A stretch of DNA of 64,000 nt from a virus. Numbering within the stretch: the stretch's first letter is position 1; every line of letters starts with the position of its first letter. The notes under the pieces were generated by a model. The model was not told where the DNA came from. It saw only the letters and a list, made by a program, of their open reading frames with translations, and did no database searches. The DNA lies in IMG/VR virus record IMGVR_UViG_3300032241_001154, positions 1 through 64,000 of that record. One strand, 5' to 3'. Both the position numbers and the translations under genes were made by a program. Positions 1-64,000 of this stretch are shown here, one piece after another.

Positions 1-1843
1 CTGCCTCTTCGGTGTCGGCTCCACTCTCTAGCGCCAGCATGTGAGCGAGGTCGGCTAGGTAGCGAACGATGTCCGCCTCGGCCTTCTTGTACTCGGTCAT
101 GACCTTGGAATCACCTTCCACGATGACGTGGCTCCACATCTTCGGCGGCAACTCGGTGAGCACTTCGGCCTTGCGACGACGGACGTAGCACGTCGCTCGG
201 AGTTTGCGGTTCAGCGCAGCGAGGTTGCGGTTGGTCGCTCGCCCGTAGACGTTGCGGAACTTGGTCGCCCCCTCGAACTCTTCTAAGCGGTTGATGACAC
301 GGAGTTGGGTGATGATTTCCGTCGGCGTGTTGACGATGGGGGTGCCCGATAGACACACTCGTATTCCACCCTCGACCACTCGGTTCGACAACTGGATGCA
401 CGCTTTGGAACGCTGGGCGGCACCGTTCTTGATGTAGTGGCTCTCGTCCAACACGATGCCCCTAGGGTCAGGAAACTTGTTCACCCAGTAGGTCAGGATG
501 TCGTAGTTGACGACGTAGATGTCTGCCTCAGGCAGTTCACCACTGGTGCCGTTCACAACGTGCACGGTGGCGCTGGGAATCCATCGGTGGGCCTCACGCT
601 CCCAGTTCAGTTTGAGGCTGGCAGGGACGACTACAACGGCTGGGAACGCCTTTGCAGCGGCGATGAGCGCCAGTCCTTGCGGTGTCTTGCCCAGTCCCAT
701 CTCGTCGCCAATCAACACGCCACCCGTGGTCGGAGCGACTTGCTTCCAATCACCATTGTCGTGCTCGTAGCCCATGGCTCGCATGGCATACGCCACGCCT
801 GCACGCTGGAAGGGGAACAGTTGGAACGTCTCGTTGCCGAATCCGTTGATGGTGATTTCTGCGTCCTTGGCGGCACTTGCTTCGATGATGTCTCGAACGC
901 TGTCGGCCTCGTCCATGAGGCGCTTCGCTTCTTTGGTAACACGGGCGTTATGACGCTGGGCGAACTTCACCACTTCGTCCACGCTCTCTTGTGGCACCGT
1001 CCAACACTTGATTGACGGCTTCCATTCAGAGCCAGGCATCTGCCTGACTTCGCTGATGATGTTTGCGTCGTACTCGAAGTAGATGGCGAAGTTGCGCCCA
1101 TCCACCATTACCTTGGGCGTGGTGATTATCTCCACGTCACGCAGTGCCTTCACGTCGTTGGTCATGAAGATGTTGTACTCTTCACACAACTTACGCACGA
1201 TGCTGATTGATTCCTTGGGAACCGTCCACGTCTTTTCGTCTGCGTTCCAACGTCGTCCGCTGATGGTGCGGATAGCGTCAACGACTTTGGGGTTGTAGTC
1301 GAACCGGATGACGATGCCCTGCTTCTCTAGCACGGCTTCACCAATCCACTCGGTGGCGCTTGGCTGGGGTGATTGCCCCAGAATCGCCTTGGCTCGGTCA
1401 GACACGGGAACACCATTCCGGTGCGCCCACGCCAGCACGGAGCCGTGCTTGCCGGTGGGAATCATCCACGCCTTCATCTCACGATTCCATACGGCGTTCA
1501 AGTCACCCTTGGGATAGGTGCTGTCGCCCCACGGGATGAACACCACGACCTTGCCCTGACGAACGTCCACGGCTTTGATGCCACGAACTGGTTGGTTGGC
1601 TACCGGCTTGGTGATGGCATCGTAATCAATGCCTGCGAACGAAAGTTGCCAACGGTACTTCTCTAGCATCTCGTAGGCTTCAAGGGAGACTTCGGATGTC
1701 CACGCTTCAGCAGGCAGTTGCGCTAGGGCATTGCCGAACTTGGTGTCTCCACCGTTGTAGCCAACGCCGTCAGGACGTATCGCTCCATCATCTACTGAGG
1801 CAAGCGCACGGACTGCTTTTACAAGGTTTTCATCAGTTGGCAT
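1..1843 (-). CDS. SNF2-family DNA helicase with HARP-like repeats (3' end beyond the window)
   Basis: This superfamily 2 ATPase remodels DNA, probably forks or recombination intermediates in replication or repair. About 614 codons are present and the reading frame is still open at base 1, so the C-terminal helicase lobe is missing. Visible motifs are Walker A GDEMGLGKT near residue 377, the DEAH-box variant DESH near residue 462 and motif III LSGTP near residue 498. The N-terminal half has three similar modules near residues 99-128, 179-208 and 253-283, each with a W...W.(I/V)P pattern. They resemble the HARP domains of SMARCAL1-type annealing helicases; that reading is inferred. The ATG at 1843 has no clear Shine-Dalgarno, and a promoter -10 lies about 10 bases upstream, so the message may be leaderless. 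Confidence 0.9.
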   Translation of the reverse strand, partial: MPTDENLVKAVRALASVDDGAIRPDGVGYNGGDTKFGNALAQLPAEAWTSEVSLEAYEMLEKYRWQLSFAGIDYDAITKPVANQPVRGIKAVDVRQGKVVVFIPWGDSTYPKGDLNAVWNREMKAWMIPTGKHGSVLAWAHRNGVPVSDRAKAILGQSPQPSATEWIGEAVLEKQGIVIRFDYNPKVVDAIRTISGRRWNADEKTWTVPKESISIVRKLCEEYNIFMTNDVKALRDVEIITTPKVMVDGRNFAIYFEYDANIISEVRQMPGSEWKPSIKCWTVPQESVDEVVKFAQRHNARVTKEAKRLMDEADSVRDIIEASAAKDAEITINGFGNETFQLFPFQRAGVAYAMRAMGYEHDNGDWKQVAPTTGGVLIGDEMGLGKTPQGLALIAAAKAFPAVVVVPASLKLNWEREAHRWIPSATVHVVNGTSGELPEADIYVVNYDILTYWVNKFPDPRGIVLDESHYIKNGAAQRSKACIQLSNRVVEGGIRVCLSGTPIVNTPTEIITQLRVINRLEEFEGATKFRNVYGRATNRNLAALNRKLRATCYVRRRKAEVLTELPPKMWSHVIVEGDSKVMTEYKKAEADIVRYLADLAHMLALESGADTEEA

Positions 1844-1852
1844 AGACTTACT

Positions 1853-1881
1853 ATCATACTACGGTTTAGTGGTGATAGCAA
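1853..1881 (-). promoter_or_regulatory. Candidate leftward promoter for the SNF2 helicase gene
   Basis: On the minus strand, TTGCTA (1876-1881) is separated by 17 bases from TATGAT (1853-1858). Transcription would begin only a few bases before the ATG at 1843, giving a leaderless or nearly leaderless message, as is common in actinobacteria. The call rests on spacing and box similarity only. Confidence 0.45.
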
Positions 1882-1907
1882 GTATTGAACTAAGAAATCC
1901 CGTGTGC

Positions 1908-2174
1908 TTACTTCGTGTCTCGGTTGTGGTGCTTGTATAGGGCTTGGTCGGTGGTGCCAGCCCATTCAGCAATCTTGCGCCACGTCACGCCTGCGTCACG
2001 GAGACGGGTGACGGTCTGACGACGCTCCTTGCCCAACTCGATGACCTTCTTCTCGTGGTCACGCATCTGAGCGCAGATGTCCTTGATGTGCTGAAGAAGT
2101 GAGGCGACCTCAGGCGAGAACGATGCCTCAACCTCTTTGCGCTCTGGTAGTGGGGTGGTGAAATCGTTAGGCAT
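1908..2174 (-). CDS. Small helix-turn-helix DNA-binding protein
   Basis: This 88-residue protein has a charged N-terminal helix with a likely coiled coil (about residues 25-55, rich in K, E and R). A compact helix-turn-helix follows near residues 58-82, reading GVTWRKIAEW then TTDQALYKH. It is probably a small phage regulator or accessory replication factor; the target is unknown. A strong AAGGAG ribosome site sits just before the ATG. It lies 19 bases downstream of the ABC-GNAT gene and 64 bases upstream of the SNF2 gene, so it is probably the last gene of that operon. It is a candidate binder of the repeated TGTCAC promoter element, but nothing in the sequence ties them together. Confidence 0.65.
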   Translation of the reverse strand: MPNDFTTPLPERKEVEASFSPEVASLLQHIKDICAQMRDHEKKVIELGKERRQTVTRLRDAGVTWRKIAEWAGTTDQALYKHHNRDTK

Positions 2175-2193
2175 TTTGTTCTCCTTGTGGGAT

Positions 2194-3351
2194 TTAGTCT
2201 AGTGGGGTTTCCAAAGTTGGGTGGTCTATCTGGGGTTTAGTGGAATCCCCAATAAACTCGTGTGAGTAGGACATCCGTCGGCTGGGTTGCCAGCCAGAGA
2301 AACGCTCTACTCGCTGGTTTTCAGCAACGCTGTCTTTGCGCTTGACGTGGTTCTTGGAAGTCGGCTTCCAAAGCGCAGAACCGTCTCGGTATTGGCCTAG
2401 TCGGGGGTGTGTGGTCTTGGTGAAAAAACGTCGCTCCATCAACGTCTGATTCGCACCTTGCCAGTCACTAAATCTTACACCCACTCCTAAACCTTGAAAG
2501 TCTGGCTTGACAACGAGGCGATGGCCTCGGTATGCGTTTTTCACTGTTCCACTTGGAAAAGAGAGAACTGCGTAGAAGGCGGCTGGGATTCCACCAATGA
2601 CGGCGACATAGCACTCGGACGAACCGTTGAGTGAGCCATTGAGGTAGTGGTGTTCCACGAAATACTGCCACATGGCTGCTTCGACTTCGTATACCTCTGC
2701 CACCAAAGGTTCTCGATGAAGGCACTCCTTGGGCTGAAGGCAGTACATCCCTGCGTCGGTGTCAATAATCCAATCGGGCTGTAGCCATTCCAGCACGTCA
2801 CGATGGCAGGTTGCGATGACGATGTTATGTACGGCGTTTGTACGGACGTACTTTTGGAACGTGTTGCTGGCGGCCTTGGCGACGGTGCGGTCTACGACTG
2901 AGGTGAACTCGTCAATGACGGCGTTGGCGGCAATCTGACGAGCCAAGTCCGCTCGGAACTTTTCACCAGTACTCAAAACGTTGTACGGCTTCGTCCACGT
3001 CGGCACGGCGTTCAATCCGACGGCGTACATCAACGCTGCGCCTTGCTCTGCGGTGGTGAAGTGTGAGATGACTGAACGTGTGTTGTCCCACTGCGGCTGT
3101 GCCATTTCACCAAACTCGGTTAGCAGTAACGTCTTGCCACTGCCAGAAGCGCCCACGATTACGCCGATGTTCCAATCCTCACCTACGTTGGGCTTGGCCC
3201 ACGGGTAGAACGCTGTGCTGGTTGGGTCGTACTCGAACTGCTCGCACGCCTCGGTGGTGATGGGGTCTGATTCCAAATCAGATGTCAGCGGTGTGTTGGA
3301 CTTTCCCAACGGCAACCACTCATCCGTGGTGGTGAAAAGCATTTCGTTCAT
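2194..3351 (-). CDS. ABC-type ATPase fused to a GNAT-like domain
   Basis: The 385-residue protein joins two modules. The N-terminal half is an ABC-like P-loop ATPase: Walker A GASGSGKT near residue 67, signature LSTGEKFR near 127, Walker B AVIDEF near 144 and a switch-like ATCH near 180. There are no membrane segments, so it is not a transporter. The C-terminal half (about 225-345) has the GNAT acyl-CoA loop pattern, HRLVVKPDFQGLGVG, followed by a T.HP.L...R element. ATPase-GNAT proteins of this type occur in phages and mobile elements, and the GNAT part is reminiscent of Mom-like DNA-modification enzymes; that link is inference. The GGGGGAG ribosome site supports the ATG at 3351. Confidence 0.75.
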   Translation of the reverse strand: MNEMLFTTTDEWLPLGKSNTPLTSDLESDPITTEACEQFEYDPTSTAFYPWAKPNVGEDWNIGVIVGASGSGKTLLLTEFGEMAQPQWDNTRSVISHFTTAEQGAALMYAVGLNAVPTWTKPYNVLSTGEKFRADLARQIAANAVIDEFTSVVDRTVAKAASNTFQKYVRTNAVHNIVIATCHRDVLEWLQPDWIIDTDAGMYCLQPKECLHREPLVAEVYEVEAAMWQYFVEHHYLNGSLNGSSECYVAVIGGIPAAFYAVLSFPSGTVKNAYRGHRLVVKPDFQGLGVGVRFSDWQGANQTLMERRFFTKTTHPRLGQYRDGSALWKPTSKNHVKRKDSVAENQRVERFSGWQPSRRMSYSHEFIGDSTKPQIDHPTLETPLD

Positions 3352-3443
3352 TGCTTCTCCCCCGTCGAGGGATGGCGTGACATGCTGGCAAGACGTTCTT
3401 CTTCGTCAAACTCTTCGTCGTCGGATTCCACCAGAGTGAGCAT
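3348..3443 (-). CDS. Very small acidic protein (31 aa), unknown function
   Basis: A short reading frame fills the otherwise empty space between the RusA-like gene (stop at 3449) and the ABC-GNAT gene. It starts at ATG 3443, preceded by AGGG, and its TGA overlaps the start of the ABC-GNAT gene (ATGA arrangement), suggesting translational coupling. The product is very acidic (D/E run near residues 7-16) and resembles nothing I recognise. It could be only a translated leader for the downstream gene. Confidence 0.4.
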   Translation of the reverse strand: MLTLVESDDEEFDEEERLASMSRHPSTGEKQ

Positions 3444-3448
3444 AAACC

Positions 3449-3826
3449 CTAGTCTAGCGGTGCAGATACCTCGGTGACGGTCATTTCCAATGCGTCCTTG
3501 CCAAACAACGGGGCAAGGAAGGTGAGTTTCACCACAATCTTGGCGTTGTCGTCAATCAACACGCCTGCATCAACCAGCCCGTCAACGGCTGCTTTCACCT
3601 GAGGGAAGCACGCACCCACGTCTTGGCGGTACTTGGCGTTGAGGACGTAGGGCTGGATGGTGATTTCCACCTGCTCCATGCTCGGCATCATCGCCTCTTT
3701 TGCGAGGTCACAGAATGCTGCTCGCCACTCCTTGACAATCTTGGCTCGCACCATGTGGTGAACCGTGCGCTCTTTGTTGAGCGTGAAGTCGGGACGTTCC
3801 TCGTAGGTGAGGACGTAAGCGTTCAT
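3449..3826 (-). CDS. RusA-like Holliday junction resolvase
   Basis: This 125-residue protein matches the general plan of RusA-type endonucleases, which cut branched DNA at junctions before packaging or during repair. The C-terminal half shows the family pattern: conserved D in YRQDVGAC, then K...DGLVDAGVLIDD, then a beta-strand-rich tail. The acidic pair in the IDDN segment corresponds to the metal-binding residues in the family. The start is placed at ATG 3826 because the upstream extension of the frame overlaps a clearly real gene. The ATG overlaps the stop of the HslV-like gene (ATGA), so the two are probably translated together. Confidence 0.65.
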   Translation of the reverse strand: MNAYVLTYEERPDFTLNKERTVHHMVRAKIVKEWRAAFCDLAKEAMMPSMEQVEITIQPYVLNAKYRQDVGACFPQVKAAVDGLVDAGVLIDDNAKIVVKLTFLAPLFGKDALEMTVTEVSAPLD

Positions 3827-4311
3827 AGTGAAATAACCACGACGGGTGGGCGTGCGTTGGTTGTGTGTGTGACTGCGGCGTTCACTGCTGTCTCCACTCG
3901 TTCCTTGCCCGTGAGTTCCTTGCTGCGTTCCAAAGCGTACAGTGCGGCGAGGGCGGCCTGAGCGCCAGCACCTGTGGCCCCGTATGGCTCTCGTGATTTC
4001 ACCACGGCAAAGTCCGAGCCAATCTCGTAAATGGCGGTCTTGTTGGCGACAAGGACGGCCCAATCGTCTGCTGGAAACCCTGCGTCGTTCGCCCGTGCCA
4101 TGAGGTAGTCACGGATTTTGTACGGGTCAGAAACGGCGCTCTTTCGGAGAATGTCCATAATCCGAAACGAACCCGATACGCCGACAAGACTTGATTCGGT
4201 GGCCCAAACTTTTGGCTCTGCTGAAATGATGACCGTGGAATCGTCAAATGCGCCGCTGTCCCCAGCCATCCACACTTGCTTTTTGTCTTTCCACGCTGCC
4301 AAACAGGTCAC
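3823..4311 (-). CDS. HslV/proteasome-beta-like Ntn peptidase
   Basis: This 162-residue protein looks like a threonine-dependent N-terminal-nucleophile hydrolase of the HslV/proteasome beta family. After removal of the initiator residue, Thr1, Asp17 (in AGDSG) and Lys33 (in EPKVW) fall at the catalytic positions known for HslV. A GxSG-type strand (VGVSGSFR) and the helix-rich element GATGAGAQAALAALYAL also match the family layout. No partner unfoldase of ClpX/HslU type is visible, so the substrate is unknown; it may use host proteins. The start is GTG 4311, and no alternative in-frame start exists before a stop. The gene overlaps the RusA-like gene by four bases. Confidence 0.8.
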   Translation of the reverse strand: MTCLAAWKDKKQVWMAGDSGAFDDSTVIISAEPKVWATESSLVGVSGSFRIMDILRKSAVSDPYKIRDYLMARANDAGFPADDWAVLVANKTAIYEIGSDFAVVKSREPYGATGAGAQAALAALYALERSKELTGKERVETAVNAAVTHTTNARPPVVVISL

Positions 4312-4333
4312 AAGACAAGGCTACTAGCGGATT

Positions 4334-4729
4334 TCACTGCCCCTGAGTTGGGTAATGAACCTCGCCCGTTTGTGCGTATTCCGTGCGCATCTGGTCGGTC
4401 ATCGCCTTTGCTCGCACCATCTGTGCCGCCGTTTCTGCACGCTGCTGATTCACCTTGACACGGGCATCAAGTTCGTCCGCTTTGCTGCCGCCGTTGGCCT
4501 TTTCCAAATCTCTGGCGGCGGTGAAGTGCTTGACTGCCTCTTCGTGGAGTTCCTTGGCCTGCTGCCAGCGCCCGTTATGGAAACGGTACACGCCCATGCG
4601 CTCGGCCTTTTCACCTGCGTTGACGTGTTCGGCTACCCCCTTGGAGTATTGGTTGCCGTGGAAGATGTGACCGAGTAGGTCGCCCTTTGTGAGCGGATAC
4701 AACAACCCGTCGGTGGTGAAATCAGTCAT
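4334..4729 (-). CDS. GHxFxGNQ-motif protein (131 aa)
   Basis: The protein has a short N-terminal segment ending in KGDLLGHIFHGNQY (motif at residues 20-27), followed by a long, charged, alanine-rich helical region to the C-terminus (AxxLxxA-type heptads, residues 35-115). The same motif opens three proteins at 58.3-59.7 kb and occurs twice in the right-edge protein, yet this copy lies 54 kb away among replication-side genes. Function is unknown; a role as a packaged or virion-associated protein is inferred from the motif's company near the head genes. The ATG has a weak ribosome site and lies 9 bases after the preceding stop. Confidence 0.7.
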   Translation of the reverse strand: MTDFTTDGLLYPLTKGDLLGHIFHGNQYSKGVAEHVNAGEKAERMGVYRFHNGRWQQAKELHEEAVKHFTAARDLEKANGGSKADELDARVKVNQQRAETAAQMVRAKAMTDQMRTEYAQTGEVHYPTQGQ

Positions 4730-4738
4730 GCCACAAGG

Positions 4739-4930
4739 CTAACCGACGTTTTCTAGATGCCTCTTGACTTCCGTTTCGGCTTGTACTTTCTTGAAGAACC
4801 GTGGAAGGCTCCATCCGCAGTTGCACCACGCTTCGTACAGTGTGGTGTTCAGCATCGAAGAACGGTATTCCTCGACCTGAGCGTCGTGGTCTTTAGGCGC
4901 TTCTGGTGCGGCCTTCTTCTTGGCTGCCAC
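4739..4930 (-). CDS. Hypothetical protein, 63 aa
   Basis: A small protein with a Lys/Ala/Pro-rich N-terminus (VAAKKKAAPEAP) and a tail containing the paired-cysteine element WCNCGW. I place the start at GTG 4930, which overlaps the stop of the upstream gene (TAGTG), rather than at the ATG at 5011, which would overlap that gene by about 80 bases. Function is not recognisable. Position within a tight leftward operon suggests an accessory role. Confidence 0.55.
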   Translation of the reverse strand: MAAKKKAAPEAPKDHDAQVEEYRSSMLNTTLYEAWCNCGWSLPRFFKKVQAETEVKRHLENVG

Positions 4931-5349
4931 TAGATGCTTCGCTTGAACAATGCCCAGCGACGGTACTGCGTGCCGTTCGGACTGCGTTCCAAAATCCACT
5001 GGTCGTGGCACGAGCGGCTGTACTTGCCCTCAGATTTCACTGCGTAGTCCGTGCACTCCCAAATGGTTCCGACGGGGAAGGAATCAACGTCGGGTTTCTT
5101 GCAGTCGTGGGGCATGTAAATCACCATGCCGTGCTTCTTGCCGTCGTCCGTTGGTTCGCCTTGGCTTTCCAGTTGGCGCTGTACGGCAACAATCTGGCGA
5201 GGTGAAGGCTGACCTGCTTGGGTGAGTAGCGACTGGCGCACGAGGACGTGCTTACTCCACTCAACCGTCCACGGCAGGTGCTTGTTCTTTTCGTTCCACG
5301 ATTCGATGTGCTTCTGTCGCTCGGTAGGTGGAATAAGTGGCTCGGTCAT
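4930..5349 (-). CDS. Hypothetical protein, 139 aa
   Basis: A soluble, hydrophilic protein with no recognised family. The N-terminal half is helical and charged. The C-terminal half has aromatic and cysteine residues (PHDCKKPD, IWECTDYA, SRSCHDQW), which could form a small metal site or a compact beta fold. A GAAAGAG ribosome site precedes the ATG. It is the first gene after a 59-base intergenic space and probably heads the run 5349-to-4334. Confidence 0.6.
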   Translation of the reverse strand: MTEPLIPPTERQKHIESWNEKNKHLPWTVEWSKHVLVRQSLLTQAGQPSPRQIVAVQRQLESQGEPTDDGKKHGMVIYMPHDCKKPDVDSFPVGTIWECTDYAVKSEGKYSRSCHDQWILERSPNGTQYRRWALFKRSI

Positions 5350-5408
5350 GTGTCACTCTTTCGGTAATGCGCTTCGTTCGGTACCGATAGCGTAGCACGG
5401 TGTAGTGG
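5350..5408 (-). promoter_or_regulatory. Short intergenic space with a possible leftward promoter
   Basis: Reading leftward, TTGCCT, which overlaps the end of the upstream gene, is followed after 16 bases by TACGCT. This is a weak match to a vegetative promoter and is the only candidate in the space before the gene starting at 5349. No hairpin terminator is evident. Confidence 0.25.
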
Positions 5409-5951
5409 CTAGGCAACGCCCATCAAGAGTTGCAAGTTGGTTGGTGAAACCATGTACACGTCGGGCACGTCGAAGTACACGCCAGCAAAACGCATGGCCT
5501 CGTGCGCCAATGCCGAGCAAATCCACGTTCCTTCACGACGGCATTCCAAGAACCACTGTGGTGAAATGATGTCCACGCCGATGCAGATGTCGGACAACAA
5601 CCCGTACTTCTTTCCAATCTGCTTCTCGGCAAACCACGCCGCCTTCTCAGCGTCTCCGCCAAACGAGGTGATGTCGTAAATCGAGATGATTTCGGACGAG
5701 GCGATGAGGCTGGCAAGGGTTGATTTCACCACGCCCTTCATGGTCGCTTGCACAATCCACACGTCGTCGTAGGTTGCGCCTTCGGTAACGACGGTAAAGC
5801 AGTGGTTGTAGGTGCCGTCCTTCAAGCGCAACTTTTCACCGAAGCGGATGAGTGCGCCCATGGTGCCGTCGGTCTTGGCAAAGCCAGTCATGCCTCGCTT
5901 GATTTCACCAGCGGGCAGGTTCGTGATGCATGGGGCGGCGTTCTTTGACAC
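5409..5951 (-). CDS. YiiX-like permuted papain-fold amidase/peptidase
   Basis: This 180-residue protein fits the circularly permuted NlpC/P60 (YiiX/YaeF) cysteine-peptidase layout. The catalytic His comes first (His50 in YNHCFTVV) and the Cys comes late (Cys145 in WICSALAHEAM), with a G..YG element between (residues 113-117). Family members cleave amide bonds in cell-wall peptides or lipoproteins. No signal peptide is seen, so it could act inside the cell, be released by the holin or be part of the virion. The start is GTG 5951. It lies 12 bases after the HNH gene in the same operon. Confidence 0.65.
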   Translation of the reverse strand: MSKNAAPCITNLPAGEIKRGMTGFAKTDGTMGALIRFGEKLRLKDGTYNHCFTVVTEGATYDDVWIVQATMKGVVKSTLASLIASSEIISIYDITSFGGDAEKAAWFAEKQIGKKYGLLSDICIGVDIISPQWFLECRREGTWICSALAHEAMRFAGVYFDVPDVYMVSPTNLQLLMGVA

Positions 5952-5963
5952 GGCTCTAACGTA

Positions 5964-6449
5964 CTACGCTTCCCACGAATGCTTGGTCAGTCCCAGTTCG
6001 TGCGCCTTTTTTGGGTTGTCCTCAATCCATGAGTTGTGGTGATTGCAGACGAGGATGATACCGCTCACGTCGAGCAGGTTCGCATCGCTCTGCCCCGACC
6101 GTGCTCGGCTGAGGATTTCGTGCCCATTTATTTCACCAAAGCACGGGGTGCCGATGATGTCCTTGACGGTGCATTTCCACGTCTCACGCTTGCCGAAGTG
6201 GGCGAGCATGGCTTCCTTGCGCTGAACGTTGACCGCTCGGCGCTTGTCGCTCATCGGCTTCAGGGACGAACGTTTCAGTGCGCTGGGCTTGCGCTCCAAC
6301 GGCTTGCGAGCCAGTTGCTTCTGCTTCTTTTCAACATCACGGCACTCTTTGCAGCGAGGCAGGTACTTGCCGGAACCGTCTCGACGTGCGATGAACTCGT
6401 CCGTGGATTTCACCTCACGGCACGAGCCACACTTCTTGACTTCGCTCAC
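5964..6449 (-). CDS. HNH endonuclease with N-terminal zinc ribbon
   Basis: The 161-residue protein begins with a C..C...C..C zinc ribbon (CGSCREVK then CKECR, residues 7-38). After a basic linker comes an HNH-like core in the C-terminal half: a GxINGHEIL strand, the RARSG turn typical of one phage HNH subgroup, and a final CNHHNSWI...P element. It probably nicks or cuts DNA in replication, recombination or packaging. The start is GTG 6449, whose bases overlap the TGA of the upstream membrane-protein gene (GTGA), indicating coupling. It could instead be a homing-type HNH, but its fixed place in the operon argues for a resident function. Confidence 0.75.
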   Translation of the reverse strand: MSEVKKCGSCREVKSTDEFIARRDGSGKYLPRCKECRDVEKKQKQLARKPLERKPSALKRSSLKPMSDKRRAVNVQRKEAMLAHFGKRETWKCTVKDIIGTPCFGEINGHEILSRARSGQSDANLLDVSGIILVCNHHNSWIEDNPKKAHELGLTKHSWEA

Positions 6450-6988
6450 TGTTTGACGGATACGAGCGTCTCGTTCACCACGCCAAACTGCGTATCCGTA
6501 ACGGCAACGTCGCTGTCAAAGGCCGTCAACGAACCGCCGCCTGCGTAAACCGCAGTGCCGTCTGATGCCAACTGCTGAAGGTCGGCTGAGAGGGTCTTGA
6601 TTTCGGCATTGACCTTGGGGCTAAGAGAGTTAGCAAATGTAGCGAGAACCAACGCATCGTTGTCAAGGTTGGTGAAATCCTGCGCCGTTGCGGTATTGGA
6701 ACTCAACGAGCCAACAATGACGTTGTAGTCGGCAAGCGAAGTGCCAAACACGGGATTGAATCCCTTGTGCCAACGTTTCCAGTTTTCAGCAACCACAACA
6801 ACCTTGACGGTCTTGACTTTGTTCTTGACGCTCGTCTCGTGCACGCCGTAGACGGCGGTGGTGATAATCGCCACGACCACTACTGCCGTGATGACCCACT
6901 GCCACCAGAACAGGCTCTTGAAGAACTGCTTGATTGCGCCCGTGGTGTCGTCGGCTTGGAGCGTAACGGTGGGGGTCTGGTCAACCAT
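6446..6988 (-). CDS. Single-span membrane protein, unknown function
   Basis: The product is about 180 residues, with a cytoplasmic N-terminus, one strong transmembrane helix (roughly residues 25-50, WWQWVITAVVVVAII) and a soluble, mostly extracytoplasmic domain rich in T, S, D and N. It has no cysteines or recognised enzyme motif. I prefer the ATG at 6988; a GTG at 7000 is also possible and both overlap the end of the upstream gene. Its place between the helicase-loader candidate and the HNH gene could mean a role in membrane attachment of replication or in exclusion, but this is speculation. Confidence 0.6.
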   Translation of the reverse strand: MVDQTPTVTLQADDTTGAIKQFFKSLFWWQWVITAVVVVAIITTAVYGVHETSVKNKVKTVKVVVVAENWKRWHKGFNPVFGTSLADYNVIVGSLSSNTATAQDFTNLDNDALVLATFANSLSPKVNAEIKTLSADLQQLASDGTAVYAGGGSLTAFDSDVAVTDTQFGVVNETLVSVKQ

Positions 6989-7541
6989 CAATGTAATCAC
7001 TTTCGTCTGGTGATGCGAGTGCTTGCGTCTCAGACTTTACCACGGTTAGCGACGGGACGCTTACCGTGCCTGAACCCAGTTGAAAGCCGATGCTGGTGAT
7101 TGTCTCTTTGTCGTACTTGTCCTTCAGTTCGTTGTACGCCTTCAGGAAGTGTGAACGCTCCACGCCGATGGTGTCGCTAAAGCACAGCGACGAGAACCCA
7201 ACGGATTTCACTGCACCCTCGATAAGGGGATGCGACCAACGGTTTCCATTTCGGTAGAACTCACGCCCGTGTTGGTCGAGGCCGTCGTTCACCTCACGCC
7301 ATGCCTCGAATGCGGTGGGGGCGAGGCTGCCGCTGACCTCTGCGCACTTTCTGCGGATGCCAGCGATGGTCGGGAACTTTTCCTCGGTCAACGCCCAGTC
7401 TTGGGCCGCACGAATGGCGACTCCACCATCAACGTCGGCTAGGAGCATGCTCCACATCTCGATGGTGCCGTCGTTGGCCTTCCATGCTGGAAAGGCGCAG
7501 GCAAGGACGTAGCAGACGGTGGCGGTTTCTTGCTGGTTCAT
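6981..7541 (-). CDS. Replisome organiser/helicase-loader candidate (G39P-like N-terminus)
   Basis: This 186-residue protein starts with a helical domain resembling the SPP1 G39P family (loader/inhibitor of the replicative helicase), with the characteristic W..ML.D.D...A...W...E..FP.IA.IR stretch at residues 28-65. The rest is helical and charged with a Ser/Thr-rich tail. It probably recruits a host or phage replicative helicase to the initiator encoded immediately upstream. Its ATG overlaps the initiator's stop (TAATG), giving the initiator-then-loader order of many phage replication modules. Confidence 0.65.
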   Translation of the reverse strand: MNQQETATVCYVLACAFPAWKANDGTIEMWSMLLADVDGGVAIRAAQDWALTEEKFPTIAGIRRKCAEVSGSLAPTAFEAWREVNDGLDQHGREFYRNGNRWSHPLIEGAVKSVGFSSLCFSDTIGVERSHFLKAYNELKDKYDKETITSIGFQLGSGTVSVPSLTVVKSETQALASPDESDYIDG

Positions 7542-8401
7542 TACAGGTGCCTCTTCATGAAGTTCTCGATGGCGGTGAGTGCGTTCCCAGCCTTGTTGGG
7601 TGCTGGGGCAACAGTCTCGCTGATTCCAGCGCCCGTGTCAAGGAAGTCTTGGTAGCGGAGAGACGAGCCGAAGAACGTTGCGCCGTGGAGTGTGTACATC
7701 TCTGGTTCACCACGACGGCTTGCGGCATAGTTCTCGGTGGCCTGCATCAAGCGCACCACGGTTTCACCAGCACGGATGCGAGCAACGAAGTTTTCCTGTG
7801 CCTTGCCTTTGTTGATTTTGCGTGGGTAGAGCCGCCAGACTTCCTCGAACTCTGCCGAGTACGGCTTCTCCCTCTCTGCCCGTTCGGATTTCACTGGCTC
7901 GGAAATGTGTCCGTCGCCCGATTTTTCGGGTGACGCAAAAGAACTATCTTCAGTACTTACTTCATTCAGTACTTGCTTTGATTCAGTACTTACTAAGTGG
8001 GGCACTTCACCGTTGACGGTGGAACCGTGCACGGTTGAGCCGTTGACGGTAAACCCGTCCACGGTTTCATCAGGGATTATGCGGATTTCACTGCCTATAG
8101 CGACCTCGTGCACCACTCGTTCGACGTGCGAGAACTGGCCTTTTTCGTCGTTGATGCGCTGTCCGTTGTTGGTGATGTAGCCGAGGGCTTCCAACTCGCT
8201 GAGGATGGTGAGGACTTTCTCCTTCTTGGCCTTGGGCGATTCCTTCACGAGGTGATTCACCATGATGACCCAGTTGTCGGGCTTCGAGATGAGGTAGGCG
8301 AGCATGCCCTTGGCTTCCCATGAGAGCCGAGCGTCGTTGAGGGTGACGTTGGGCATGATGGTGAAAGACTGGCGAGTGACGGATGGACTGCGACGTATCA
8401 C
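7541..8401 (-). CDS. Replication initiator-like protein (HTH N-terminus), contains putative origin
   Basis: This 286-residue protein has an N-terminal winged-helix/HTH domain of the phage replication type (ARLSWEAKGMLAYLISKPDNW, then KEKVLTILSELEALGYI). A low-complexity linker with repeated TVNGS-like units follows (about 115-140), and the C-terminal domain has the pattern FEEVWRLYPRK...K....F, ending in ATFFG...RYQDF, typical of initiator/helicase-loader partners. The start is GTG 8401, chosen because AAAAGGAG lies just upstream; the frame continues to an ATG at 8569, but that extension looks non-coding. As in lambda O, the iterons lie in the middle of the gene, where the protein is a linker. 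Confidence 0.75.
   Translation of the reverse strand: MIRRSPSVTRQSFTIMPNVTLNDARLSWEAKGMLAYLISKPDNWVIMVNHLVKESPKAKKEKVLTILSELEALGYITNNGQRINDEKGQFSHVERVVHEVAIGSEIRIIPDETVDGFTVNGSTVHGSTVNGEVPHLVSTESKQVLNEVSTEDSSFASPEKSGDGHISEPVKSERAEREKPYSAEFEEVWRLYPRKINKGKAQENFVARIRAGETVVRLMQATENYAASRRGEPEMYTLHGATFFGSSLRYQDFLDTGAGISETVAPAPNKAGNALTAIENFMKRHL
7949..8066. repeat. Putative replication origin: three 13-mers plus four 15-bp iterons
   Basis: Four copies of CCGTnnACGGT begin at 8011, 8026, 8041 and 8056, an exact 15-base period; each copy is palindromic around its centre. Directly beside them are three 13-base direct repeats of TTCAGTACTTRCT at 7949, 7965 and 7982, richer in A and T. Iterons plus an adjacent easily melted repeat block, inside the initiator gene, is the layout of the lambda origin in gene O. 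The function is inferred, but the repeats are directly visible. The encoded peptide is low-complexity, which suggests DNA rather than protein selection. Confidence 0.75.
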
Positions 8402-8603
8402 GGCGATACTCCTTTTGCTACGGGGTGGTGATGATACACGACCAGTGTCCAGTGCTGGTGCACGGTTTAGGGAGAAACTGTATGCGTTTTTTGCCCGACC
8501 ACAAGATGTGGTGGAATGCGGTTGCGGCCCCCTACATGTTGTGTTTGCCAAGCATGTGAAGTTTGTCACAAGTTGGTGAACCGCTGAGCGGCCCTAGAAC
8601 GCC

Positions 8604-8644
8604 AAAATCCCCTGCACCCACGTCGTCACAGGTGCAGGGGATTT
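8604..8644 (-). terminator. Intrinsic terminator after the Sak4-like gene
   Basis: A perfect 14-base-pair stem (AAATCCCCTGCACC at 8605-8618 with its complement at 8631-8644) encloses a 12-base loop. In the leftward direction it is followed by ATTTTGG. It lies about 40 bases past the stop of the RecA-like gene and separates it from the initiator operon. Confidence 0.8.
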
Positions 8645-8684
8645 GGATGGCACACAGGGGCGTTTAGACCCCTCTGGCGGTCAA

Positions 8685-9599
8685 CTACTCAGGAACTACG
8701 TCCTCGGTTGGCTCGTCCTCTTCGATGGTTGAGCACGAGGCGACCAACTCTTGGGCTTCCGACAGGCGGGCCTGCGTCAGGCTGTTCACCTTGGGCAGTC
8801 CGGCCTCGCCCCACGCCTTGGCGAGCGCACGACGCTGGGCTGGGGTCAGGGTGCGAATGCGTCCGTCGAGAACGTCACGCTCCGTGTCGGTGATGATGGG
8901 GTCACCCGACTTCAACCAAGTGTTGAAAATCTGAGCCGCTTCGGTTCCCTTGTTCGGGGCGAACACCTTGTCTGCGAGAGCCTCGCAACGTGTCTTGCCG
9001 ATGATGGTGCGGTGGTCAGTGTCCATGTCCACGACGAGGGTGAACTCGTACTCGATGCCGTCACGCTGAATGGGAGCCATGCCGACCTTGCGTGGAGCGG
9101 TGCGACCATTGTCGCCCTTCTCCAACGTGTACTCCGTCTTGGAGCGCATCGTGCTGATGATGTGACCGTTGAAGTTGAGCAACGTGTCAACCATGCGCTG
9201 CTGAATCGGCGTGCCGGTTTTCCATCCGGCAAATCCGTTGCCGCCAGCCTTCGAACCAGCCAAGTCCACAATCTCCAACAGGCCACCTGCGCCGTTGTAG
9301 AAGTGGGTGAGGCTGTCAATCACAACGACTGCGTAGCCTTCGCCCTCGGCAGCCTTCAGCACTTCGACCAAGCGGTCAGGGTGGTAGGGGGCGGACATTG
9401 ACAACGTGTCGAAGTCGAATCGGTCTGCGTACAACTTGGCGCTGTCACGCTCCGTATCAATCACGGCAATCTTCCCACCGGCGGCAAGTTCCGTCGCCCA
9501 CGCAAGTGCGCTGAACGTCTTACCCGAACCCGATGGGCCTGTCACTGCAATGCGAGCCTTGGCCTCAGCCTTAGTCGCCTTTGTAAATAATGAACTCAC
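8685..9599 (-). CDS. Sak4/RecA-like single-strand annealing ATPase
   Basis: This 304-residue protein is a RecA-fold P-loop ATPase of the phage Sak4 type, which promotes strand annealing or exchange with an SSB in phage recombination. Walker A is GPSGSGKT (residues 21-28), Walker B is AVVVIDS near 93, and a MRSKTEY segment with a conserved downstream KVGMAP..RDG.EYEF block is typical of the family. The C-terminal third has a helical segment (LTPAQRRALAKAWGEAGLP) like those that bind partner proteins or DNA. GTG 9599 is supported by GAAAGGTG. It is divergent from the rightward operon that includes a Gam-like protein, making a recombination cluster. Confidence 0.85.
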   Translation of the reverse strand: MSSLFTKATKAEAKARIAVTGPSGSGKTFSALAWATELAAGGKIAVIDTERDSAKLYADRFDFDTLSMSAPYHPDRLVEVLKAAEGEGYAVVVIDSLTHFYNGAGGLLEIVDLAGSKAGGNGFAGWKTGTPIQQRMVDTLLNFNGHIISTMRSKTEYTLEKGDNGRTAPRKVGMAPIQRDGIEYEFTLVVDMDTDHRTIIGKTRCEALADKVFAPNKGTEAAQIFNTWLKSGDPIITDTERDVLDGRIRTLTPAQRRALAKAWGEAGLPKVNSLTQARLSEAQELVASCSTIEEDEPTEDVVPE

Positions 9600-9650
9600 T
9601 GGTTCACCTTTCTCTCTCTATTACTACACAACACAACACAAGGCCCTCAT

Positions 9651-9678
9651 CTTATACGAAGGACTACACCCGTGTCCA
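9651..9678 (-). promoter_or_regulatory. Leftward promoter for the Sak4-like gene
   Basis: On the minus strand TGGACA (9673-9678) is separated by 16 bases from TATAAG (9651-9656). The predicted start gives a leader of about 45 bases rich in C and T before the GTG at 9599. The word GTGTCCAGT at the -35 side recurs near 8443. Confidence 0.6.
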
Positions 9679-9713
9679 GTCATCACCACAAAAAAGTTTC
9701 TGAAGTTATTGAC

Positions 9714-9742
9714 TTGCGTTTGTCACCCCCATGCTGTACCAT
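9714..9742 (+). promoter_or_regulatory. Rightward promoter P1 (TGTCAC family)
   Basis: TTGCGT (9714-9719) and TACCAT (9737-9742) are 17 bases apart, and the spacer carries TGTCAC followed by CCCATG. The same arrangement occurs at 10558, 11326, 61910 and, leftward, at 36571. A TTGACT at 9709 also exists but is too far from the -10. It serves the gene starting at 9785. Confidence 0.65.
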
Positions 9743-9784
9743 GGTTGAGTACCGATTTACCAACTGATTAGAAAGTGAGCAGAC

Positions 9785-10174
9785 ATGGCTGATACCCAGA
9801 GCCTTTACCAGTTCGGTGTACTCAACGCCTTCCGTGGCATTGGCACCCCCAGCGTCTACGGCATCAACAACAACGGCATCATTACGGTTGAGGTTGAACT
9901 GAACGAGGCGAAGGCAAGCATCAACGGCTTCACCACGAAGGTGATGGCGAACGAAGCCATTGACCTCGCCCAGCGAGCCTGCGGTGCGTACTCGTTGGTT
10001 GACGAGGACAAGCAGTTCGACTTCGTGGTGACGTTCCTCTCGATGCTCGTCTCGAAGTCCTACGTCCTTCAGGACGAGCCTCAGGACGATGGTGCTGATG
10101 CCATCGCTGAGCAGAACTACCTCGATGCCGACACCGAGGCGTGGCAGTTCGAGAAGGCAGGGGTGTCACTCTAA
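9785..10174 (+). CDS. Hypothetical protein, 129 aa (rightward operon)
   Basis: A soluble acidic protein with no family that I recognise. It has an N-terminal beta-rich half (YGINNNGIITVEVEL), a central helix and an acidic C-terminal tail (QDDGADAIAEQ). It is the first gene of the rightward set behind promoter P1, with AAAGTGAG before the ATG. Its stop overlaps the next start (TAATG). Position next to recombination genes suggests an early role such as host takeover or regulation of DNA metabolism, but no motif supports a specific function. Confidence 0.7.
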   Translation: MADTQSLYQFGVLNAFRGIGTPSVYGINNNGIITVEVELNEAKASINGFTTKVMANEAIDLAQRACGAYSLVDEDKQFDFVVTFLSMLVSKSYVLQDEPQDDGADAIAEQNYLDADTEAWQFEKAGVSL

Positions 10175-10542
10175 TGGGTCTGTCAATCTACAACTCCATC
10201 ACCGACCAGTGCGTCTGGTCATCGTCCTACAGTGGCTTCGGCAACTGGCGTGACGACCTTGCGAAGGCTGCCGACGTGGGCGACTGGCGCACAACTGGCA
10301 ACCCGACTGCCGATGAGGTGATGGGCTTCTGGGCGAACGCCCCCAAAGACCCACTATCGTTCGTGTTGCAGCACAGCGACTGCGACGGTTACATTTTTCC
10401 TGACAACGCCGGACGACTTGAACGTCGCTTGCGTGGTTTGCTCGATGACCTTGCTGATAGCGAGTGGTTGGACGTGACCAAGGACTTCATCAAGGCGCTC
10501 GACGAGGCGTGCAATACCAAGGCAATCTTGGTGTTCAAGTAA
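10174..10542 (+). CDS. Hypothetical protein, 122 aa
   Basis: The start is ATG 10174, overlapping the stop of the preceding gene; an upstream start in this frame would run into that gene. The sequence has a globular look (HSDCDGYIFPDNAGRLERRLRG...), with a D.DG...P..A..L...L pattern similar to small phage proteins of unknown function, and ends in a hydrophobic strand (AILVFK). No enzyme motif is recognisable. It is probably co-translated with the upstream gene. Confidence 0.7.
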   Translation: MGLSIYNSITDQCVWSSSYSGFGNWRDDLAKAADVGDWRTTGNPTADEVMGFWANAPKDPLSFVLQHSDCDGYIFPDNAGRLERRLRGLLDDLADSEWLDVTKDFIKALDEACNTKAILVFK

Positions 10543-10557
10543 ATGTGAAGAAAAGAC

Positions 10558-10587
10558 TTGACATGTGTCACAGCCATGTGGCACAAT
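10558..10587 (+). promoter_or_regulatory. Rightward promoter P2 (TGTCAC family)
   Basis: TTGACA (10558-10563) and CACAAT (10582-10587) are 18 bases apart. The spacer reads TG-TGTCACA-GCCATG, including the near-palindrome TGTGTCACA. This is the best -35 of the family. Its position just after one gene and 40 bases before the ATG at 10627 supports an active promoter with a regulated spacer. Confidence 0.75.
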
Positions 10588-10626
10588 GAGTAGGTACAGA
10601 TTTATCCAACTGATTAGGAGCACAGA

Positions 10627-11325
10627 ATGCGTTACCAGAGCCGATACAACCAAGCATCACCAAGCGAAGCCAACAACTGGGGCGTGCGTGGCACCTGCCG
10701 TTGCGGTGCAGCCGTGGTGACCGACTGCATCGGACGCAGTGCGTGCGATGAGTTCTGGGACGAGGTGCATGATGCCAAGCGTGCGTACCTCAACCCTGCG
10801 CCAGTGCAGAAGGTGTACGCCACCGAGAAGCAACTCGCCTACGCCAAGATGCTCATCACCACCGTCAAGGTTGAAGCGAAGCCTCGCAAGCGCACCTACG
10901 GTCTGACCGAAGAGCAGATTGCCATTCCGTACTACGAGGCTCCCATGACGTTCTCTCGTGTCTACTCCGTGCCCTTCGCCTCTTTCAAGAAGGAATGCAA
11001 CGAGGTGCTCGAAGCGATTGCCAAGGGCGAGCGTATCGAGATGTACAAGGTCAGCGACATCATCAGCAACCTGAAGTGGTCGAAGCAGCAGGGCCGTGGC
11101 ACCGAGAGCCTCGTGGACGTTGCTCCTAAGGCCGAGGCTCCTGCTGCCAACGTCGAGGCTCCCACGACGAAGCAGATTGGATTCATGAACGTCCTGCTGA
11201 AGAAGAAGGACGTGCCAACCGACCTGCTCGCTCAGGTCGAAGGTGCCAAGGCATCGAAGGCCAAGGCATCGAAGTTGATTGACGCACTGACCAAGTGCGC
11301 CGACAAGGTGGCAGTAAGCGCTTAG
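10627..11325 (+). CDS. Hypothetical protein, 232 aa, with zinc-ribbon-like N-terminus
   Basis: The N-terminus has a CRCGAAVVTDC cluster that may bind zinc. The middle carries TEKQLAYAKMLI and the end TTKQIGFMNVLLKKK...ASKAKASKLIDAL. This TxKQ...L...LI..L pattern recurs near C-termini of phage DNA-metabolism and single-strand DNA proteins, where it is probably a small protein- or DNA-binding motif. The linker is rich in A, E and P (APKAEAPAAN). A role with the Gam-like and Sak4-like proteins is plausible but inferred. GGAG lies upstream of the ATG. Confidence 0.65.
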   Translation: MRYQSRYNQASPSEANNWGVRGTCRCGAAVVTDCIGRSACDEFWDEVHDAKRAYLNPAPVQKVYATEKQLAYAKMLITTVKVEAKPRKRTYGLTEEQIAIPYYEAPMTFSRVYSVPFASFKKECNEVLEAIAKGERIEMYKVSDIISNLKWSKQQGRGTESLVDVAPKAEAPAANVEAPTTKQIGFMNVLLKKKDVPTDLLAQVEGAKASKAKASKLIDALTKCADKVAVSA

Positions 11326-11355
11326 TTGCGCCGTGTCACACCCATGCAGTACCGT
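11326..11355 (+). promoter_or_regulatory. Rightward promoter P3 (TGTCAC family)
   Basis: TTGCGC (11326-11331) and TACCGT (11350-11355) are 18 bases apart, with CG-TGTCACA-CCCATG in the spacer. It begins directly after the stop of the preceding gene and serves the Gam-like gene. Confidence 0.65.
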
Positions 11356-11395
11356 AGTAATGCAGTATCCCAACTAAGAGAAAGTGTCCACTGAC

Positions 11396-12040
11396 ATGAC
11401 GGCAGAAGCCACCGCAGTATCGGCAGTACCCGAAGTATCCGTATCCAACCTTGGTGAAGGCATGTCCCTCGCTGACTGGCTCATCACCGATGGGCAGCCC
11501 GACACGCTCGTCGGTTTCGAGAGCGCCGAAGGCGAGCAGGCTCAGGCTTACGCCATCACCACTGACGACGAGGCTCTGTGGGCCATGCGTCGCCTCGCTC
11601 AGGCTCAGCGTCACATTGACAAGGTGAAGGCTCAGGCTCAGGCTGAGGTTGACCGCATCAACCGCTGGGTCGAAGCGTCCACCACTGGCAACGTCCGCCT
11701 CATCGAGAAGTTTGACCGCTTGCTGGGCGACTACCTCATGGTCGTCCGTGAGGACGAGGCCGATGGGCGCAAGAAGTTGGAGTTCCCCGACGGCACGGTG
11801 TCGAGCCGTATGACCCCACCAAAGGTCGCCGTAGAGGACGTAGAAGCGTTCCTCGCTTGGGCTGAAGCCAACGGCAAGACCGAGTGGGTTCGTGTCAAGC
11901 GTGAGGCCGACGTAGCGACCATCAAGAAGGTCGTGGACTACAACGGCAACGATGTCATTGACCCCATCACTGGTGTCACCGTCGCTGGTCTGTCGCACAC
12001 CGAGGGTGGCGTGTCCATCACGGTGAAGGTGACCGACTAG
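11396..12040 (+). CDS. Mu Gam-like DNA end-protection protein
   Basis: This 214-residue protein fits the Mu Gam family: a long helical pair around residues 55-110 (MRRLAQAQRHIDKVKAQA, INRWVEAST...L..KFDRLLGDYL), then the KKLEFPDGTVSSR hairpin and the basic segment RVKREADVATIKKVV. Gam proteins coat double-strand DNA ends and block host RecBCD/AdnAB-type nucleases, which suits a phage that also encodes an annealing ATPase. I prefer ATG 11396 to GTG 11384 because the spacing from the AAGAGAAAG ribosome site matches the operon's first gene. It is the last rightward gene before two terminators. Confidence 0.8.
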   Translation: MTAEATAVSAVPEVSVSNLGEGMSLADWLITDGQPDTLVGFESAEGEQAQAYAITTDDEALWAMRRLAQAQRHIDKVKAQAQAEVDRINRWVEASTTGNVRLIEKFDRLLGDYLMVVREDEADGRKKLEFPDGTVSSRMTPPKVAVEDVEAFLAWAEANGKTEWVRVKREADVATIKKVVDYNGNDVIDPITGVTVAGLSHTEGGVSITVKVTD

Positions 12041-12048
12041 CCAAAGTT

Positions 12049-12112
12049 TCGTGGTGGGCGCAGCGAACTGTCCAACTCGGTCGTACCAGCGAGTTGCGTC
12101 CGCCACGATTTT
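12049..12112 (+). terminator. Intrinsic terminator of the rightward operon
   Basis: TCGTGGTGGGCGCA (12049-12062) pairs with TGCGTCCGCCACGA (12095-12108) with two mismatches, and TTTT follows. An inner AACT/AGTT pairing extends the hairpin. It starts 9 bases after the Gam-like stop. Confidence 0.7.
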
Positions 12113-12185
12113 CGCCACGGTGGGTGGGGCGAACTAACCAATCGGTTCGTTATCCGCTACGTCTCACCTGCCGTGCGAATAAGAC

Positions 12186-12224
12186 GATGCCCCTAGGTTT
12201 GGAATCACCAGACCTAGGGGCATC
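12186..12224. terminator. Bidirectional terminator between convergent operons
   Basis: A perfect 13-base-pair stem, GATGCCCCTAGGT (12186-12198) with ACCTAGGGGCATC (12212-12224), lies between the rightward Gam-like gene and the leftward holin-like gene, which ends at 12244. Between the two terminators is another short imperfect inverted repeat (AACTAACC/GGTTCGTT). No gene is seen in 12041-12243. Confidence 0.75.
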
Positions 12225-12243
12225 GCTATGTTGTGATGCGGAT

Positions 12244-12567
12244 TTAGTTCGTGGTAGGCGTGGTCGTCGCAGCAGGCGTGTTCAACGTTGCCGAGGTGAC
12301 ACCGATTGACGCAACCGGCTTTGTAGCCTTCACGCCAAGCAGCCGACCAAACTCAGGAACCTTCGTCTCCAAGTAGCGGATGATGATGAAGTAGCCCGAC
12401 GACACGAAGGGGAAGATGCGCTGGTACGCCTCTGCCGTGGTCAGATGGAAGCCAGCCTTGGCTCCGAGGGTGATGAACCAGCCCACGAGGACTGGGGTGA
12501 TGAAGCGGACAATCTCGTTGCCGTACTCGTCAACGACTGCGTTACCGCTTGTCTCTGGTGTTGCCAT
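12244..12567 (-). CDS. Holin-like membrane protein
   Basis: This 107-residue protein has two predicted transmembrane helices (about residues 20-40, VRFITPVLVGWFITLG, and 52-68, FPFVSSGYFIIIRYL) and a Thr/Ala/Pro-rich tail (AATTTPTTN). Size, topology and position beside a second small membrane protein at the end of the tail operon are typical of actinophage holins, which permeabilise the membrane to let out the endolysin. No holin signature is definitive. It overlaps the upstream gene by 26 bases. Confidence 0.6.
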   Translation of the reverse strand: MATPETSGNAVVDEYGNEIVRFITPVLVGWFITLGAKAGFHLTTAEAYQRIFPFVSSGYFIIIRYLETKVPEFGRLLGVKATKPVASIGVTSATLNTPAATTTPTTN

Positions 12568-12874
12568 TGCCTGTCTCCTTTGAGAGCATTAGTGGTAGGT
12601 GCACCTCGGCCTCTGTACGATGCCAGTCGAGATGCCTTTCCACCTTATCCTCAATGGTGTCGAACCGCAAGTCCATACGGGCGAAGTTCGTGTCAATGCG
12701 CTCAAATCGTAGCGTCTGCTGCTCAATCAGGTTGTCTATTTTGTGGTCAATCTTGTCTGAATCTTTGTGGTTCTGCTTGCCATTCCTGTGCGCTCCGTAC
12801 CATGCGGCGGCAGCAGTCAACGTCGCTGGGATGGCGCTGATGAGGGCTGCGGTGACGTAGGGATTGGACGGCAT
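12542..12874 (-). CDS. Small membrane protein with coiled coil, possible lysis accessory
   Basis: The protein has 110 residues: one N-terminal transmembrane helix (about 8-27, AALISAIPATLTAAAAW), a basic stop segment (HRNGKQNHK), and a coiled coil (about 40-90) with repeats of the form IDxxF..MD.RFDTIEDKVERHL. This layout occurs in phage second-holin, antiholin or spanin-like proteins. AAGG precedes the ATG. It is translated together with the holin-like gene. Confidence 0.6.
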   Translation of the reverse strand: MPSNPYVTAALISAIPATLTAAAAWYGAHRNGKQNHKDSDKIDHKIDNLIEQQTLRFERIDTNFARMDLRFDTIEDKVERHLDWHRTEAEVHLPLMLSKETGNGNTRDKR

Positions 12875-12924
12875 ACCTTGATTCTAAATCACGGTTTCCA
12901 AATCTCAGAATAATCAACCGTGCT

Positions 12925-13749
12925 TTATGCGCTCGGCCCCATGTCGTAGATGGTGAACTGCACGTTGTTGGGCGAGTTGAACTGCACCCCAGGGGCGTAG
13001 GCCGTATTGGAAGCGGCGGTGGAAACGCCGAGTTGCCATGTGAACGTGTTGTTCGGATACTTCGTTGCCCACTGACCCTTGGTCAATGCCGTGGCTGGTT
13101 CGTCTGACGCAATGATGCTGCCGTTTGTGGTGGTGATGCCATTCGTCGAGCCGCCGCTTCCAAAAGACATCCACCCCGTCACGGGCGCATAGACCGCCAG
13201 TGAAACCGTCGGACTGTACGAGGCCACACCAAGGCTCACGGTGTACGTCGCCGTCACCTCGGCCTTGTACAACCGATTGGGCAGCACGGGGGCCACCAAC
13301 GATGCGCCAGTTACCGTGAAGTAACCGCCAGAGGTTTTCACTGTGTTGATGCCTTGAAAACCAAGTGGTTTCGCCGCCGTTCCAATACTCAGCGTTTGAT
13401 GGGCGACCACTGAAATCGCTCCACCGATTTTCGTTGTGATTTGCGTTCCGGCGATTTGCTTGATGCTTCCCGACAGTGAACCGAGAACGTATGCGTCTGT
13501 TCCCGTTTGCGTAACAATGACCATTTCACCAAGGGTCGGCGTGTAGTGAGAGGCGAAGCGGCAGCCTGGGGTGGGGACATCGGAGCCAGCGAGGTAAACA
13601 CTTACCGCTGGGTAAGTGCCGCCATCACCATCATCGAATGCTGGGTCGTAGCCTGCAATGGTTGCCATGCGTTGAACATCCACGGGGGGCAGAGCATCTT
13701 GACCATTTTGCGTTAGGTGGCGAACGAGGTCGGAGTAGTCGAAGGGCAT
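12925..13749 (-). CDS. Minor tail protein with OB-fold-like N-terminus
   Basis: The N-terminal 100 residues include a beta-rich module (YPAVSVYLAG...GCRFASHYTPTLGEMVIVTQTGTDAYVLGSL) like the OB folds of tail hub or spike proteins. The remaining 170 residues are beta-rich and poor in charge, as in tail-tip adhesins. The gene is the last of the tail operon; a weak hairpin at about 12891-12930 (CACGGTT/AACCGTG) may end transcription. Role as part of the tail tip is inferred from position and composition. Confidence 0.6.
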   Translation of the reverse strand: MPFDYSDLVRHLTQNGQDALPPVDVQRMATIAGYDPAFDDGDGGTYPAVSVYLAGSDVPTPGCRFASHYTPTLGEMVIVTQTGTDAYVLGSLSGSIKQIAGTQITTKIGGAISVVAHQTLSIGTAAKPLGFQGINTVKTSGGYFTVTGASLVAPVLPNRLYKAEVTATYTVSLGVASYSPTVSLAVYAPVTGWMSFGSGGSTNGITTTNGSIIASDEPATALTKGQWATKYPNNTFTWQLGVSTAASNTAYAPGVQFNSPNNVQFTIYDMGPSA

Positions 13750-13760
13750 GGTGAGGTACT

Positions 13761-15422
13761 TTAGGCGTTGTTCGGGTTGTCCTGTGCATACTCGGAGATG
13801 CGGATGGCATCCTTGCGAGTACCCGTGCGGCGCTCACGAGCAGTAATGCTCAGGGCGGTCGTCAAGTCCAGTGGAATAACCAACTTATCAATGTAGTAGT
13901 TGACTGCGCCGCCGTTGGAAATCACCTTGGGGTCGTTGATGTTGGTGGCGGCAAGGAAGTCAGACGACGGCGTAAAGGGTTCCACCTCAATGGTTTTGTC
14001 GCCAGTCCGTGCAGGGTGCGCAAGCGTGATGTTCTGCGTTATGTAGTCCGTGTAAATCAACAACTGCTCACCTTTGGCGATGTCTTTGAGCAGCGGCTCG
14101 ACACGCAGGGTGGTGTACGTCTTGGTGCGGAAGATGTTGGCAGAGAGAACGGCTACTGTTGCCGCATCATCGTAAACGCCAAGGCGCTTGCGTCGAACGC
14201 CAACCACGTCGTTCACGTCTAGGGCTGGGTTCACCACGCCTTCAATCGTCAGTGCTTCATTACCGCCCGTGAACCACGACAAGAACGTCTCGGCGGCGTT
14301 CTGTACCTGTGCTTGGGTTTTCAGCAACTTGCGGCCTGGCTCATAACCGACGACACGTCCGAAGGTGCCAAGGTAGTTGGTTGGTGAGGTTGGGTCATCG
14401 TCAACGGCAATGGCTCGTAATGGGGTTTTGGCGCTGGTGGCCTCACCTGTGGCGATGACGTAGTTGACGGTCTTGCTGTCAGAAAGAACACGGCTGACGT
14501 TGGTGAGAAGGCCGCCCTGACCATTGCTGTCCCCGTCGAGAAAGTTCCACACGGGCGCAACTGCGTTTGGGTCTGGGATGGCGAGGATTTGGAACTTGCC
14601 GTCCGCATTGACGAATAGTTCACCACGCCCACCGCCGAGTGATGCCGCCAAGCCGGAGATGTCAGTCCATGGCGAGTTGGAGCCAGAGTTAGAAACATTG
14701 GTCGAACCCATGATGATGGGCGACGTGATTTTTGCGTCTTGTACGCCACTGAAATCAAACTCCGGTGGGCCAAAGACGCCTGGGTGGGTGGGCCAGCGGT
14801 CATTGATAAGAATCTTGATGGCTTCGGTGATGGTGCTGGCGATGTAGTTGCGCTCTTTGGTGGTGTCACTCTTTGCCACTGGGACGCTGTACGCCTTTGT
14901 GTACACAGTGGTCGGGTTTGTCCAGTGGTTCAGCCCGATGTTGTTCGATACGTCCGTTCCTGCCACTTCGATGGAAACGTCGCCGTCGGTATCTTCAGCA
15001 ATGGTGACCGTGTTGATTCGGAAAACGCCGATTGGAACCAACTCGTATGCGCCGTTGTCGGGGCGCAGCCACTTGTCGTCCAGCGGAGCCGGTGCGGTGT
15101 ACAAGCCTTGGTCAATCTCTTCTAGGTTCCACACAACACCTCGATAGGCGTAGATGTGGTTACCGTAAATGTTGAGTGGGTCACTGTCCTTGTGGGGAAT
15201 CAGGTTGGTGATTGAGCCGTCGGGGTTCGTGATGTATGGCAGGTTGGTAGTGAAATCTATGGAGCGACGGAACTGAGCAGACGTTCGGTCTACCGTTACG
15301 GTTCCACTGACGACAGGAATAGTGGTCGTGGTGCCGTCAATACTGAGCGCCTTGACAATCACCATCGCTCGATTGGGCGCTTTCATAGCGTCCATGAACT
15401 TTTGTGTGGCTTTAGCGTACAT
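13761..15422 (-). CDS. Minor tail protein, DUF5047-like tail-hub component
   Basis: This 553-residue protein begins with a helix (MYAKATQKFMDAMKAPN) and a beta-rich domain describing a baseplate-hub-like fold (VTVDRTSAQFRRSIDFTTNL, PIGVFRINTVTI). Its order is that of actinophage minor tail proteins of the DUF5047 class. It follows the 1608-residue gene by two bases and precedes the OB-fold protein, as expected for the tail-tip cluster. No peptidase motif is seen. The family call is from recall of sequence style and could not be checked. Confidence 0.6.
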   Translation of the reverse strand: MYAKATQKFMDAMKAPNRAMVIVKALSIDGTTTTIPVVSGTVTVDRTSAQFRRSIDFTTNLPYITNPDGSITNLIPHKDSDPLNIYGNHIYAYRGVVWNLEEIDQGLYTAPAPLDDKWLRPDNGAYELVPIGVFRINTVTIAEDTDGDVSIEVAGTDVSNNIGLNHWTNPTTVYTKAYSVPVAKSDTTKERNYIASTITEAIKILINDRWPTHPGVFGPPEFDFSGVQDAKITSPIIMGSTNVSNSGSNSPWTDISGLAASLGGGRGELFVNADGKFQILAIPDPNAVAPVWNFLDGDSNGQGGLLTNVSRVLSDSKTVNYVIATGEATSAKTPLRAIAVDDDPTSPTNYLGTFGRVVGYEPGRKLLKTQAQVQNAAETFLSWFTGGNEALTIEGVVNPALDVNDVVGVRRKRLGVYDDAATVAVLSANIFRTKTYTTLRVEPLLKDIAKGEQLLIYTDYITQNITLAHPARTGDKTIEVEPFTPSSDFLAATNINDPKVISNGGAVNYYIDKLVIPLDLTTALSITARERRTGTRKDAIRISEYAQDNPNNA

Positions 15423-15424
15423 AG

Positions 15425-18400
15425 TTAGGAACCATAAGTGTATCCAAAACCGTTCGGCGGTGGTGCCTCGACGTAGGTGATAGCCACGTCACGGTAGGGC
15501 GACGCAGCGGCGTTGTGGGTAACCGTAACGTCGTCGCTGATTTGGATGTACTTCTTATTTCCCTCGACGGGGTTGGTAAGCACGAGTGTTTCACCAAGGT
15601 TGAGTAGGGCGACGAAGTTCTCCCAGTTGGCGTTATCAGTCCACTTGACGGTGATTTGCGCATCTCGACCTTGAACGACGCCTGGGATGACGATGGGGCG
15701 GCTGGAACCGAGCGGATAGAAAACGCCGACTGGGTGTTTCTGCGTCTCTTGGTAGGCGTTCTGCACAAGGATGGGGAAGCGACGGTCTGGGTCAGACGAA
15801 CTGGCAATCCACCACTGGTTGAGCGTCATCGCCGGTGCAATCACGTTTGACGACACACCCTTGACGAGGTTGCCGTGTTCGTCAGAGAACGATGGTGTAA
15901 TCCGGTATCCCGTAGCGACATTTGGAACAATCTCAACGTCGTAGAAGATTCCCGTGCCATTCACCGTGCCAACGCCACGCCCGTCAGCCACCACAATGTC
16001 GCCGCCGAGTGCGGTGTTGTAGGTGTTTCCACCATCGTCACTGCGTTCAATCTTGTAACGGTACGAGGTGTTCGGCGTGTTGACGTAGCCGTCGTTGTTC
16101 CAGTTGAAAACGGCAACCGGCGTGCCTTGCGCTTGGTTGTTGATGAAGTGACCGGCGATTCGTGTGGTCTGCGCCGTCACGGGAGTGTCAACTGGGTGCG
16201 CAAAGCCGAGCGGGTCGGTCAGTGGAATCCTTGGCGTTCCGTCCCAGCCCGTCGTGATGATGGCGGTTTCGTAAGTCGCATCGGTGCCGTTACCGATGAA
16301 CACTTCCGTCCCTGCGCCCAAGCCAACGGGGTTGTCAACAGTGATGTATGTGTCGCCTGCGCTTGCTTGAGACTTCAAGAACGTCACTCGCCCCGTTTCA
16401 CCAGCGCCAAAGTGGATTTCTCGGCTGCCGTTGTCAGCGGTGGGGTCGAACAGGTAGATGCTGTTTGCACCAGCCGTCGGCGTGGTTGAGGGGATTGAGA
16501 ATGAACTGTCGGCGTTGACGGCGGTTGTGGTTGAGACGTAAACGGATGCAGAAAGAGATGGCATCTGCGTGTTGAGCGTCGTGTACGAACTCGTTGGCTT
16601 GTACGGGGTCATCGCCTTGAACTGCAATCCGCAGAAGGAGATGAAGTCCCTGTAGGTGAGGTTACTCACGTTGATGCGTGGTGCTGCCCGTGTTGCTGAA
16701 ATCGTTACCGATACGCCCGTAGTGCCACTGGCAGGTGCGCCGCCGAAGGGGAACTTCAGCGACAGAACATTTGCGCTGTATGGCGACTGCGAGGTTAGGA
16801 CTGCAATGACATTGTTTACCAGCAAGTAAGTGCCGGTAGTCAAGGCCGGAGCAGGCGTTCCGCCCGTCCAGTTGAGCGTTCCTGTCGAACCGTCGTTAGC
16901 AAGGTACGTTGCGTTTGTGGTGAAAACAATCGTCGGGGCAATGGCTGTGATTGCGTTTGGCGACCAACCGGCATTTGTGGTGTTTTCTACGCCGATTGGA
17001 ACGGCAAGGTTCACTAGGGTCTGGGTGACCGCAACGGAACCAGAAGAAGTGGCCTTGCGTGACATGGTGACGGTTTGGGCGGTGTACGAGAACGCAGTGA
17101 CGTAGGTGTAGGCAGGAATGCCCGTGCCCGAAATCTTTGCTCCAACTACAAGGTTCTTTGTTGCTGAAACGCCAGTGAGCAAGTTGGAGCCGGATGTGGA
17201 GTTTGCAGTCCATGTTTGAGTATTGGAAACGCCAGCGTTGATGACACTGAGCGAGCCGTCGGCGGTTGAGATGAGGTTGCCCAACTCGTCGTACCAGTCA
17301 ATGAGCAGTGAAAACCATGCCGTTGTATTGCCGCAGGCCAATGCTTTGCCGATAGCCGAGAACCCGTAGGTCACGCCCGTGTTGACGGGGATGGAGTTTT
17401 GATTCGTGTACGGCGGTGGGGTGTAGATGGTTACGTCCGACAGGCTGTCGCCAACCGCCGCTGTGTTCGAGCAGTACAGGCTAAGCGTGGCTTCACCATT
17501 CACTGGGGTGTTGTACAACTTTACAGACGTGTGTCGCAGGTAGTCGTACTTGGGGACGATTGGGACGATTGGAATGGTCTGTACCGGCAAGGGAACGGTG
17601 CCGGTACCGGAGTAGGTTGCTGAAATAATCGTCGAGGAAGGCGGATGGAAAATCACGCCGTCAGCGATGAAGTACGTTGTGGTCGTGTTGTTTGGCTGCG
17701 TTCCCTGCGTGCTGCTTCCCAAGAAGAGTGCCGTGTACCCGTTGTAGGTTCCTGAGGTGATAGGGACGGTGCTCGTTACCGTGGTTCCAAGTGGAAGGCC
17801 ATTCATTACCACCGAGTAACCCGTGGTAACGCCGCCGAGTGATGCCGTCGGAATGGCAAGGGCGTTGAAGATTCCACCATTGGTTGTTCCGTTGGTCGTC
17901 AAGGGTGTGAAGGTAGAGGTTCCAAATCCCAAGACTGCCGAGGTGAAGCCAATCGGTTCTGCCGACGGGTTGTAGTCAACCAAGAAGTCTTGGAAGTCGT
18001 CAACCGTGCGCAACGCCGAGTGCTTTGTGTACGCCGTGGACGAGGATACCGTCGAGTAAGTCGGGTTGATGGCTGGGATGTAGTGCGAGTTTGCAACACG
18101 GACGGTTTCACCAACCGCAAGGTTTAGGCCCTTGATACTCGTCAACGATTCGGTAAGCGTTACCGTCAACGGCTGAACTGAAGGGAGCGACTGCGCAGGG
18201 ATTTTTACTGAAACGGTTGCGCCTTTAGGAATGAAAAAGTATCCGGCAGCATTCTTCAGGTTGAACGTTCCGGCGCTTGCGGCTGGCCTGATTAGTAGTG
18301 CTGGTAGCCCATGGCAGGTGTTGCCCAGACCGGCTTGGGCCAAGGTGAACGTGCACGAGTACTTTCCATTTCGGTTCCAGTTGGATTGGCCTGGGATGGA

Positions 18401-20251
18401 GTAGGAGAAGTTCGATTCGACGTAGATGGTTGTTCCGGCTGGCAAGCGACCCAGTTCCATCATCGTGTTTTGACTGAGATTGTTTGCTGGGGTGATTCCC
18501 AGAAGCGACAATGGGTTTGTATTACTGCGCATGTAGCCACCGCTCACAGTTCCGATGACAACGGTGGTCGCAGGGACGGATACGCCAGCCACGTTTTCCA
18601 CAGTGAAATAAGTGCTTGGCGACGGGAACACAAACTGGTTGTCGGTTGGCGTTGCGGACTTCAACTTGTTGTCCACTGCGGTATACGCAGCGGACTGCGT
18701 GTGGTAGGTGATTTGTAACTTGGAACCCGTTTGTATCAGGAGTGAAGGGTCGTTGACATAAATGGTCTTGCCGTCGTTCGTGCTGAGTGTTCCATTGCTT
18801 GAAGCGATGAAGGCAACTCCACCGCCGACTGGGATGGTGGTAGCGGCAACGCCTGAGGTTTCACGCACGGTGGTGTAATAAGTGTGCGAAGTCGTTTTTT
18901 CGGCTTGCGAGTAGGTGTACATCATGGCGAGTTGACCGCTGTAACCCGTGTAGATGTCATTCTGAAGCCCACAAGACACGGTTGCGCCAGCGTTGTGTGA
19001 AGCCGCCGTCGTGCCTTGGTAGCCACGCTGAATGACGTAGAACGTGTCGCCGGTGTTGTTGCCGTCCATCAAGTTGGTGACGAGGATTCGCTCTTGACCA
19101 ATCTGAATCCAAAACCGACCACTACGGGGGAAGCCAACTGCGTCTGCTGCGGCGTAGTAGTTCGCCACGAGATTTGCGCCTGAGTGGGTCGAGGTTGCCT
19201 TCAGTGAAATCGTGACCGTGGAGCCGCCACTGATGTTCTTGATGATTGCGCCAGACGGGATGCCAACGCCGAAGATTGCCATACCGACAATCAATCCGGT
19301 CACGCTTGATACGCCGGTGATGTTTACCGAGCCGTTCGTTACGTTGCCCGTGAAGGCGACGTGGCTTGCCGCCGTTCCGCTGAAGGCTGAACCCGTTACC
19401 TTGAATGATGTCGAGTTAGCCGTGATGTCGTTTGCCAAGCCACCCCAAGCGCCGACATAAAGGGTGCTGATTGCGCTCTTGTGCGAAAGCGTTGTTGCAA
19501 GGGCGGCGGATGTGACCTGCACCCCGATTGAGGTGGCGGCGGTGTCCACGCTGGTCTGCGATGTAGTCCACCCACCTGAACTCGTCCGAAATGAACCGTT
19601 GTCTGCTGAAAAAAGGTTGTCAGACGTTTGCACGGCAATGGCGTTGCGAGCGTTGGTGGTGTCACTATAGACAGCAACCAACGGTGGCTGCGGTTGCACG
19701 ATGGTGGTGGTGAAACCAATCGTCGCCCAGTCGCTGTACCAGTTCTTCCCCGACTTCTTTGCCCACACCTTGACACAGGCCCAGTACTGCGCCTCGTTGA
19801 TGTACCCGTCATTGGGGTCGAGGTTGTAGGTGGCGGAATCGCTGTTGCCAATGAACGTTGGCTTGACCGTTGGTGTTTGGTCGGGTGTCCAGTTTGGATT
19901 TATGAACTCTTGGTCGGTGAAAATACTTACTTGGTAGCCAATCTGCGGTGTCTTGTCAGGGTCGTGGAAAACCCAGTTCAGTGCGTAGGTGCCGTCGGCA
20001 ATCGTTTTGGTGAAATCAAACTGGACGTTGTTGGTCGGACTGACGGAGAGTTCGGTGACCTGTGGCTTGGCGACTGCTTCTGCCGTGGCGTGGATGCTCT
20101 TGTGGCTTGCTTTTCCACCAGCAGGGACAACTGAAGTGACCTTTACGCCAAGGTGCTTCAGTTTCTCGGCCTTCCAATCCTTGCCCTTGGGGTCAGCGCC
20201 TCTTTTTCCACCTGTGTGGACTGAGTGTGTTTTCTTCTTGCTAGTCGCCAC
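15425..20251 (-). CDS. Large minor tail protein, 1608 aa, with adhesin-like repeats
   Basis: The N-terminus is basic and disordered (KKKTHSV..GGKRGADPKGKDWKAEK), then come fibronectin-like beta domains (VSPTNNVQFDF, TYALNWVFHDPDKTP). The middle holds two clear copies of the repeat LxVGxxxxGxGIPxxTxI...VT(I/M)S (near residues 320 and 1050). The C-terminal 150 residues resemble the distal-tail/tail-tip element of actinophage minor tail proteins (DPDRRFPILVQNAYQE..., VKWTDNANWENFVALLN). It is probably a tail-tip or side-fibre subunit contacting the host. GTG 20251 is supported by TTTTGGAGAG. Confidence 0.75.
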   Translation of the reverse strand: MATSKKKTHSVHTGGKRGADPKGKDWKAEKLKHLGVKVTSVVPAGGKASHKSIHATAEAVAKPQVTELSVSPTNNVQFDFTKTIADGTYALNWVFHDPDKTPQIGYQVSIFTDQEFINPNWTPDQTPTVKPTFIGNSDSATYNLDPNDGYINEAQYWACVKVWAKKSGKNWYSDWATIGFTTTIVQPQPPLVAVYSDTTNARNAIAVQTSDNLFSADNGSFRTSSGGWTTSQTSVDTAATSIGVQVTSAALATTLSHKSAISTLYVGAWGGLANDITANSTSFKVTGSAFSGTAASHVAFTGNVTNGSVNITGVSSVTGLIVGMAIFGVGIPSGAIIKNISGGSTVTISLKATSTHSGANLVANYYAAADAVGFPRSGRFWIQIGQERILVTNLMDGNNTGDTFYVIQRGYQGTTAASHNAGATVSCGLQNDIYTGYSGQLAMMYTYSQAEKTTSHTYYTTVRETSGVAATTIPVGGGVAFIASSNGTLSTNDGKTIYVNDPSLLIQTGSKLQITYHTQSAAYTAVDNKLKSATPTDNQFVFPSPSTYFTVENVAGVSVPATTVVIGTVSGGYMRSNTNPLSLLGITPANNLSQNTMMELGRLPAGTTIYVESNFSYSIPGQSNWNRNGKYSCTFTLAQAGLGNTCHGLPALLIRPAASAGTFNLKNAAGYFFIPKGATVSVKIPAQSLPSVQPLTVTLTESLTSIKGLNLAVGETVRVANSHYIPAINPTYSTVSSSTAYTKHSALRTVDDFQDFLVDYNPSAEPIGFTSAVLGFGTSTFTPLTTNGTTNGGIFNALAIPTASLGGVTTGYSVVMNGLPLGTTVTSTVPITSGTYNGYTALFLGSSTQGTQPNNTTTTYFIADGVIFHPPSSTIISATYSGTGTVPLPVQTIPIVPIVPKYDYLRHTSVKLYNTPVNGEATLSLYCSNTAAVGDSLSDVTIYTPPPYTNQNSIPVNTGVTYGFSAIGKALACGNTTAWFSLLIDWYDELGNLISTADGSLSVINAGVSNTQTWTANSTSGSNLLTGVSATKNLVVGAKISGTGIPAYTYVTAFSYTAQTVTMSRKATSSGSVAVTQTLVNLAVPIGVENTTNAGWSPNAITAIAPTIVFTTNATYLANDGSTGTLNWTGGTPAPALTTGTYLLVNNVIAVLTSQSPYSANVLSLKFPFGGAPASGTTGVSVTISATRAAPRINVSNLTYRDFISFCGLQFKAMTPYKPTSSYTTLNTQMPSLSASVYVSTTTAVNADSSFSIPSTTPTAGANSIYLFDPTADNGSREIHFGAGETGRVTFLKSQASAGDTYITVDNPVGLGAGTEVFIGNGTDATYETAIITTGWDGTPRIPLTDPLGFAHPVDTPVTAQTTRIAGHFINNQAQGTPVAVFNWNNDGYVNTPNTSYRYKIERSDDGGNTYNTALGGDIVVADGRGVGTVNGTGIFYDVEIVPNVATGYRITPSFSDEHGNLVKGVSSNVIAPAMTLNQWWIASSSDPDRRFPILVQNAYQETQKHPVGVFYPLGSSRPIVIPGVVQGRDAQITVKWTDNANWENFVALLNLGETLVLTNPVEGNKKYIQISDDVTVTHNAAASPYRDVAITYVEAPPPNGFGYTYGS

Positions 20252-20302
20252 GGCTCTCCAAAAGGGGTTTGTCGGACTAAATCCTACCCCACTAAAGCGA
20301 TT

Positions 20303-23300
20303 TTAGGAAGATGACGCTGGGTTGACGGCGTTTTGGTAAGTGTCGGCTGGGGCAACGTCGCCCGTGGTCAGGTCAGTCAGGGCGAAAGAGTGCTTGTCAC
20401 CACCCATTTCCGAACCTTGCAGGGCAACCGAGACTTGTACCGAGGAAACTTCAGCATCGCTCCACTTCGTGCCGTCATACTTCTGAATGGTCTGCGTATC
20501 TGGCTTCCATCGAACGTCACCGGCTACGGCAGTCGGCTGGGCGTAGTACGAGACATCAATCCCTGCGTCGTAGGGGTTGTTGAGTGGTGAAGCAATCTGC
20601 ATCTGGTACGTTCCATTTGCTTGACGCACAGGAATCGTGTACGGGTAGACGATTTCACTGAGCGTATCATTGCCAACCACGAGTTCAATCGGGGCGGTCA
20701 ACGTAGTGGGGTTGACCTGCAATGACGTTCCTGAGAAGGTGGCGGCGGCTGGTGAAGTCAGTGTCACAGCCGAGCCGGAGACAGACGAAACGAACACGGG
20801 GTTGGGGAATGGCGTGGTCGTGAACGAAACCGTTACGCCGGTAGCCGATGCGCTGGCATTGAGGTTGAGCGTGGCGCTGCTTCCGCTGATGGAAACGATG
20901 ACGGCATCGTAGGGAAGCCCAGCGCCCGAAACCTGCGTGCCCACAACCAAGTTGGCGGTGGTGGAAAGTCCCGTCATTGTGGCGCTTGCCGACGTGATGT
21001 TGGCGGTGAACATTCCCGTCACCGAGGTGCCAACCAACCGCTGCCCAACCTGCGGAGCGGCGTTGATTGTTCCATTTGCCGTAGTAGCACTGGCATTCTG
21101 GGACATGGTGATAAACGTTCCCGAAGCCGATGCGGTCATTGAAACGATGTACGAGTTGAGCGGAATGCCCGTTCCCGAAAGGCCCTCACCCGTGTACAAA
21201 CCAGCAATGCTGGAAACCGAAGAGATGACGTTGCTTCCGGTTGTTAGGTAGCCGTTGAACGTGTAGGTGGCAAGGTTGATGACGTTGTTCGCCACGGTGG
21301 TCGTAACGGTGAACAAACCAGAGGCAATCATCGTGTTGTCGTAGTTGTACAGAGGGATGAAGGGCTGCACTGAAATCGTGTCTGCGAAGAACGGCTCCGG
21401 TTGCGTGACAACCAACTCCTGCGGTGTCGTTCCCGAACCCAGAACAATGGTCTGGTCGGTGCTGAGTTCGTTGATGAGGCCATACGAAATAGATGCGGCG
21501 ACGTTCGTGCCATTCAAGAAGTTGGTGATAGCCCCACTCGTCACTGAGGCGGCGGTGTAGTTGAACACTGGGATGAAGGGCGAGACAGAGACGCTGGTGT
21601 CGCCAGCATTGATAGCAGCGGCGGTGGTGATGATTTGCGTGTACAAACCATACTTCAAGTACATGGTCGAGCCGGAAGGCAGGTAGCACGGCGCTGGTGA
21701 AATGTATAGCGTCGAGACGTACTGTCCGCTGGCGTAGAGCGATGCGTCGGTGTTCAGCGTGACCTGCGGGGTCGAAGTTACCGTCGGGTAAGCAGGCTGA
21801 CCAGAAGCGTAGACCAAAGTGACCGAACCGCTACCAGAGGTGAAGGTGCCACTCGCACTGTTGATGTACGCCAGTGGTGGAATGTTGGTACCGGACACGG
21901 CGTATGCAAACCAAACGGTGCTTGTGCTGGCGATTGCGCCGGTCAAGGGCTTGCTCAGAGAAACAACCCATGCGCCAGATGAACCGCTCACCGCAGTGAC
22001 GATGGTGTTCGGTTGGATTACCGTGTCACCGTACACTGACATGCCGACATAAGGCTGACCGGCGCTCGAAGCCAAGTTGAAGGTCGTTGCCCCAGCCGTC
22101 GTGGTGTACGAAACACCACTGCTGACTGCGCTTACGGGCTGTGTGGCGCTGCTTGCGTAGATGCTGCTGATGACGTTGCTGCCCACTGATGCAGAGCCAG
22201 AGAAGGAGCGATTTAGGTACGAGTGAGGAACCGTCAGGCTGTTGTACGTCGTGGTCGTGTCGAGCATCTTCAAGGTGATTGGAGTGCCGTCAACGTAGTT
22301 GGCGCTCGTGGTGGCGCTGAGGTTCAAGTAGTAGGTCGTTGGTGAAATCGTGCCGGTTGCGTCCACTGCGACGTTGACAACTTGCACAACGTCGTAGCCG
22401 ATTTGTACGAAGAACAAAGAGGACGTTGGTACGGATGACCCATTGGGCAGGAATGGAACAATGTTGGTTCCCGAAGAAATCAAACCTGCGACACGCCCAA
22501 TCTCTGGTGGTGAAAAGATGCCGTTGTTGATGACGTTGTTGTAGCCGCTTGTCGGGAAAAGGTCATTGCTGGAAATAGTCAAGGTTGTCGCACTGACACT
22601 CGCCGGTGCCGCAAGGGTGGTGGCAAGTGACGGGTTGTCATTGTCGCCCGAAGTCAGCCAGTTGGGGGACAGTGAAATCGTTGTGTCGAACGAGTTGGCC
22701 TGCGCCCCCGACGTGTTGTCAGCCAAAAGGTTTTGCTGGCCTTGCGACGTGATGGGGTTTTCAGCACCGGCGCTAATCATCGCTCCGGCAGCGTGCTGGT
22801 TTTGGAAGCCATCGAGGGTGTAGATGTTGGGCACGACAACTGGCTCACCGGCAAAGTGGTTGTGTTGGAACTTCTGTCCGGCGGCGAGGACAATCGAAAT
22901 AGGTGAAATCGTGTTGCCTGTGGCGCTCCCCGACATGAAGTTGTAGGTGCCGTTGAACACAACGGTTTCCTGTGTGTCGCCTTCGCCCACAACCATAACG
23001 CCCCAGACCTGAGGGGTGAAGATGTATGAGGCAGATGTGGCGCTTACGCTGATGGGATTCGAGAGGTAGATACTGCCACCGTCAATGAAGGTGACAACGG
23101 TTCCGGTTGGGATTCCGTTGCCTCGAACTGACCATCCAACTGAGATGTTGGGGCTGGCGATGGAAGGCAACGTCATGTAGTAGTTGCCAGCCACCGTGCT
23201 CACGTTTGTAATCGTTGTGCCGGTGGTTGGTGAAATGCCCTGTGAGGCGATGTTTCCGTACTGGTCGTAGTAGACACCGTTGATGAGGGTGCTCGTGTTG

Positions 23301-26300
23301 TTTAGTGGTGAAACCACGATGTAGTTCTGGTTTGTCGTGGCGGTGGCGTAGGCGGTTGTGCCGAACAAAGAACCAATGGTCGTCGGCGTAAGGACTTCTT
23401 GGTCGCCCACCGTGTCGGTGCCGAAGTATCGGTCACCAACGTCATAGGAGCCGACAAGCGTTCCTGCGGCGTGATTGAATGACGTGTTGTTACTCATCAT
23501 CACCACACCTGCGTTGCCGATTCCCGTAGCGTCAAGAGCCGGTGACGTGTAGGCCGAGTAGATGGTGACCGTGTTCTCAACCGGCAAGATGGCGGTCTGG
23601 CTGTCACCATTTGGATACGACGTAAAGGCCCCTGCCAAGAAGTTTTCACTGTCTACCGCCCACACGATTGCCGAGTTGGAGTATGAATCCACTTCCAAAA
23701 CCACAAGACGGCTTTGATAGAACACATAGTTCGGGGTGTAGTTGGTGAACGTCGCCCCGTTCACGCCAATGGGCAAGACAACGGGGTTGCTTTGATTGTC
23801 AATCAAGTAAACGTTGTAGTTGGAACCAGCAGCCACGATTGCCGACACGAAGCAAATGTTGTACCCCAACTGTGTGGTGGAATACGAAAACGACTGTTGG
23901 CTTTGCGAAGGAATCGCAACCGCATCGCCTACGTTGATGTACGGCGTGGCGGATGCTGATACGCCGGTAATGCCGCTGTAGCCACCATTGGCGTTTCCCG
24001 TCCAAGAGTACGATGGTGAAGGCTCCAAGTTGGCAACAGTGTCAAAGTAGAGCGTATAGGTGTTTCCACCAGACTGGCTTGCTGGGACGTTTGACACGCC
24101 AGCGGCGAGCGTCCCTGCTACGACAAGGGAGTTGCTTTGCGTTCCGCTGATGGGGTACATGCCGGAGTAGCCGGTGTACGGCGTTCCGCCGGTGACGCTG
24201 CCTGGGTTGACCCATTCGCAGAGGGTGATGTTGTAGTACTCGAAATCAATGGTGTCCTGAAGAACCGTGGCGGTGGCGGTATTGGAAACCGTTACCTGTG
24301 TGGCGCTGTCCACTGAAATAATGACGGTTCCGGTAGGGAAGCCGGTGTATGAAACCTGTTGCCCAACAAGAAGGCCATTCGTACCACTCAACCCAGCAGC
24401 CGTGTTCGCCGTGCTGGAAATGTTGAGGATGGTTGATGTTCCATAAGCAACGTCGCCCAAGTACGCAGTCGTTTGCGCTGCTTGGTTGATACCGTAGACG
24501 AACGGCCCACTTACGCCCCTTCCGCCCGACAAACCGCCGTAAGTGCTGGAATAAGGAATGATGTCGCCAGAAATGTACTGACCAGCCGACAAACCGTTGA
24601 TGTCGCCGACTTGCACGGGTGCTGAAAAAACCATCTGCGCAGGGCTATTCGCAGGCGTAGGAAGGTTGGTCGTGACATGAAGCGTCGTCGCCGGAATGGA
24701 GATGGTTTCACCACTGAAGGTGCTTGTGGGGTTGGCGCTCAGGGTCAACGTAGATGCCGAGACGTTGATAGAAGAGATAAACGTGTTCGCTGGGATTCCA
24801 GCAGCGACAACAATCGCTCCTACACACAATGAACTGATGTTGGTAACACTTGTAAGGGTGGTGGAACTGGTTGAGGTAGCACTCGCCGTAAACGTCGTCC
24901 CAAGCGCCACAATCTGGTCAACCGTGTAGGGGAAAAAAGCGCCGTGCGAACCGGCAGTGGTGGAGCGTGGCCCCCATAGTGTCCATCCGGTTGGTGAAGA
25001 GGGGAACGCACCAGACTGACTGCCCACTGAGATTGCCACGCCACTTGGGTTGTAGGTACCCTGAAAGACCACTGACTGAGTGACATTTGCGTAGACCCCA
25101 ACGCCCTCGACGGTGGTAGAGGCGTTTGGTGAATGGCTTGCCACGGTCAAAGCGTTGGCGACTGGATTTGACTTGATGCTCGACGGGTTGACGGGCATAA
25201 TCAAGAACTGACCGTGGTTTGGATTGTTGAACGGGTCAATGCTCAGGTACGGTGCAGTGAAAAATGTTTCGTCAAACTTGTTGCCGCTGTCCGTGTTTAG
25301 GCGAGTGGTCGTTGAATCAATGGTTGCACCAAAGATGCCCGTATTCGCCTGCGGAATGTTGTAGGAGACGGTGTAGGTGTCGGGCTGAGTTGTGTTTATT
25401 GCTGAGGCGTTGGAGAGGCTGACAAAGCCGTTGGTCACGGATACTTGGAAGGATGAAGAGTTGCCGTTGCCGTCATTGATGTCGTTGCTTAGGTAGATGT
25501 TTCCACCACTGATGTTGATGATGATAGCCGTACTGCCCCAATAGGTAGAAGTGACAATCATGCCCAGCATAAAACCTGCAAGTTGATTGGAACTTGGGGT
25601 GAAATAGTACGTTGAACCGCTAACCGTATAAGTTGCCGTTAGCGCAAACGTCTGCGCCGTAAAGAGTTGGGTGGTAAGGACGAACGAAGAGACAGATGGG
25701 TCTGGCGCTTGCGACAGCGTAATGTACTTGTTCACGGTGTCAACGCCCGTGATGACCGAGTTTGGTGAAATCCCCGTGCCACTCACAACTTGTCCAACGC
25801 ACAGGTTCTGCAACACTGTCGAGGTGAAGCCGTTGCTCGTAACGACGCTCGATACGTTCAGTGTGTACGCCGTTGAGCCGGTGGTTGCGTTGATGGTGAT
25901 TGGTTTTCCACTGACGAACTCATCCTGCAAGAAGGCTTGTGAGACGACTGTTCCAGCCGGAAGGCCATTTCCTTGAATAGCCATGCCCGACAAGAAACTG
26001 CCGTCGGCTTGGTCTCCCGTGTAGTACGAGTTGGAGCCGGTAACAAGGAATCCGTCGGTTGTGTAAGAGGACTGATAGCCATTGGCGGTTGCGAAGTTGT
26101 ACTGAGCCGAGGTGATGGACAGCGGCGTTGAGCCAGAGGTGCCGGTGCCGGTGGTTATTGCCGGAGCGTATCCGTTAGAAATCTGCGTGTTGCTAGTGGT
26201 TGCCGCCAGAACCAAGAAAATGTTGTTGATGTTGACGGCAGCGCCGCTGACGGGAGAACTTTGTGGGTCGTCGCTGATGAAGATTCCCAAGGTTGTTGTT

Positions 26301-29300
26301 CCGACAGGTGGTGTAAACGACATCTCGAAGAACTGCCACACGCCAGCCGAGGTGTTCATCGTCATCTGAAGCGTGTTCAGACGGCTGTTGTTCTGGTCAC
26401 GAACGTCAAGTTGGTACACTTTGCCATACGCCGTAGAGTTGGCGAGGATGTCAATGCCGACCACATAGGTTTGGTTTGGCTGAACCTTGAAGTTTGTAAT
26501 CGAACTCATAGGAAGGTAGGCATCGCCATACCCAACGGTGGTGTTGATGCGAGTGAGAAGCAGCGAGTTAGAGGTGTTGAACCCTGTTCCCAGCGCCACT
26601 GAAAGAGTAGAGTTCGTACCAGCCTGCCAGTTCCCTACGGTGCCGCCTGCTTGGTTGTAGTTATCACCAGTGACAAGGCTGGGGTATCCGAGGGCGACGG
26701 TGGTGCCGGAAATGTTTGACACCTGCGCCCCAAATGGAACGCCCGAACCCTGAACTTCCATTCCCGTGTACACGCCTGCGGTGCTTGACAGTGAAATCGT
26801 GGTGGCGTTGGACGACCACGAAGCAGTTGCGCCGCCGTTGTTGAAGGCCAAGGCGGAGCCGACTGCGTATAGTTCGTCTACATCAAAACTTGCTGAACCC
26901 GTGACACTCGTTCCAAATGTCTGGTAGCCGCCTGAGGTCAATGCCGCCGATAGGGTCGCCGTAGAGCCAGAGACAGAGGCAATCGATGTGTTGCCAAGGA
27001 GCGTTGCGCCGCTGTACACGAGAATGCTGTCGCCTGATGCAAGCGGTGACGATGCTGAAACGCCAGTCAGTGTGTTGGAGTAGATGGTGCCGATGAAGCC
27101 ACCGGAAACGATTGCCGACGTGGTGCTCCAAGAGTTGATGGTGTTCGAGGGCTGTGAGATGAGCATCTCATACGGCCCAGAGTTGAGTTGGGTGCTACTC
27201 GAAAACGTTGTTCCAGCCGGAAGGTAAGTGCAGGAGACGGTCGCTCCCGAAACCAAAATGTTGTCTTGCGACGTTCCGGCTTTGGTTACTTCGATTGTGC
27301 GACCAGTAGAAACCGTAATCGTAATGGTCGAGTTCGCCGCCGACGTTCCCGTCGTGGTTGTGGAGCCAACTGAAAGTTGCAGGGTGTTCGATACAACTGC
27401 TGAAACATTGCGTCCTGCTGGCACTACAGTTCCAGCAATCACGGGGGCGTTTACCTTGATGAGGTTGCTGATGTTGTAGGCGGTGGCACCGACGGTAAAT
27501 GTTCCCGACGAGTTGACCGTGTATGCCGTGCTTCCAATCGTCACGGTGTTGACGGTGATGGTGGCTGTTTGCAACGCCGTGTACGCCACCGAGCAGGTGA
27601 TGTTGAAGTTGACAGTCGAAGTCCACGAGGCGCTCGCAGTGTACGACGAAGGGTTCTGGTTCACCTGAATGCGTTGAAGGCTTGAACCGTATCCTGTTGG
27701 GTCAGCGCCAATGATGTATGCAGGGCTTGTAAGTCCGGTACCCGTGAGGTGCGTCCATCCGGTGGGCGGTGGGTTGAGGTAAGGCAGAGAGGCAACCGTG
27801 CCGCCGTCGTTCAATGCGGTGACGATGGCGATTTGGGGGTTGCTGGCTACCGAGTATGTTGCCGAGTTGCTGAATGTTGCACCCGACAAAAGCGTGGCGG
27901 AGATTTGGTTCACAATGCAACCCGTACCAGAAAAGAAAGTGGTTACGAGTGCATTAGTGAAACCCGACGGGGTATTCCCAACCGCTTGGTTCAATCCGAG
28001 CGTTGTGTTTGTCGTTGCGATGTAGTTTCCACCACCTAGAGAGGCGCTGTACGACACGGAATCCGGCTCTGACGATGTGCCAGCGGCAGCATTCGACATG
28101 GTGATTTGACCAGATGTTGTGTTGACGCTTGCGACGTAAGTGGTTGAAGAGATGTTGCTGGGGTTGGTGCTGTCAACAATGACCATGCCTGCTTGGATGC
28201 CCTGCGTTGCTGAAACGCCCTGAATGACCGTGTTGCCATTTGTGACAACGCCGGAGAATCCTGCGTTGGGCAACTGCATGACGAACGTCGAGGGGTTCAG
28301 CGTTAGCGGCGTGGTGTTGCCTGAGCCAGCGATAACGGTCTGGCGCTGTGTTTGGGTTCTGAGGTCGGTGACAATCCATCCGTTAGAGATGGAAATAATC
28401 TTCCCTGCATTCCACCCCATCGAGGCGGGCGTAAGCGTGGTCTGCGGCTTGGTTGCCACAGTGATGGTCTGCCCGACGGCGAGGTTTGCGGTGCTCGATA
28501 CGTTGATGGCGGTGCTGAAATAGCCGATTGAAATCGAAAGAACCGTTGGTGGGGTTGTTCCGCTTTGGTAGTACTGAGCCGTAGCGTCCGGCAAGATGCT
28601 TGCCAGATTGGACAGTGCTTGGTTATCACCACTTGTGGCGACGTACCAAGGCGAGGCGGAGCCGGTGCCGACGGCGTATGGTGTCGGCGCTTGACCGAGA
28701 ACGTAGGCGGTGCTTTGGGCTGCTGAAAGGAACTGCCCCATGTACTTGTTCGCTGGCGGCTTGTAGAACTGCACGTTGGGCGACATTACCGTCGAGATGT
28801 TCTGGTAGCCCTGAGGAATCATCAGCGATGACGTTGGGAAGTCAATGGGGTCTACGGACTGCTTGTACGGGACATTTGGAATAAGGCCCGTTGCAGTGAA
28901 ATCCAACCACTCGCTGTAGTAAGCGTCCGTCGAGGTGGCGTTAGGCGAATAGGGGGTCTGGCCTTCCTGCAAGCCTTCCAAAATGGCAACGATTTGACCG
29001 GAACGGAATCGAGTGATGTCGTTGACGTAGAGAAAGAAGTCGCCACCCGTGAGTGCGTATGGCTGTGCGGCGGTGGCGGTGACCGAGATTGTGGTTGCCG
29101 ACAGGGTGCTGTTCACTGTGAACGTGTTGGTCGTGCCGCTTGAAGCCGAGGCGACGAGGGCGTTTGTCAGGTTGTAGGCGGTGTAGGACGTTGGGGTAGA
29201 TGGGAAGGTGATGTTGACGTAGGCGTATTGGTCAATGGTCTGCCCGACGGGGTTTGTGTAGGTGAAGGTCGCCGTCGAGCCGTTGAACACGGAGTTCGAG

Positions 29301-29581
29301 ATGGTGAAATAGATGGACGTGCCATCGTTGGGGTTGCCTACACCGGAGACATTGGAACTGCGATTGCCGACGTTTGGCTGTTGAAGGGTCGTGCTGGTGG
29401 TGAAAAACTGGTACAAGTCTTGCGCTTGACCGTAGTAGGTGTTGCCAGAAAGGTCGGGATACGTCGCTACCGAGAAGTACGTTACGTCGTCTACGGCATC
29501 GGCGTGGTCGGCTGAGTTGACCACGTTCCAGTTACCCTGCGAAGCAACCGTAGATGTAGGGCGTAACGTGAGAACTTTCAT
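20303..29581 (-). CDS. Giant tail protein, 3092 aa, built from GIP-type beta repeats
   Basis: This gene is 9.3 kb, one seventh of the window. The protein is almost all S, T, G, N, V and A with very few charged residues, consistent with an extended beta structure on the virion surface. At least twelve copies of a repeat of 35-45 residues can be seen, consensus L.VGm.v.GtGiP..t.I..isg.tvtLS..at. (for example near GMEVQGSGVPFG, VVSGTGISPNSVI, RGNGIPTGTVV, LSGTGIPLNSYI). A non-repetitive N-terminus and a C-terminus with WKPDTQTIQKYDGTKWSD may be the attachment and tip parts. It lies directly downstream of the tape measure, so it is probably a central fibre or tail-tip adhesin. Confidence 0.8.
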   Translation of the reverse strand: MKVLTLRPTSTVASQGNWNVVNSADHADAVDDVTYFSVATYPDLSGNTYYGQAQDLYQFFTTSTTLQQPNVGNRSSNVSGVGNPNDGTSIYFTISNSVFNGSTATFTYTNPVGQTIDQYAYVNITFPSTPTSYTAYNLTNALVASASSGTTNTFTVNSTLSATTISVTATAAQPYALTGGDFFLYVNDITRFRSGQIVAILEGLQEGQTPYSPNATSTDAYYSEWLDFTATGLIPNVPYKQSVDPIDFPTSSLMIPQGYQNISTVMSPNVQFYKPPANKYMGQFLSAAQSTAYVLGQAPTPYAVGTGSASPWYVATSGDNQALSNLASILPDATAQYYQSGTTPPTVLSISIGYFSTAINVSSTANLAVGQTITVATKPQTTLTPASMGWNAGKIISISNGWIVTDLRTQTQRQTVIAGSGNTTPLTLNPSTFVMQLPNAGFSGVVTNGNTVIQGVSATQGIQAGMVIVDSTNPSNISSTTYVASVNTTSGQITMSNAAAGTSSEPDSVSYSASLGGGNYIATTNTTLGLNQAVGNTPSGFTNALVTTFFSGTGCIVNQISATLLSGATFSNSATYSVASNPQIAIVTALNDGGTVASLPYLNPPPTGWTHLTGTGLTSPAYIIGADPTGYGSSLQRIQVNQNPSSYTASASWTSTVNFNITCSVAYTALQTATITVNTVTIGSTAYTVNSSGTFTVGATAYNISNLIKVNAPVIAGTVVPAGRNVSAVVSNTLQLSVGSTTTTGTSAANSTITITVSTGRTIEVTKAGTSQDNILVSGATVSCTYLPAGTTFSSSTQLNSGPYEMLISQPSNTINSWSTTSAIVSGGFIGTIYSNTLTGVSASSPLASGDSILVYSGATLLGNTSIASVSGSTATLSAALTSGGYQTFGTSVTGSASFDVDELYAVGSALAFNNGGATASWSSNATTISLSSTAGVYTGMEVQGSGVPFGAQVSNISGTTVALGYPSLVTGDNYNQAGGTVGNWQAGTNSTLSVALGTGFNTSNSLLLTRINTTVGYGDAYLPMSSITNFKVQPNQTYVVGIDILANSTAYGKVYQLDVRDQNNSRLNTLQMTMNTSAGVWQFFEMSFTPPVGTTTLGIFISDDPQSSPVSGAAVNINNIFLVLAATTSNTQISNGYAPAITTGTGTSGSTPLSITSAQYNFATANGYQSSYTTDGFLVTGSNSYYTGDQADGSFLSGMAIQGNGLPAGTVVSQAFLQDEFVSGKPITINATTGSTAYTLNVSSVVTSNGFTSTVLQNLCVGQVVSGTGISPNSVITGVDTVNKYITLSQAPDPSVSSFVLTTQLFTAQTFALTATYTVSGSTYYFTPSSNQLAGFMLGMIVTSTYWGSTAIIINISGGNIYLSNDINDGNGNSSSFQVSVTNGFVSLSNASAINTTQPDTYTVSYNIPQANTGIFGATIDSTTTRLNTDSGNKFDETFFTAPYLSIDPFNNPNHGQFLIMPVNPSSIKSNPVANALTVASHSPNASTTVEGVGVYANVTQSVVFQGTYNPSGVAISVGSQSGAFPSSPTGWTLWGPRSTTAGSHGAFFPYTVDQIVALGTTFTASATSTSSTTLTSVTNISSLCVGAIVVAAGIPANTFISSINVSASTLTLSANPTSTFSGETISIPATTLHVTTNLPTPANSPAQMVFSAPVQVGDINGLSAGQYISGDIIPYSSTYGGLSGGRGVSGPFVYGINQAAQTTAYLGDVAYGTSTILNISSTANTAAGLSGTNGLLVGQQVSYTGFPTGTVIISVDSATQVTVSNTATATVLQDTIDFEYYNITLCEWVNPGSVTGGTPYTGYSGMYPISGTQSNSLVVAGTLAAGVSNVPASQSGGNTYTLYFDTVANLEPSPSYSWTGNANGGYSGITGVSASATPYINVGDAVAIPSQSQQSFSYSTTQLGYNICFVSAIVAAGSNYNVYLIDNQSNPVVLPIGVNGATFTNYTPNYVFYQSRLVVLEVDSYSNSAIVWAVDSENFLAGAFTSYPNGDSQTAILPVENTVTIYSAYTSPALDATGIGNAGVVMMSNNTSFNHAAGTLVGSYDVGDRYFGTDTVGDQEVLTPTTIGSLFGTTAYATATTNQNYIVVSPLNNTSTLINGVYYDQYGNIASQGISPTTGTTITNVSTVAGNYYMTLPSIASPNISVGWSVRGNGIPTGTVVTFIDGGSIYLSNPISVSATSASYIFTPQVWGVMVVGEGDTQETVVFNGTYNFMSGSATGNTISPISIVLAAGQKFQHNHFAGEPVVVPNIYTLDGFQNQHAAGAMISAGAENPITSQGQQNLLADNTSGAQANSFDTTISLSPNWLTSGDNDNPSLATTLAAPASVSATTLTISSNDLFPTSGYNNVINNGIFSPPEIGRVAGLISSGTNIVPFLPNGSSVPTSSLFFVQIGYDVVQVVNVAVDATGTISPTTYYLNLSATTSANYVDGTPITLKMLDTTTTYNSLTVPHSYLNRSFSGSASVGSNVISSIYASSATQPVSAVSSGVSYTTTAGATTFNLASSAGQPYVGMSVYGDTVIQPNTIVTAVSGSSGAWVVSLSKPLTGAIASTSTVWFAYAVSGTNIPPLAYINSASGTFTSGSGSVTLVYASGQPAYPTVTSTPQVTLNTDASLYASGQYVSTLYISPAPCYLPSGSTMYLKYGLYTQIITTAAAINAGDTSVSVSPFIPVFNYTAASVTSGAITNFLNGTNVAASISYGLINELSTDQTIVLGSGTTPQELVVTQPEPFFADTISVQPFIPLYNYDNTMIASGLFTVTTTVANNVINLATYTFNGYLTTGSNVISSVSSIAGLYTGEGLSGTGIPLNSYIVSMTASASGTFITMSQNASATTANGTINAAPQVGQRLVGTSVTGMFTANITSASATMTGLSTTANLVVGTQVSGAGLPYDAVIVSISGSSATLNLNASASATGVTVSFTTTPFPNPVFVSSVSGSAVTLTSPAAATFSGTSLQVNPTTLTAPIELVVGNDTLSEIVYPYTIPVRQANGTYQMQIASPLNNPYDAGIDVSYYAQPTAVAGDVRWKPDTQTIQKYDGTKWSDAEVSSVQVSVALQGSEMGGDKHSFALTDLTTGDVAPADTYQNAVNPASSS

Positions 29582-29614
29582 GGGCTGACCCCCACTTTAC
29601 TACTGTTCCAGCGT

Positions 29615-32600
29615 TTAGCGTCCTTGCGCTCGGACTGCGTATTTCAGTTGCTTGAACTGTTCGTTGACGTGATTCTTCACGTCCGCCATGCTCGCACTGT
29701 CGAGCGAACCCTGCACGTTGACCTGAAAGGCGCCTGGATGGACGTTGACGGTGGTGCTGGGGGCGTTGGTGGTCTTGGTGCCATTGAGGGCTTTCCCAGC
29801 CGCTACAGAGGCGCTGAGGATGTGTACGTTCATTGCGCCGTTTGTTGTGGTCGTCTGCTTTCCAGCAGGGGATGAAGAACCGCCAGTGTACTTCAGGTAG
29901 CCAAACTTCGCTCCGCCACCCATACCGAGCCAGCCGAGCACATTTCCAATCGTGGCGTTGTACGCCTTGATAATCATGTTGGCGACATAAACGAATCCGT
30001 TGTACAAGCCATCCCAGATGGTCGCACCGACCCTCATGACCCAATCAAATGCGTCTTTGAGCCAGCCCCAGACCTTTTTACCAGCGCCGAGGATACTGTC
30101 CCACACCGAGACTGCTGCGCCTTCTACGTCGTCCCACGCACTGACAAACCAGCCCATTACGGTCTTGCCAGCGGACATGATTCCACCCCAAGCGTCCTCA
30201 ATCCAACCCATTACGACCTTGGCTGCGTCCTCAATGCCGTGCCAAGCGTCTACGGCCCAACGCTTGATGTCCTTCCAATACTTGATGATGAGGAAAATCG
30301 CAGCGCCGATAGCGACTGCTATTGCGATAAAGGGAAGGAGCGGAGCCATTGCAGTCCAAATCGCCACGCCCATTGAAACGATTGCTGGAATAACTGTTGT
30401 AAAGATGGCAGTCGCAGCAGTAGTAGCAAAATCAACCATGCCAGCAATCATTGCAGCAAACATGCCAGCGCTTTCGACTTCGGTTGCCCCAAGAGCCACG
30501 TCAACTTCGCCCAGAGACGTGTCCATTGCGGCGGCGATTTCAGTGCCTGAAGCACTGGCGGATGCCACAAGTTGTCCGAACGTAGTATCGCCACTGACCG
30601 CTACTTCCTTCAGAGCCGCCGACATCTCAGTGGATGCGGTTTGCATTTCACCAACCATTGTGGCGGCTGACGAGCCGGTAGCAGCGTCGGTTTCGGTTCC
30701 GGCAGCGACAGCATCGAGGACTTCTGAACCAAACATCTTCTTGACAATCGCACTAAGGCCACCGAACATGTTGCCAAGTCCGTGAACGAGCGGAGCCATC
30801 GAGCCAAGTTCACCACTCAACTGCATGGCACCCGTCAACATGCCGTTCCAGTCAACCTTCTTGCCGTTGAACAGGTCTGAGATTCCCTTGCCGAACTGCG
30901 ACAACTGACCCATTCCACCACCGAGGGCGAACGACGTAGCGGCACCGAACGCACCAGTCGCTGCCATGCCAACGCCGGACGCTAACTGACGACCACCGCC
31001 CGTTCCACCAAACCGCCCACTGAGGCGACTACGGAAAGATGACTTACTGATTTCACTGCCCATAACCTTGGTGGCTTCTTTGGCAAACAATCCGCCTTGT
31101 TCCTTGGTCAAATCGGGGTCGAACAGTTGCCCCTGTTGCATGGGGGTTAGCGCCTTTTCATTCAGCGCCGTTCCACTTTCGTTGAGCAAGGAAAGTTGCT
31201 TTTCGCTATTGCTGAGCGTGGTGAGTTGTTCACCAACGCCAGAAAGACTGCCGGACAAAACCTTTCCACTGTTTTCTAGACTTTGCTTCAACTCACCGAG
31301 TGCGCCGGTGTTACCCTTTAGCGCAGTGACGTTTTCTTCTTCTTCCCCTTCTTCACCGCCCGTAGGTAACTGCGCCTGCTTCATGAAGTCTTGGACGTTG
31401 AGGTTTGAGCCGAGCAGGTAGTTTTTTATCCCTCGTGCTTGCTTCAGTTGCGTTTTCCGAGCCTCATACGCAACATCGCTTTCACCAGCCCTTTGTCGAG
31501 CGGCAAAGTACTTACCGAACAGTGGCATTGTCTGCAAGCGAGCGTTCTTGTAGACCTCTTCGGCTTCGGGGCCTTGAACGTCGAGCATGCGCTGAAGTCG
31601 GGTAGCGGAGCGTGGGTTGATTTGCTTGGTCAACACCATCATGTTCAACTGGCGTTGCTTGATGTCCTTTTCAGCACCCGCCATGCCCTTGCGCCAACCC
31701 ATCGCCATACCGGAGAATGCGCTGTTGCCTTCTTGCGAAATACCGGCAAAGGCACCCTTGAAAGCCGACTTCATGCGGATGGTTGACTTCAGGATTCCGC
31801 CGACCATTTTTTCACTGAGTTGCACCAGCGCCATCATTGGGGTTTGAAACAGACGCTTAGAGAACCAAACGGCTGCTAAAATGAGAAGCGCACCGCCGAC
31901 CAACTCAAACAACGGCTTGAACTTGGTGATGACCTTGATAAAGTCGTCGAAGCCCGTGACGAGCATGTTGATGCCCTTAGCCGAAATCTTCGCCATGATG
32001 GTAACGATTTCAGCGAAATACGGGATAAGGGGCATAACCGCTTGAAGAATCTGGGCAAATGCCGTTACCATGGTCGGGAGAACCGGCAAGATGGCACTCA
32101 GCACCTGAAGGAAGGCATTGAGCAACTGTGTGAGTTGTCCGCTTTGCTCCAACTTCTTGAAGATGCCTGCTAGTTCATTCAGCGCAGGTAAAATGGCACC
32201 GGCTACGGCGGCACCCAACTTGATAAAAAGACCGACAAAGATGGCAATCTCTTTGCTGCTGAACACCTGCGCCAGCACCTGACCAATCGCTGAGAAGAAT
32301 CCGATGATTGGCTTCAGAACCGCCAGCAACGCAGGAAGAAAACCTGAGGTGAAAATCTTTATCATCGGCATGAAACTCTGAACCATTGTTCCCAGTGCAT
32401 TACCGATGGTGGATGACACCATGGTCATTGACTGAGCGATGGCGTTGAACAATGGCATTGCTGCTTGAAGGGCCGCACCAAGCATTTCAGCCATGTTGTC
32501 AATGACAGGCATCAGTCCTCGACCCAACGTCTGGGCAAGGTTGTTGAAGTCGTTTTGCAAACGCTGGACTGGTGTAATGGCAGCCGCTGCCGTGCCACCC

Positions 32601-33352
32601 AACTGTGAGTTGATGTCCTTGATGGTCAACTGCTGAGCGGCGAGTAGGCCGTTCTGCTTCTCCGTCAACTTGATTTGCGCCTGCATAGGCTGTGAGAGGT
32701 GGAATCCCATGCGAGACATGGAACTCATTGCCTTGGCAGGGTCGGCAAGCACCCGTCCCAGCGCCTTAGCACCCGTGACGATGTTTCCACTCGTACCCAT
32801 CTGTGCTGAAAGGTTTGCAGCCGCCATCAGGGACTGGTTGAGGTAGTCGCCGTTCTTCTTCGTTTCAGCGTTCTGCGACTTGTACAGGTTCGTCAAGTCG
32901 GTGTTAGGAATCAGAAGGTTCTGAGCCTGAATAATGCTGTTTTTGGCGATACCCGTTTGGAACGACATCTGCGTCGCCTGGCCGTCAAGCAACGCCGAGT
33001 ACTGTTGACCGGCCTTGTTGATGGCGTTCTGTGTACCAAGAACCGTGGAGAGGCCACCGACGAACGAAGCATTTGACGCACCTTGGTTTTTCACCAAGAC
33101 GGCCTGTTGCGCTTGCAACGAAGCCTGTTGCGAAGCGAGGTCTACACCCTTGCTGAGTAGAGCGTATGCGCCACCGAATGCAATAGCGGAGCCAATGATT
33201 CCACCAACATTGGAAAAGAGGCTCGTCATGTGCCCAGCGACGCTGGATGCCTTAGCCGATACAGCGTCTAAGGAATCCTGTAGGTTGGTTGGGTCACCAA
33301 TAATCTGTACCCGAAGTTGGGCAGCAGATTCAATCCCACCTGACATAGACAT
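29615..33352 (-). CDS. Tail tape measure protein
   Basis: At 1245 residues this is the tail-length ruler around which the tail tube polymerises; its size would correspond to a tail of roughly 185 nm at the usual 0.15 nm per residue. The N-terminus has the common pattern (QLRVQIIGDPTNLQDSL, AFGGAYALLSKGVDLA). Helical, hydrophobic segments follow, including transmembrane-like stretches near 415-450 and 1030-1070 (PLLPFIAIAVAIGAAIFLI). Near residues 1075-1140 lies a tandem W-rich repeat (WHGIEDAAKVVMGWIEDAW, then similar units). No lysozyme or peptidase motif is seen. AGGAG precedes the ATG. It follows the frameshifted chaperone gene, as expected. Confidence 0.92.
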   Translation of the reverse strand: MSMSGGIESAAQLRVQIIGDPTNLQDSLDAVSAKASSVAGHMTSLFSNVGGIIGSAIAFGGAYALLSKGVDLASQQASLQAQQAVLVKNQGASNASFVGGLSTVLGTQNAINKAGQQYSALLDGQATQMSFQTGIAKNSIIQAQNLLIPNTDLTNLYKSQNAETKKNGDYLNQSLMAAANLSAQMGTSGNIVTGAKALGRVLADPAKAMSSMSRMGFHLSQPMQAQIKLTEKQNGLLAAQQLTIKDINSQLGGTAAAAITPVQRLQNDFNNLAQTLGRGLMPVIDNMAEMLGAALQAAMPLFNAIAQSMTMVSSTIGNALGTMVQSFMPMIKIFTSGFLPALLAVLKPIIGFFSAIGQVLAQVFSSKEIAIFVGLFIKLGAAVAGAILPALNELAGIFKKLEQSGQLTQLLNAFLQVLSAILPVLPTMVTAFAQILQAVMPLIPYFAEIVTIMAKISAKGINMLVTGFDDFIKVITKFKPLFELVGGALLILAAVWFSKRLFQTPMMALVQLSEKMVGGILKSTIRMKSAFKGAFAGISQEGNSAFSGMAMGWRKGMAGAEKDIKQRQLNMMVLTKQINPRSATRLQRMLDVQGPEAEEVYKNARLQTMPLFGKYFAARQRAGESDVAYEARKTQLKQARGIKNYLLGSNLNVQDFMKQAQLPTGGEEGEEEENVTALKGNTGALGELKQSLENSGKVLSGSLSGVGEQLTTLSNSEKQLSLLNESGTALNEKALTPMQQGQLFDPDLTKEQGGLFAKEATKVMGSEISKSSFRSRLSGRFGGTGGGRQLASGVGMAATGAFGAATSFALGGGMGQLSQFGKGISDLFNGKKVDWNGMLTGAMQLSGELGSMAPLVHGLGNMFGGLSAIVKKMFGSEVLDAVAAGTETDAATGSSAATMVGEMQTASTEMSAALKEVAVSGDTTFGQLVASASASGTEIAAAMDTSLGEVDVALGATEVESAGMFAAMIAGMVDFATTAATAIFTTVIPAIVSMGVAIWTAMAPLLPFIAIAVAIGAAIFLIIKYWKDIKRWAVDAWHGIEDAAKVVMGWIEDAWGGIMSAGKTVMGWFVSAWDDVEGAAVSVWDSILGAGKKVWGWLKDAFDWVMRVGATIWDGLYNGFVYVANMIIKAYNATIGNVLGWLGMGGGAKFGYLKYTGGSSSPAGKQTTTTNGAMNVHILSASVAAGKALNGTKTTNAPSTTVNVHPGAFQVNVQGSLDSASMADVKNHVNEQFKQLKYAVRAQGR

Positions 33353-33391
33353 AACGGCACGCTCCTAGAGCAAAGTCTATTTCACCTTTGG

Positions 33392-33936
33392 CTAATAACC
33401 GTTTTTGGCTCGTGCCATCTCTTGTTCTTGGTCAAAGGCACGAAGTTTGTAGAAGGCTAACCATTCCACCAACTCAGGGGATGAGAGCGGACGGTGAGAT
33501 GGCGAACCCTCTAGGAGTTCCTCAACCGTCCGCCCCAACGTTTCCGCTAGGACAAAGAGGAATCGTCGCTCTGGGTTGGCGAGAAGTCTTTTCCCGATTC
33601 GTCCACCGCATCAGCACCCATGCCCGAAAGACGCAACGCAACGGTAGCAATACCTTCGATGGCGGCTGCCGACTTCGCCATTAGAGCCTCACGGTCTTGC
33701 GGCTGGAACACACGCTCGCCCGAAATGGGGTCAAAGGTGCAGTGAATCACCAAGTCGGGAAGCACGTCCTCTAGGGCAAAGATGCCGTCGTTCTCGTTCT
33801 GCGCCTTGCCAATCATCCGTGCACGGTCTTTGGCAGTCATTGCCTTGACCAGAACCTCAACGCCCCACTGAGGGACGGTGAGCAGTTCCGACTGGATGTC
33901 ATCGGCAGCGAAAATCTTTTCACTAAGGGTTGACAT
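33392..33936 (-). CDS. Tail assembly chaperone, -1 frameshift product (gpGT-like)
   Basis: At the heptamer GGGAAAA (minus strand, 33595 to 33589) the reading frame is set as G GGA AAA, the correct phase for a -1 slip. After the slip, translation continues for 65 codons in the -1 frame to TAG at 33394-33392. The added region contains LAETLGRTVEELL and PELVEWLAFYKLRAFDQ, the standard T-domain pattern (Leu-rich helix, then EL.EW.A+Y). In the classic lambda G/GT model, the T-domain recruits tail-tube subunits to the tape measure. Frameshifting efficiency cannot be judged. Confidence 0.88.
33547..33936 (-). CDS. Tail assembly chaperone (gpG-like)
   Basis: The 129-residue short product starts at ATG 33936, four bases after AGGAG, in preference to an in-frame ATG at 33960. 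It is a soluble protein (EKIFAADDIQSELLTVPQWG..VLVKAMTAKDRARM) in the style of actinophage tail assembly chaperones, ending in an acidic, Ser-rich tail. It binds the tape measure during tail assembly and is not in the finished virion. A slippery site lies just before its stop, giving the long form described separately. Confidence 0.88.
   Translation of the reverse strand: MSTLSEKIFAADDIQSELLTVPQWGVEVLVKAMTAKDRARMIGKAQNENDGIFALEDVLPDLVIHCTFDPISGERVFQPQDREALMAKSAAAIEGIATVALRLSGMGADAVDESGKDFSPTQSDDSSLS
33589..33595 (-). promoter_or_regulatory. Slippery heptamer for -1 ribosomal frameshift
   Basis: The sequence GGGAAAA reads G GGA AAA in the zero frame (codons for Gly-Lys, with Lys at residue 116 counted from ATG 33936). 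It is the phage tail-chaperone class of slippery site and lies 42 bases before the zero-frame stop. Confidence 0.88.
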
Positions 33937-33991
33937 TATTCTCCTGTTCGTCGTGGGCAAAACCCACCTACAGGATAGCCTACTCTATGGA

Positions 33992-34753
33992 TTAGATGAG
34001 CGAGCGTGAAACTACGCCAGTGACCTGCATTTCAGCATCAAAGGTCACAACGCCCGACACCGTTGACTTCAGGTCGTACTTCGTCAAGATGCCCTGACCG
34101 TAGTATTTCACCGAAGCCGAACCACCGGCAAAGGCGCCTGGGTCGGTGGGGCCGTAGACGAAGGAGATGAACTGACCAGCGTTGTTCTGGTAGTTCAGAG
34201 CCGACTGCATTGCAGCGTCAAGACCAGTCAGACCGAAGATGGTCGAAGCCGAATCGTAGTGACCGGAGAAGGTGACCGTGTAGTCCTTCAGACCAACGAT
34301 GAACGACTTGACACCAGCGGCGTTGAACGAGGTCGTCTCTTCCGCAGCGATAGCCGTCGGGAAGTCCACGTCGTTGATGTATGGTGAAATGTTCCACATG
34401 GGAAGCAAGTAACCAGTACCCGAAGTCGCACCGGCGGCAATCGCCGTGGTCGAGGTGATGCTCGTGCTCGACGTAGTGGGCTGGGTAGCCGTAAGCAGCG
34501 GAACGGTCAACGAAGGCAGAGGTGAAAGGCTCTGGCTGTTGGCGGCGTTGGCAAAGAAACCGTAATACGACGTACCCGACGAGTTGGTGTACAGAACGTT
34601 GTCCGAGGCAAGGAGCGAACCAGTCGTAACCAACGTACCAGCAGTACCCGTGAACGTCGTGGTGTTCATGGACGTGTAGGTGTTGATGGGCGAAGTTGCG
34701 TTCTCGAATCCGAGGGCAAGAAAGGCATTCTTACCGTGCTGGAAAGTTGGCAT
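33992..34753 (-). CDS. Major tail (tube) protein, paralogue A
   Basis: This 253-residue protein starts MPTFQHGKN and has the segments AEETTSFNAAGVKSFIVGL and ILTKYDLKSTVSGVVTFDAEM. The same blocks occur in the neighbouring gene, so the two are tandem paralogues. The gene sits immediately upstream of the tail assembly chaperone, the usual place of the tail-tube subunit. AAGGAG precedes the ATG. Which of the two forms the tube, or whether they form a mixed tube or terminal ring, cannot be told from sequence. Confidence 0.75.
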   Translation of the reverse strand: MPTFQHGKNAFLALGFENATSPINTYTSMNTTTFTGTAGTLVTTGSLLASDNVLYTNSSGTSYYGFFANAANSQSLSPLPSLTVPLLTATQPTTSSTSITSTTAIAAGATSGTGYLLPMWNISPYINDVDFPTAIAAEETTSFNAAGVKSFIVGLKDYTVTFSGHYDSASTIFGLTGLDAAMQSALNYQNNAGQFISFVYGPTDPGAFAGGSASVKYYGQGILTKYDLKSTVSGVVTFDAEMQVTGVVSRSLI

Positions 34754-34763
34754 TGGTTACTCC

Positions 34764-35780
34764 TTAGTAACGGGCGAACCCGTAATAGACCACCGCTGAG
34801 GGGCTTGTGCCGCCCAGCGTTACTGCGAGCCGTGTGTACGAATAAATCGTACCAGTCAAAATCTGAATGCTTGAACCTAGCGAGGTCAAGGCGACACCCT
34901 CAGGGCCACCAGTGGCAGGAACCCAAGAACTACCCGTTTGTGAGTGCTGCAACTGCACTGAAATCGTTGGCGACGTGCCGCTTAGGGACAAAACGCCAAG
35001 GTGCAACTGACCGCCGTTTGAGGAACCCGTTCCAGCCGAGGTGAGTGAGGCAGCCGTGTAGAACGTGCCTGCACCCGTCAGCACTGTCGCAGGAAGGTAC
35101 TGGCCCACGCCGTTCCACACACCGCCGTCGGCTGTGGCTTCCATGTCAATGGCGACAACGCCAGCGACAGGCGACTTGATGTCGTACTTGGTTTCCACCA
35201 CCTGAGCCAAGTGGCATCGGAAGTCAGGGCCGCCGGTGGCGGTAGCCGTTCCACCATCAGGGAAAACAAGGAATCCGTCGTCATTGTTGCCTTGGAAGGC
35301 GGCACCAAAGGCGTTCTCAACACCGCCGAGCGACTGCTCGAACATGCCCGACATGCTTATAGAGCCTTCACGAAGGCCCTGAATGAAGGACTTGACACCG
35401 CCGGTTTGGAACGCAGTCGTCTCCGTGGCTTCGATGCCTCGTGAGATTGATACGTCGTTGAAGTACTGGGAGAAGTCTGCACCGTAGCCAGCAGGAGCGG
35501 TGACGGCAATGGTAGTCGGGACGGTGGCGGCGCTTGTGGTCGTACCGCTGATGGTGATGGTCTGGCTCGTGAGCGAGTTTGAGACTGCCGTGATGGTGCT
35601 TGAAGGCAGGCCAGCAGCCGTGGCAGCCACGGTCATGCCGACGTAGAGGGGGACGTTCGCCACCTCGTTGATGGTGATAGTGCTCGATGACGTTGCCCAG
35701 ATGCCATTGACGGTGGCAGAGGTGAACGTGGGGTTCGAGAAGAGTACTCGTGTGTTCTTACCAATCATGAAAGTGGGCAT
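34764..35780 (-). CDS. Major tail (tube) protein, paralogue B, with inserted repeat
   Basis: This 338-residue protein shares MPTF..GKN, ATETTAFQTGGVKSFIQGL and VETKYDIKSPVAGVVAIDME with its neighbour. Compared with paralogue A, it has a GIP-like repeat (YVGMTVAATAAGLPSST...QTITISG) inserted in the first third and an extra C-terminal Ig-like domain (about 230-338, LHLGVLSLSGTSPTISVQLQHS), as found decorating tails of several phages. The ATG overlaps the stop of the upstream gene (TAATG). It may be the main tube protein carrying an exposed decoration. Confidence 0.75.
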   Translation of the reverse strand: MPTFMIGKNTRVLFSNPTFTSATVNGIWATSSSTITINEVANVPLYVGMTVAATAAGLPSSTITAVSNSLTSQTITISGTTTSAATVPTTIAVTAPAGYGADFSQYFNDVSISRGIEATETTAFQTGGVKSFIQGLREGSISMSGMFEQSLGGVENAFGAAFQGNNDDGFLVFPDGGTATATGGPDFRCHLAQVVETKYDIKSPVAGVVAIDMEATADGGVWNGVGQYLPATVLTGAGTFYTAASLTSAGTGSSNGGQLHLGVLSLSGTSPTISVQLQHSQTGSSWVPATGGPEGVALTSLGSSIQILTGTIYSYTRLAVTLGGTSPSAVVYYGFARY

Positions 35781-36022
35781 TAGTTGCTCTCTTCAGTCGT
35801 GTTTTCGGCAGGTACCGAGGTATCGGCAGCAGGCTCAGGAGCCGTCACAGGGGCTTCTGGCGTGTCCGCTGATGCACTTGCGGCGACAATCCATCCATCG
35901 GCAAGCAACCAAGCGATGTCCTCGCCTGGGAAATCGGAGATGATGGAACCAACCGTGGCAACCTTGCCGTTGTAAGCAATGTCGGCGTTGGTGACTTGAT
36001 ACGACTGGGTAGCCTTAGCCAT
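35780..36022 (-). CDS. Small protein, 80 aa, unknown tail/head accessory
   Basis: The start is ATG 36022 with CGAAAGG upstream, in preference to an ATG at 36061. It has a beta-rich N-terminal half (QVTNADIAYNGKVATVGSI, then W..ADGWIVAAS) and an acidic Pro/Ala tail (APVTAPEPAADTS). Its WLLADGW element resembles small head-completion proteins of actinophages, but I cannot assign it. The stop overlaps paralogue B's start, so the genes are coupled. Confidence 0.6.
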   Translation of the reverse strand: MAKATQSYQVTNADIAYNGKVATVGSIISDFPGEDIAWLLADGWIVAASASADTPEAPVTAPEPAADTSVPAENTTEESN

Positions 36023-36075
36023 GAGTGCCTTTCGGGACGTTCCTAGGGAAAATCGTACCACTCGTATTGGAAATG

Positions 36076-36357
36076 TCAGGCTGCTTCAGTCGCCTTCCGT
36101 CGCTTCTTGGCGTGGGGCTTGCTGACCCTGTTGGGATAGAAGGCTCGCATGGTGACGTGTCCATAGACACCGCCGTGGACGATGATGCTGATGGCCTCAC
36201 CGTCAATGACGTGGGCCGAGATGAACTTGAAGTCCCCTCGTTCACCACTGATGACAATGGGGTCGTCCTTCACAAACCCGTTCCATTCCTCGACGGCGAC
36301 CCACTTGTGGGCGATGGTCGTTGGGGCTGATGCTGATGTGATGGTTCTCTTAGCCAT
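36076..36357 (-). CDS. Hypothetical protein, 93 aa
   Basis: A compact, mostly beta protein (HKWVAVEEWNGFVKDDPIVI, KFISAHVIDGEAISIIVHGG) with a basic C-terminal tail (KPHAKKRRKA). It sits in the connector/tail cluster and overlaps no neighbour. GGGGGATT lies upstream of the ATG. The basic tail suggests nucleic acid or acidic-surface binding, but no function is recognised. Confidence 0.6.
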   Translation of the reverse strand: MAKRTITSASAPTTIAHKWVAVEEWNGFVKDDPIVISGERGDFKFISAHVIDGEAISIIVHGGVYGHVTMRAFYPNRVSKPHAKKRRKATEAA

Positions 36358-36359
36358 AG

Positions 36360-36494
36360 TTAGAATCCCCCCAGCAGACGGACGAGGGCAGGTGGAGCAG
36401 GGGTGTTGCTGGTCTTGGGTCGGGCAACCTTTGCGGCTGGCTTTGCCGACTTCTTAGCGGCACCCTTGTTGTTCTTGGTCTTGTCGTTATTCAT
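36360..36494 (-). CDS. Very small basic protein, 44 aa
   Basis: A short reading frame with GGAG five bases before ATG 36494 and a TAA two bases upstream of the next ATG. The product is rich in K, A, P and N (KTKNNKGAAKKSAKPAAK, then VARPKTSNTPAPP), like histone-tail-style peptides. It is the first gene behind promoter P5. Its tight fit between neighbours and the good ribosome site argue that it is real. The function is unknown. Confidence 0.6.
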   Translation of the reverse strand: MNNDKTKNNKGAAKKSAKPAAKVARPKTSNTPAPPALVRLLGGF

Positions 36495-36542
36495 AGTTGC
36501 TCCTATCAGTGGGAAAATCGCAGCGGCTAACTGCGTCTACTT

Positions 36543-36571
36543 ATTGTACAGTATGGCTGTGACAAAAGCAA
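36543..36571 (-). promoter_or_regulatory. Leftward promoter P5 (TGTCAC family) for the tail operon
   Basis: On the minus strand TTGCTT (36566-36571) and TACAAT (36543-36548) are 17 bases apart. The spacer contains TTGTCACAGCCATACTG, sharing TGTCACAGCCAT with promoter P2 of the rightward set. It lies in the 84-base gap between the genes at 36579 and 36494, so it should drive the tail operon leftward. Confidence 0.7.
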
Positions 36572-36578
36572 GAATCTA

Positions 36579-36845
36579 TTATTCTTCTATCTGTTCACCA
36601 CACTCGCACACTTTGTACGAACCCGACATCGTGGAAACCAACATAGCATCCTTGTGAGTGCAGCCGACTGGTACAACTTCCTGTACAACTTCCTGTACAG
36701 GTTCGGGTGATTCCAAAACAGGCTCGTCCTCAATCATGGTGAGCAACTGCTCGGCGGCACGGATGGCGTGCAGAGCCGCCTCGTTCGCCAGCCGTGCTGA
36801 ACGCAAGGCAAGCATTATGGGGTTTGGCACATGCTCGCTAGACAT
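36579..36845 (-). CDS. Small protein, 88 aa, with C-terminal zinc-knuckle-like motif
   Basis: The N-terminal half is helical (LALRSARLANEAALHAIRA). A short acidic VQEVVQEVV segment is encoded by two and a half copies of a 12-base repeat near 36671-36700. The C-terminus holds CTHKD...SYKVCECGE, a possible zinc site of C/H and C.C type. The ATG overlaps the end of the tail-terminator gene. No family is recognised. Confidence 0.55.
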   Translation of the reverse strand: MSSEHVPNPIMLALRSARLANEAALHAIRAAEQLLTMIEDEPVLESPEPVQEVVQEVVPVGCTHKDAMLVSTMSGSYKVCECGEQIEE

Positions 36846-37281
36846 TTGGAACTCCGTTCGTTGCGTTGGTCGTCATGATGAAGTTCATCGTGAACTTCGG
36901 ACGGTTCACCTCATCGAATCCAAGATAGTTAGGAATGCCTTGCGTGGCAATACGGATGCAGTACGGGAAGTACACAGCGTCGGGAACGACGTATCCGGCA
37001 AAGGCGTTGCGGATGGCGATGGCCCATGCGTAGGTGTTCGGGTAGTCCTCAGGAAGGCCACGAAGGGCGATTTGGATGCGAGGGAACTCCAACGCCGAGA
37101 TGTTCGGCCCCATAGTGAAATCCGGCTCCTGACCCATGTACTCGTACACGGTAACGGTCTGGTTTGGCGCTTCGGCTGGGGTGCGACCAAGGAACAGGTT
37201 GACACCCAGCGTGAGGTTGCCGTATGAGGTGGAAAGGGTCTGGCTGCCAAGGAACCGTCCGATGTCGTCAAGTATTGCCAT
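36838..37281 (-). CDS. Tail terminator protein candidate
   Basis: This 147-residue protein, taken to start at ATG 37281 (TAATG overlap with the gp10-like gene), has the sequence style of siphovirus tail terminators: an N-terminal helix (ILDDIGRFL), a GVNLFLGRTP strand, then TVTVYEYMG.EP and RIQIALRG, a W..A..IRNAF helix and a final NRPKFTMNFIM strand. These form the ring that caps the tail tube and joins it to the head. Position directly after the gp10-like protein supports this. Confidence 0.7.
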   Translation of the reverse strand: MAILDDIGRFLGSQTLSTSYGNLTLGVNLFLGRTPAEAPNQTVTVYEYMGQEPDFTMGPNISALEFPRIQIALRGLPEDYPNTYAWAIAIRNAFAGYVVPDAVYFPYCIRIATQGIPNYLGFDEVNRPKFTMNFIMTTNATNGVPNV

Positions 37282-37700
37282 TAGTGCTTCCATCCCATGA
37301 GTGCGCCTTTTATCGTAGCCTTCTTTATGGCTTCCATCAGTTTTGGATTGGCTTCGGTAAGGGGCTGTTCGAGATACTTCGCCTGCGTCGGGGCTGCGTG
37401 GTGGTCATCGAGGTTTTCGTGGACGTAGACAGCGTAATCAACGTCGGCGTTTCCGTAGTTGATGTACGCCTGCGGCTTCTCGTATGTCGGCATGATTTCC
37501 TGTGCTGGAATGAACACGCCGGATGCCTTCAGAGCGCCAGTGTCCACGGGTACAAGTTCTTGGCTTCGAGCAAACACGCCGCTCATCACCTCGTTGATGG
37601 CTTGGGCGACGTGCTTGTTGATGCTTCGTCGAATGAACGCAGGGACTGGAAGGCTGTCCTTATCAATCTTGAACCTGACAAGTGGGCGGTTTCGAGGCAT
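37281..37700 (-). CDS. HK97 gp10-like head-tail joining protein
   Basis: This 139-residue protein carries the gp10-like signature: a helix with a basic run, A...V.....LVPVDTGALKASGVF and an H.....P..A.YLEQPL...A helix near the C-terminus. These proteins complete the neck between connector and tail. The VPVDTGAL box at residues 50-57 is the most diagnostic part. It lies between the connector-region genes and the tail terminator, as usual. Confidence 0.8.
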   Translation of the reverse strand: MPRNRPLVRFKIDKDSLPVPAFIRRSINKHVAQAINEVMSGVFARSQELVPVDTGALKASGVFIPAQEIMPTYEKPQAYINYGNADVDYAVYVHENLDDHHAAPTQAKYLEQPLTEANPKLMEAIKKATIKGALMGWKH

Positions 37701-37707
37701 TATTTCA

Positions 37708-38742
37708 CTACTCGAAGTGCAGAACGGTGTTGTAGCCAGTCAAGCCGTTCTCGTCGTAGTTGTTCTCGACGTACATGATGATGGGGTGCTCCTGAGCAGG
37801 ATTTGTGACGTTTGGAAGCGTCACTCGACTTTCGGTGCTGATGCCCAAGTAGAACCCGTTGAGGTACGCACGGCCCGAACTAACGAGGTCACGTCCGTTG
37901 ATGGTCGCCAACACCTTGGTCTGGTACTCCAAGCGACAGAGGTACTGCGTCGCCGCTCCGTATTCCACCGTCGAACTAGAGTTGCCCGATGAGTTCACAA
38001 AGTGCCGCCCGTAACCGTCGAGGGTGACGAGGGTAATCGAGGCGGAGATGTTGCCACAGGAAACGGAACCGCCAGCAGTGGTGATAGTGGTTCCGTTTAC
38101 AACGCCAGCGCCGAGATTGGAAGTTTTGGGAACCGCAAACCAGTTCAGCGCCGTTGCCGTTCCCGAACCGCTGGGATTTTTTTGTGGAACGTAGTACGGG
38201 TTGCCATTGGGCGCTGTCCCCTGATTGACGTTGAACTCCCAAATGTTGTTTATTCCGTTGCTATTGTACGTTATTTGACCGAGAAGCAGGGGAACGCTGT
38301 CGTTCGTGTCAGTGCTACAGTTCAGGGCTTGAACGGCGCCTGGAATCTGAATGACGGACAACCACGATTGGGGAACGTAGTAGTTATTGATGTACGAGCC
38401 AGCCGTTACCCCCGTGCACGCTACGGTGGCAGGCGATGGGTACGTTGATGGGGCCAGTGAAATCGTAGACGTACCGTTGAGTGCAGAAAAAGCGCCAGTG
38501 AACCCACCAATAGTGATTTGCTGACCAGCCACCGGCGTAGTTGTCCCCGTGTAGGTGAACATTGTGTAGGCGCTTGTTGAGATGAACCCCGTAATGGTAA
38601 GTCCGTTGTTTGACACTTGATTGGTGACAACGTTCTCGATGAGAATAGGCTGGTTCATCAGGGCCAATAGGTCAACGTCAATGCCCGTGGCGGCTATTCC
38701 ACCAAGCCCATTGGGTTCCTCGTAGCCGTAGTAAATCGTCAT
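37708..38742 (-). CDS. Structural protein of unknown function, 344 aa
   Basis: A beta-rich protein with N, T, S and G excess and few charged residues, like the adhesin-type virion proteins elsewhere in the window. A short GIP-like segment (VAGQQITIGGFTG) occurs near residue 72. The C-terminal third is more globular (QTKVLATINGRDLVSSGRAYLNGFYLGIS). It sits among connector genes where most siphoviruses have a stopper protein, but the sequence does not look like one. It may be a neck appendage or decoration. Confidence 0.6.
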   Translation of the reverse strand: MTIYYGYEEPNGLGGIAATGIDVDLLALMNQPILIENVVTNQVSNNGLTITGFISTSAYTMFTYTGTTTPVAGQQITIGGFTGAFSALNGTSTISLAPSTYPSPATVACTGVTAGSYINNYYVPQSWLSVIQIPGAVQALNCSTDTNDSVPLLLGQITYNSNGINNIWEFNVNQGTAPNGNPYYVPQKNPSGSGTATALNWFAVPKTSNLGAGVVNGTTITTAGGSVSCGNISASITLVTLDGYGRHFVNSSGNSSSTVEYGAATQYLCRLEYQTKVLATINGRDLVSSGRAYLNGFYLGISTESRVTLPNVTNPAQEHPIIMYVENNYDENGLTGYNTVLHFE

Positions 38743-39302
38743 TAGTCGGCGTTACCGTTTGAGAGTTCGGATTGGATTTCACCTTGGATGGCATCGTCGT
38801 CACTGATGATGTCGCCCGTCTCGGCGGTGAAGTCACCCTGATAGTCAGGCGCATAGCCCGTGCCATACGTCGTGGTGGTGCCAAGGACAGAGCCGGAAGG
38901 CCACGCATTTGGAACGGCGTAGTAGGGGTCGAACTCGCCAACCTTCATTTCCGCACCCAGTGCGTTGGGGTCTGCTGAAACCGATGGTGGGTTGACACGG
39001 CGACCACGGAGCAACAAGTCCTTGGCGAGACGCTCATAGCGTTGCGCACGGTCACCGTAAGACTTGCTGATGTCCAGTCCACCGACGCTCTTGCTCTCGC
39101 TCTGAGCGAGGCCCGTGAACTGCGCTGCGAGGTTGTAGCAGACGTTTGAGGCGGCTCGGTAGAGGTTCTGGTTCACCTCTGCCAAGCAGAAGTAGATTTC
39201 CTCATCTTGAATCAAGGGATTCGCCTCGACGGTATCACCAATCATGAATCGAACTTGGTCTTTGAGGGAACTGTTCGGGTTGCCTGAGTAAGTCCATCCC
39301 AT
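38742..39302 (-). CDS. Head-tail connector/adaptor protein
   Basis: This 186-residue protein opens with SSLKDQVRFMIGDT....PLIQDEEIYFCLAE, the standard pattern of phage head-tail adaptors (gp6/gp15-type), followed by a helix of YRAA...A and the SKS.GGL.ISKSYGDRAQRYERLAKDLL block. It docks under the portal. The acidic C-terminal extension (TAETGDIISDDDAIQGE) is longer than usual. Start and stop both overlap neighbouring genes by a few bases. Confidence 0.85.
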   Translation of the reverse strand: MGWTYSGNPNSSLKDQVRFMIGDTVEANPLIQDEEIYFCLAEVNQNLYRAASNVCYNLAAQFTGLAQSESKSVGGLDISKSYGDRAQRYERLAKDLLLRGRRVNPPSVSADPNALGAEMKVGEFDPYYAVPNAWPSGSVLGTTTTYGTGYAPDYQGDFTAETGDIISDDDAIQGEIQSELSNGNAD

Positions 39303-39655
39303 TATTGGAGCACGCTTTCATCAATGACGAGCGTGCCCGTGAGTACACGAGACGCACCGTTCGAGTTTTGTGTTGCGGTGATTTGGAAGCGCCAGCGCCC
39401 AGCCGACAGCGATGACAGTTCGCCAACGGCCCAGTTGACGGTCAGGTTTGGCTGCCCCACAGTAGGTGGAACGGTTGAGTTGGTAACGAAGTAGGTCTGG
39501 TTGGTCTTGGTAATCGTGGCACCGTTGGGTGGCTGACCAATCGTCATCGTGAACGTCCATCCGCTACTGAAATCCAGTAGTGCACCGCTTGCGTCGAACC
39601 ATTGGAATGCTGCGGCTGGCAGGCTTGCGGCAGGGGTGGGGTAATGAATGGTCAT
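39302..39655 (-). CDS. Small Ig-like virion protein candidate, 117 aa
   Basis: A beta-sandwich-like sequence (FQWFDASGALLDFSSGWTFTMTIG, AGRWRFQITATQNS, LTGTLVIDES), as seen in N-terminal domains of BppU-like fibre proteins and small head-decorating proteins. AAAGGAAA precedes the ATG. It lies between the coiled-repeat protein and the adaptor. The role as a virion surface component is inferred from fold style and place. Confidence 0.55.
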   Translation of the reverse strand: MTIHYPTPAASLPAAAFQWFDASGALLDFSSGWTFTMTIGQPPNGATITKTNQTYFVTNSTVPPTVGQPNLTVNWAVGELSSLSAGRWRFQITATQNSNGASRVLTGTLVIDESVLQ

Positions 39656-39685
39656 TGATTTCCTTTGGCGACTAAAGAGGTGAAA

Positions 39686-40777
39686 CTACTGTCCGTCCTC
39701 ATACGATGATACCCCGTCCTCTCGGAATCCCTCTGCCGTGTTTTGGGTGGTGAACGACTGTTGATTGGGGTTTGTAAAGACTTCATTGGTGTTCTCGGTG
39801 TAGAACGGGTTGGGGTTCTTGAACCCAAAGCGAACGAGTATCGGCGCTGCTAAGGATGAGCGTTGTATGTATGTCGTTACAGCAACAGTTGCTTGACGCA
39901 GCGCATTGGAAGCGTTTTTGGAGATGCTAGATACACGGTAACCGACGGTGGATTCCACCAGAGCGGAGTAAGCAGCGCCGAAGAACGAAGCGGACTTGAC
40001 AACCTGCGTTTTTTGTGTGAACGTGGTTTCGGCTGATTTGGAAGCGGCAACCTGCCTCGACGACGTTGTTTTCTCGATTTCGGCTGCTTGACTGGCAGCG
40101 AGGTACTGTGCGGTCTTTGCAATCTCGCTTGATTCCATCAGTGCGGTTTCGTTTGTTTCGTTTACGGCACGAGATTTGGAACCGACGGTCTTTTCCGACA
40201 ATGCGGTTTCGGTTGTTTTAGTTACGGTGCGAGATTTCACCGCAAGGGACGCTTGGCGCTCACCCACGGCGCTGTCCTTCACGCTTGCGTAAAGCCGTCC
40301 GATAGCGGTAGATTCCACCAACACTCCGACGACTGCACTGATGAATGCACTAAACCGTGACGCTTCGCTCGACTGCACGCCCGTGGCTTCGGATGACTTG
40401 TTGTACCCACGCTGGTTGGCAACCTCGGTGGTGAAAACTGTTGCATCGGCATTGGTCTTTGTGGATGAAACGAGGCGTTCTGCGTTCGTCTTGCTGATTT
40501 CCGCTACTTGACTGCTCTTGGCGGACGTGACAGACTTTTCGCCGTTGGTGGCCTCTAGCAATACCGTGGTCAGTCCGACCTCGTTCCTGCCCTGCGTTTT
40601 CACCGAAACGGTTGATTGAACATCATCGGCAGCGGAAACCTTGTTGCTACCGGCAGTCTTTTCAGCATTAGAGTTCTGCGCTTGGGCGCTTTCGCTACCG
40701 GCGTTGATGAGCCTGCCTGCGAAGTCATACTGTCCACCGTTGAAGAAGGCTTGGCTGTACTTGACACCCCTTGACAT
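39686..40777 (-). CDS. Ser/Thr/Ala/Lys-rich repetitive protein, 363 aa
   Basis: Residues 30-300 consist of degenerate short units with recurring S.A..E.TK..(E/A)...SS elements (SAKSSQVAEISKTNAE, SRTVTKTTETALSEKTVGSK, SRAVNETNETALMESSEI). The length varies around 14-20 residues. This would form a long helical or elongated rod. The C-terminus is different (FGFKNPNPFYTENTNEVF) and may be a tip or anchor. It is located between the glycosyltransferase fusion and the connector genes. A head or neck whisker-like fibre is possible; no family is recognised. Confidence 0.55.
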   Translation of the reverse strand: MSRGVKYSQAFFNGGQYDFAGRLINAGSESAQAQNSNAEKTAGSNKVSAADDVQSTVSVKTQGRNEVGLTTVLLEATNGEKSVTSAKSSQVAEISKTNAERLVSSTKTNADATVFTTEVANQRGYNKSSEATGVQSSEASRFSAFISAVVGVLVESTAIGRLYASVKDSAVGERQASLAVKSRTVTKTTETALSEKTVGSKSRAVNETNETALMESSEIAKTAQYLAASQAAEIEKTTSSRQVAASKSAETTFTQKTQVVKSASFFGAAYSALVESTVGYRVSSISKNASNALRQATVAVTTYIQRSSLAAPILVRFGFKNPNPFYTENTNEVFTNPNQQSFTTQNTAEGFREDGVSSYEDGQ

Positions 40778-40797
40778 TTCACCTTCTACATGGTCGC

Positions 40798-42054
40798 TCA
40801 GATACTAAGAATACCACCGAAGCGTTCGCTGTCATTTTTGAGGGCAATGAGGTTGGCTTGGACGTAACTGATGTTCTGTTGCTGGTGCCACTCGCTGGGG
40901 AAGAATGTCTGAAGTCTCGAAACCTGAAACCGTGCGGTGATTTCGGGGACGTACTTGCGAAAGTTCTGGTTAGTCCAGTAGTAGAAAGACTGTTCGACGT
41001 AGTAAGAGCGGTGCGTCGGGTCTGAGTAAGCGCCGGTTCCGAGTGCGCTGGGCGTTAGAGACAGGAACATTCCACCATTAGCCAGTACACGATGCGCCTC
41101 GTTCCAAAACTCAACTTTGCGTTCTGGGTCTAGGTGCTCCAAGAAGTCGGCGGCTCGCAGAACGCCCACGGAGTTGTCCGGCAGCGAATCAAAGATGTCA
41201 AAGACATCACCAACGTGGTCGGCAGGCTCGTGAAGGTCTACTGTCTGGTAACCCCATGCTGGGTTGTGCGCTCCGCCAAGGTCGAGGGCAAACAAGTCAT
41301 TGTCCTTTGACCATTTCACCACAAGGCTAGAGATGTAGTGGTTGTACATGTCTATGGTTTCGGCTTGGATGCGGCGGTTGGTCTCCGCTTGGGCTTGCGT
41401 CTGTTCATTGTGGATTCGCTGTAGGTACAGGTTTTCCTTGATGTGGTGAAATGACGTGACAAGATACGTTCGGCACATGAGGTCTTGGTCGTCAAGGATG
41501 TCAAGGGCAGGGTTGTAACCACCGGCAGTGTCATAAGCACTGCGTCGCCATGAGCGCAGGTGATTTGGGGCGAACCAGATGAGCGAGACGTTGTGGGGGT
41601 GTGGAGACTTTGAGTTGGTGATGTGGTACTCACCTTCGTCTCGGTACGACCACCCGTAACTGAGGTCGAACTGAGTGAAGTTGGGTGAACCGTCCTCGTT
41701 GATTTGGGCGAAGTCTGAGTACACGAAACCGACATCGGGATTGTCCTCGAAGGTTTCAGCAACACGCTTTAGGGCGGTTGGCATCAAGAGGTCATCGTGG
41801 TCGAGTTCCAAGATGATGTCGCCCTTGCACATTTCAACGGCGTACTTTTTCAGCGCACCCACGCCCTTTACGTTCGGGTCGGCGTGGAGAACTGTGATAC
41901 GGGGGTCGTGTGGCGGTTCCCATTCTGCTTCACCATTGAGAAGAACAACCCATTCCCAGTCGTCGTGGGTCTGGGCGATAAGGCTGTCGGCAACTTCGTC
42001 CAACCACTTTGGATTGTGGCTGGGCGTGAACACTGAAATCGTCATAGACGACAC
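40798..42054 (-). CDS. Glycosyltransferase family 2 fused to a SAM methyltransferase
   Basis: This 418-residue protein joins a GT2 domain (residues 1-235: ISVFTPSHN start, LELDHDDLL as the metal-binding D.D motif near 83-89, GGYNPALDILDDQDLMCR near 180-195) to a class I methyltransferase (about 255-370: LDLGG at the SAM site, D in TVDLHEPAD, LRAADFLEHLDPE, LANGGMFLSLTPS). It could attach and cap sugars on virion proteins or alter host surface glycans. Its place directly after the fibre cassettes favours fibre glycosylation. Start is GTG 42054 or ATG 42045. Confidence 0.85.
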   Translation of the reverse strand: MSSMTISVFTPSHNPKWLDEVADSLIAQTHDDWEWVVLLNGEAEWEPPHDPRITVLHADPNVKGVGALKKYAVEMCKGDIILELDHDDLLMPTALKRVAETFEDNPDVGFVYSDFAQINEDGSPNFTQFDLSYGWSYRDEGEYHITNSKSPHPHNVSLIWFAPNHLRSWRRSAYDTAGGYNPALDILDDQDLMCRTYLVTSFHHIKENLYLQRIHNEQTQAQAETNRRIQAETIDMYNHYISSLVVKWSKDNDLFALDLGGAHNPAWGYQTVDLHEPADHVGDVFDIFDSLPDNSVGVLRAADFLEHLDPERKVEFWNEAHRVLANGGMFLSLTPSALGTGAYSDPTHRSYYVEQSFYYWTNQNFRKYVPEITARFQVSRLQTFFPSEWHQQQNISYVQANLIALKNDSERFGGILSI

Positions 42055-42062
42055 TATAGCCC

Positions 42063-42458
42063 TTACGAGGACGAGGATTGGCTTCCTTGTTGGATTTGGC
42101 TTGCGGTGATTATCTGAAGTGCCACCAGTGCGTCAGCCAGCCCCTGCGCCACCGAAACCACTCCCTGCACGGTTCTGCTGATGATGGGAGCGAGTGGGTC
42201 GGTTGATGATGCCAACGTCTCTACGTCGGCCTGCGCTTGGGCGAGGCTGGGTGCCAACTGACCGACAAGCGACTGAAGGTTGGTGGTGGCGGTGGTGACC
42301 GCCTGTTCGTCCGGCGTTCCGACGTAGATAGTGAACGTCGCCCCCGTCGAGGTCGTGACATTTTCCACTGAAGAGCCGTCTGGGTTCTCGATGTACTCGT
42401 CTGCGGTAACAGTAACGCCATCGTTGAGTTGCTGACCGACTGTGTATTGTGCGCTCAT
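42063..42458 (-). CDS. Fibre companion protein A (possible fibre chaperone)
   Basis: This 131-residue protein has a variable N-terminus (TVTADEYIENPDG) and a helical C-terminal half: [33 protein letters not shown], then SRTVQGVVSVAQGLADALVA. The same half is found in the 119-residue protein at 48580, and each lies immediately downstream of a collagen-like fibre gene. The pairing suggests a small chaperone, cap or attachment subunit for its fibre. AAGGATAACT precedes the ATG. Confidence 0.7.
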   Translation of the reverse strand: MSAQYTVGQQLNDGVTVTADEYIENPDGSSVENVTTSTGATFTIYVGTPDEQAVTTATTNLQSLVGQLAPSLAQAQADVETLASSTDPLAPIISRTVQGVVSVAQGLADALVALQIITASQIQQGSQSSSS

Positions 42459-42466
42459 AGTTATCC

Positions 42467-45400
42467 TTAGTTGAGGGCGTAATAAATCAAGTTGCTGGAA
42501 CCCAACATAGTGTACGTCGAACCAATGGTCGCAGGGCTACTGCTACCAGTCCACGTCGAGGCGATGATTGGTGTGACGGTGGTGCTGTTCGGTGGCGTGT
42601 ATGTGTTAGAGGCGACGCTGGGTGGCGTAGTCCCCGTGATGCAAACACCGATGTGGTAAATGCCCGATGTTCCCACGGTGTAGGTAGTTGAGGAACCAGC
42701 GGCAATCGTGGCGATGGGCCAAGTGAAATACGTTGATGCCGCCATCGAAGTAAGGCCCTGCGCCGCCGTCGCCGCCACGAGGGTAGCGGTGGTTCCGGCG
42801 AAAGAAAAGATGGCACCCCAGTTACCAGTCAACGATGCGCCAGCAGTCGCATTCGTGGCGAAGGTGATTTTGTTGATGATTTGCCCTGCGTACAGGTACA
42901 CGGCGGTAGTGCGGAAAACACCTGATGAAAGCGTAAGTGAGGACGTAACCGCACCACGGTACAGTGTTTCAGCAACGCTGGTTCCGACAGAAGAAGCATA
43001 CGCAAGAGCCAAGTCTTGTGAATAACCAAGGATTGGAGCCTGCGCAGAGCCACCGGCACCGATGGAAATGAGCGTCTGTGGAGTAACAGTTGTGTTTCCT
43101 GCCAAGTACCCCAGTGACGTGTTCGAGGCGCCGTAGACGAGTGCGCCAGTGGTGGAAGCCGTTGAGATTCCCGTGCCACCACTGCTCATGGGGACGACAC
43201 CCCTTGAGGTGAAAAATCGATAGACCGGAATGGCGGTTGTGCCGAGCGTGCCGCTGGATGAGATGCCCATCTGCCACGACGTAGAGCCGTAGGCCGTACC
43301 TTGCTGAACCTGAATGAGTGAGGTAGACAACTTGTTGGCAGTGTCAACGTCGTTGTCTCGGCAAAAGATTGTGGGTACGGTAGCCGTTCCCATGGTTCCT
43401 GTGGCTGGGGTGGTGATGGTGCTTACGCCCGTCACCGTCAAAGTCGTAGAAGTGGCGGTAGCGATGAGCCATGTGCCGTTGTAGCCCGTGGTAGTCGCCC
43501 CACTCACGGTGATGTACTGACCAGCCGTGAAAGTCATGCCCGAACCCGTAAAGGTTATGGTTCCGGCAGACCACGACATTGCAGTGAAAAGAGTGCTCGT
43601 CGTAGTTCCTGCTTGCGTGACCAGCCATACGCCGTTCTGCGTTGTGGTGTTTTGGAATGGGAATAGCCAGCGGTCACCAACTAGGGTTCCGCCACTGGCA
43701 GGGTATCCGTCCGATGCAAACGTTCCGCCTACGCCGATAAAAACGTCAACAGCAAGTGGAGCGTCATTGACGAGGTTGCCCTGTTGCGCTGTTCCAAAAA
43801 CGGTGGCGGTGCCTAAGGAAGAGGCGGAGTAGACGGTGAACTGAGTGGCGGATGCGGTGGCAATGACATACGTTCCGTTGTATGCCGTTGGGGTCATCCC
43901 AGTAACAGTTATGTTTTGCCCAACAGTCGGCGTGATGCCAGTCGTTGTGTAGGTGAACGTGATTGTGGGGGATGAGTACGAGGCAGCCGTGATGGTCAGC
44001 GTCTGACCAACCACATAGGTTCCTGCAAGGGACTGCTGCGCCGCTGCGTTGACGGCTTGGTGAATGGGGAACTCCACCCATTCTGGGCCACCGTTAGCGA
44101 TGTTGCCGTAGGACATGAGCAGGTAACCAGCACCACCAGTTGCGCCGCCACCGTTGGATGACGTGTCCGTGAGGGTTCCTGATGCTGAACCAAAGACAAC
44201 CGCACCAGCGGCAGCCGTCGGAATCTGCCCGAAGGCGGCAGCGTCGGTTGAAGCCGTACCGTTGGCGATGTTCGTAATCTTTTGACCACTCATGGACAGA
44301 ACGCCGTTGATGGTCGTAGCGCCGGTGGCACTAATCGTCATTGCATCCGTAGCGCCGCTGTTCACCACGAAGTGGATTGGCTTGGCACCGTAGGTACCGA
44401 TGGCGAGGTCTGTCGAGCCGGAAGCAAGGTAGACGTTTCCTGCGCCGTTGAACGCCCCCGTACCAGTGAAGCCTGACGAGTTGATACCGATTTCACCGAA
44501 GTTGGCGGTGGCGGAACCTTGGTCGTTGGAGATGTTGAAGTTTGCCGAAGCCGTCGTGCCGGAGTTGGTGTTCTGAAGAACCACTTGGTTGTAGTTGTTG
44601 ACGTTGGAAACAATGGCGGCATTGATGTTCAAGTCCGTGTATGACAGCGTTTGCAAGCCGACCTGAAGAGGTGAAACCGAAGCCGCAACCGAAGTTGAGG
44701 CGATGTTCGTGATGAACTCGTTGGGCGTGTACAGGGTTCCGGTAAGGGTTCCACCAGTGAGCGGAAGGGCGTTCAGTGCGCCGCTTACGCCTTGGTTTCC
44801 TTGGTACCCCTGATTGCCCTGATTGCCTTGAAAACCTTGGTTGCCGGTACTGCCGGTAGCGCCTTGATAGCCTTGATTTCCTTGGTTGCCTTGACTACCA
44901 GTCGTGCCGGTCGCACCCTGCGAACCAGTGGAGCCTTGATTACCTTGATTACCCTGCGCACCAGTAACCGAGGCACCTTGATTGCCTTGGAATCCCTGCG
45001 AACCCTGCGAACCCTGCGAACCCTGAGAACCCTGAGTGCCTTGAGAGCCGGTTACGCCTTGATTGCCCTGATTACCTTGGTTTCCCTGACTTCCCTGTGC
45101 GCCAGTCGTTCCCTGATTGCCCTGCGTTCCTTGGTTGCCTTGTGTTCCCGTTGAGCCTTGATTGCCTTGATTACCCTGACTTCCCTGTGTTCCGGTGATT
45201 CCATCAATGGCAAATGTCCACGAGGTGTACGGGCCACCTGAACCGCCCGTAGTGTCCACGTTGACCGTAATCGAGGTGTTCGCCACAAGCGCCGTAATGA
45301 CACCAGCCATGAAGTCGGTTGGCGTGGTGGTGTAAATGACACGCACTCGTTGTCCAACGGCGTAAGCACCAGTATTGGAAGTGTTCCACGTCAGCGAGCC

Positions 45401-48400
45401 GGTGGTGATTGACTGCGAAGTCGTAGACGTGACTGTGTAGCCGTTGCCTTGAAAGCCTTGGCTCCCTTGAAATCCTTGATTACCCTGCGAGCCTTGATTA
45501 CCTTGGTTCCCCTGATTTCCCTGTGTTCCGGTAGAACCTGTCGAACCCTGACTACCCGTAGACCCTTGGTTGCCCTGAAACCCTTGTGCACCTTGTGCGC
45601 CCGTACTTCCTTGCGCACCAATCTGCCCTTGGAAGCCCTGCGAACCCTGCGCTCCCGTAGCGCCAGTGGAGCCTTGCGCTCCAGTAGCGCCTTGAACACC
45701 CTGATACCCCTGATACCCCTGCGAACCTTGACTGCCGGTGGCCCCTTGACTGCCTTGAGCGCCAGTAGAGCCTTGTGAGCCTGTTGCGCCAGTAGACCCC
45801 TGAGCGCCAGTAGACCCCTGAGAACCCGTTGAACCTTGGTTCCCTTGGAACCCTTGGAACCCTTGATTGCCTTGGTTTCCTTGTGAGCCGGTGTTACCCT
45901 GATTACCCTGAAAACCTTGATACCCCTGTGTTCCTTGGGCACCGACGATGCCGTCCAAGTTCACCGTCCACGTCGTGAACGTTCCTGAGCCGCCAATGGT
46001 CGTCACGTTCACCGTCATAGAGCCTGTGGCGGCGGTGTATGCGGTGATTGTTCCAATCATGTAGTCGGCTGGGATACCCGTGTTGTAGATGCGCACGGTC
46101 TGACCGACGGTGTATGCGAGGTAGGTGCCGACGGTGAGGGTTTGGCTGCCCGTAGCGATGGTCAGCGAGGTGGAACTCGTGGTTGCGTATGAAGCGCCTT
46201 GGTTTCCCTGATTCCCCTGAAATCCCTGCGTTCCTTGGTTCCCCTGATTACCTTGGAACCCCTGAAATCCTTGGTTTCCTTGATTGCCTTGGGAGCCGGT
46301 AGTTCCTTGGTAGCCCTGATTGCCTTGGCTACCCTGCGAGCCGGTGGAGCCTTGCGCACCAGTTGCACCAGTTGTGCCCTGAGCACCAGTAGTGCCCTGC
46401 GAGCCGGTGGAGCCTTGGTTGCCCTGAAATCCTTGGTTACCTTGATAGCCCTGACTACCCTGTGCACCTGTTGTTCCCTGTGCGCCAGTTGAGCCTTGGT
46501 TGCCCTGTGAACCTTGTGCGCCTGTTGAACCCGTCGCCCCTTGTGCGCCTGTTGTCCCCTGAAAGCCCTGCGTCCCTTGAAATCCCTGTGTACCTTGATA
46601 GCCTTGGTTTCCCTGCGCCCCTTGGTATGTCACTTGCTGAGCAGTGAAAATGACGCTTGGGGTGGCTGGGACGGTGGGGCCGGTCTGGGAGCCAGTGGCG
46701 GCGATGGAGATAGTTGTGTTCGACGGTGCCCACGCCAACTGAACGTAGTCGTTGGCATTGACGTTGATGACGTAGTTGACGGCGGCAATCAGCGCACCAG
46801 AGCCACCGTGCGAAGTCCCAGGCACGTTATACACCGAGTTGCTGTCAATGACATCCGTACCGTTTTGACGAAGCCAAACATCCACGTTGTCAGAGTTGCT
46901 GTCAGAGTTAGCAAACTGAATCGAGTATTGGATGTTGTAAGTTCCAGCGTGGGCGAACGTGACTTGGTTTCCACTGGCGATGGTAATGCCGTAGTTGGCG
47001 CTCACCGTGTTGATGTTTACGACGTTGGAAACCGTTGTGGATGAGGCCGTCTGGGTCGTCGTGTCGTATGCCGAGATGTAGTTGGCGATTACACCACCGG
47101 CACCCTGCACGCCTTGATACCCTTGTGCGCCCTGACCAGAAACCTGCGTCCAGTTGATGTTGTCGGTGCCGATAAGGATTACACCACCAGTACCAGTACC
47201 AGTCGAAATCATCTCGTAGGTCTTACCAGCGTTGCTTGTTCCGGCGATGGTGAGCGTGTAGTCGCCAGCGGCAACCTCGCCAGCGGTGGAATCGTTGTAG
47301 TCGGTGGCACGGGTGAGTGTCCACGGCGTTGATACTGAGCCGGTTGCCGTTACGGTGTAGATACCGTTGTACTTGGCGTTGGTGTTTGCGGTAACGAGAA
47401 CACGTTGGTTGGCGGTCAGGGTCACGCCGTCAATCACCAAAGCACCGTTTGCAGAAGCGGTCAGTTTTGCGCCGATGCCGTAACCGCCACTAGCGTCAAT
47501 CGTGCCAGCCGTGTAGGTGGAAGAGTTCGTCGTTCCGGCGGTGTCGGCAACCTGAACGGATGAGTGGGCGTTGAGTGCTGAAGGCGCTCCCTGCACGCCT
47601 TGATTTCCTTGAAAGCCTTGATTTCCTTGGAATCCTTGCGTACCCTGCGTACCTTGAAACCCTTGAACGCCTTGCGTACCCTGATTTCCTTGGTTACCCT
47701 GAGAACCAGTCGAGCCGGTTGAACCCTGATTGCCCTGAGAACCCTGTACACCTTGCGTACCTTGGAATCCCTGACTGCCCTGAACACCTTGGCTGCCGGT
47801 TACTCCTTGGTAACCTTGGTTTCCTTGGCTACCAGTCGCCCCCGTCGAACCTTGCGAGCCAGTCGAACCTTGACTACCCGTTGCTCCTTGGTACCCTTGC
47901 GCTCCCTGAGCACCCGTAGAACCTTGGAACCCTTGATTTCCCTGAAAGCCTTGTGCACCAGTCGAGCCTTGTGCGCCCGTCGAACCAGTTGCACCCTGAG
48001 CACCAGTGTTACCCTGATTTCCCTGAAAGCCCTGATTTCCCTGTGTTCCGGTAGAGCCAGTCGAACCTTGGAAACCCTGATTACCTTGATTTCCCTGTGA
48101 GCCTGTTGCCCCAGTGTTACCCTGATTTCCCTGCGACCCTTGGAACCCCTGAGCGCCTTGCGCTCCGGTGGAACCTTGAGCACCTGTAGCGCCCGTAGAG
48201 CCTTGCGAACCCGTACTTCCCTGACTTCCTGTTGCCCCTTGGTTGCCCTGTGTGCCTTGGAACCCTTGGTTGCCCTGACTGCCCGTAGCGCCTTGGCTAC
48301 CTTGGCTGCCCTGACTACCTTGTGCGCCCAAAACAATGGGGAGCCAACTTCCAATGGACAAAGGCGTGGACGTGGTGATACCCGTAGCCGACGCAACCAC

Positions 48401-48577
48401 GAACTGCGTTGAGTTGGTGACGCTCAGAATGGTTGTGTTTATGCTTGCCGATGCGTTTTCAACAGACATACCGGCGCTTAGTCCAGTCGTGCTACTGATG
48501 GTGATGGTCGTTCCCGATACCGCCGATGGAGTGAACGGCGACCCTGACACTGGTGAAAAGTAGTTGAGGATTGACAT
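42467..48577 (-). CDS. Collagen-like tail fibre, 2036 aa
   Basis: The protein has four blocks of Gly-x-y triplets, mostly GxQG (GNQGFQG, GAQGSTG), encoded near 47585-48330, 46195-46625, 45440-45940 and 44785-45190. Globular beta domains of about 130-200 residues separate them. Gly-x-y triplets form a trimeric collagen-like shaft in phage fibres. Its C-terminal third (from about residue 1270) is non-collagenous and shares blocks with the shorter fibre at 48939 ([32 protein letters not shown]), so it is probably a receptor-binding or host-range tip. Its start is 3 bases from the preceding stop. Confidence 0.88.
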
Positions 48578-48579
48578 AG

Positions 48580-48939
48580 TTAGTCCGTTTGTTCGTTGGT
48601 AGCAATAAGTTGCAGTGAAATCAAAGCATCAGACAGTCCCTGTGCCAACATTACAACCCCTTGAATGGTGCGACTAAAGATTGGCGCTAAAGGGTCGGTG
48701 GAAGAAGAAAGTGTCACCAAGTCGTCTTGCGCTTGGGCAAGACTGGGAGCAAGTTGCCCAACAAGGTTTTGCAGGTTTGCCGTTGCCGTTGCAATCGCTT
48801 GCTCGGCAGGGGTCAGCAGTGGACTGTCATCTTCCCAGTTGACCGTGGTATCCGAGGGGGGCGTTTGACTGGTGACAGTCACGTCCGAGGTTGGGGTGTC
48901 GGTTTCCACCCATGCCGTGCCGTTCCAGTTCTTTAGCAT
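48580..48939 (-). CDS. Fibre companion protein B (paralogue of the 131-aa protein)
   Basis: This 119-residue protein shares [39 protein letters not shown] and [16 protein letters not shown] with the protein at 42063. Its N-terminus ([12 protein letters not shown]) is unrelated. Like that one, it lies directly downstream of a collagen-like fibre. The start overlaps the fibre's stop (TAATG). The different N-termini may match different fibres or attachment points. Confidence 0.7.
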
Positions 48940-51752
48940 TAGTTCACCAACTCGATAATCATGTAGCCCGAACCGCCAGCCGAGCCAGCCGTCGAGGTTC
49001 CGGTTGCGGTAGCGCCAGCCGAGCCACCTACGCCACCGCAGGCAGAGTTGATACCAGCATTTGCCGGAGCAACACCGTTGATTGTGGCTGAACCACCGGC
49101 AGCACCCAAGACGCTCACAACCCCGTAAATGGTAGCGGGAGCACCAGCAGCGCCGCCGTTTGTCGCAGAAGCGGTGGAGCCACCAGAGCCACCAAAACCG
49201 CCCATGAACCCAGTGTTTTGACCGGCGGCATTTTTAGCAGAGGGGCCGCCGCCGCCTGAGTAAGTATTGGAAGAGGTATTTGCCGAAGATGCGGCTGCCG
49301 TGATTCCACCGCCAATAGCGGTGGTGCTTGAAGCGTTACTACCCCCCCCGTAAGAAGAAGCAGTGCCGTTGTTGACGGTTACGCCGTTCATAGTGAAGTT
49401 CTGCCCACCACCGTTGCCGCCGTTGGAGCCTGCGTTTCCACCAGCCGCACCAGCCGCACCGCCGTAGCCGCCTCGTCCGAGGTTGAAGGTCGCAGTAGCA
49501 GCGACAGACATAAGGTAGCGCCCAGCGCCACCACCAGCACCGCCACCGCCACCGACCTGAGCGATGGCAGATGAGGCCGTTCCAGCACCCCCACCACCAC
49601 CGGCACCACCTACAGTTGTGATTGCAAGTGTCGTGGCACTGGGGAACATTGTGCTGATGGGCAAGATAACACTGAGAGGCAGCAGTTCGGTACCAATAGG
49701 AAAGTCCTGCGAAGGGGTGAAAGAACTGACGGAAAGGGTCGTAGCACCAACCGCCGCCGCTGCCGACAACGTTACGGTCTGCTGAACGATGGAGCCGCCA
49801 GCCGAAGGGTAAGCAATCAACTGAAGCGTCGAACCTGAGTTCATTGGGTACTTCAAGGCATTCACCGATAAAGAGGCGATAGCGGCAACGCCTGTATTCA
49901 CGGAAAGAGTGGGCGAACCAATAAAAATAGACGAAACCGGCTGAGTGAAAAATCCCGTACCATTGGAAACGAGACGAGAACCAGCCGTACCAGCCGAGGA
50001 CGTGCCCGTACCACCTTGACCAACTTGAAGAGTGCCAGCACTGGTATTTGCGCCGACGTTGGTATACCCTGCGGTCAGCGCCCCCCACGTCTTAGTGCTT
50101 GCGTTGTAGGTGTAAATGGCGTTTTGGTAACCGTACAAAGTCGTGCGAATAAAAGAACCGAGAGTATCGCCAGAGCCGACTGCAATAAGAACAGAGTTCG
50201 GGTCATAACTTAGGTTTGTTACCGCAACGGCGCTTCCGTTTGGCGGAGCCGTTGGGAGCGTGACGGTAATCGAGCCAGTGGTTGAGTGACACTGAACGCT
50301 GTCTCCAACTGACGCTGTGTAGTTGGATGTTTGGACGGCTGTCGGAACGAGGTACGGAATCGTAGTTTTGGAACTGAGGACTTGGTAGACCGGAATACTG
50401 GTCGTGCCGAGAGTGGCTGAGGCGTTGTTTGCAAGACCAATCTGCCACGTCGTTCCACCGTAGGTTGTTCCCTGATTGACCTGAATGAGCGAGGCGGCCA
50501 GTTTGGAAGGCGTGTCTGCGTCGTTGTCCCGACAGAAAACTGCTGAAACTCCGGTTGTTCCGGTTGTCGTGCAGAGCCAGATGCCATTCTGTGTTGTGTC
50601 CGTTTGACCGGCGAACAAAACACGGTCACCCGTTGATGCGCTTACTGTGTATCCATCAACGACAAAAGCCCCAGTTGCCGTGACGGTGAAGGTGTCCACG
50701 TTGAGGGGATAGTCGTTGGTCGTGTTTGCGCCGGTAGTAACCGTGCCGGTGGGATTGGAACTACTGATTCCAGTGGAAACGCAGGTGCCAACAATGTTTG
50801 ACACGGCGACGACTTGAACGGCTTGGTGAACCTGAAACTGAACCCACTCTGGGCCGCCATTGGCAATGTTCCCATAAGACATGAGCAACTGGCCTGCGTT
50901 GCCGGTAGCGCCGCCACCGTTGGAGCCGGTATCGGTGTAGGTGTTTGCAGTAGCCCCACCAAACAGAACCGCCCCAGGCGTCGGCAAATACGGCCCCATT
51001 CCACCACTGGTAACGGGCAAAGAACCCGAAGAAACACTGGTGTTGTTCCAAAGTAGGGTGGTATCAAGTGGCGGCGTTGTTCCCGTGTATACGCCTTGAT
51101 TGCCTTGATTGCCTTGATTGCCTTGATTGCCCTGCGTACCGACGTTTCCCTGATTACCTTGGAAACCTTGCGCCCCCTGTGAGCCAGCGTTCCCCTGATA
51201 CCCCTGTGCTCCTTGATTACCCTGTGCGCCTTGCGCACCCACGGCGCTGCTTGTGTACGAGAGTGCCGTTCCAGCAGCGTTGACCGCAAGAACTTGGTTA
51301 GCCGTTCCGAGGGGAAGTCGAGAAAAGGCGTTAGCGCCAGAACCGACAATGAGGTCACCAGCCGCTTGAACTAGGCCCACCGTCTTGGAGACGGCGTAGT
51401 TGGCCTCGGAGATGTCGGTGACACCGATGATTGGAACGACAGATGCGTTAGCGGCGTGCGCCACCCCAGTTCCTGCGGTGGCAGTGTCGTAGGCTCGGAC
51501 GACGTTGAGAAGCGTGACAGTGCTGTTCGTCCAAGTGTATGAAGCGGCAGGAACGTAGACGTGTTCTTCGAGAGAGGTGTTGTAGTCGAAAGCGAGGAAG
51601 AAGCCGCCACCCACGCCAAGGCCAACCCAACTTCCAATCCCCGTAGAGAAGGTCAGTGAAATACTTGTGTCTGTCGCACCAATGCTGTTGGTCAGAAGGG
51701 CGGCAACTGGTTCGCCCGTGTAACTGTTGAGCGTGTAAGGAGTTCTTGCCAT
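48939..51752 (-). CDS. Short collagen-like fibre with Gly-rich tip, 937 aa
   Basis: The N-terminal 160 residues are globular (TLNSYTGEPVAALLTNS, FFLAFDYNTSLEEHVYVP), followed by one collagen-like block (about 51085-51240) and tip domains shared with the 2036-residue fibre. The last 220 residues are extremely rich in Gly (GGAGGGGGAGTA, GRGGYGGAAGAAGG, GGNGGG), as in polyglycine-helix receptor tips of some phage adhesins such as S16 gp38; the likeness is by composition only. It is probably a second receptor-binding fibre. AGGGGC precedes the ATG. Confidence 0.85.
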   Translation of the reverse strand: MARTPYTLNSYTGEPVAALLTNSIGATDTSISLTFSTGIGSWVGLGVGGGFFLAFDYNTSLEEHVYVPAASYTWTNSTVTLLNVVRAYDTATAGTGVAHAANASVVPIIGVTDISEANYAVSKTVGLVQAAGDLIVGSGANAFSRLPLGTANQVLAVNAAGTALSYTSSAVGAQGAQGNQGAQGYQGNAGSQGAQGFQGNQGNVGTQGNQGNQGNQGNQGVYTGTTPPLDTTLLWNNTSVSSGSLPVTSGGMGPYLPTPGAVLFGGATANTYTDTGSNGGGATGNAGQLLMSYGNIANGGPEWVQFQVHQAVQVVAVSNIVGTCVSTGISSSNPTGTVTTGANTTNDYPLNVDTFTVTATGAFVVDGYTVSASTGDRVLFAGQTDTTQNGIWLCTTTGTTGVSAVFCRDNDADTPSKLAASLIQVNQGTTYGGTTWQIGLANNASATLGTTSIPVYQVLSSKTTIPYLVPTAVQTSNYTASVGDSVQCHSTTGSITVTLPTAPPNGSAVAVTNLSYDPNSVLIAVGSGDTLGSFIRTTLYGYQNAIYTYNASTKTWGALTAGYTNVGANTSAGTLQVGQGGTGTSSAGTAGSRLVSNGTGFFTQPVSSIFIGSPTLSVNTGVAAIASLSVNALKYPMNSGSTLQLIAYPSAGGSIVQQTVTLSAAAAVGATTLSVSSFTPSQDFPIGTELLPLSVILPISTMFPSATTLAITTVGGAGGGGGAGTASSAIAQVGGGGGAGGGAGRYLMSVAATATFNLGRGGYGGAAGAAGGNAGSNGGNGGGQNFTMNGVTVNNGTASSYGGGSNASSTTAIGGGITAAASSANTSSNTYSGGGGPSAKNAAGQNTGFMGGFGGSGGSTASATNGGAAGAPATIYGVVSVLGAAGGSATINGVAPANAGINSACGGVGGSAGATATGTSTAGSAGGSGYMIIELVN

Positions 51753-51775
51753 TTCAGCCCCTAAGGGTTATCCCC

Positions 51776-52498
51776 TTAGTTGCTCAGCAACCACGTTGGC
51801 GTGACCTTCAGGGTGTCATTTGCACCCAAGGTCGGGCCTGCGTTGGTGGTGGAACCGTCTGCAAAGTTGGCAGCATAGAAGATGTTGCCTGTCGTGGTGC
51901 TGGAAACCGCATCCGTAATGAAGTAGCCGTTCGCCTGAAGCCACGAACCAGTCGCCGTGAACGTGACCTGCGCACCCGTTGACTTTTCACCATTCACGGT
52001 GTCACCGATGAGAACCGTGGCGCTGGTCGTGTGCGCCGAGGTGAAGGCCGAGGAAACGGTGACCGTTGAGCCGGAGATGCCGGTAATGACCTTGATTTCC
52101 GATGTGCCGGTGCTGTCGAAGTTGGCGGTCATGCCAATAGCGATGCCAGAAGTCGAGGAAAGCGATGCCGTCCATGAACCAGAAGCGATTGAGGCGCTAG
52201 GCGTGGTGGAAAGAACTGGCGAACCAGCGTTGTATGCAGTAGCGGTTGCGATGGCAGCAAAGTTGACAGACTGGCGGCTGTAACCCGATGCGGCGGTGCC
52301 AGAAGCGCCCCAGATTTCGTAACCCGAAGAGTTCAACGTGGCGAGGGTGACAGTCGCAGCAGGAACCGTGGTGCCAGAGAAGCCAGTGAAAAGACCAAGG
52401 TAGTAGGTCGGGGCGGTACCAGAAGGCGTAGTACCAGTAGGCACGGCAAGTTGGTTGAAAATCTTTGTCAAGCCTTGGTTGAAGAATACCTGAGCCAC
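51776..52498 (-). CDS. Virion protein of unknown role, 240 aa
   Basis: The N-terminus (FFNQGLTKIFNQLAVP then YYLGLFTGF) resembles a common phage protein type found at the base of fibre gene clusters and next to head genes. The middle carries one GIP-like repeat (SGIAIGMTANFDSTGTSEIKV). The C-terminus has ANFADGSTTNAGPTLGANDTL, typical of this type. GTG 52498 is supported by AGGAG. It may be the attachment platform for the fibres that follow it; that is inferred from order. Confidence 0.6.
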   Translation of the reverse strand: MAQVFFNQGLTKIFNQLAVPTGTTPSGTAPTYYLGLFTGFSGTTVPAATVTLATLNSSGYEIWGASGTAASGYSRQSVNFAAIATATAYNAGSPVLSTTPSASIASGSWTASLSSTSGIAIGMTANFDSTGTSEIKVITGISGSTVTVSSAFTSAHTTSATVLIGDTVNGEKSTGAQVTFTATGSWLQANGYFITDAVSSTTTGNIFYAANFADGSTTNAGPTLGANDTLKVTPTWLLSN

Positions 52499-52559
52499 GT
52501 CTACTCCTAGGGGTTTGCGCTGTGTCTATTCTGCCACAGGATTGGTGAAATGAAGCCCT

Positions 52560-53021
52560 TTACTGTTGTTCCGCACTCATAAACAAGTGCAGTTCATGGC
52601 TCAGTCGCTTGACCTCATGGAGTTCACCTTCGAGACGGTGGAGTATTTCGGAACTTTCCTTAGAGATTGACAAGTGTGAGAGAGCCTGTTCCGCAGCAAC
52701 CGCATCGGCTCGCTTGGCGGCAATCAGCAGAATCGCTCCTTGCAAGCCAGCCAACATTGAGAGGAAGAGGTTTAGCAAGATGAACGGATACGGGTCGAAT
52801 CCTTTGTTGTTCAACCAAAAGACGTTGACTGCTGCCCAGATTGCCATGAACACCAAGAATGTGCCGACAAATCCCCACGAACCCATGCGATTACGAACTG
52901 CGTCAGCGGCCTTTTCACCACGGCTAAGTTCGGCACCTGTGCGGACGCCTGGGAGTGGTGTCCACGGGTTGTTCTCGTCGTACCAATCGGGAAGCGTCCC
53001 GTCAGTCCACTCACTTGACAT
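52560..53021 (-). CDS. DUF1003-like membrane protein
   Basis: This 153-residue protein matches the DUF1003 pattern: RGEKAADAVRNRMGSW.F, a first transmembrane helix (about 52-72), then DPYPFILLNLFLS and a second helix (about 78-102), and a helical tail (HRLEGELHEVKRLSHELH). DUF1003 proteins are widespread inner-membrane proteins of unclear function in bacteria. In a phage it may be a moron altering the host envelope. It overlaps the upstream gene by 11 bases. Confidence 0.75.
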   Translation of the reverse strand: MSSEWTDGTLPDWYDENNPWTPLPGVRTGAELSRGEKAADAVRNRMGSWGFVGTFLVFMAIWAAVNVFWLNNKGFDPYPFILLNLFLSMLAGLQGAILLIAAKRADAVAAEQALSHLSISKESSEILHRLEGELHEVKRLSHELHLFMSAEQQ

Positions 53022-53385
53022 GGATAACCTCGGCTCTAGTGATGATGTTGACGTTGGGCAGTCTCTCTAGCATTTGCGCAGGGGGGCGGTTGGGGTAGAT
53101 GGCGTAGGTTTCCAATCCTGCCGCTACTGCCGCAGCCATTTCCACCTTCGCACCCTCGCTGGTTGCCCACCCCATGAGAACGGCGATTGCGTCACACTCT
53201 AGGAGTTCCTTCAGGTGCGCCCTGAACGCCCCTGTGAGGCCCACGGTCTCGTCTGGGGTATCTCTGCCCCCAGTTGGGTTGTAAACGTCGTATCCGGCCT
53301 TCTGAAGGGCATCTGACGCTTTGTTGAAGGCTGGGAAGTTACCCTGAGGTAGGCCACGCATTACGCCACTGATGTAAAACTTCAT
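53011..53385 (-). CDS. DUF4406-like nucleoside deoxyribosyltransferase-fold protein
   Basis: This 124-residue protein has the hallmarks of the DUF4406 family: FYISGVMRGL...NFPAFNKASDALQ, GYDVYNP, then ECDAIAVLMGW..SEGAKVEMAAAVAAGLETYAI. The fold is that of nucleoside 2-deoxyribosyltransferases, and family members may handle nucleotides or salvage bases. The SEGAKVE acid is in the position of the catalytic Glu of the fold. Its place among head and fibre genes is unusual for nucleotide metabolism. Confidence 0.75.
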   Translation of the reverse strand: MKFYISGVMRGLPQGNFPAFNKASDALQKAGYDVYNPTGGRDTPDETVGLTGAFRAHLKELLECDAIAVLMGWATSEGAKVEMAAAVAAGLETYAIYPNRPPAQMLERLPNVNIITRAEVIHVK

Positions 53386-53407
53386 AGGCGACCTGCGTTA
53401 CGGCTTT

Positions 53408-53668
53408 CTACCTAGTGGTTTTCTTAGCGACGGGCTTCTTGGCAGGAGCGGCCTTCTTGACGGGAGCCTTTTTCACCACGGGGGCCTCTTCTGGCTCAAC
53501 CGTTGCGGTGAGTTCGGAAATCTCGTCGCTGCTCAACTTGACGAGGTAGTCGGTGCTTATAAGCGACTGCACGTTTGCCCAGTTGGAAGCGTCAACAAGG
53601 TCATTGACTTTGTAGTCAAAATCACCTGCGGACAGCAACTTTGTAACACGGTGTGTTGGAGTACTCAT
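53408..53668 (-). CDS. Small protein, 86 aa, with Lys/Ala/Pro tail
   Basis: The start is ATG 53668 rather than the upstream ATG at 53695, because the region before it is the capsid terminator. The N-terminal 55 residues are globular (LLSAGDFDYKVNDLVDASNW), and the end is a KKAPVKKAAPAKKPVAKK tail of the histone-H1 type. Such small proteins commonly follow the capsid gene. It could bind DNA or acidic capsid surfaces. No clear ribosome site is visible. Confidence 0.55.
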   Translation of the reverse strand: MSTPTHRVTKLLSAGDFDYKVNDLVDASNWANVQSLISTDYLVKLSSDEISELTATVEPEEAPVVKKAPVKKAAPAKKPVAKKTTR

Positions 53669-53694
53669 AGGATTTAGCGTACCACAGTAAAGCA

Positions 53695-53729
53695 AAATCC
53701 CCCCCGAACCCGAAGGCCGAGGGGGATTT
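53695..53729 (-). terminator. Intrinsic terminator after the major capsid gene
   Basis: On the minus strand AAATCCCCC pairs with GGGGGATTT around a loop containing CCTTCGGG, and is followed by TTGCTTT. It lies 18 bases past the capsid stop. It may allow high capsid expression from the upstream promoter with reduced read-through. Confidence 0.7.
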
Positions 53730-53747
53730 CACTGAACTGCTTTGGAA

Positions 53748-54734
53748 CTAGATAATCGAGTTCCAGAAGAAGCCGAGGTCGGCGGCAACAACCTTGTCGT
53801 CGAAGGCGATTTCACCTTCAACACGGTCAGCCTTCAACTCTTCCATGCGGAAGCGTGAAACACCAACCGTGGTGCCGAGGCCACCCGAAACGCCAGTCCA
53901 CATGAACGTGTAACCAGCCGAAGGGGTCATCAGACCAGGGTTAGGAGCCGAGTAGCACAACAGAGCGTTGTTGTTGGCGGTGAAGTTGTACGAGCCAGTC
54001 AAGCCTTCGTCAGCGTTGTTGACGACTGCCTTGGCGACGAGCACACGGTCAAGACCGAAGAGTTGAGCAATCAAGTCCTCGGTGATGATGGCACCAGCCT
54101 GCGTGTACTTGTAGCGGTCAACCAGCGTGGGGTGAGCCTTCAACTTCTGAAACACGGGGTACGAGAGCACGAGCGTGTTGGGTTCGTAACCAGTGCTCTG
54201 AAGCACCTGATACTTGGCCCACTCGATGTCCACGATGGGCAGACCGTTGGTGTAGTCAGACCACTTGATGGTGGTCGTCGTACCAGAGGTACCTGCACCA
54301 GCGGTCACACCCACAGCGTCGGTGCCCCACACGCCACCCTGAAAGAAGTCCTGCGCCCACTGCACTTCACGGCGCAGCAAGAGACGCTGGGTGACGAACT
54401 GCGTCGCTTCCATGTCGGGGTTGAGGGGGTTGTCGGCGTTAGCACGGGTCTGGTCGCCAATGTCCTTGTGGAAGGCGAACACGTCGGCCTGATAGGTGTC
54501 CGTGGTGAGGCCGTAACCTGAACCAGCGGAAGCCGTACCGTCGGCACGACGCTGAGCCTCGTCACGGAACCAGTCGTCCTTGGTGTACTTGAAGTAGAGG
54601 TTCGACTTCTTGTCCACTGGAACGACAGGGAAAACCTTGTCCGCAATGAAGTTGTTGGTGTTCTGCAAGTACGCAACCGAGATGTTCGTCAAGATTGCGT
54701 CAATGTGAACGTTGTTTACTGATGGCTGTGGCAT
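53748..54734 (-). CDS. Major capsid protein
   Basis: This 328-residue protein is the HK97-fold shell subunit candidate. It has the sequence style of the common 320-350-residue actinophage capsids: N-terminal SVAYLQNTNNFIADKVFPVVPV, ADGTASAGSGYG, then IGDQTRANADNPLNP, a central QRLLLRREVQWAQDFF helix, SYPVFQKLKAHPTLVDRYKY and the end RMEELKADRVEGE. No N-terminal prohead propeptide is visible. It follows the scaffold and decoration genes and has GAAAGGA upstream of the ATG. Confidence 0.88.
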   Translation of the reverse strand: MPQPSVNNVHIDAILTNISVAYLQNTNNFIADKVFPVVPVDKKSNLYFKYTKDDWFRDEAQRRADGTASAGSGYGLTTDTYQADVFAFHKDIGDQTRANADNPLNPDMEATQFVTQRLLLRREVQWAQDFFQGGVWGTDAVGVTAGAGTSGTTTTIKWSDYTNGLPIVDIEWAKYQVLQSTGYEPNTLVLSYPVFQKLKAHPTLVDRYKYTQAGAIITEDLIAQLFGLDRVLVAKAVVNNADEGLTGSYNFTANNNALLCYSAPNPGLMTPSAGYTFMWTGVSGGLGTTVGVSRFRMEELKADRVEGEIAFDDKVVAADLGFFWNSII

Positions 54735-54752
54735 GTTATTTCACAGTCCTTT

Positions 54753-55490
54753 CTAGATAGCACGCACGGCGGCGGCAGCCGACAGAGCGAGGGTGATAAC
54801 GTCACCAGCAGCCGAGGCTGGGGTGAGCGCAGTACCGACGACAAACGGAATCGTCGTTGACGTGGCGTTCGTAATCGACAGGTAGAACGTGGTCGAAACC
54901 GCACGACCTGAACTGTCAACCGTAACGGGAGCGCCAGCGGTAACAGCAGCGCCAGCAATCACCTTCGTGATGCCCGAAATCGTGATTTCGGCCTCAGAAC
55001 TGCCCTCAACACCAGAGTTGGCGTTCAACTTGGTGATGGGCTGGTTCTGAAGAACACCAACGGGACGGTCAGAAGCAGACGTGACGATGGTGGCAACAGG
55101 GGCGTTCTGGTAGGGCTGCGACGAAGGGGTCACGTTGGCGGTGATGGTAGCCGAGGTCAGCGCCAGAACCGAAAGGTTCACGGCGGTGATGTTGGTACCA
55201 CTGTAGGTAAGGCCCGTGATGAAGGCACCAGCAGGAATCTGCGAGGTACCAGCAGCAGCGGTGACGGGAGCGCCAAGGACGATTCCAGCACTCGACGCAA
55301 CAGTGATGCCAGTAATCTGGCTGCTGTTGGTGGTCGTGGTACCAGTGAAAGCGGCGGACGACAAGCCTGCAACCTTCACGAACTTGAACTGTGGCGAGGA
55401 CGACACGATTCCGTTGGTGATGGTTGAGTTCAGGGTGTTGTCAGCCGTCATCGAAATCTTGACGGCGTAGGGATTCTGCTCGAAAGCCAT
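54753..55490 (-). CDS. Capsid decoration protein (DUF2190-like) with inserted repeat domain
   Basis: The N-terminal strand (FEQNPYAVKISMTADN, FKFVKVAG) and C-terminal half (DRPVGVLQNQPI, AEITISGITKVIAGAAVTAG, VTVDSSGRA) have the plan of DUF2190 head-decoration proteins. Between them (about residues 45-125) is a non-family segment with a GIP-like repeat (GIVLGAPVTA..SQIPAGAFITG). The result is 245 residues instead of the usual 110-130. The inserted domain would sit on the outer face of the head. It is flanked by scaffold and capsid genes as expected. Confidence 0.75.
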   Translation of the reverse strand: MAFEQNPYAVKISMTADNTLNSTITNGIVSSSPQFKFVKVAGLSSAAFTGTTTTNSSQITGITVASSAGIVLGAPVTAAAGTSQIPAGAFITGLTYSGTNITAVNLSVLALTSATITANVTPSSQPYQNAPVATIVTSASDRPVGVLQNQPITKLNANSGVEGSSEAEITISGITKVIAGAAVTAGAPVTVDSSGRAVSTTFYLSITNATSTTIPFVVGTALTPASAAGDVITLALSAAAAVRAI

Positions 55491-55493
55491 GGC

Positions 55494-56027
55494 TTAGCGA
55501 CCTTTCTCGTTGAGGTAAGACGTGTACAAGTCGGGGTTGCTCTGGGCGACAGACATCAGCGCAGCCTCGAACGAAGGAGCGGTACCGGCAGAAACAGCAG
55601 CCTTGGCAAGCGATTCCATCTTCGAGTAAGCGTCGTCGGTCATGACGGGAGCGTCCGAACCAACCTCAGTGAAAACAACGTTGGTTTCCACGAGGGCGTT
55701 AGCACTGTCGAGGGCCTTGACGATTTCGCCAGCGAGAACGCCGTCGGATTCGGAAAGGCGACGAAGGGCAGGGCCAACAATCGTAGGGTCAATGTTGAGG
55801 TGCGACCAGCCAGCAGCCTTGATGACAGCAGCCTCATCAGCACGAGCCTCACGCTCGGCAATAAGGGCAGCCTCAGAAGCAGCAGCCTTGCGAAGGGCAG
55901 CCTCGGCGTTAGCCGAAGCCTCGTCCAGCATCTTGCGAATAGCCTGTGGCATCGCCTTGATGATGTCAGCCTCGCTCGCAGCCTCAGGAACGATGACAAC
56001 TTCGGTCATCTCTGAAACTTCAGACAT
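55494..56027 (-). CDS. Nested scaffold protein, short form (internal start)
   Basis: Inside the 271-residue frame, an ATG at 56027 is preceded by a perfect AAGGAG (56034-56039) with 6 bases spacing, better than the ribosome site of the long form. The 177-residue product starts MSEVSEMTEV and comprises the entire helical scaffold domain without the XkdF-like N-terminus. This copies the logic of lambda C/Nu3, where a scaffold is made from an in-frame internal start. The internal site is directly visible; production of the protein is inferred. Confidence 0.75.
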   Translation of the reverse strand: MSEVSEMTEVVIVPEAASEADIIKAMPQAIRKMLDEASANAEAALRKAAASEAALIAEREARADEAAVIKAAGWSHLNIDPTIVGPALRRLSESDGVLAGEIVKALDSANALVETNVVFTEVGSDAPVMTDDAYSKMESLAKAAVSAGTAPSFEAALMSVAQSNPDLYTSYLNEKGR

Positions 56028-56309
56028 AGTTTTCTCCTTGAAAACTTTGAGGGTTTCCAAAACAGCGTTCGCTGCCTTGGCGGTGTCCAGTAAAATCTCG
56101 TCTGCTTCGATTTCCTCAGCAGGCAACTCGGTTACCTCTTCAACAGGGGCAACCTCGTCCGAGACTTCAGTGGGACGGAGTTCGTCAAGCACCGCTTCAG
56201 CATCCGCAGGGCTTGCCGACTTCATTACTACCCAACCATCGTGCAGGTGCGCAGGGTGGTCAACACCCGACGTTTCCTTGATGCTCAGTTTCACGAGTTT
56301 GCGAGCCAT
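55494..56309 (-). CDS. Capsid maturation/scaffold protein, long form
   Basis: This 271-residue protein opens with ARKLVKLSIKETSGVDHPAH....WVVMKSA, which resembles the N-terminus of XkdF-like head proteins, though no protease active site follows. An acidic linker (residues 36-75) precedes a helical, Ala/Glu-rich scaffold domain (EADIIKAMPQAIRKMLDEAS..., EAALRKAAASEAALIAEREA) and a C-terminal globular region. It is the first gene behind the promoter at 56.4 kb. The ribosome site before ATG 56309 is only moderate. An internal start yields a second protein (separate entry). Confidence 0.75.
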   Translation of the reverse strand: MARKLVKLSIKETSGVDHPAHLHDGWVVMKSASPADAEAVLDELRPTEVSDEVAPVEEVTELPAEEIEADEILLDTAKAANAVLETLKVFKEKTMSEVSEMTEVVIVPEAASEADIIKAMPQAIRKMLDEASANAEAALRKAAASEAALIAEREARADEAAVIKAAGWSHLNIDPTIVGPALRRLSESDGVLAGEIVKALDSANALVETNVVFTEVGSDAPVMTDDAYSKMESLAKAAVSAGTAPSFEAALMSVAQSNPDLYTSYLNEKGR

Positions 56310-56366
56310 TCGCTTCTGCTTTCTACGACTTGACCAAACGGGAACCCGTAGGTCTTGACATAGTGA

Positions 56367-56412
56367 ACAGTAGAGGCAGTTTTGGAAATGTCAAGTGTCA
56401 AATACTTGACAC
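56367..56412 (-). promoter_or_regulatory. Leftward head-operon promoter with overlapping operator
   Basis: On the minus strand TTGACA (56389-56394) is followed after 16 bases by TACTGT (56367-56372). Immediately upstream, GTGTCAA-ATAC-TTGACAC (56395-56412) is a perfect 7-base inverted repeat with a 4-base spacer abutting the -35. This suggests a dimeric regulator. The leader to ATG 56309 is about 50 bases. Confidence 0.7.
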
Positions 56413-56424
56413 GACGAAAGACGA

Positions 56425-57240
56425 CTAGAAGGGGTCGTCGGAGATGGTGGAATAGAGGGGGCAAATGTCCTTGAACGAGCACCACTTATCGCACAGATTG
56501 TTGGCGATTGGTGGGAAGTAGCCAGCGTTGTACCAGCCCTCAATCTTCGCCCACGCCTCTCGGACACGGCGCTCTGCGTAGCGGACATCTTCGTCGGTGA
56601 CATCAATCACCAGCGTCTTGCCGAACTGAACGTAGAGCAAGCGAATCTGCTTGGGGCGCTCGCCAAGGACTTGCTCACACAGGTAGGCGTAAATCTTGGC
56701 AGGTAGAATGGCTGCCGCTTTGTACTTGTCGGTAGGGACTTTGCCAGTCTTGTAGTCCACAATCACCAGCGAGCCGTCAGGGTCACGGTCTAAGCGGTCT
56801 AGGATGCCACGGAGCGTCCATCCGCCCATGTCTACGTCCATCTTGATTTCGATGCCCTCTGAGGTGATTTCCTCTGGGTTCTCCATCGTGAAGTAGGTGC
56901 GGATGTACTTGGCGAGGTCACGGGCGAACGTTTGCACGCCGACCTCATCGAGTTCCATTTCACCAGCAATCTCGTCGCTCACGAGCGTGGGGAATAACTC
57001 ACGCATCACTTCGAGGGTGTAGTCGAGGGTGCGGAGTTCGGGTGTCTCAGCGGTTCGTAGGAACACGGTTTCCAGCACTTCGTGGAACACGGTGCCACGG
57101 TAGGTCGCCATCTTCTTCGCCTCTGGGAGACGCTCGATGGTGGAATACTGATACTGACGTGGGCACGTCTCGATTTGGTTCACTCGGCTAGGTGAAACAC
57201 CATAGGGCTTTTCGCCTAGATACACAGGAACACTCGACAC
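56425..57240 (-). CDS. RecB/Cas4-like PD-(D/E)XK nuclease with Fe-S cluster
   Basis: This 271-residue protein has the Cas4/AddB-type arrangement: SPSRVNQIETCPRQYQY start with Cys27, GTVFHEVLE (motif I His near 53), GILDRLDRD and IVDYKTGK (motifs II and III, D and D-x-K), and a C-terminal CDKWCSFKDICP. The four cysteines (27, 250, 254 and 260 approximately) can bind a 4Fe-4S cluster. Such enzymes act as single-strand exonucleases in recombination. GTG 57240 has AAGG upstream. It lies just before the head promoter, so it ends the upstream leftward operon. Confidence 0.85.
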   Translation of the reverse strand: MSSVPVYLGEKPYGVSPSRVNQIETCPRQYQYSTIERLPEAKKMATYRGTVFHEVLETVFLRTAETPELRTLDYTLEVMRELFPTLVSDEIAGEMELDEVGVQTFARDLAKYIRTYFTMENPEEITSEGIEIKMDVDMGGWTLRGILDRLDRDPDGSLVIVDYKTGKVPTDKYKAAAILPAKIYAYLCEQVLGERPKQIRLLYVQFGKTLVIDVTDEDVRYAERRVREAWAKIEGWYNAGYFPPIANNLCDKWCSFKDICPLYSTISDDPF

Positions 57241-57267
57241 AATGTCAACCTTATCAGTTGGGTGATG

Positions 57268-57591
57268 CTAGATGGTGGACTGCGTAATGGGGCTGATGAA
57301 CGTGTTGTATTCGATTGACGACTTCAACACCCGTGCCATCTTTTCACCAGTGCGCACCGCTTCTTTGCGGTTCTTGCAGTAGATGGAGAAGTCGGAGACG
57401 GGGGTGATTACACCAGTGAACGCTTCGTTTCGGATGAGACGGAGTTCACCGTACTCTTTGTTCTGCCAAGCGACCAAACGGTAAGGGCCTAACTTGGCTT
57501 CCTGTTGACCGAAGTCATCAGGCTCAGTCCATTTCAGCAACTTACGCAACTTCAACGGCAGAACCCGTGGTTTCCTCGGCGTACTGGACAA
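57268..57591 (-). CDS. Hypothetical protein, about 94-107 aa
   Basis: The core (LLKWTEPDDFGQQEAKLGPYRLVAWQNKEYGELRLI) suggests a small mixed alpha/beta protein; the end is TGEKMARVLKSSIEYNT. The annotated ATG at 57591 overlaps the upstream gene by about 50 bases; a TTG at 57549 close to that gene's stop is an alternative. No family is recognised. It is co-transcribed with the nuclease gene. Confidence 0.5.
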   Translation of the reverse strand: MSSTPRKPRVLPLKLRKLLKWTEPDDFGQQEAKLGPYRLVAWQNKEYGELRLIRNEAFTGVITPVSDFSIYCKNRKEAVRTGEKMARVLKSSIEYNTFISPITQSTI

Positions 57592-57829
57592 GGTGGCTGA
57601 CGGTAAAAAGAGTGCTCAGACTGTCAATCTGGCCTTCCAACTTGGTGATGTGGTCGCCTGCCTCGATGACGGCCTTGGTGAGGCGTTCGTTGTCGGCTGC
57701 CAACTGCGTAAGCGTGGCGCTCTGCTTGTGGGCGATGTTGATGAGGGTGGTGATGTCGTTGTCGTCGGGCGTGCCCTGAACGATTGCTCGCATGATGCGT
57801 TCAGTCAGTTCGTCTAGGTTGTTGCTCAT
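57542..57829 (-). CDS. Coiled-coil protein, 95 aa
   Basis: The start is ATG 57829 with AAGGAG 7 bases upstream; the longer frame to 58048 lacks a ribosome site and overlaps the LexA-like gene. The product has a helical N-terminus (LDELTERIMRAIVQG) and a heptad-rich coiled coil (LTQLAADNERLTKAVIEAGDHITKLEGQIDSL). It may dimerise or oligomerise as a regulator or scaffold. No DNA-binding motif is seen. Confidence 0.65.
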   Translation of the reverse strand: MSNNLDELTERIMRAIVQGTPDDNDITTLINIAHKQSATLTQLAADNERLTKAVIEAGDHITKLEGQIDSLSTLFTVSHLVQYAEETTGSAVEVA

Positions 57830-57887
57830 AACACTCTCCTTGGTAGGGGGGTTGCCTAACTCTAGTGTATCACCACTATTTATGAAA

Positions 57888-58250
57888 TCAGACATTCCCA
57901 ACGTATCGGAGCACGGCGGCGTTCTCGAAGGTTGTTTTGGCGGTGTATTCCACCTCAGTTGTCTTGCCGCAGTCTTTGCACTGAAGGGGCATGGGGTTAG
58001 CGATTTTGCGAACTCGCCAGTCGTGGGCGCAGTATCGAACATCACCATTGTTGACGAGGCGTATGTTGCGCCCCTTGGAGCCGAACTTGATTAGCCCTTG
58101 GCGCTCTAGTTCTTTGAGGTGAACCGACACAGTGGACGTTGAGGTCACGCCGACGGCGGCGCAGATGGCTCGATACGTCGGGGCGTAGCCGAGATTATCC
58201 CAGTGCCAGCCGATGTATTTGAGTATCTTGTCCCGTGTACCTGTAGCCAT
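57888..58250 (-). CDS. LexA-type winged-helix regulator with zinc ribbon, no peptidase
   Basis: Residues 1-65 match the LexA DNA-binding domain (R.KILKYI.......GYAPTYRAICAAVGVTSTSTVSVHLKELE.QGLI). In place of the LexA autopeptidase is a short C-terminal segment with C...(H)...CKDCG, probably a zinc ribbon. It could be the regulator that binds the 56.4 kb operator or the TGTCAC promoters, or an activator of late genes. That assignment is inference. It is 120 residues and stands 58 bases upstream of the coiled-coil gene. Confidence 0.7.
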   Translation of the reverse strand: MATGTRDKILKYIGWHWDNLGYAPTYRAICAAVGVTSTSTVSVHLKELERQGLIKFGSKGRNIRLVNNGDVRYCAHDWRVRKIANPMPLQCKDCGKTTEVEYTAKTTFENAAVLRYVGNV

Positions 58251-58274
58251 TCACCACAGCGTAGCAGGGTTTAG

Positions 58275-58754
58275 TTATTCGGCGTGAGTGTTGGCAAGCA
58301 TGCCAGTGGCGGTATCAGCATTGAAGGAAGCGATTGCCGCCCTCTGAGCCAAAGCCTGCGCCTCAGGGTCTTTCTCGTATGACGCTTGTCCGCCCAATGG
58401 GGCGATGTGGTCGAGAATGGCCTCGTGAGCCTGCGCTGCATCGAGGTGGGCCTGAATCGCACGGGTCGCACGCATGCGGTCACCGTTAGACATTTCACTG
58501 CTGTGCTTCAGAACCATGTTCTTGATTCCTTCGGCGGTTGAGCGGTGAATCTGGGCGAGGGGCTTGGTCAGGCCATTGGAGATGCCAATGCCACGAGCGA
58601 AGTTCTGGGCGTTGGTGGAAAGGAAGTGCGAACTGCTCACGGCCTTTTCCATGTCTGCGCCCGACTGCCACTGGTTGCCGTGGAACGGGTGCCCTGCTAC
58701 ATCACCCTTAGCCAACTGTACCCACGCAATGATTTCGTTGTTCAGATTATCCAT
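58275..58754 (-). CDS. GHxFxGNQ-motif protein (159 aa)
   Basis: The N-terminal segment ends with AKGDVAGHPFHGNQW (motif at residues 21-28). The remaining 130 residues are helical and Ala-rich (RATRAIQAHLDAAQAHEAI, DPEAQALAQRAAI). Function is unknown. It is the third of three adjacent proteins with the same N-terminal motif but unrelated bodies. The start overlaps the stop of the preceding gene (TAATG). Confidence 0.7.
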   Translation of the reverse strand: MDNLNNEIIAWVQLAKGDVAGHPFHGNQWQSGADMEKAVSSSHFLSTNAQNFARGIGISNGLTKPLAQIHRSTAEGIKNMVLKHSSEMSNGDRMRATRAIQAHLDAAQAHEAILDHIAPLGGQASYEKDPEAQALAQRAAIASFNADTATGMLANTHAE

Positions 58755-59290
58755 TAGATACCTTCCGAGAAACTTCCAACGCCAGCGGCTTGCTCGGCGC
58801 TACGGACGTTGTTTTCAGCAGCATCAACCTTATCTTGTGCGTCACTCATACGTTGTCCCGTGGCGTGGGCTGGGTCGGCGTTGGTGATTGTGTCACGGTT
58901 CGCCTCAAAGTTCTTGGTGTCACGGGCTGCACTTGCCAAACCAGCGTGGGCGTTGGCTGCGCTTTCGTGGGCGGTGGCAACATCACGGAGTTTTCCAGCC
59001 ATTGAGCCAGTCGCCTTGTCTGCCATTGCGTGATACATCTGGGCTTGCTGATTGTGCGAAGCGCTTTGCTGCGTTGAGGTGGCTTCAGCGTTGCGACCTG
59101 CGTTCATTATGTCGTTTGCACCCCAGCGGCTTGGGTCTACACGACGGGCTGGTTGTGCTGAAGCGCCAGTCGAGATGCCGCCAGTGTGCTGGTTCCCATT
59201 GAAGGCGTGACCGTCGGTCTCGTACTTCAAGATTTCACTGGCGGTTTTCCAAACTGGAACCAGTGCGTCGGTGGAGAAAGGGTTTGACAT
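58754..59290 (-). CDS. GHxFxGNQ-motif protein (178 aa)
   Basis: The motif GHAFNGNQH lies at residues 27-35, preceded by EILKYETD and followed by GGISTG. The body is very helical and rich in A, N, Q and S (QQSASHNQQAQMYHAMADKA, AENNVRSAEQAAG), with heptad character, suggesting a long coiled structure. No ribosome site is evident; an A-rich stretch precedes the ATG, so translation may be coupled or rely on an AT-rich leader. A short Gly/Ser/Thr-rich spacer follows the motif. Confidence 0.7.
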   Translation of the reverse strand: MSNPFSTDALVPVWKTASEILKYETDGHAFNGNQHTGGISTGASAQPARRVDPSRWGANDIMNAGRNAEATSTQQSASHNQQAQMYHAMADKATGSMAGKLRDVATAHESAANAHAGLASAARDTKNFEANRDTITNADPAHATGQRMSDAQDKVDAAENNVRSAEQAAGVGSFSEGI

Positions 59291-59300
59291 TATGTTTTTT

Positions 59301-59714
59301 TTACTTTGGCAGGTCAGCGTTGCCGGAGTGATTTATTGCAGCAAGCGTCTGGACTACTGCCTTAGAAGCGTCTCCAACTACGTTCCTATTGCCGTAATCC
59401 GCAGCCTTAGTCCACGTCTTTTCAGCAGCAAGGTGTGCTTTGGCGAGGGCGTTCAGGTTGTCTGCAACGTCCTTGTAGCCAGTTTCGTTTCGTGCTGCCA
59501 TTGCTTTGGCTGCTTCACCACGGTGGTACTCCGCCATGCCTAAAGCGTCTGCACGGTTTGGGGCACCGCCAATGCGGGCACTAGCAATCTTGCCCGCTCG
59601 CATAGCAATGGTGTATTGGTTGCCGTTGAAGATGTGTCCAGCCAACTCGTACTTTGTGACGGGGTAGCGAGAAAGTGATTTGAGTAGTTCGTCGGGGTGG
59701 AAGCCAGATGACAC
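59301..59714 (-). CDS. GHxFxGNQ-motif protein (137 aa)
   Basis: It starts at GTG 59714 behind AAGGAG. The motif (TKYELAGHIFNGNQY, residues 26-34) is followed by a helical Ala-rich domain (HRGEAAKAMAARNETGYKDVADNLNALAKAHLAAEKTW). The tail has an amphipathic helix (KAVVQTLAAINHSG). It is the first gene of the trio. Nothing in the body suggests an enzyme. Confidence 0.7.
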   Translation of the reverse strand: MSSGFHPDELLKSLSRYPVTKYELAGHIFNGNQYTIAMRAGKIASARIGGAPNRADALGMAEYHRGEAAKAMAARNETGYKDVADNLNALAKAHLAAEKTWTKAADYGNRNVVGDASKAVVQTLAAINHSGNADLPK

Positions 59715-59865
59715 GAGGTTCTCCTTGTCGGGATTTCTACATCAGATACTACGCCACGATTTCCTAAACCGATGTTCCAAAACCCCATTGACGGTGGTGA
59801 TAAACGGTGCTAGACTTCGCCCGACTGACTTGGGGGCGCTGGACACAACGCCAAGTACATTCACA

Positions 59866-59895
59866 CCGACCCCTGCCGAAAGGCGGGGGATTCGG
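59866..59895 (-). terminator. Intrinsic terminator after peptide deformylase
   Basis: CCGACCCCTGCC (59866-59877) pairs with GGCGGGGGATTCGG (59882-59895) around a GAAA tetraloop, with a short bulge. It begins directly after the deformylase stop. It separates that gene from the GHxFxGNQ trio, whose promoter must lie in 59715-59865. I see only weak boxes there. Confidence 0.65.
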
Positions 59896-59896
59896 T

Positions 59897-60394
59897 TTAT
59901 TGGGGCCTGTTTGCGCCCCAAAGTGAGGTGAAATGGCCTCGTTCTGCTTCGCCAATGTGCTCCAAGAGCAGGTATCCATCGAGATGGTCTGTCTCGTGCT
60001 GAAAGATGCGAGCGAGCAATCCTTCCCCGTCAATCCTGTAGGCGTTCCCGTCAAGGTCGAGGGCCGTCAAGGTCGCTTTGTACGAGCGGCTGATTTGCCA
60101 CCCGAACTTGGGCACCGACAAGCATCCTTCGGGCGTGACCTCGATGTCAAGGGGGTCAGTGAAAACCTCTGGGTTGATGGCGACGTGAGCGCCCGTGCCG
60201 TCGCCGCTGTCCCAAACGAACATGCGGTGCGAGTAGCCGATTTGGTTGGCGGCAAGCCCAACACCGAGGTGAAAGTACATGGCCTCAACCATTTCGGCGG
60301 CAATCATCTTGATGTTGTCTGTGATTTCACTGACTGGGGTCGTGGGGGCTTCCAAAATGGGGTCGCCGTAGAAGCGCATGGCTGGGATGTTCAC
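59897..60394 (-). CDS. def: Peptide deformylase
   Basis: This 166-residue enzyme removes formyl groups from nascent protein N-termini. All three signature motifs are present: GVGLAANQIG (motif I), EGCLSV (motif II with the metal-binding Cys) and HETDHLDG (motif III, HExxD-H with both metal His). The start is GTG 60394, overlapping the preceding stop (GTGA); the ATG at 60379 (MRFYGDP) is an alternative that fits the usual family start. Phage deformylases are known in marine and soil phages, where they may sustain fast translation in the infected cell. Confidence 0.92.
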   Translation of the reverse strand: MNIPAMRFYGDPILEAPTTPVSEITDNIKMIAAEMVEAMYFHLGVGLAANQIGYSHRMFVWDSGDGTGAHVAINPEVFTDPLDIEVTPEGCLSVPKFGWQISRSYKATLTALDLDGNAYRIDGEGLLARIFQHETDHLDGYLLLEHIGEAERGHFTSLWGANRPQ

Positions 60395-60657
60395 CGTGCG
60401 CCCATCTCTCTCTTTGCCTCTTCGAGCAGTTCGGCGGTGAAGTCCTCTGGCGACAGTTCGGTCTTGGCGTGGGCCATCAACTTGCCGCAGGCGATGCTGA
60501 ACGCCCATGTGTAAAGGCTGAGTTCCTCGTCGAGGTGCGACAACTCCTTGCGGTAGCCGAGAACCATCTGGTCGTGCTTGGCAATCAGCCCTGCCATCCC
60601 AGTGCGCATGGTAGCCAACTTCTCTTCGAGGTCGGCAATCTGCTTTGACTTACGCAC
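60391..60657 (-). CDS. Coiled-coil protein, 88 aa
   Basis: A helical protein with strong heptads at the N-terminus (QIADLEEKLATMRTGMAGLIAKHDQMV) and Leu/Glu-rich helices to the C-terminus (AELLEEAKREMGAR). It has a possible zinc or redox cysteine only once, so no metal site. GTG 60657 follows AGAGAAG. It overlaps both neighbours by a few bases as part of a coupled chain. Function is unknown. Confidence 0.6.
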   Translation of the reverse strand: MRKSKQIADLEEKLATMRTGMAGLIAKHDQMVLGYRKELSHLDEELSLYTWAFSIACGKLMAHAKTELSPEDFTAELLEEAKREMGAR

Positions 60658-60802
60658 GGTACTTCTCTGGCACTGGGCCTGTGTACGAAGCGCCGTTCAA
60701 GTCTGAGGTGAACGGGAAGCGTGCCGAGCACTGCTGGCACACGACGTAGGTCTTAGCGCCTGCGTTCATCAAAATCCACTTGTGGAAGGCGCAACTAGCC
60801 AT
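60650..60802 (-). CDS. Very small zinc-finger-like protein, 50 aa
   Basis: A short frame from ATG 60802 overlapping the following and preceding genes. The sequence has C.FHKW (residues 4-8) and VVCQQCSARF (residues 20-30), a plausible C/H...C..C zinc site. It lies in the middle of a tightly packed chain in which genes overlap by 3-8 bases, which supports it being real. Function is unknown; small phage zinc proteins often bind host factors. Confidence 0.6.
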   Translation of the reverse strand: MASCAFHKWILMNAGAKTYVVCQQCSARFPFTSDLNGASYTGPVPEKYRA

Positions 60803-60968
60803 GCTGAACCGTCATGACGTACTTGCTGGCGTTGGCGGTAAACGCCTGCGCCTCTTCCTTCGTAGCGAAGTCGGGCGATGTCATGACGGTGTAGTAGTAG
60901 CCATCACCACCTTGGTAGGTCTTGAAGAAGAACCCGTTGCCATTCCAAATCTCGACAACTTTACTCAT
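60795..60968 (-). CDS. Small hypothetical protein, 57 aa
   Basis: Start ATG 60968 overlaps the stop of the previous gene (TGATG). It is a compact beta-rich protein (SKVVEIWNGNGFFFKTY, GGDGYYYTVMTSPDF) ending in a helix (KEEAQAFTANASKYV). The KEEAQ..A....V ending is a DUF1508-like helix pattern, but the match is weak. Function is unknown. Confidence 0.6.
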   Translation of the reverse strand: MSKVVEIWNGNGFFFKTYQGGDGYYYTVMTSPDFATKEEAQAFTANASKYVMTVQHG

Positions 60969-61171
60969 CAAATAAACGCCTTCATGTCTTGCGCTTCTGC
61001 TTCCCATTGCTCTGGTGAACCGAGACGAACGACGTGCAAGCACACGTCCGTGCCGTTCTCCATGAGTTCTGATTCGGTGTCGGTCAACTCCACGCCTGCG
61101 TGGGTTTCGCACACCTGCTGGGTGCAGAACTTGTTGTCAATGCCGTACTGAAGCCACTCATCAAAGGTCAT
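60968..61171 (-). CDS. Small hypothetical protein, 67 aa
   Basis: It starts at ATG 61171 behind AAGGTGA. The sequence MTFDEWLQYGIDNKFCT...CETH, then ELTDTESELMENGTDVCLHVVRL, is of a type I recall from several actinophages and cyanophages, always annotated as unknown. The three Cys and one His could bind a metal. It heads the chain of coupled small genes after the transglycosylase. Confidence 0.65.
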   Translation of the reverse strand: MTFDEWLQYGIDNKFCTQQVCETHAGVELTDTESELMENGTDVCLHVVRLGSPEQWEAEAQDMKAFI

Positions 61172-61181
61172 GGCGTTCACC

Positions 61182-61715
61182 TTAGCAGCCGTCGGAGTTC
61201 CATTCTGGGTGGATTCCGTTATTGCGGTTCCAATAGAAGGCGGCGACACGGAACTGGTCTGCGATGCTCGCATCTTGGGCATGCTGGGCGGTGATGCCAA
61301 GAGCGTTAGCGCCGAACTGCCACGTTGGGGGCATGAACTGAAAGATGCCTGCCGCACCCTCGGCGTTCACCTCACGGTAGTTGTGGAAGTCCGTGGGGGT
61401 CGAGCGAGATTCACGCCACATGACGCAGGTGAAGGCCGCTCGGCTCGCTGGTGGGAGCAAGTCCATGTAGCCGCCAGATGGGGCTGTGTGGCTCGCTACG
61501 GGCTTTGGCTTGGCTTTGTGGTGAACCACAGGCTTGGCGACGTGCACATGCGCTAATGGGCGACTGTTGCCGTACCAGAAGATGGTAATCATCTTGGGCG
61601 TGGTCGTCCGAGCGGCGAGGTGATGGGCCACCTTGGGCGCAGCGTGGAACATTCCTACGACAAGGGAGACTACGACTGTCAGTGCGAGGAAGCCACCTCG
61701 CACCGTGCCTAGCAC
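61182..61715 (-). CDS. Rpf/lysozyme-like transglycosylase with N-terminal anchor
   Basis: I choose GTG 61715 (AAGGCAGG upstream). The 178-residue product has an N-terminal hydrophobic signal or anchor (GGFLALTVVVSLVVGMFHA), a basic His/Lys/Pro linker (VHHKAKPKPVASH), and a C-terminal transglycosylase domain with catalytic Glu in CVMWRESRS, followed by NAEGAAGIFQFMPPTWQ, a lytic transglycosylase/resuscitation-promoting-factor pattern. It cleaves peptidoglycan and is the best endolysin candidate in the window. The longer frame to 61874 includes non-coding leader. The signal anchor suggests release through host secretion. Confidence 0.75.
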   Translation of the reverse strand: MLGTVRGGFLALTVVVSLVVGMFHAAPKVAHHLAARTTTPKMITIFWYGNSRPLAHVHVAKPVVHHKAKPKPVASHTAPSGGYMDLLPPASRAAFTCVMWRESRSTPTDFHNYREVNAEGAAGIFQFMPPTWQFGANALGITAQHAQDASIADQFRVAAFYWNRNNGIHPEWNSDGC

Positions 61716-61740
61716 GAGCCTGCCTTGGTAGAGGGATAGA

Positions 61741-61770
61741 ACGGTACCGCTATTGGGTTGCTGGACACAA
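61741..61770 (-). promoter_or_regulatory. Candidate leftward promoter for the transglycosylase gene
   Basis: On the minus strand TTGTGT (61765-61770) is followed after 18 bases by TACCGT (61741-61746), the same -10 as promoter P3. It lies just before the proposed GTG 61715, giving a leader of about 20 bases. The match at -35 is weak. Confidence 0.35.
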
Positions 61771-61909
61771 CGCACTCCTTTGGTTGCCCATTGGGGGATG
61801 CACCAGTTTACCCGAATGTGACGGATAAGGCAAGTACTAAGCGATTTCCTTGCAAATAAAGGGTTTTGCCCCACCGTCGAGGTGATAGAAAAAAAACATG
61901 CAAAAAGAC

Positions 61910-61939
61910 TTGACAGATGTCACACGGGGGTGCCATACT
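61910..61939 (+). promoter_or_regulatory. Rightward promoter P4 (TGTCAC family) for the structured RNA
   Basis: TTGACA (61910-61915) and CATACT (61934-61939) are 18 bases apart with GA-TGTCACA in the spacer, the same place as in promoters P1-P3. No plus-strand gene follows; the downstream region is a structured, apparently non-coding transcript. This is the only rightward promoter found in the right half of the window. Confidence 0.7.
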
Positions 61940-61945
61940 GGTTAG

Positions 61946-62243
61946 GTAAGAAAGCAGCAGTGCCGAGGTGCGCTTGTAAAGTCCCCACGAGAAAGTGGTC
62001 GAGCAAGCCGAAGGCCAGCCTGTGAGCCGTACCACCTGTTTGCGACACGGGCGCACTCAGTAAGGCCGTAGGAAGTTCGGAGCGAACTACGGCGAAGGTG
62101 GGTACGGAAGTTGGGAGCGGAAGTGGTACCCCTAGGAAACGGGAAATCCACAAAGTAGCCCAGCGCAGATGCAGTACCCCAGTAAGGAAAACCAAGGCTA
62201 CCGAGTTAGAAGTCCCCTCAGCAAAGGCTGGGGGGATTTTCTA
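61946..62243 (+). ncRNA. Putative structured non-coding RNA, about 298 nt
   Basis: The region lies between promoter P4 and an intrinsic terminator, on the strand opposite its neighbours. By-eye pairings: GCTTG (61972-61976) with CAAGC (62004-62008), enclosing CCAC/GTGG; GAGGTGCGC (61965-61973) with GCGCACTC (62051-62058, one bulge); CCGTACCACC (62027-62036) with GGTGGGTACGG (62097-62107, one bulge); GCCGTAG (62065-62071) with CTACGGC (62087-62093), with inner TTCG/CGAA. The second and third cross, so a pseudoknot is implied. It does not show the RNase P, tmRNA or 6S hallmarks I know. Short frames on both strands overlap it, but none has a ribosome site or known relatives. Confidence 0.7.
62213..62240 (+). 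terminator. Intrinsic terminator of the structured RNA
   Basis: TCCCCTCAGC (62213-62222) pairs with GCTGGGGGGA (62227-62236) around AAAG, with one G-U pair, followed by TTTT. It ends exactly at the stop of the convergent right-edge gene. Confidence 0.8.
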
Positions 62244-63998
62244 TTGCTGGGCGACGCTATACGGAATGTTGTTTTTGACGAGCGAATCAACCGTCGTCTT
62301 GTTTGGGGGTGTGTCAAACTCGACCCGTGCGATGTCTCCCAAGGTGATTCCGCCGTGAATCTGGGCCTCGACGTAGGGCGCACGTCCCGTGTTGTTGATA
62401 GTTGCGTCTGCCGATAGCCCGTGCTTCAGCATGTCAACGATGCTGTGTTCGCCTGCTGGCTTGACCGCTTCTGCCTCAGGGTCACGAGCCGACATGGGCT
62501 TGGTAGTCCATGGGTTGCCGCCCCTCTGACCGAAGGTGCCTCGGCTGTCGCCCATGGTGACCGTAGAGCGGTCTTTCACGCCGTCCTTCAGCACGACCTT
62601 GGCACCGCCGTAATAGGTGGGGTCGTCCTTTGAGCCTGCGTGGTCAATGTAGCCGTAGATGGGACGCTCGGATGGTGACGCACCTTCCAATCCGAAGAGT
62701 TTGTTTTCGACTTGGGTTCGATGATTGTTCGGGTCGGAGATTTCACCACCGTGCATGGTGGCAGACGAGCCAGTTTGGTGGGCATTCTTGATGGAGCCGC
62801 TTGACAAGACTTGCTTCAGAGCAGATGGTTGCATGCGGACGGCTATTTCACCTGACGCTACAAAGTTTTTGATGGCCCTTGCCGATGCTTGCTGATACTC
62901 GGCGTGGCTTCCAGTCCATTGGTTGCCGTTGAATGGGTGTCCTGCCGCCTCGCCTTTGTAGACCTCGTTCAGCACTTGATAGTGGATTTGGCTTGCCTTG
63001 TCGTCGTCGCCTGCCTCGTGCGCCTCTTGCTCTTGGGCGAGCAGTTTGACCGCCTTGTCGCTGAGGTGTTCCCCTTTGGGCTTCTTAGCCTTCTGTAGGG
63101 GGCGTAGGGCGAACCGTGCCCAGATGTCGCCAGCGGCCTTACCAATCGGCTTGGCGGCGACCCCATTGTCCTTTGACCATTGCAACGCTCGGCTAATCAC
63201 CTCGGTGGCAGGAGCGTCCACACGGATAATTGGCAACATCTGCGAGGGGTGCTGGAAGTGGATAGCCACGTCCGCAGCCCAGTTGTGGTGACCGTCAATG
63301 ACGTAGTTGTCCTTGGAGACAAGAAGGAACTTGCTCTGGGGGATTTGCCCGTCAGCCTCTTTGTAGAGTTGGGCAGCACGCCCAAGCCCGATTTCCTTCT
63401 GCGAAGGCTTCAGGGTCGTGGGGTCTACAAACTCTTTGGTTGAGGTGATACCGCTCTTGGCAAGGTCGGAGACAAACTGGTCACGCATTTTGCTGGGCAC
63501 TTGGGGCATTTCGCTACGGGAGTAGCCAAGTCCGTCCTGCCCCATTAGGCGTGTTCCGTCTACTCGGAGTTCGGTGATGTCTGCCGTGGCGACTTTTGGA
63601 TTGTCAATCTTGTTCGCCTTGTCCAACAGAACGCCAAGTTCGCTGGACGAGATGACGGGCTTTTCACCTGCTGCCAGTGAGTTGATGACGCTCTTTGACC
63701 ATTTCTTGGGGTTCTCCGAGGACGAGTATCCGCCCGTCCACTGATTTCCCTCAAAGGCGTGCCCTTGCTCTGCGCCAGAACCTTGTCCGCCCTTCACCAC
63801 TTGGCTACTTCCGCTCGCCTGAAGCAGGGCGTTGGCGTAGTCCTTGGCTTCAGCGTCGGTGCAAGTAGCAATGCCTTGGAAACGACCAATAAGTTCGGGG
63901 GTTGCTGGAACAACGTCCCAATACTTCACAATGGCAAAAGAACTCTTTAGAAAGTTGTCTTTTAGTTCCTGAAGGGTTTGTTCGCCGTTTCCGTCCAC
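62241..63998 (-). CDS. Modular protein with ParB-like and toxin-like domains (5' end may lie beyond the window)
   Basis: At least 585 residues are encoded; the frame runs from near the right edge (GTG 63998) and may extend beyond it. Modules in order: an N-terminal helical part; the motif GHAFEGNQW at residues 79-87; a ParB-like domain with the sulfiredoxin/ParB signature VIDGHHNWAA near 233-242; a second motif GHPFNGNQW at 353-361; and a C-terminal domain (385-585) with R...TS....R...E..FG....RPIYGY..YGGAKVVLKDGV.DRSTVTMGDS. That pattern resembles a toxin-like domain (DUF3626 or ADP-ribosyltransferase-type) often fused to phage head morphogenesis proteins. It probably acts as an injected or head-packaged effector; this is inferred. 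Confidence 0.7.
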   Translation of the reverse strand: MDGNGEQTLQELKDNFLKSSFAIVKYWDVVPATPELIGRFQGIATCTDAEAKDYANALLQASGSSQVVKGGQGSGAEQGHAFEGNQWTGGYSSSENPKKWSKSVINSLAAGEKPVISSSELGVLLDKANKIDNPKVATADITELRVDGTRLMGQDGLGYSRSEMPQVPSKMRDQFVSDLAKSGITSTKEFVDPTTLKPSQKEIGLGRAAQLYKEADGQIPQSKFLLVSKDNYVIDGHHNWAADVAIHFQHPSQMLPIIRVDAPATEVISRALQWSKDNGVAAKPIGKAAGDIWARFALRPLQKAKKPKGEHLSDKAVKLLAQEQEAHEAGDDDKASQIHYQVLNEVYKGEAAGHPFNGNQWTGSHAEYQQASARAIKNFVASGEIAVRMQPSALKQVLSSGSIKNAHQTGSSATMHGGEISDPNNHRTQVENKLFGLEGASPSERPIYGYIDHAGSKDDPTYYGGAKVVLKDGVKDRSTVTMGDSRGTFGQRGGNPWTTKPMSARDPEAEAVKPAGEHSIVDMLKHGLSADATINNTGRAPYVEAQIHGGITLGDIARVEFDTPPNKTTVDSLVKNNIPYSVAQQ

Positions 63999-64000
63999 GA

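Follow-up and report, generated by a model that had tools for sequence, protein, structure and literature searches.

Phage-encoded proteasome homologs are, to our knowledge, without known function. Members of three such groups, PPH, AAH, and CPH, have been described in phages (Fuchs, Alva and Lupas 2021; PMC8665760). That survey saw no AAA+ partner for the beta-proteobacterial proteasome homolog (BPH) and the other new proteasome homologs, and its authors stated that they could find no AAH-bearing phage specific to actinobacteria. Likewise, a Salmonella jumbo phage has been reported to encode HslV without HslU (PMC7823757).

The stretch of DNA analyzed here (the window) comprises 64,000 nucleotides of a 64,191-base virus contig in IMG/VR. 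An open reading frame of 162 amino acids with a GTG start occupies positions 3823 to 4311 on the minus strand, exactly where the initial annotation had placed a peptidase gene. PHROG 1040 ("peptidase HslV family") matched its product over residues 6 to 161 (E value, 8.9e-15) and also matched its relatives; it is the existing phage family of the window peptidase, which is a divergent member. The peptidase was not detected by Pfam, including PF00227, and its homology rests on PHROG, profile, and structural comparisons. From these and from the active-site residues, we consider it almost certain that the protein is a proteasome/HslV-type threonine Ntn hydrolase of the proteasome fold, and it falls on the group I side of the superfamily (HslV/BPH/AAH). 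Without the initiator, the N terminus reads TCLAAWKDKKQVWMAGD..., and the protein has Thr1, Asp17, Lys33, and the oxyanion Gly46 in place (residues are numbered from the Thr next to the initiator Met). No clear Shine-Dalgarno sequence was seen before the peptidase GTG. A possible leaderless-type promoter, consisting of a -10-like TAGCCT, 6 nt, and then the GTG start, lies at 4312 to 4323 (minus strand). The motif TAG(C/G)CTTG precedes the peptidase start in most close relatives and also precedes the gene at 4729. The sequence TAGCCTTG stands directly before both start codons (4312 to 4323 and 4729 to 4741, minus strand), neither of which has a clear ribosome site, and may, at a guess, be the -10 element of leaderless transcripts.

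The predicted fold agrees with this assignment. An earlier AlphaFold2 run with 14 close sequences gave a pLDDT of only 58, and a confident model (pLDDT, 94.2; pTM, 0.89) was obtained only from an alignment of 32 sequences. In this model, two helix pairs (helices 48 to 57, 62 to 71, 116 to 127, and 134 to 148) flank the strand core. Foldseek comparison with the PDB placed HslV (E value, 2.4e-13) and BPH (1.3e-12) first and 20S beta subunits next, with top TM scores of 0.79 to 0.82 for HslV and 0.80 to 0.86 for BPH (5ovt, 5ovs, and 5ovu), while sequence identity to HslV and the 20S beta subunits was about 16 to 24%. The core strands had been proposed to match those of HslV, as the confident model and the leading Foldseek hits now confirm, and the Ntn fold, whose absence had been named beforehand as grounds for abandoning the assignment, was found by both methods.

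Despite this similarity in fold, the peptidase differs in several respects from the described groups. It shares the fold and Thr1/Asp17/Lys33/Gly with HslV (ClpQ), but no HslU was found in 13 phage records, which may be incomplete, and Ser124 is not kept. The NCBIfam HslV models scored it at 20.6 bits against a cutoff of 137 and at 19.3 bits against a cutoff of 157.75. The initial description as HslV/proteasome-like therefore holds for the type of Ntn peptidase but not for HslV proper, as the protein falls below the curated cutoffs and on a separate branch. BPH has the same fold (TM, 0.80 to 0.86) but is a bacterial gene with 16 to 19% identity. AAH (PMC8665760) resembles the window peptidase in several ways: both belong to group I, begin with Met-Thr, carry Thr1, Asp17, and Lys33, show no AAA+ partner, and occur in phages. 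However, identity to the AAH-like set is about 29%, the window peptidase is shorter by about 20 residues ahead of its second half, and the signature after Lys33 is GxAGSFR in its clade compared with GFTSSFRMGQ in the AAH-like set. Furthermore, the carriers of the clade are probable actinophages, a group in which AAH was not found by the 2021 survey. PPH, which possibly corresponds to the "peptidase HslV family" genes of T5-like and jumbo phages, is likewise phage encoded, small, and without an unfoldase. PPH proteins have about 140 residues and lack helix H2, whereas the window peptidase has 162 residues and, in the predicted model, both helix pairs; it was therefore not assigned to PPH.

Relatives with 34 to 99% identity were recovered from viral contigs in four scans, the last of which retained the best 80 of 95 confirmed contigs. 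A tblastn search of phage isolates with the window peptidase gave no match at an E value of 0.01, and with other family members as queries relatives were found in Geobacillus, Moorella, Escherichia, Salmonella, Vibrio, and other phages. Plasmid-borne relatives have 27 to 35% identity. Two scans of cellular genome contigs with one or two conserved motifs found no relative, which, given their motif-based design, does not show that cells lack them. The nearest profile was that of the AAH-like set (E value, 5.4e-29), made up by taxonomy of sequences from Rhizobium, Sinorhizobium, Mesorhizobium, Streptomyces, Bacillus, and Geobacillus phage E3; the T5/jumbo-like set was farther away (7.4e-22). The branch separating the peptidase clade from the AAH-like set was long (2.09) and fully supported (100/100), in a midpoint-rooted tree with long branches from which the clade's group of origin cannot be read. 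The HslV rows fell among freshwater rows at an unresolved place; both were partial and copied by hand, and that of T. maritima contains at least one copying difference, which leaves the conclusion unaffected. The clade is thus a divergent new branch of already known phage proteasome homologs; what is new is the branch itself and its fixed coupling to a RusA-like gene in probable actinophages. The searched literature on freshwater actinophages contained no mention of a proteasome or protease. An unnamed protein of Gordonia phage Daredevil (BFVD A0A345MIR8) was predicted to have the same fold (TM, 0.80; 19% identity), and this structural match indicates that an actinophage isolate with the peptidase's fold already exists.

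T1, D17, K33, and G46 were each invariant in 54/54 distinct full-length proteins, and when the family profile was aligned to a structurally known HslV (E value, 2.7e-9; BPH was matched in the same search at 5.7e-6), all four fell on their HslV counterparts, so that the intact Thr1-Asp17-Lys33 triad of the initial annotation stands. The oxyanion Gly is at position 46 in this family, compared with Gly47 in the criterion for the proteasome-like superfamily. All 54 proteins begin with Met-Thr, with Thr directly after the start codon and no propeptide, which would not be expected by chance; this start is consistent with a Thr1 that would become exposed. All but one of the 54 have His at position 148. 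The window peptidase gene differs from that of contig L001 by 12 synonymous changes and 1 nonsynonymous change, dN/dS was roughly 0.04 to 0.13 in other nonsaturated pairs, and it was also well below 1 in more distant, partly saturated pairs. The peptidase is therefore under purifying selection, and the invariant residues together with the low dN/dS place the active site itself under selection.

In contrast to the triad, the shuttle position (114 in this family) corresponding to HslV Ser124 and proteasome Ser129 is non-Ser in 49/54 proteins (Ala in 42, Gly in 4, and Gln in 3, with Ser in 5), and the window peptidase itself has Ala. According to a proposal for the 20S core, Ser129 acts with Asp166 to protonate the Thr1 amine and is required for efficient proteolysis (PMC4792962). 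Because this serine is mostly replaced, catalytic activity appears likely from the conserved residues but is not assured, and the previous statement that the enzyme should be active goes beyond what the triad alone supports.

Immediately downstream, at 3449 to 3826 on the minus strand, lies a gene for a RusA-like Holliday junction resolvase of 125 aa (PHROG 34; E value, 1e-13). Its start overlaps the peptidase stop codon by 4 bp (ATGA), confirming the overlap with a resolvase gene noted earlier, and this junction is consistent with translational coupling of the two genes. Other neighbors include HTH, endonuclease VII-like, replication initiation, and Sak4-like genes. Contigs of the lineage were collected through the AAA_24 gene alone, independently of the peptidase. 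Among the 26 contigs with an AAA_24 identity of at least 57%, 17 carried the peptidase with RusA directly adjoining; 8 of the remaining 9 end too near the AAA_24 gene to hold the peptidase, and 1 (L152) is ambiguous. The pair was hence present in 17/17 clearly long-enough contigs, which makes the peptidase gene a core component of this phage lineage's replication/recombination block and not of its head module. It was found in 0/53 more distant AAA_24 relatives, many of which have short flanks. The fixed place beside RusA suggests that the peptidase would act while phage DNA is replicated and recombined.

Actinobacterial hosts are probable but not proven. The whiB gene has been treated as an actinophage marker (PMC10202952, PMC6802176), and WhiB was encoded in 12 of 24 carrier contigs compared with 1 of 14 control genomes (Corynebacterium), which points to such hosts. 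Among the WhiB carriers is G001, a contig of 85 kb that encodes a peptidase with 99% identity; the window's own record does not encode WhiB. Furthermore, the capsid protein (328 aa) matched isolate capsid proteins over its full length, the closest being those of Arthrobacter phages (52%). The TE metagenome 3300000439, a contributor of relatives, presumably represents the Trout Bog epilimnion. It belongs to a humic-lake study (PMC6344600), and this one contributing metagenome suggests, in part, a freshwater habitat for the lineage.

The lack of a visible unfoldase partner, noted initially, was borne out by domain searches, as no AAA+ unfoldase was found in the window record (PF07724 and PF00004). 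Across 13 phage records, which may be incomplete, AAA_2 (PF07724, HslU type) had no match and PF00004 gave only weak matches below the cutoff. In the window, the weak PF00004 match is the AAA_24 gene at 8685 to 9599 (minus strand), which was rejected as an unfoldase because it is RecA/Sak4-like (PF13479, E value, 2.9e-24; PHROG 124). As the records may be fragments, a phage partner outside the listed genes is possible.

The best overall explanation, to which we give about an even chance, is a self-contained, unfoldase-free intracellular threonine peptidase. Host methionine aminopeptidase would remove Met and expose Thr1, and the subunits would assemble into a ring chamber like that of HslV or BPH. 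As is presumed for uncapped 20S or BPH, the phage peptidase might cut unstructured, nascent, or chaperone-released proteins, in this case during the replication/recombination stage of infection; this substrate class is less certain than the unfoldase-free mechanism. Most likely, the peptidase would serve to degrade some host or phage protein that interferes with the replication or recombination of phage DNA. The fuller proposal, that a freshwater actinophage lineage keeps a fixed, RusA-coupled, unfoldase-free peptidase dedicated to removing one particular protein of host or phage during replication and working without the Ser129 shuttle, is a good deal more tentative, and we consider it rather unlikely.

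A host unfoldase could instead be the partner, with the phage bringing only the peptidase and an actinobacterial AAA+ protein (for example, of the Mpa/ARC or Clp type) feeding it chosen proteins, such as defense proteins. The absence of an unfoldase from the phage records would fit, as would the fact that HslV, the closest characterized relative by sequence, works with one. However, a genomic link to any ATPase is absent, no AAA+ partner is seen for BPH or the other newly described homologs (PMC8665760), and the peptidase is so distant from HslV that one would not expect an HslU-type interface to have persisted; we regard this arrangement as doubtful. Less likely still is a connectase-like selective amidase or protein ligase acting on one specific target protein. 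As connectase shows, a small proteasome homolog may act as a monomeric ligase of high specificity (PMC8665760), and the shuttle serine is mostly lost in the family, but the model, which goes from E26-28 to E34-36, lacks the two-helix insertion that connectase carries between strands 3 and 4, and both helix pairs are present. Processing of virion (head) proteins during assembly, suggested initially, is not favored and appears improbable. Peptidase_S78 prohead protease was not found in 11 carrier records, leaving no other obvious assembly protease, but the peptidase lies beside RusA in every long-enough relative, away from the capsid genes at 53.7 to 56.3 kb, and the 328-aa capsid protein seems to have no obvious cleavable N-terminal scaffold extension. 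Hardly credible is the idea of a catalytically dead decoy subunit that would enter the host proteasome or HslV and block it. In its favor there is only the general consideration that homologous subunits might coassemble, but the core catalytic residues are invariant (54/54) under purifying selection, and identity of about 16 to 24% makes coassembly with host subunits unlikely.

The branch adds a case of a proteasome homolog in probable actinophages, whose gene keeps its place next to RusA throughout the lineage. The conserved neighbor, the defined active site, and the mostly missing shuttle serine make function testable, and the last raises the question of whether the Thr1-Asp17-Lys33 core alone suffices.

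Several other genes in the window, all on the minus strand, were also of note. A second hydrolase, a permuted papain-like amidase (5409 to 5951; PF05708, C92, just above the cutoff), lies 1.1 kb upstream of the peptidase, and its family occurs in 24/54 related loci. The gene at 2194 to 3351 encodes an ABC-type ATPase fused to a region resembling GNAT acetyltransferase; the protein belongs to PHROG 11143, is common to many unrelated phages, and has about 40% identity to proteins in Aeromonas and other phages. A phage peptide deformylase (PHROG 2890) is encoded at 59897 to 60508, and in Vibrio phage henriette a deformylase gene is likewise located near an HslV-like gene; one may speculate that the phage deformylase helps expose the N-terminal Thr. 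Finally, a short motif, GH(x)F(x)GNQ, recurs in the genes at 4334 to 4729, 58275 to 58754, 58754 to 59290, 59301 to 59714, and 62241 to 63998: it lies near the N terminus or in the interior of several small proteins that otherwise differ and is found twice in the large protein at the end of the record.
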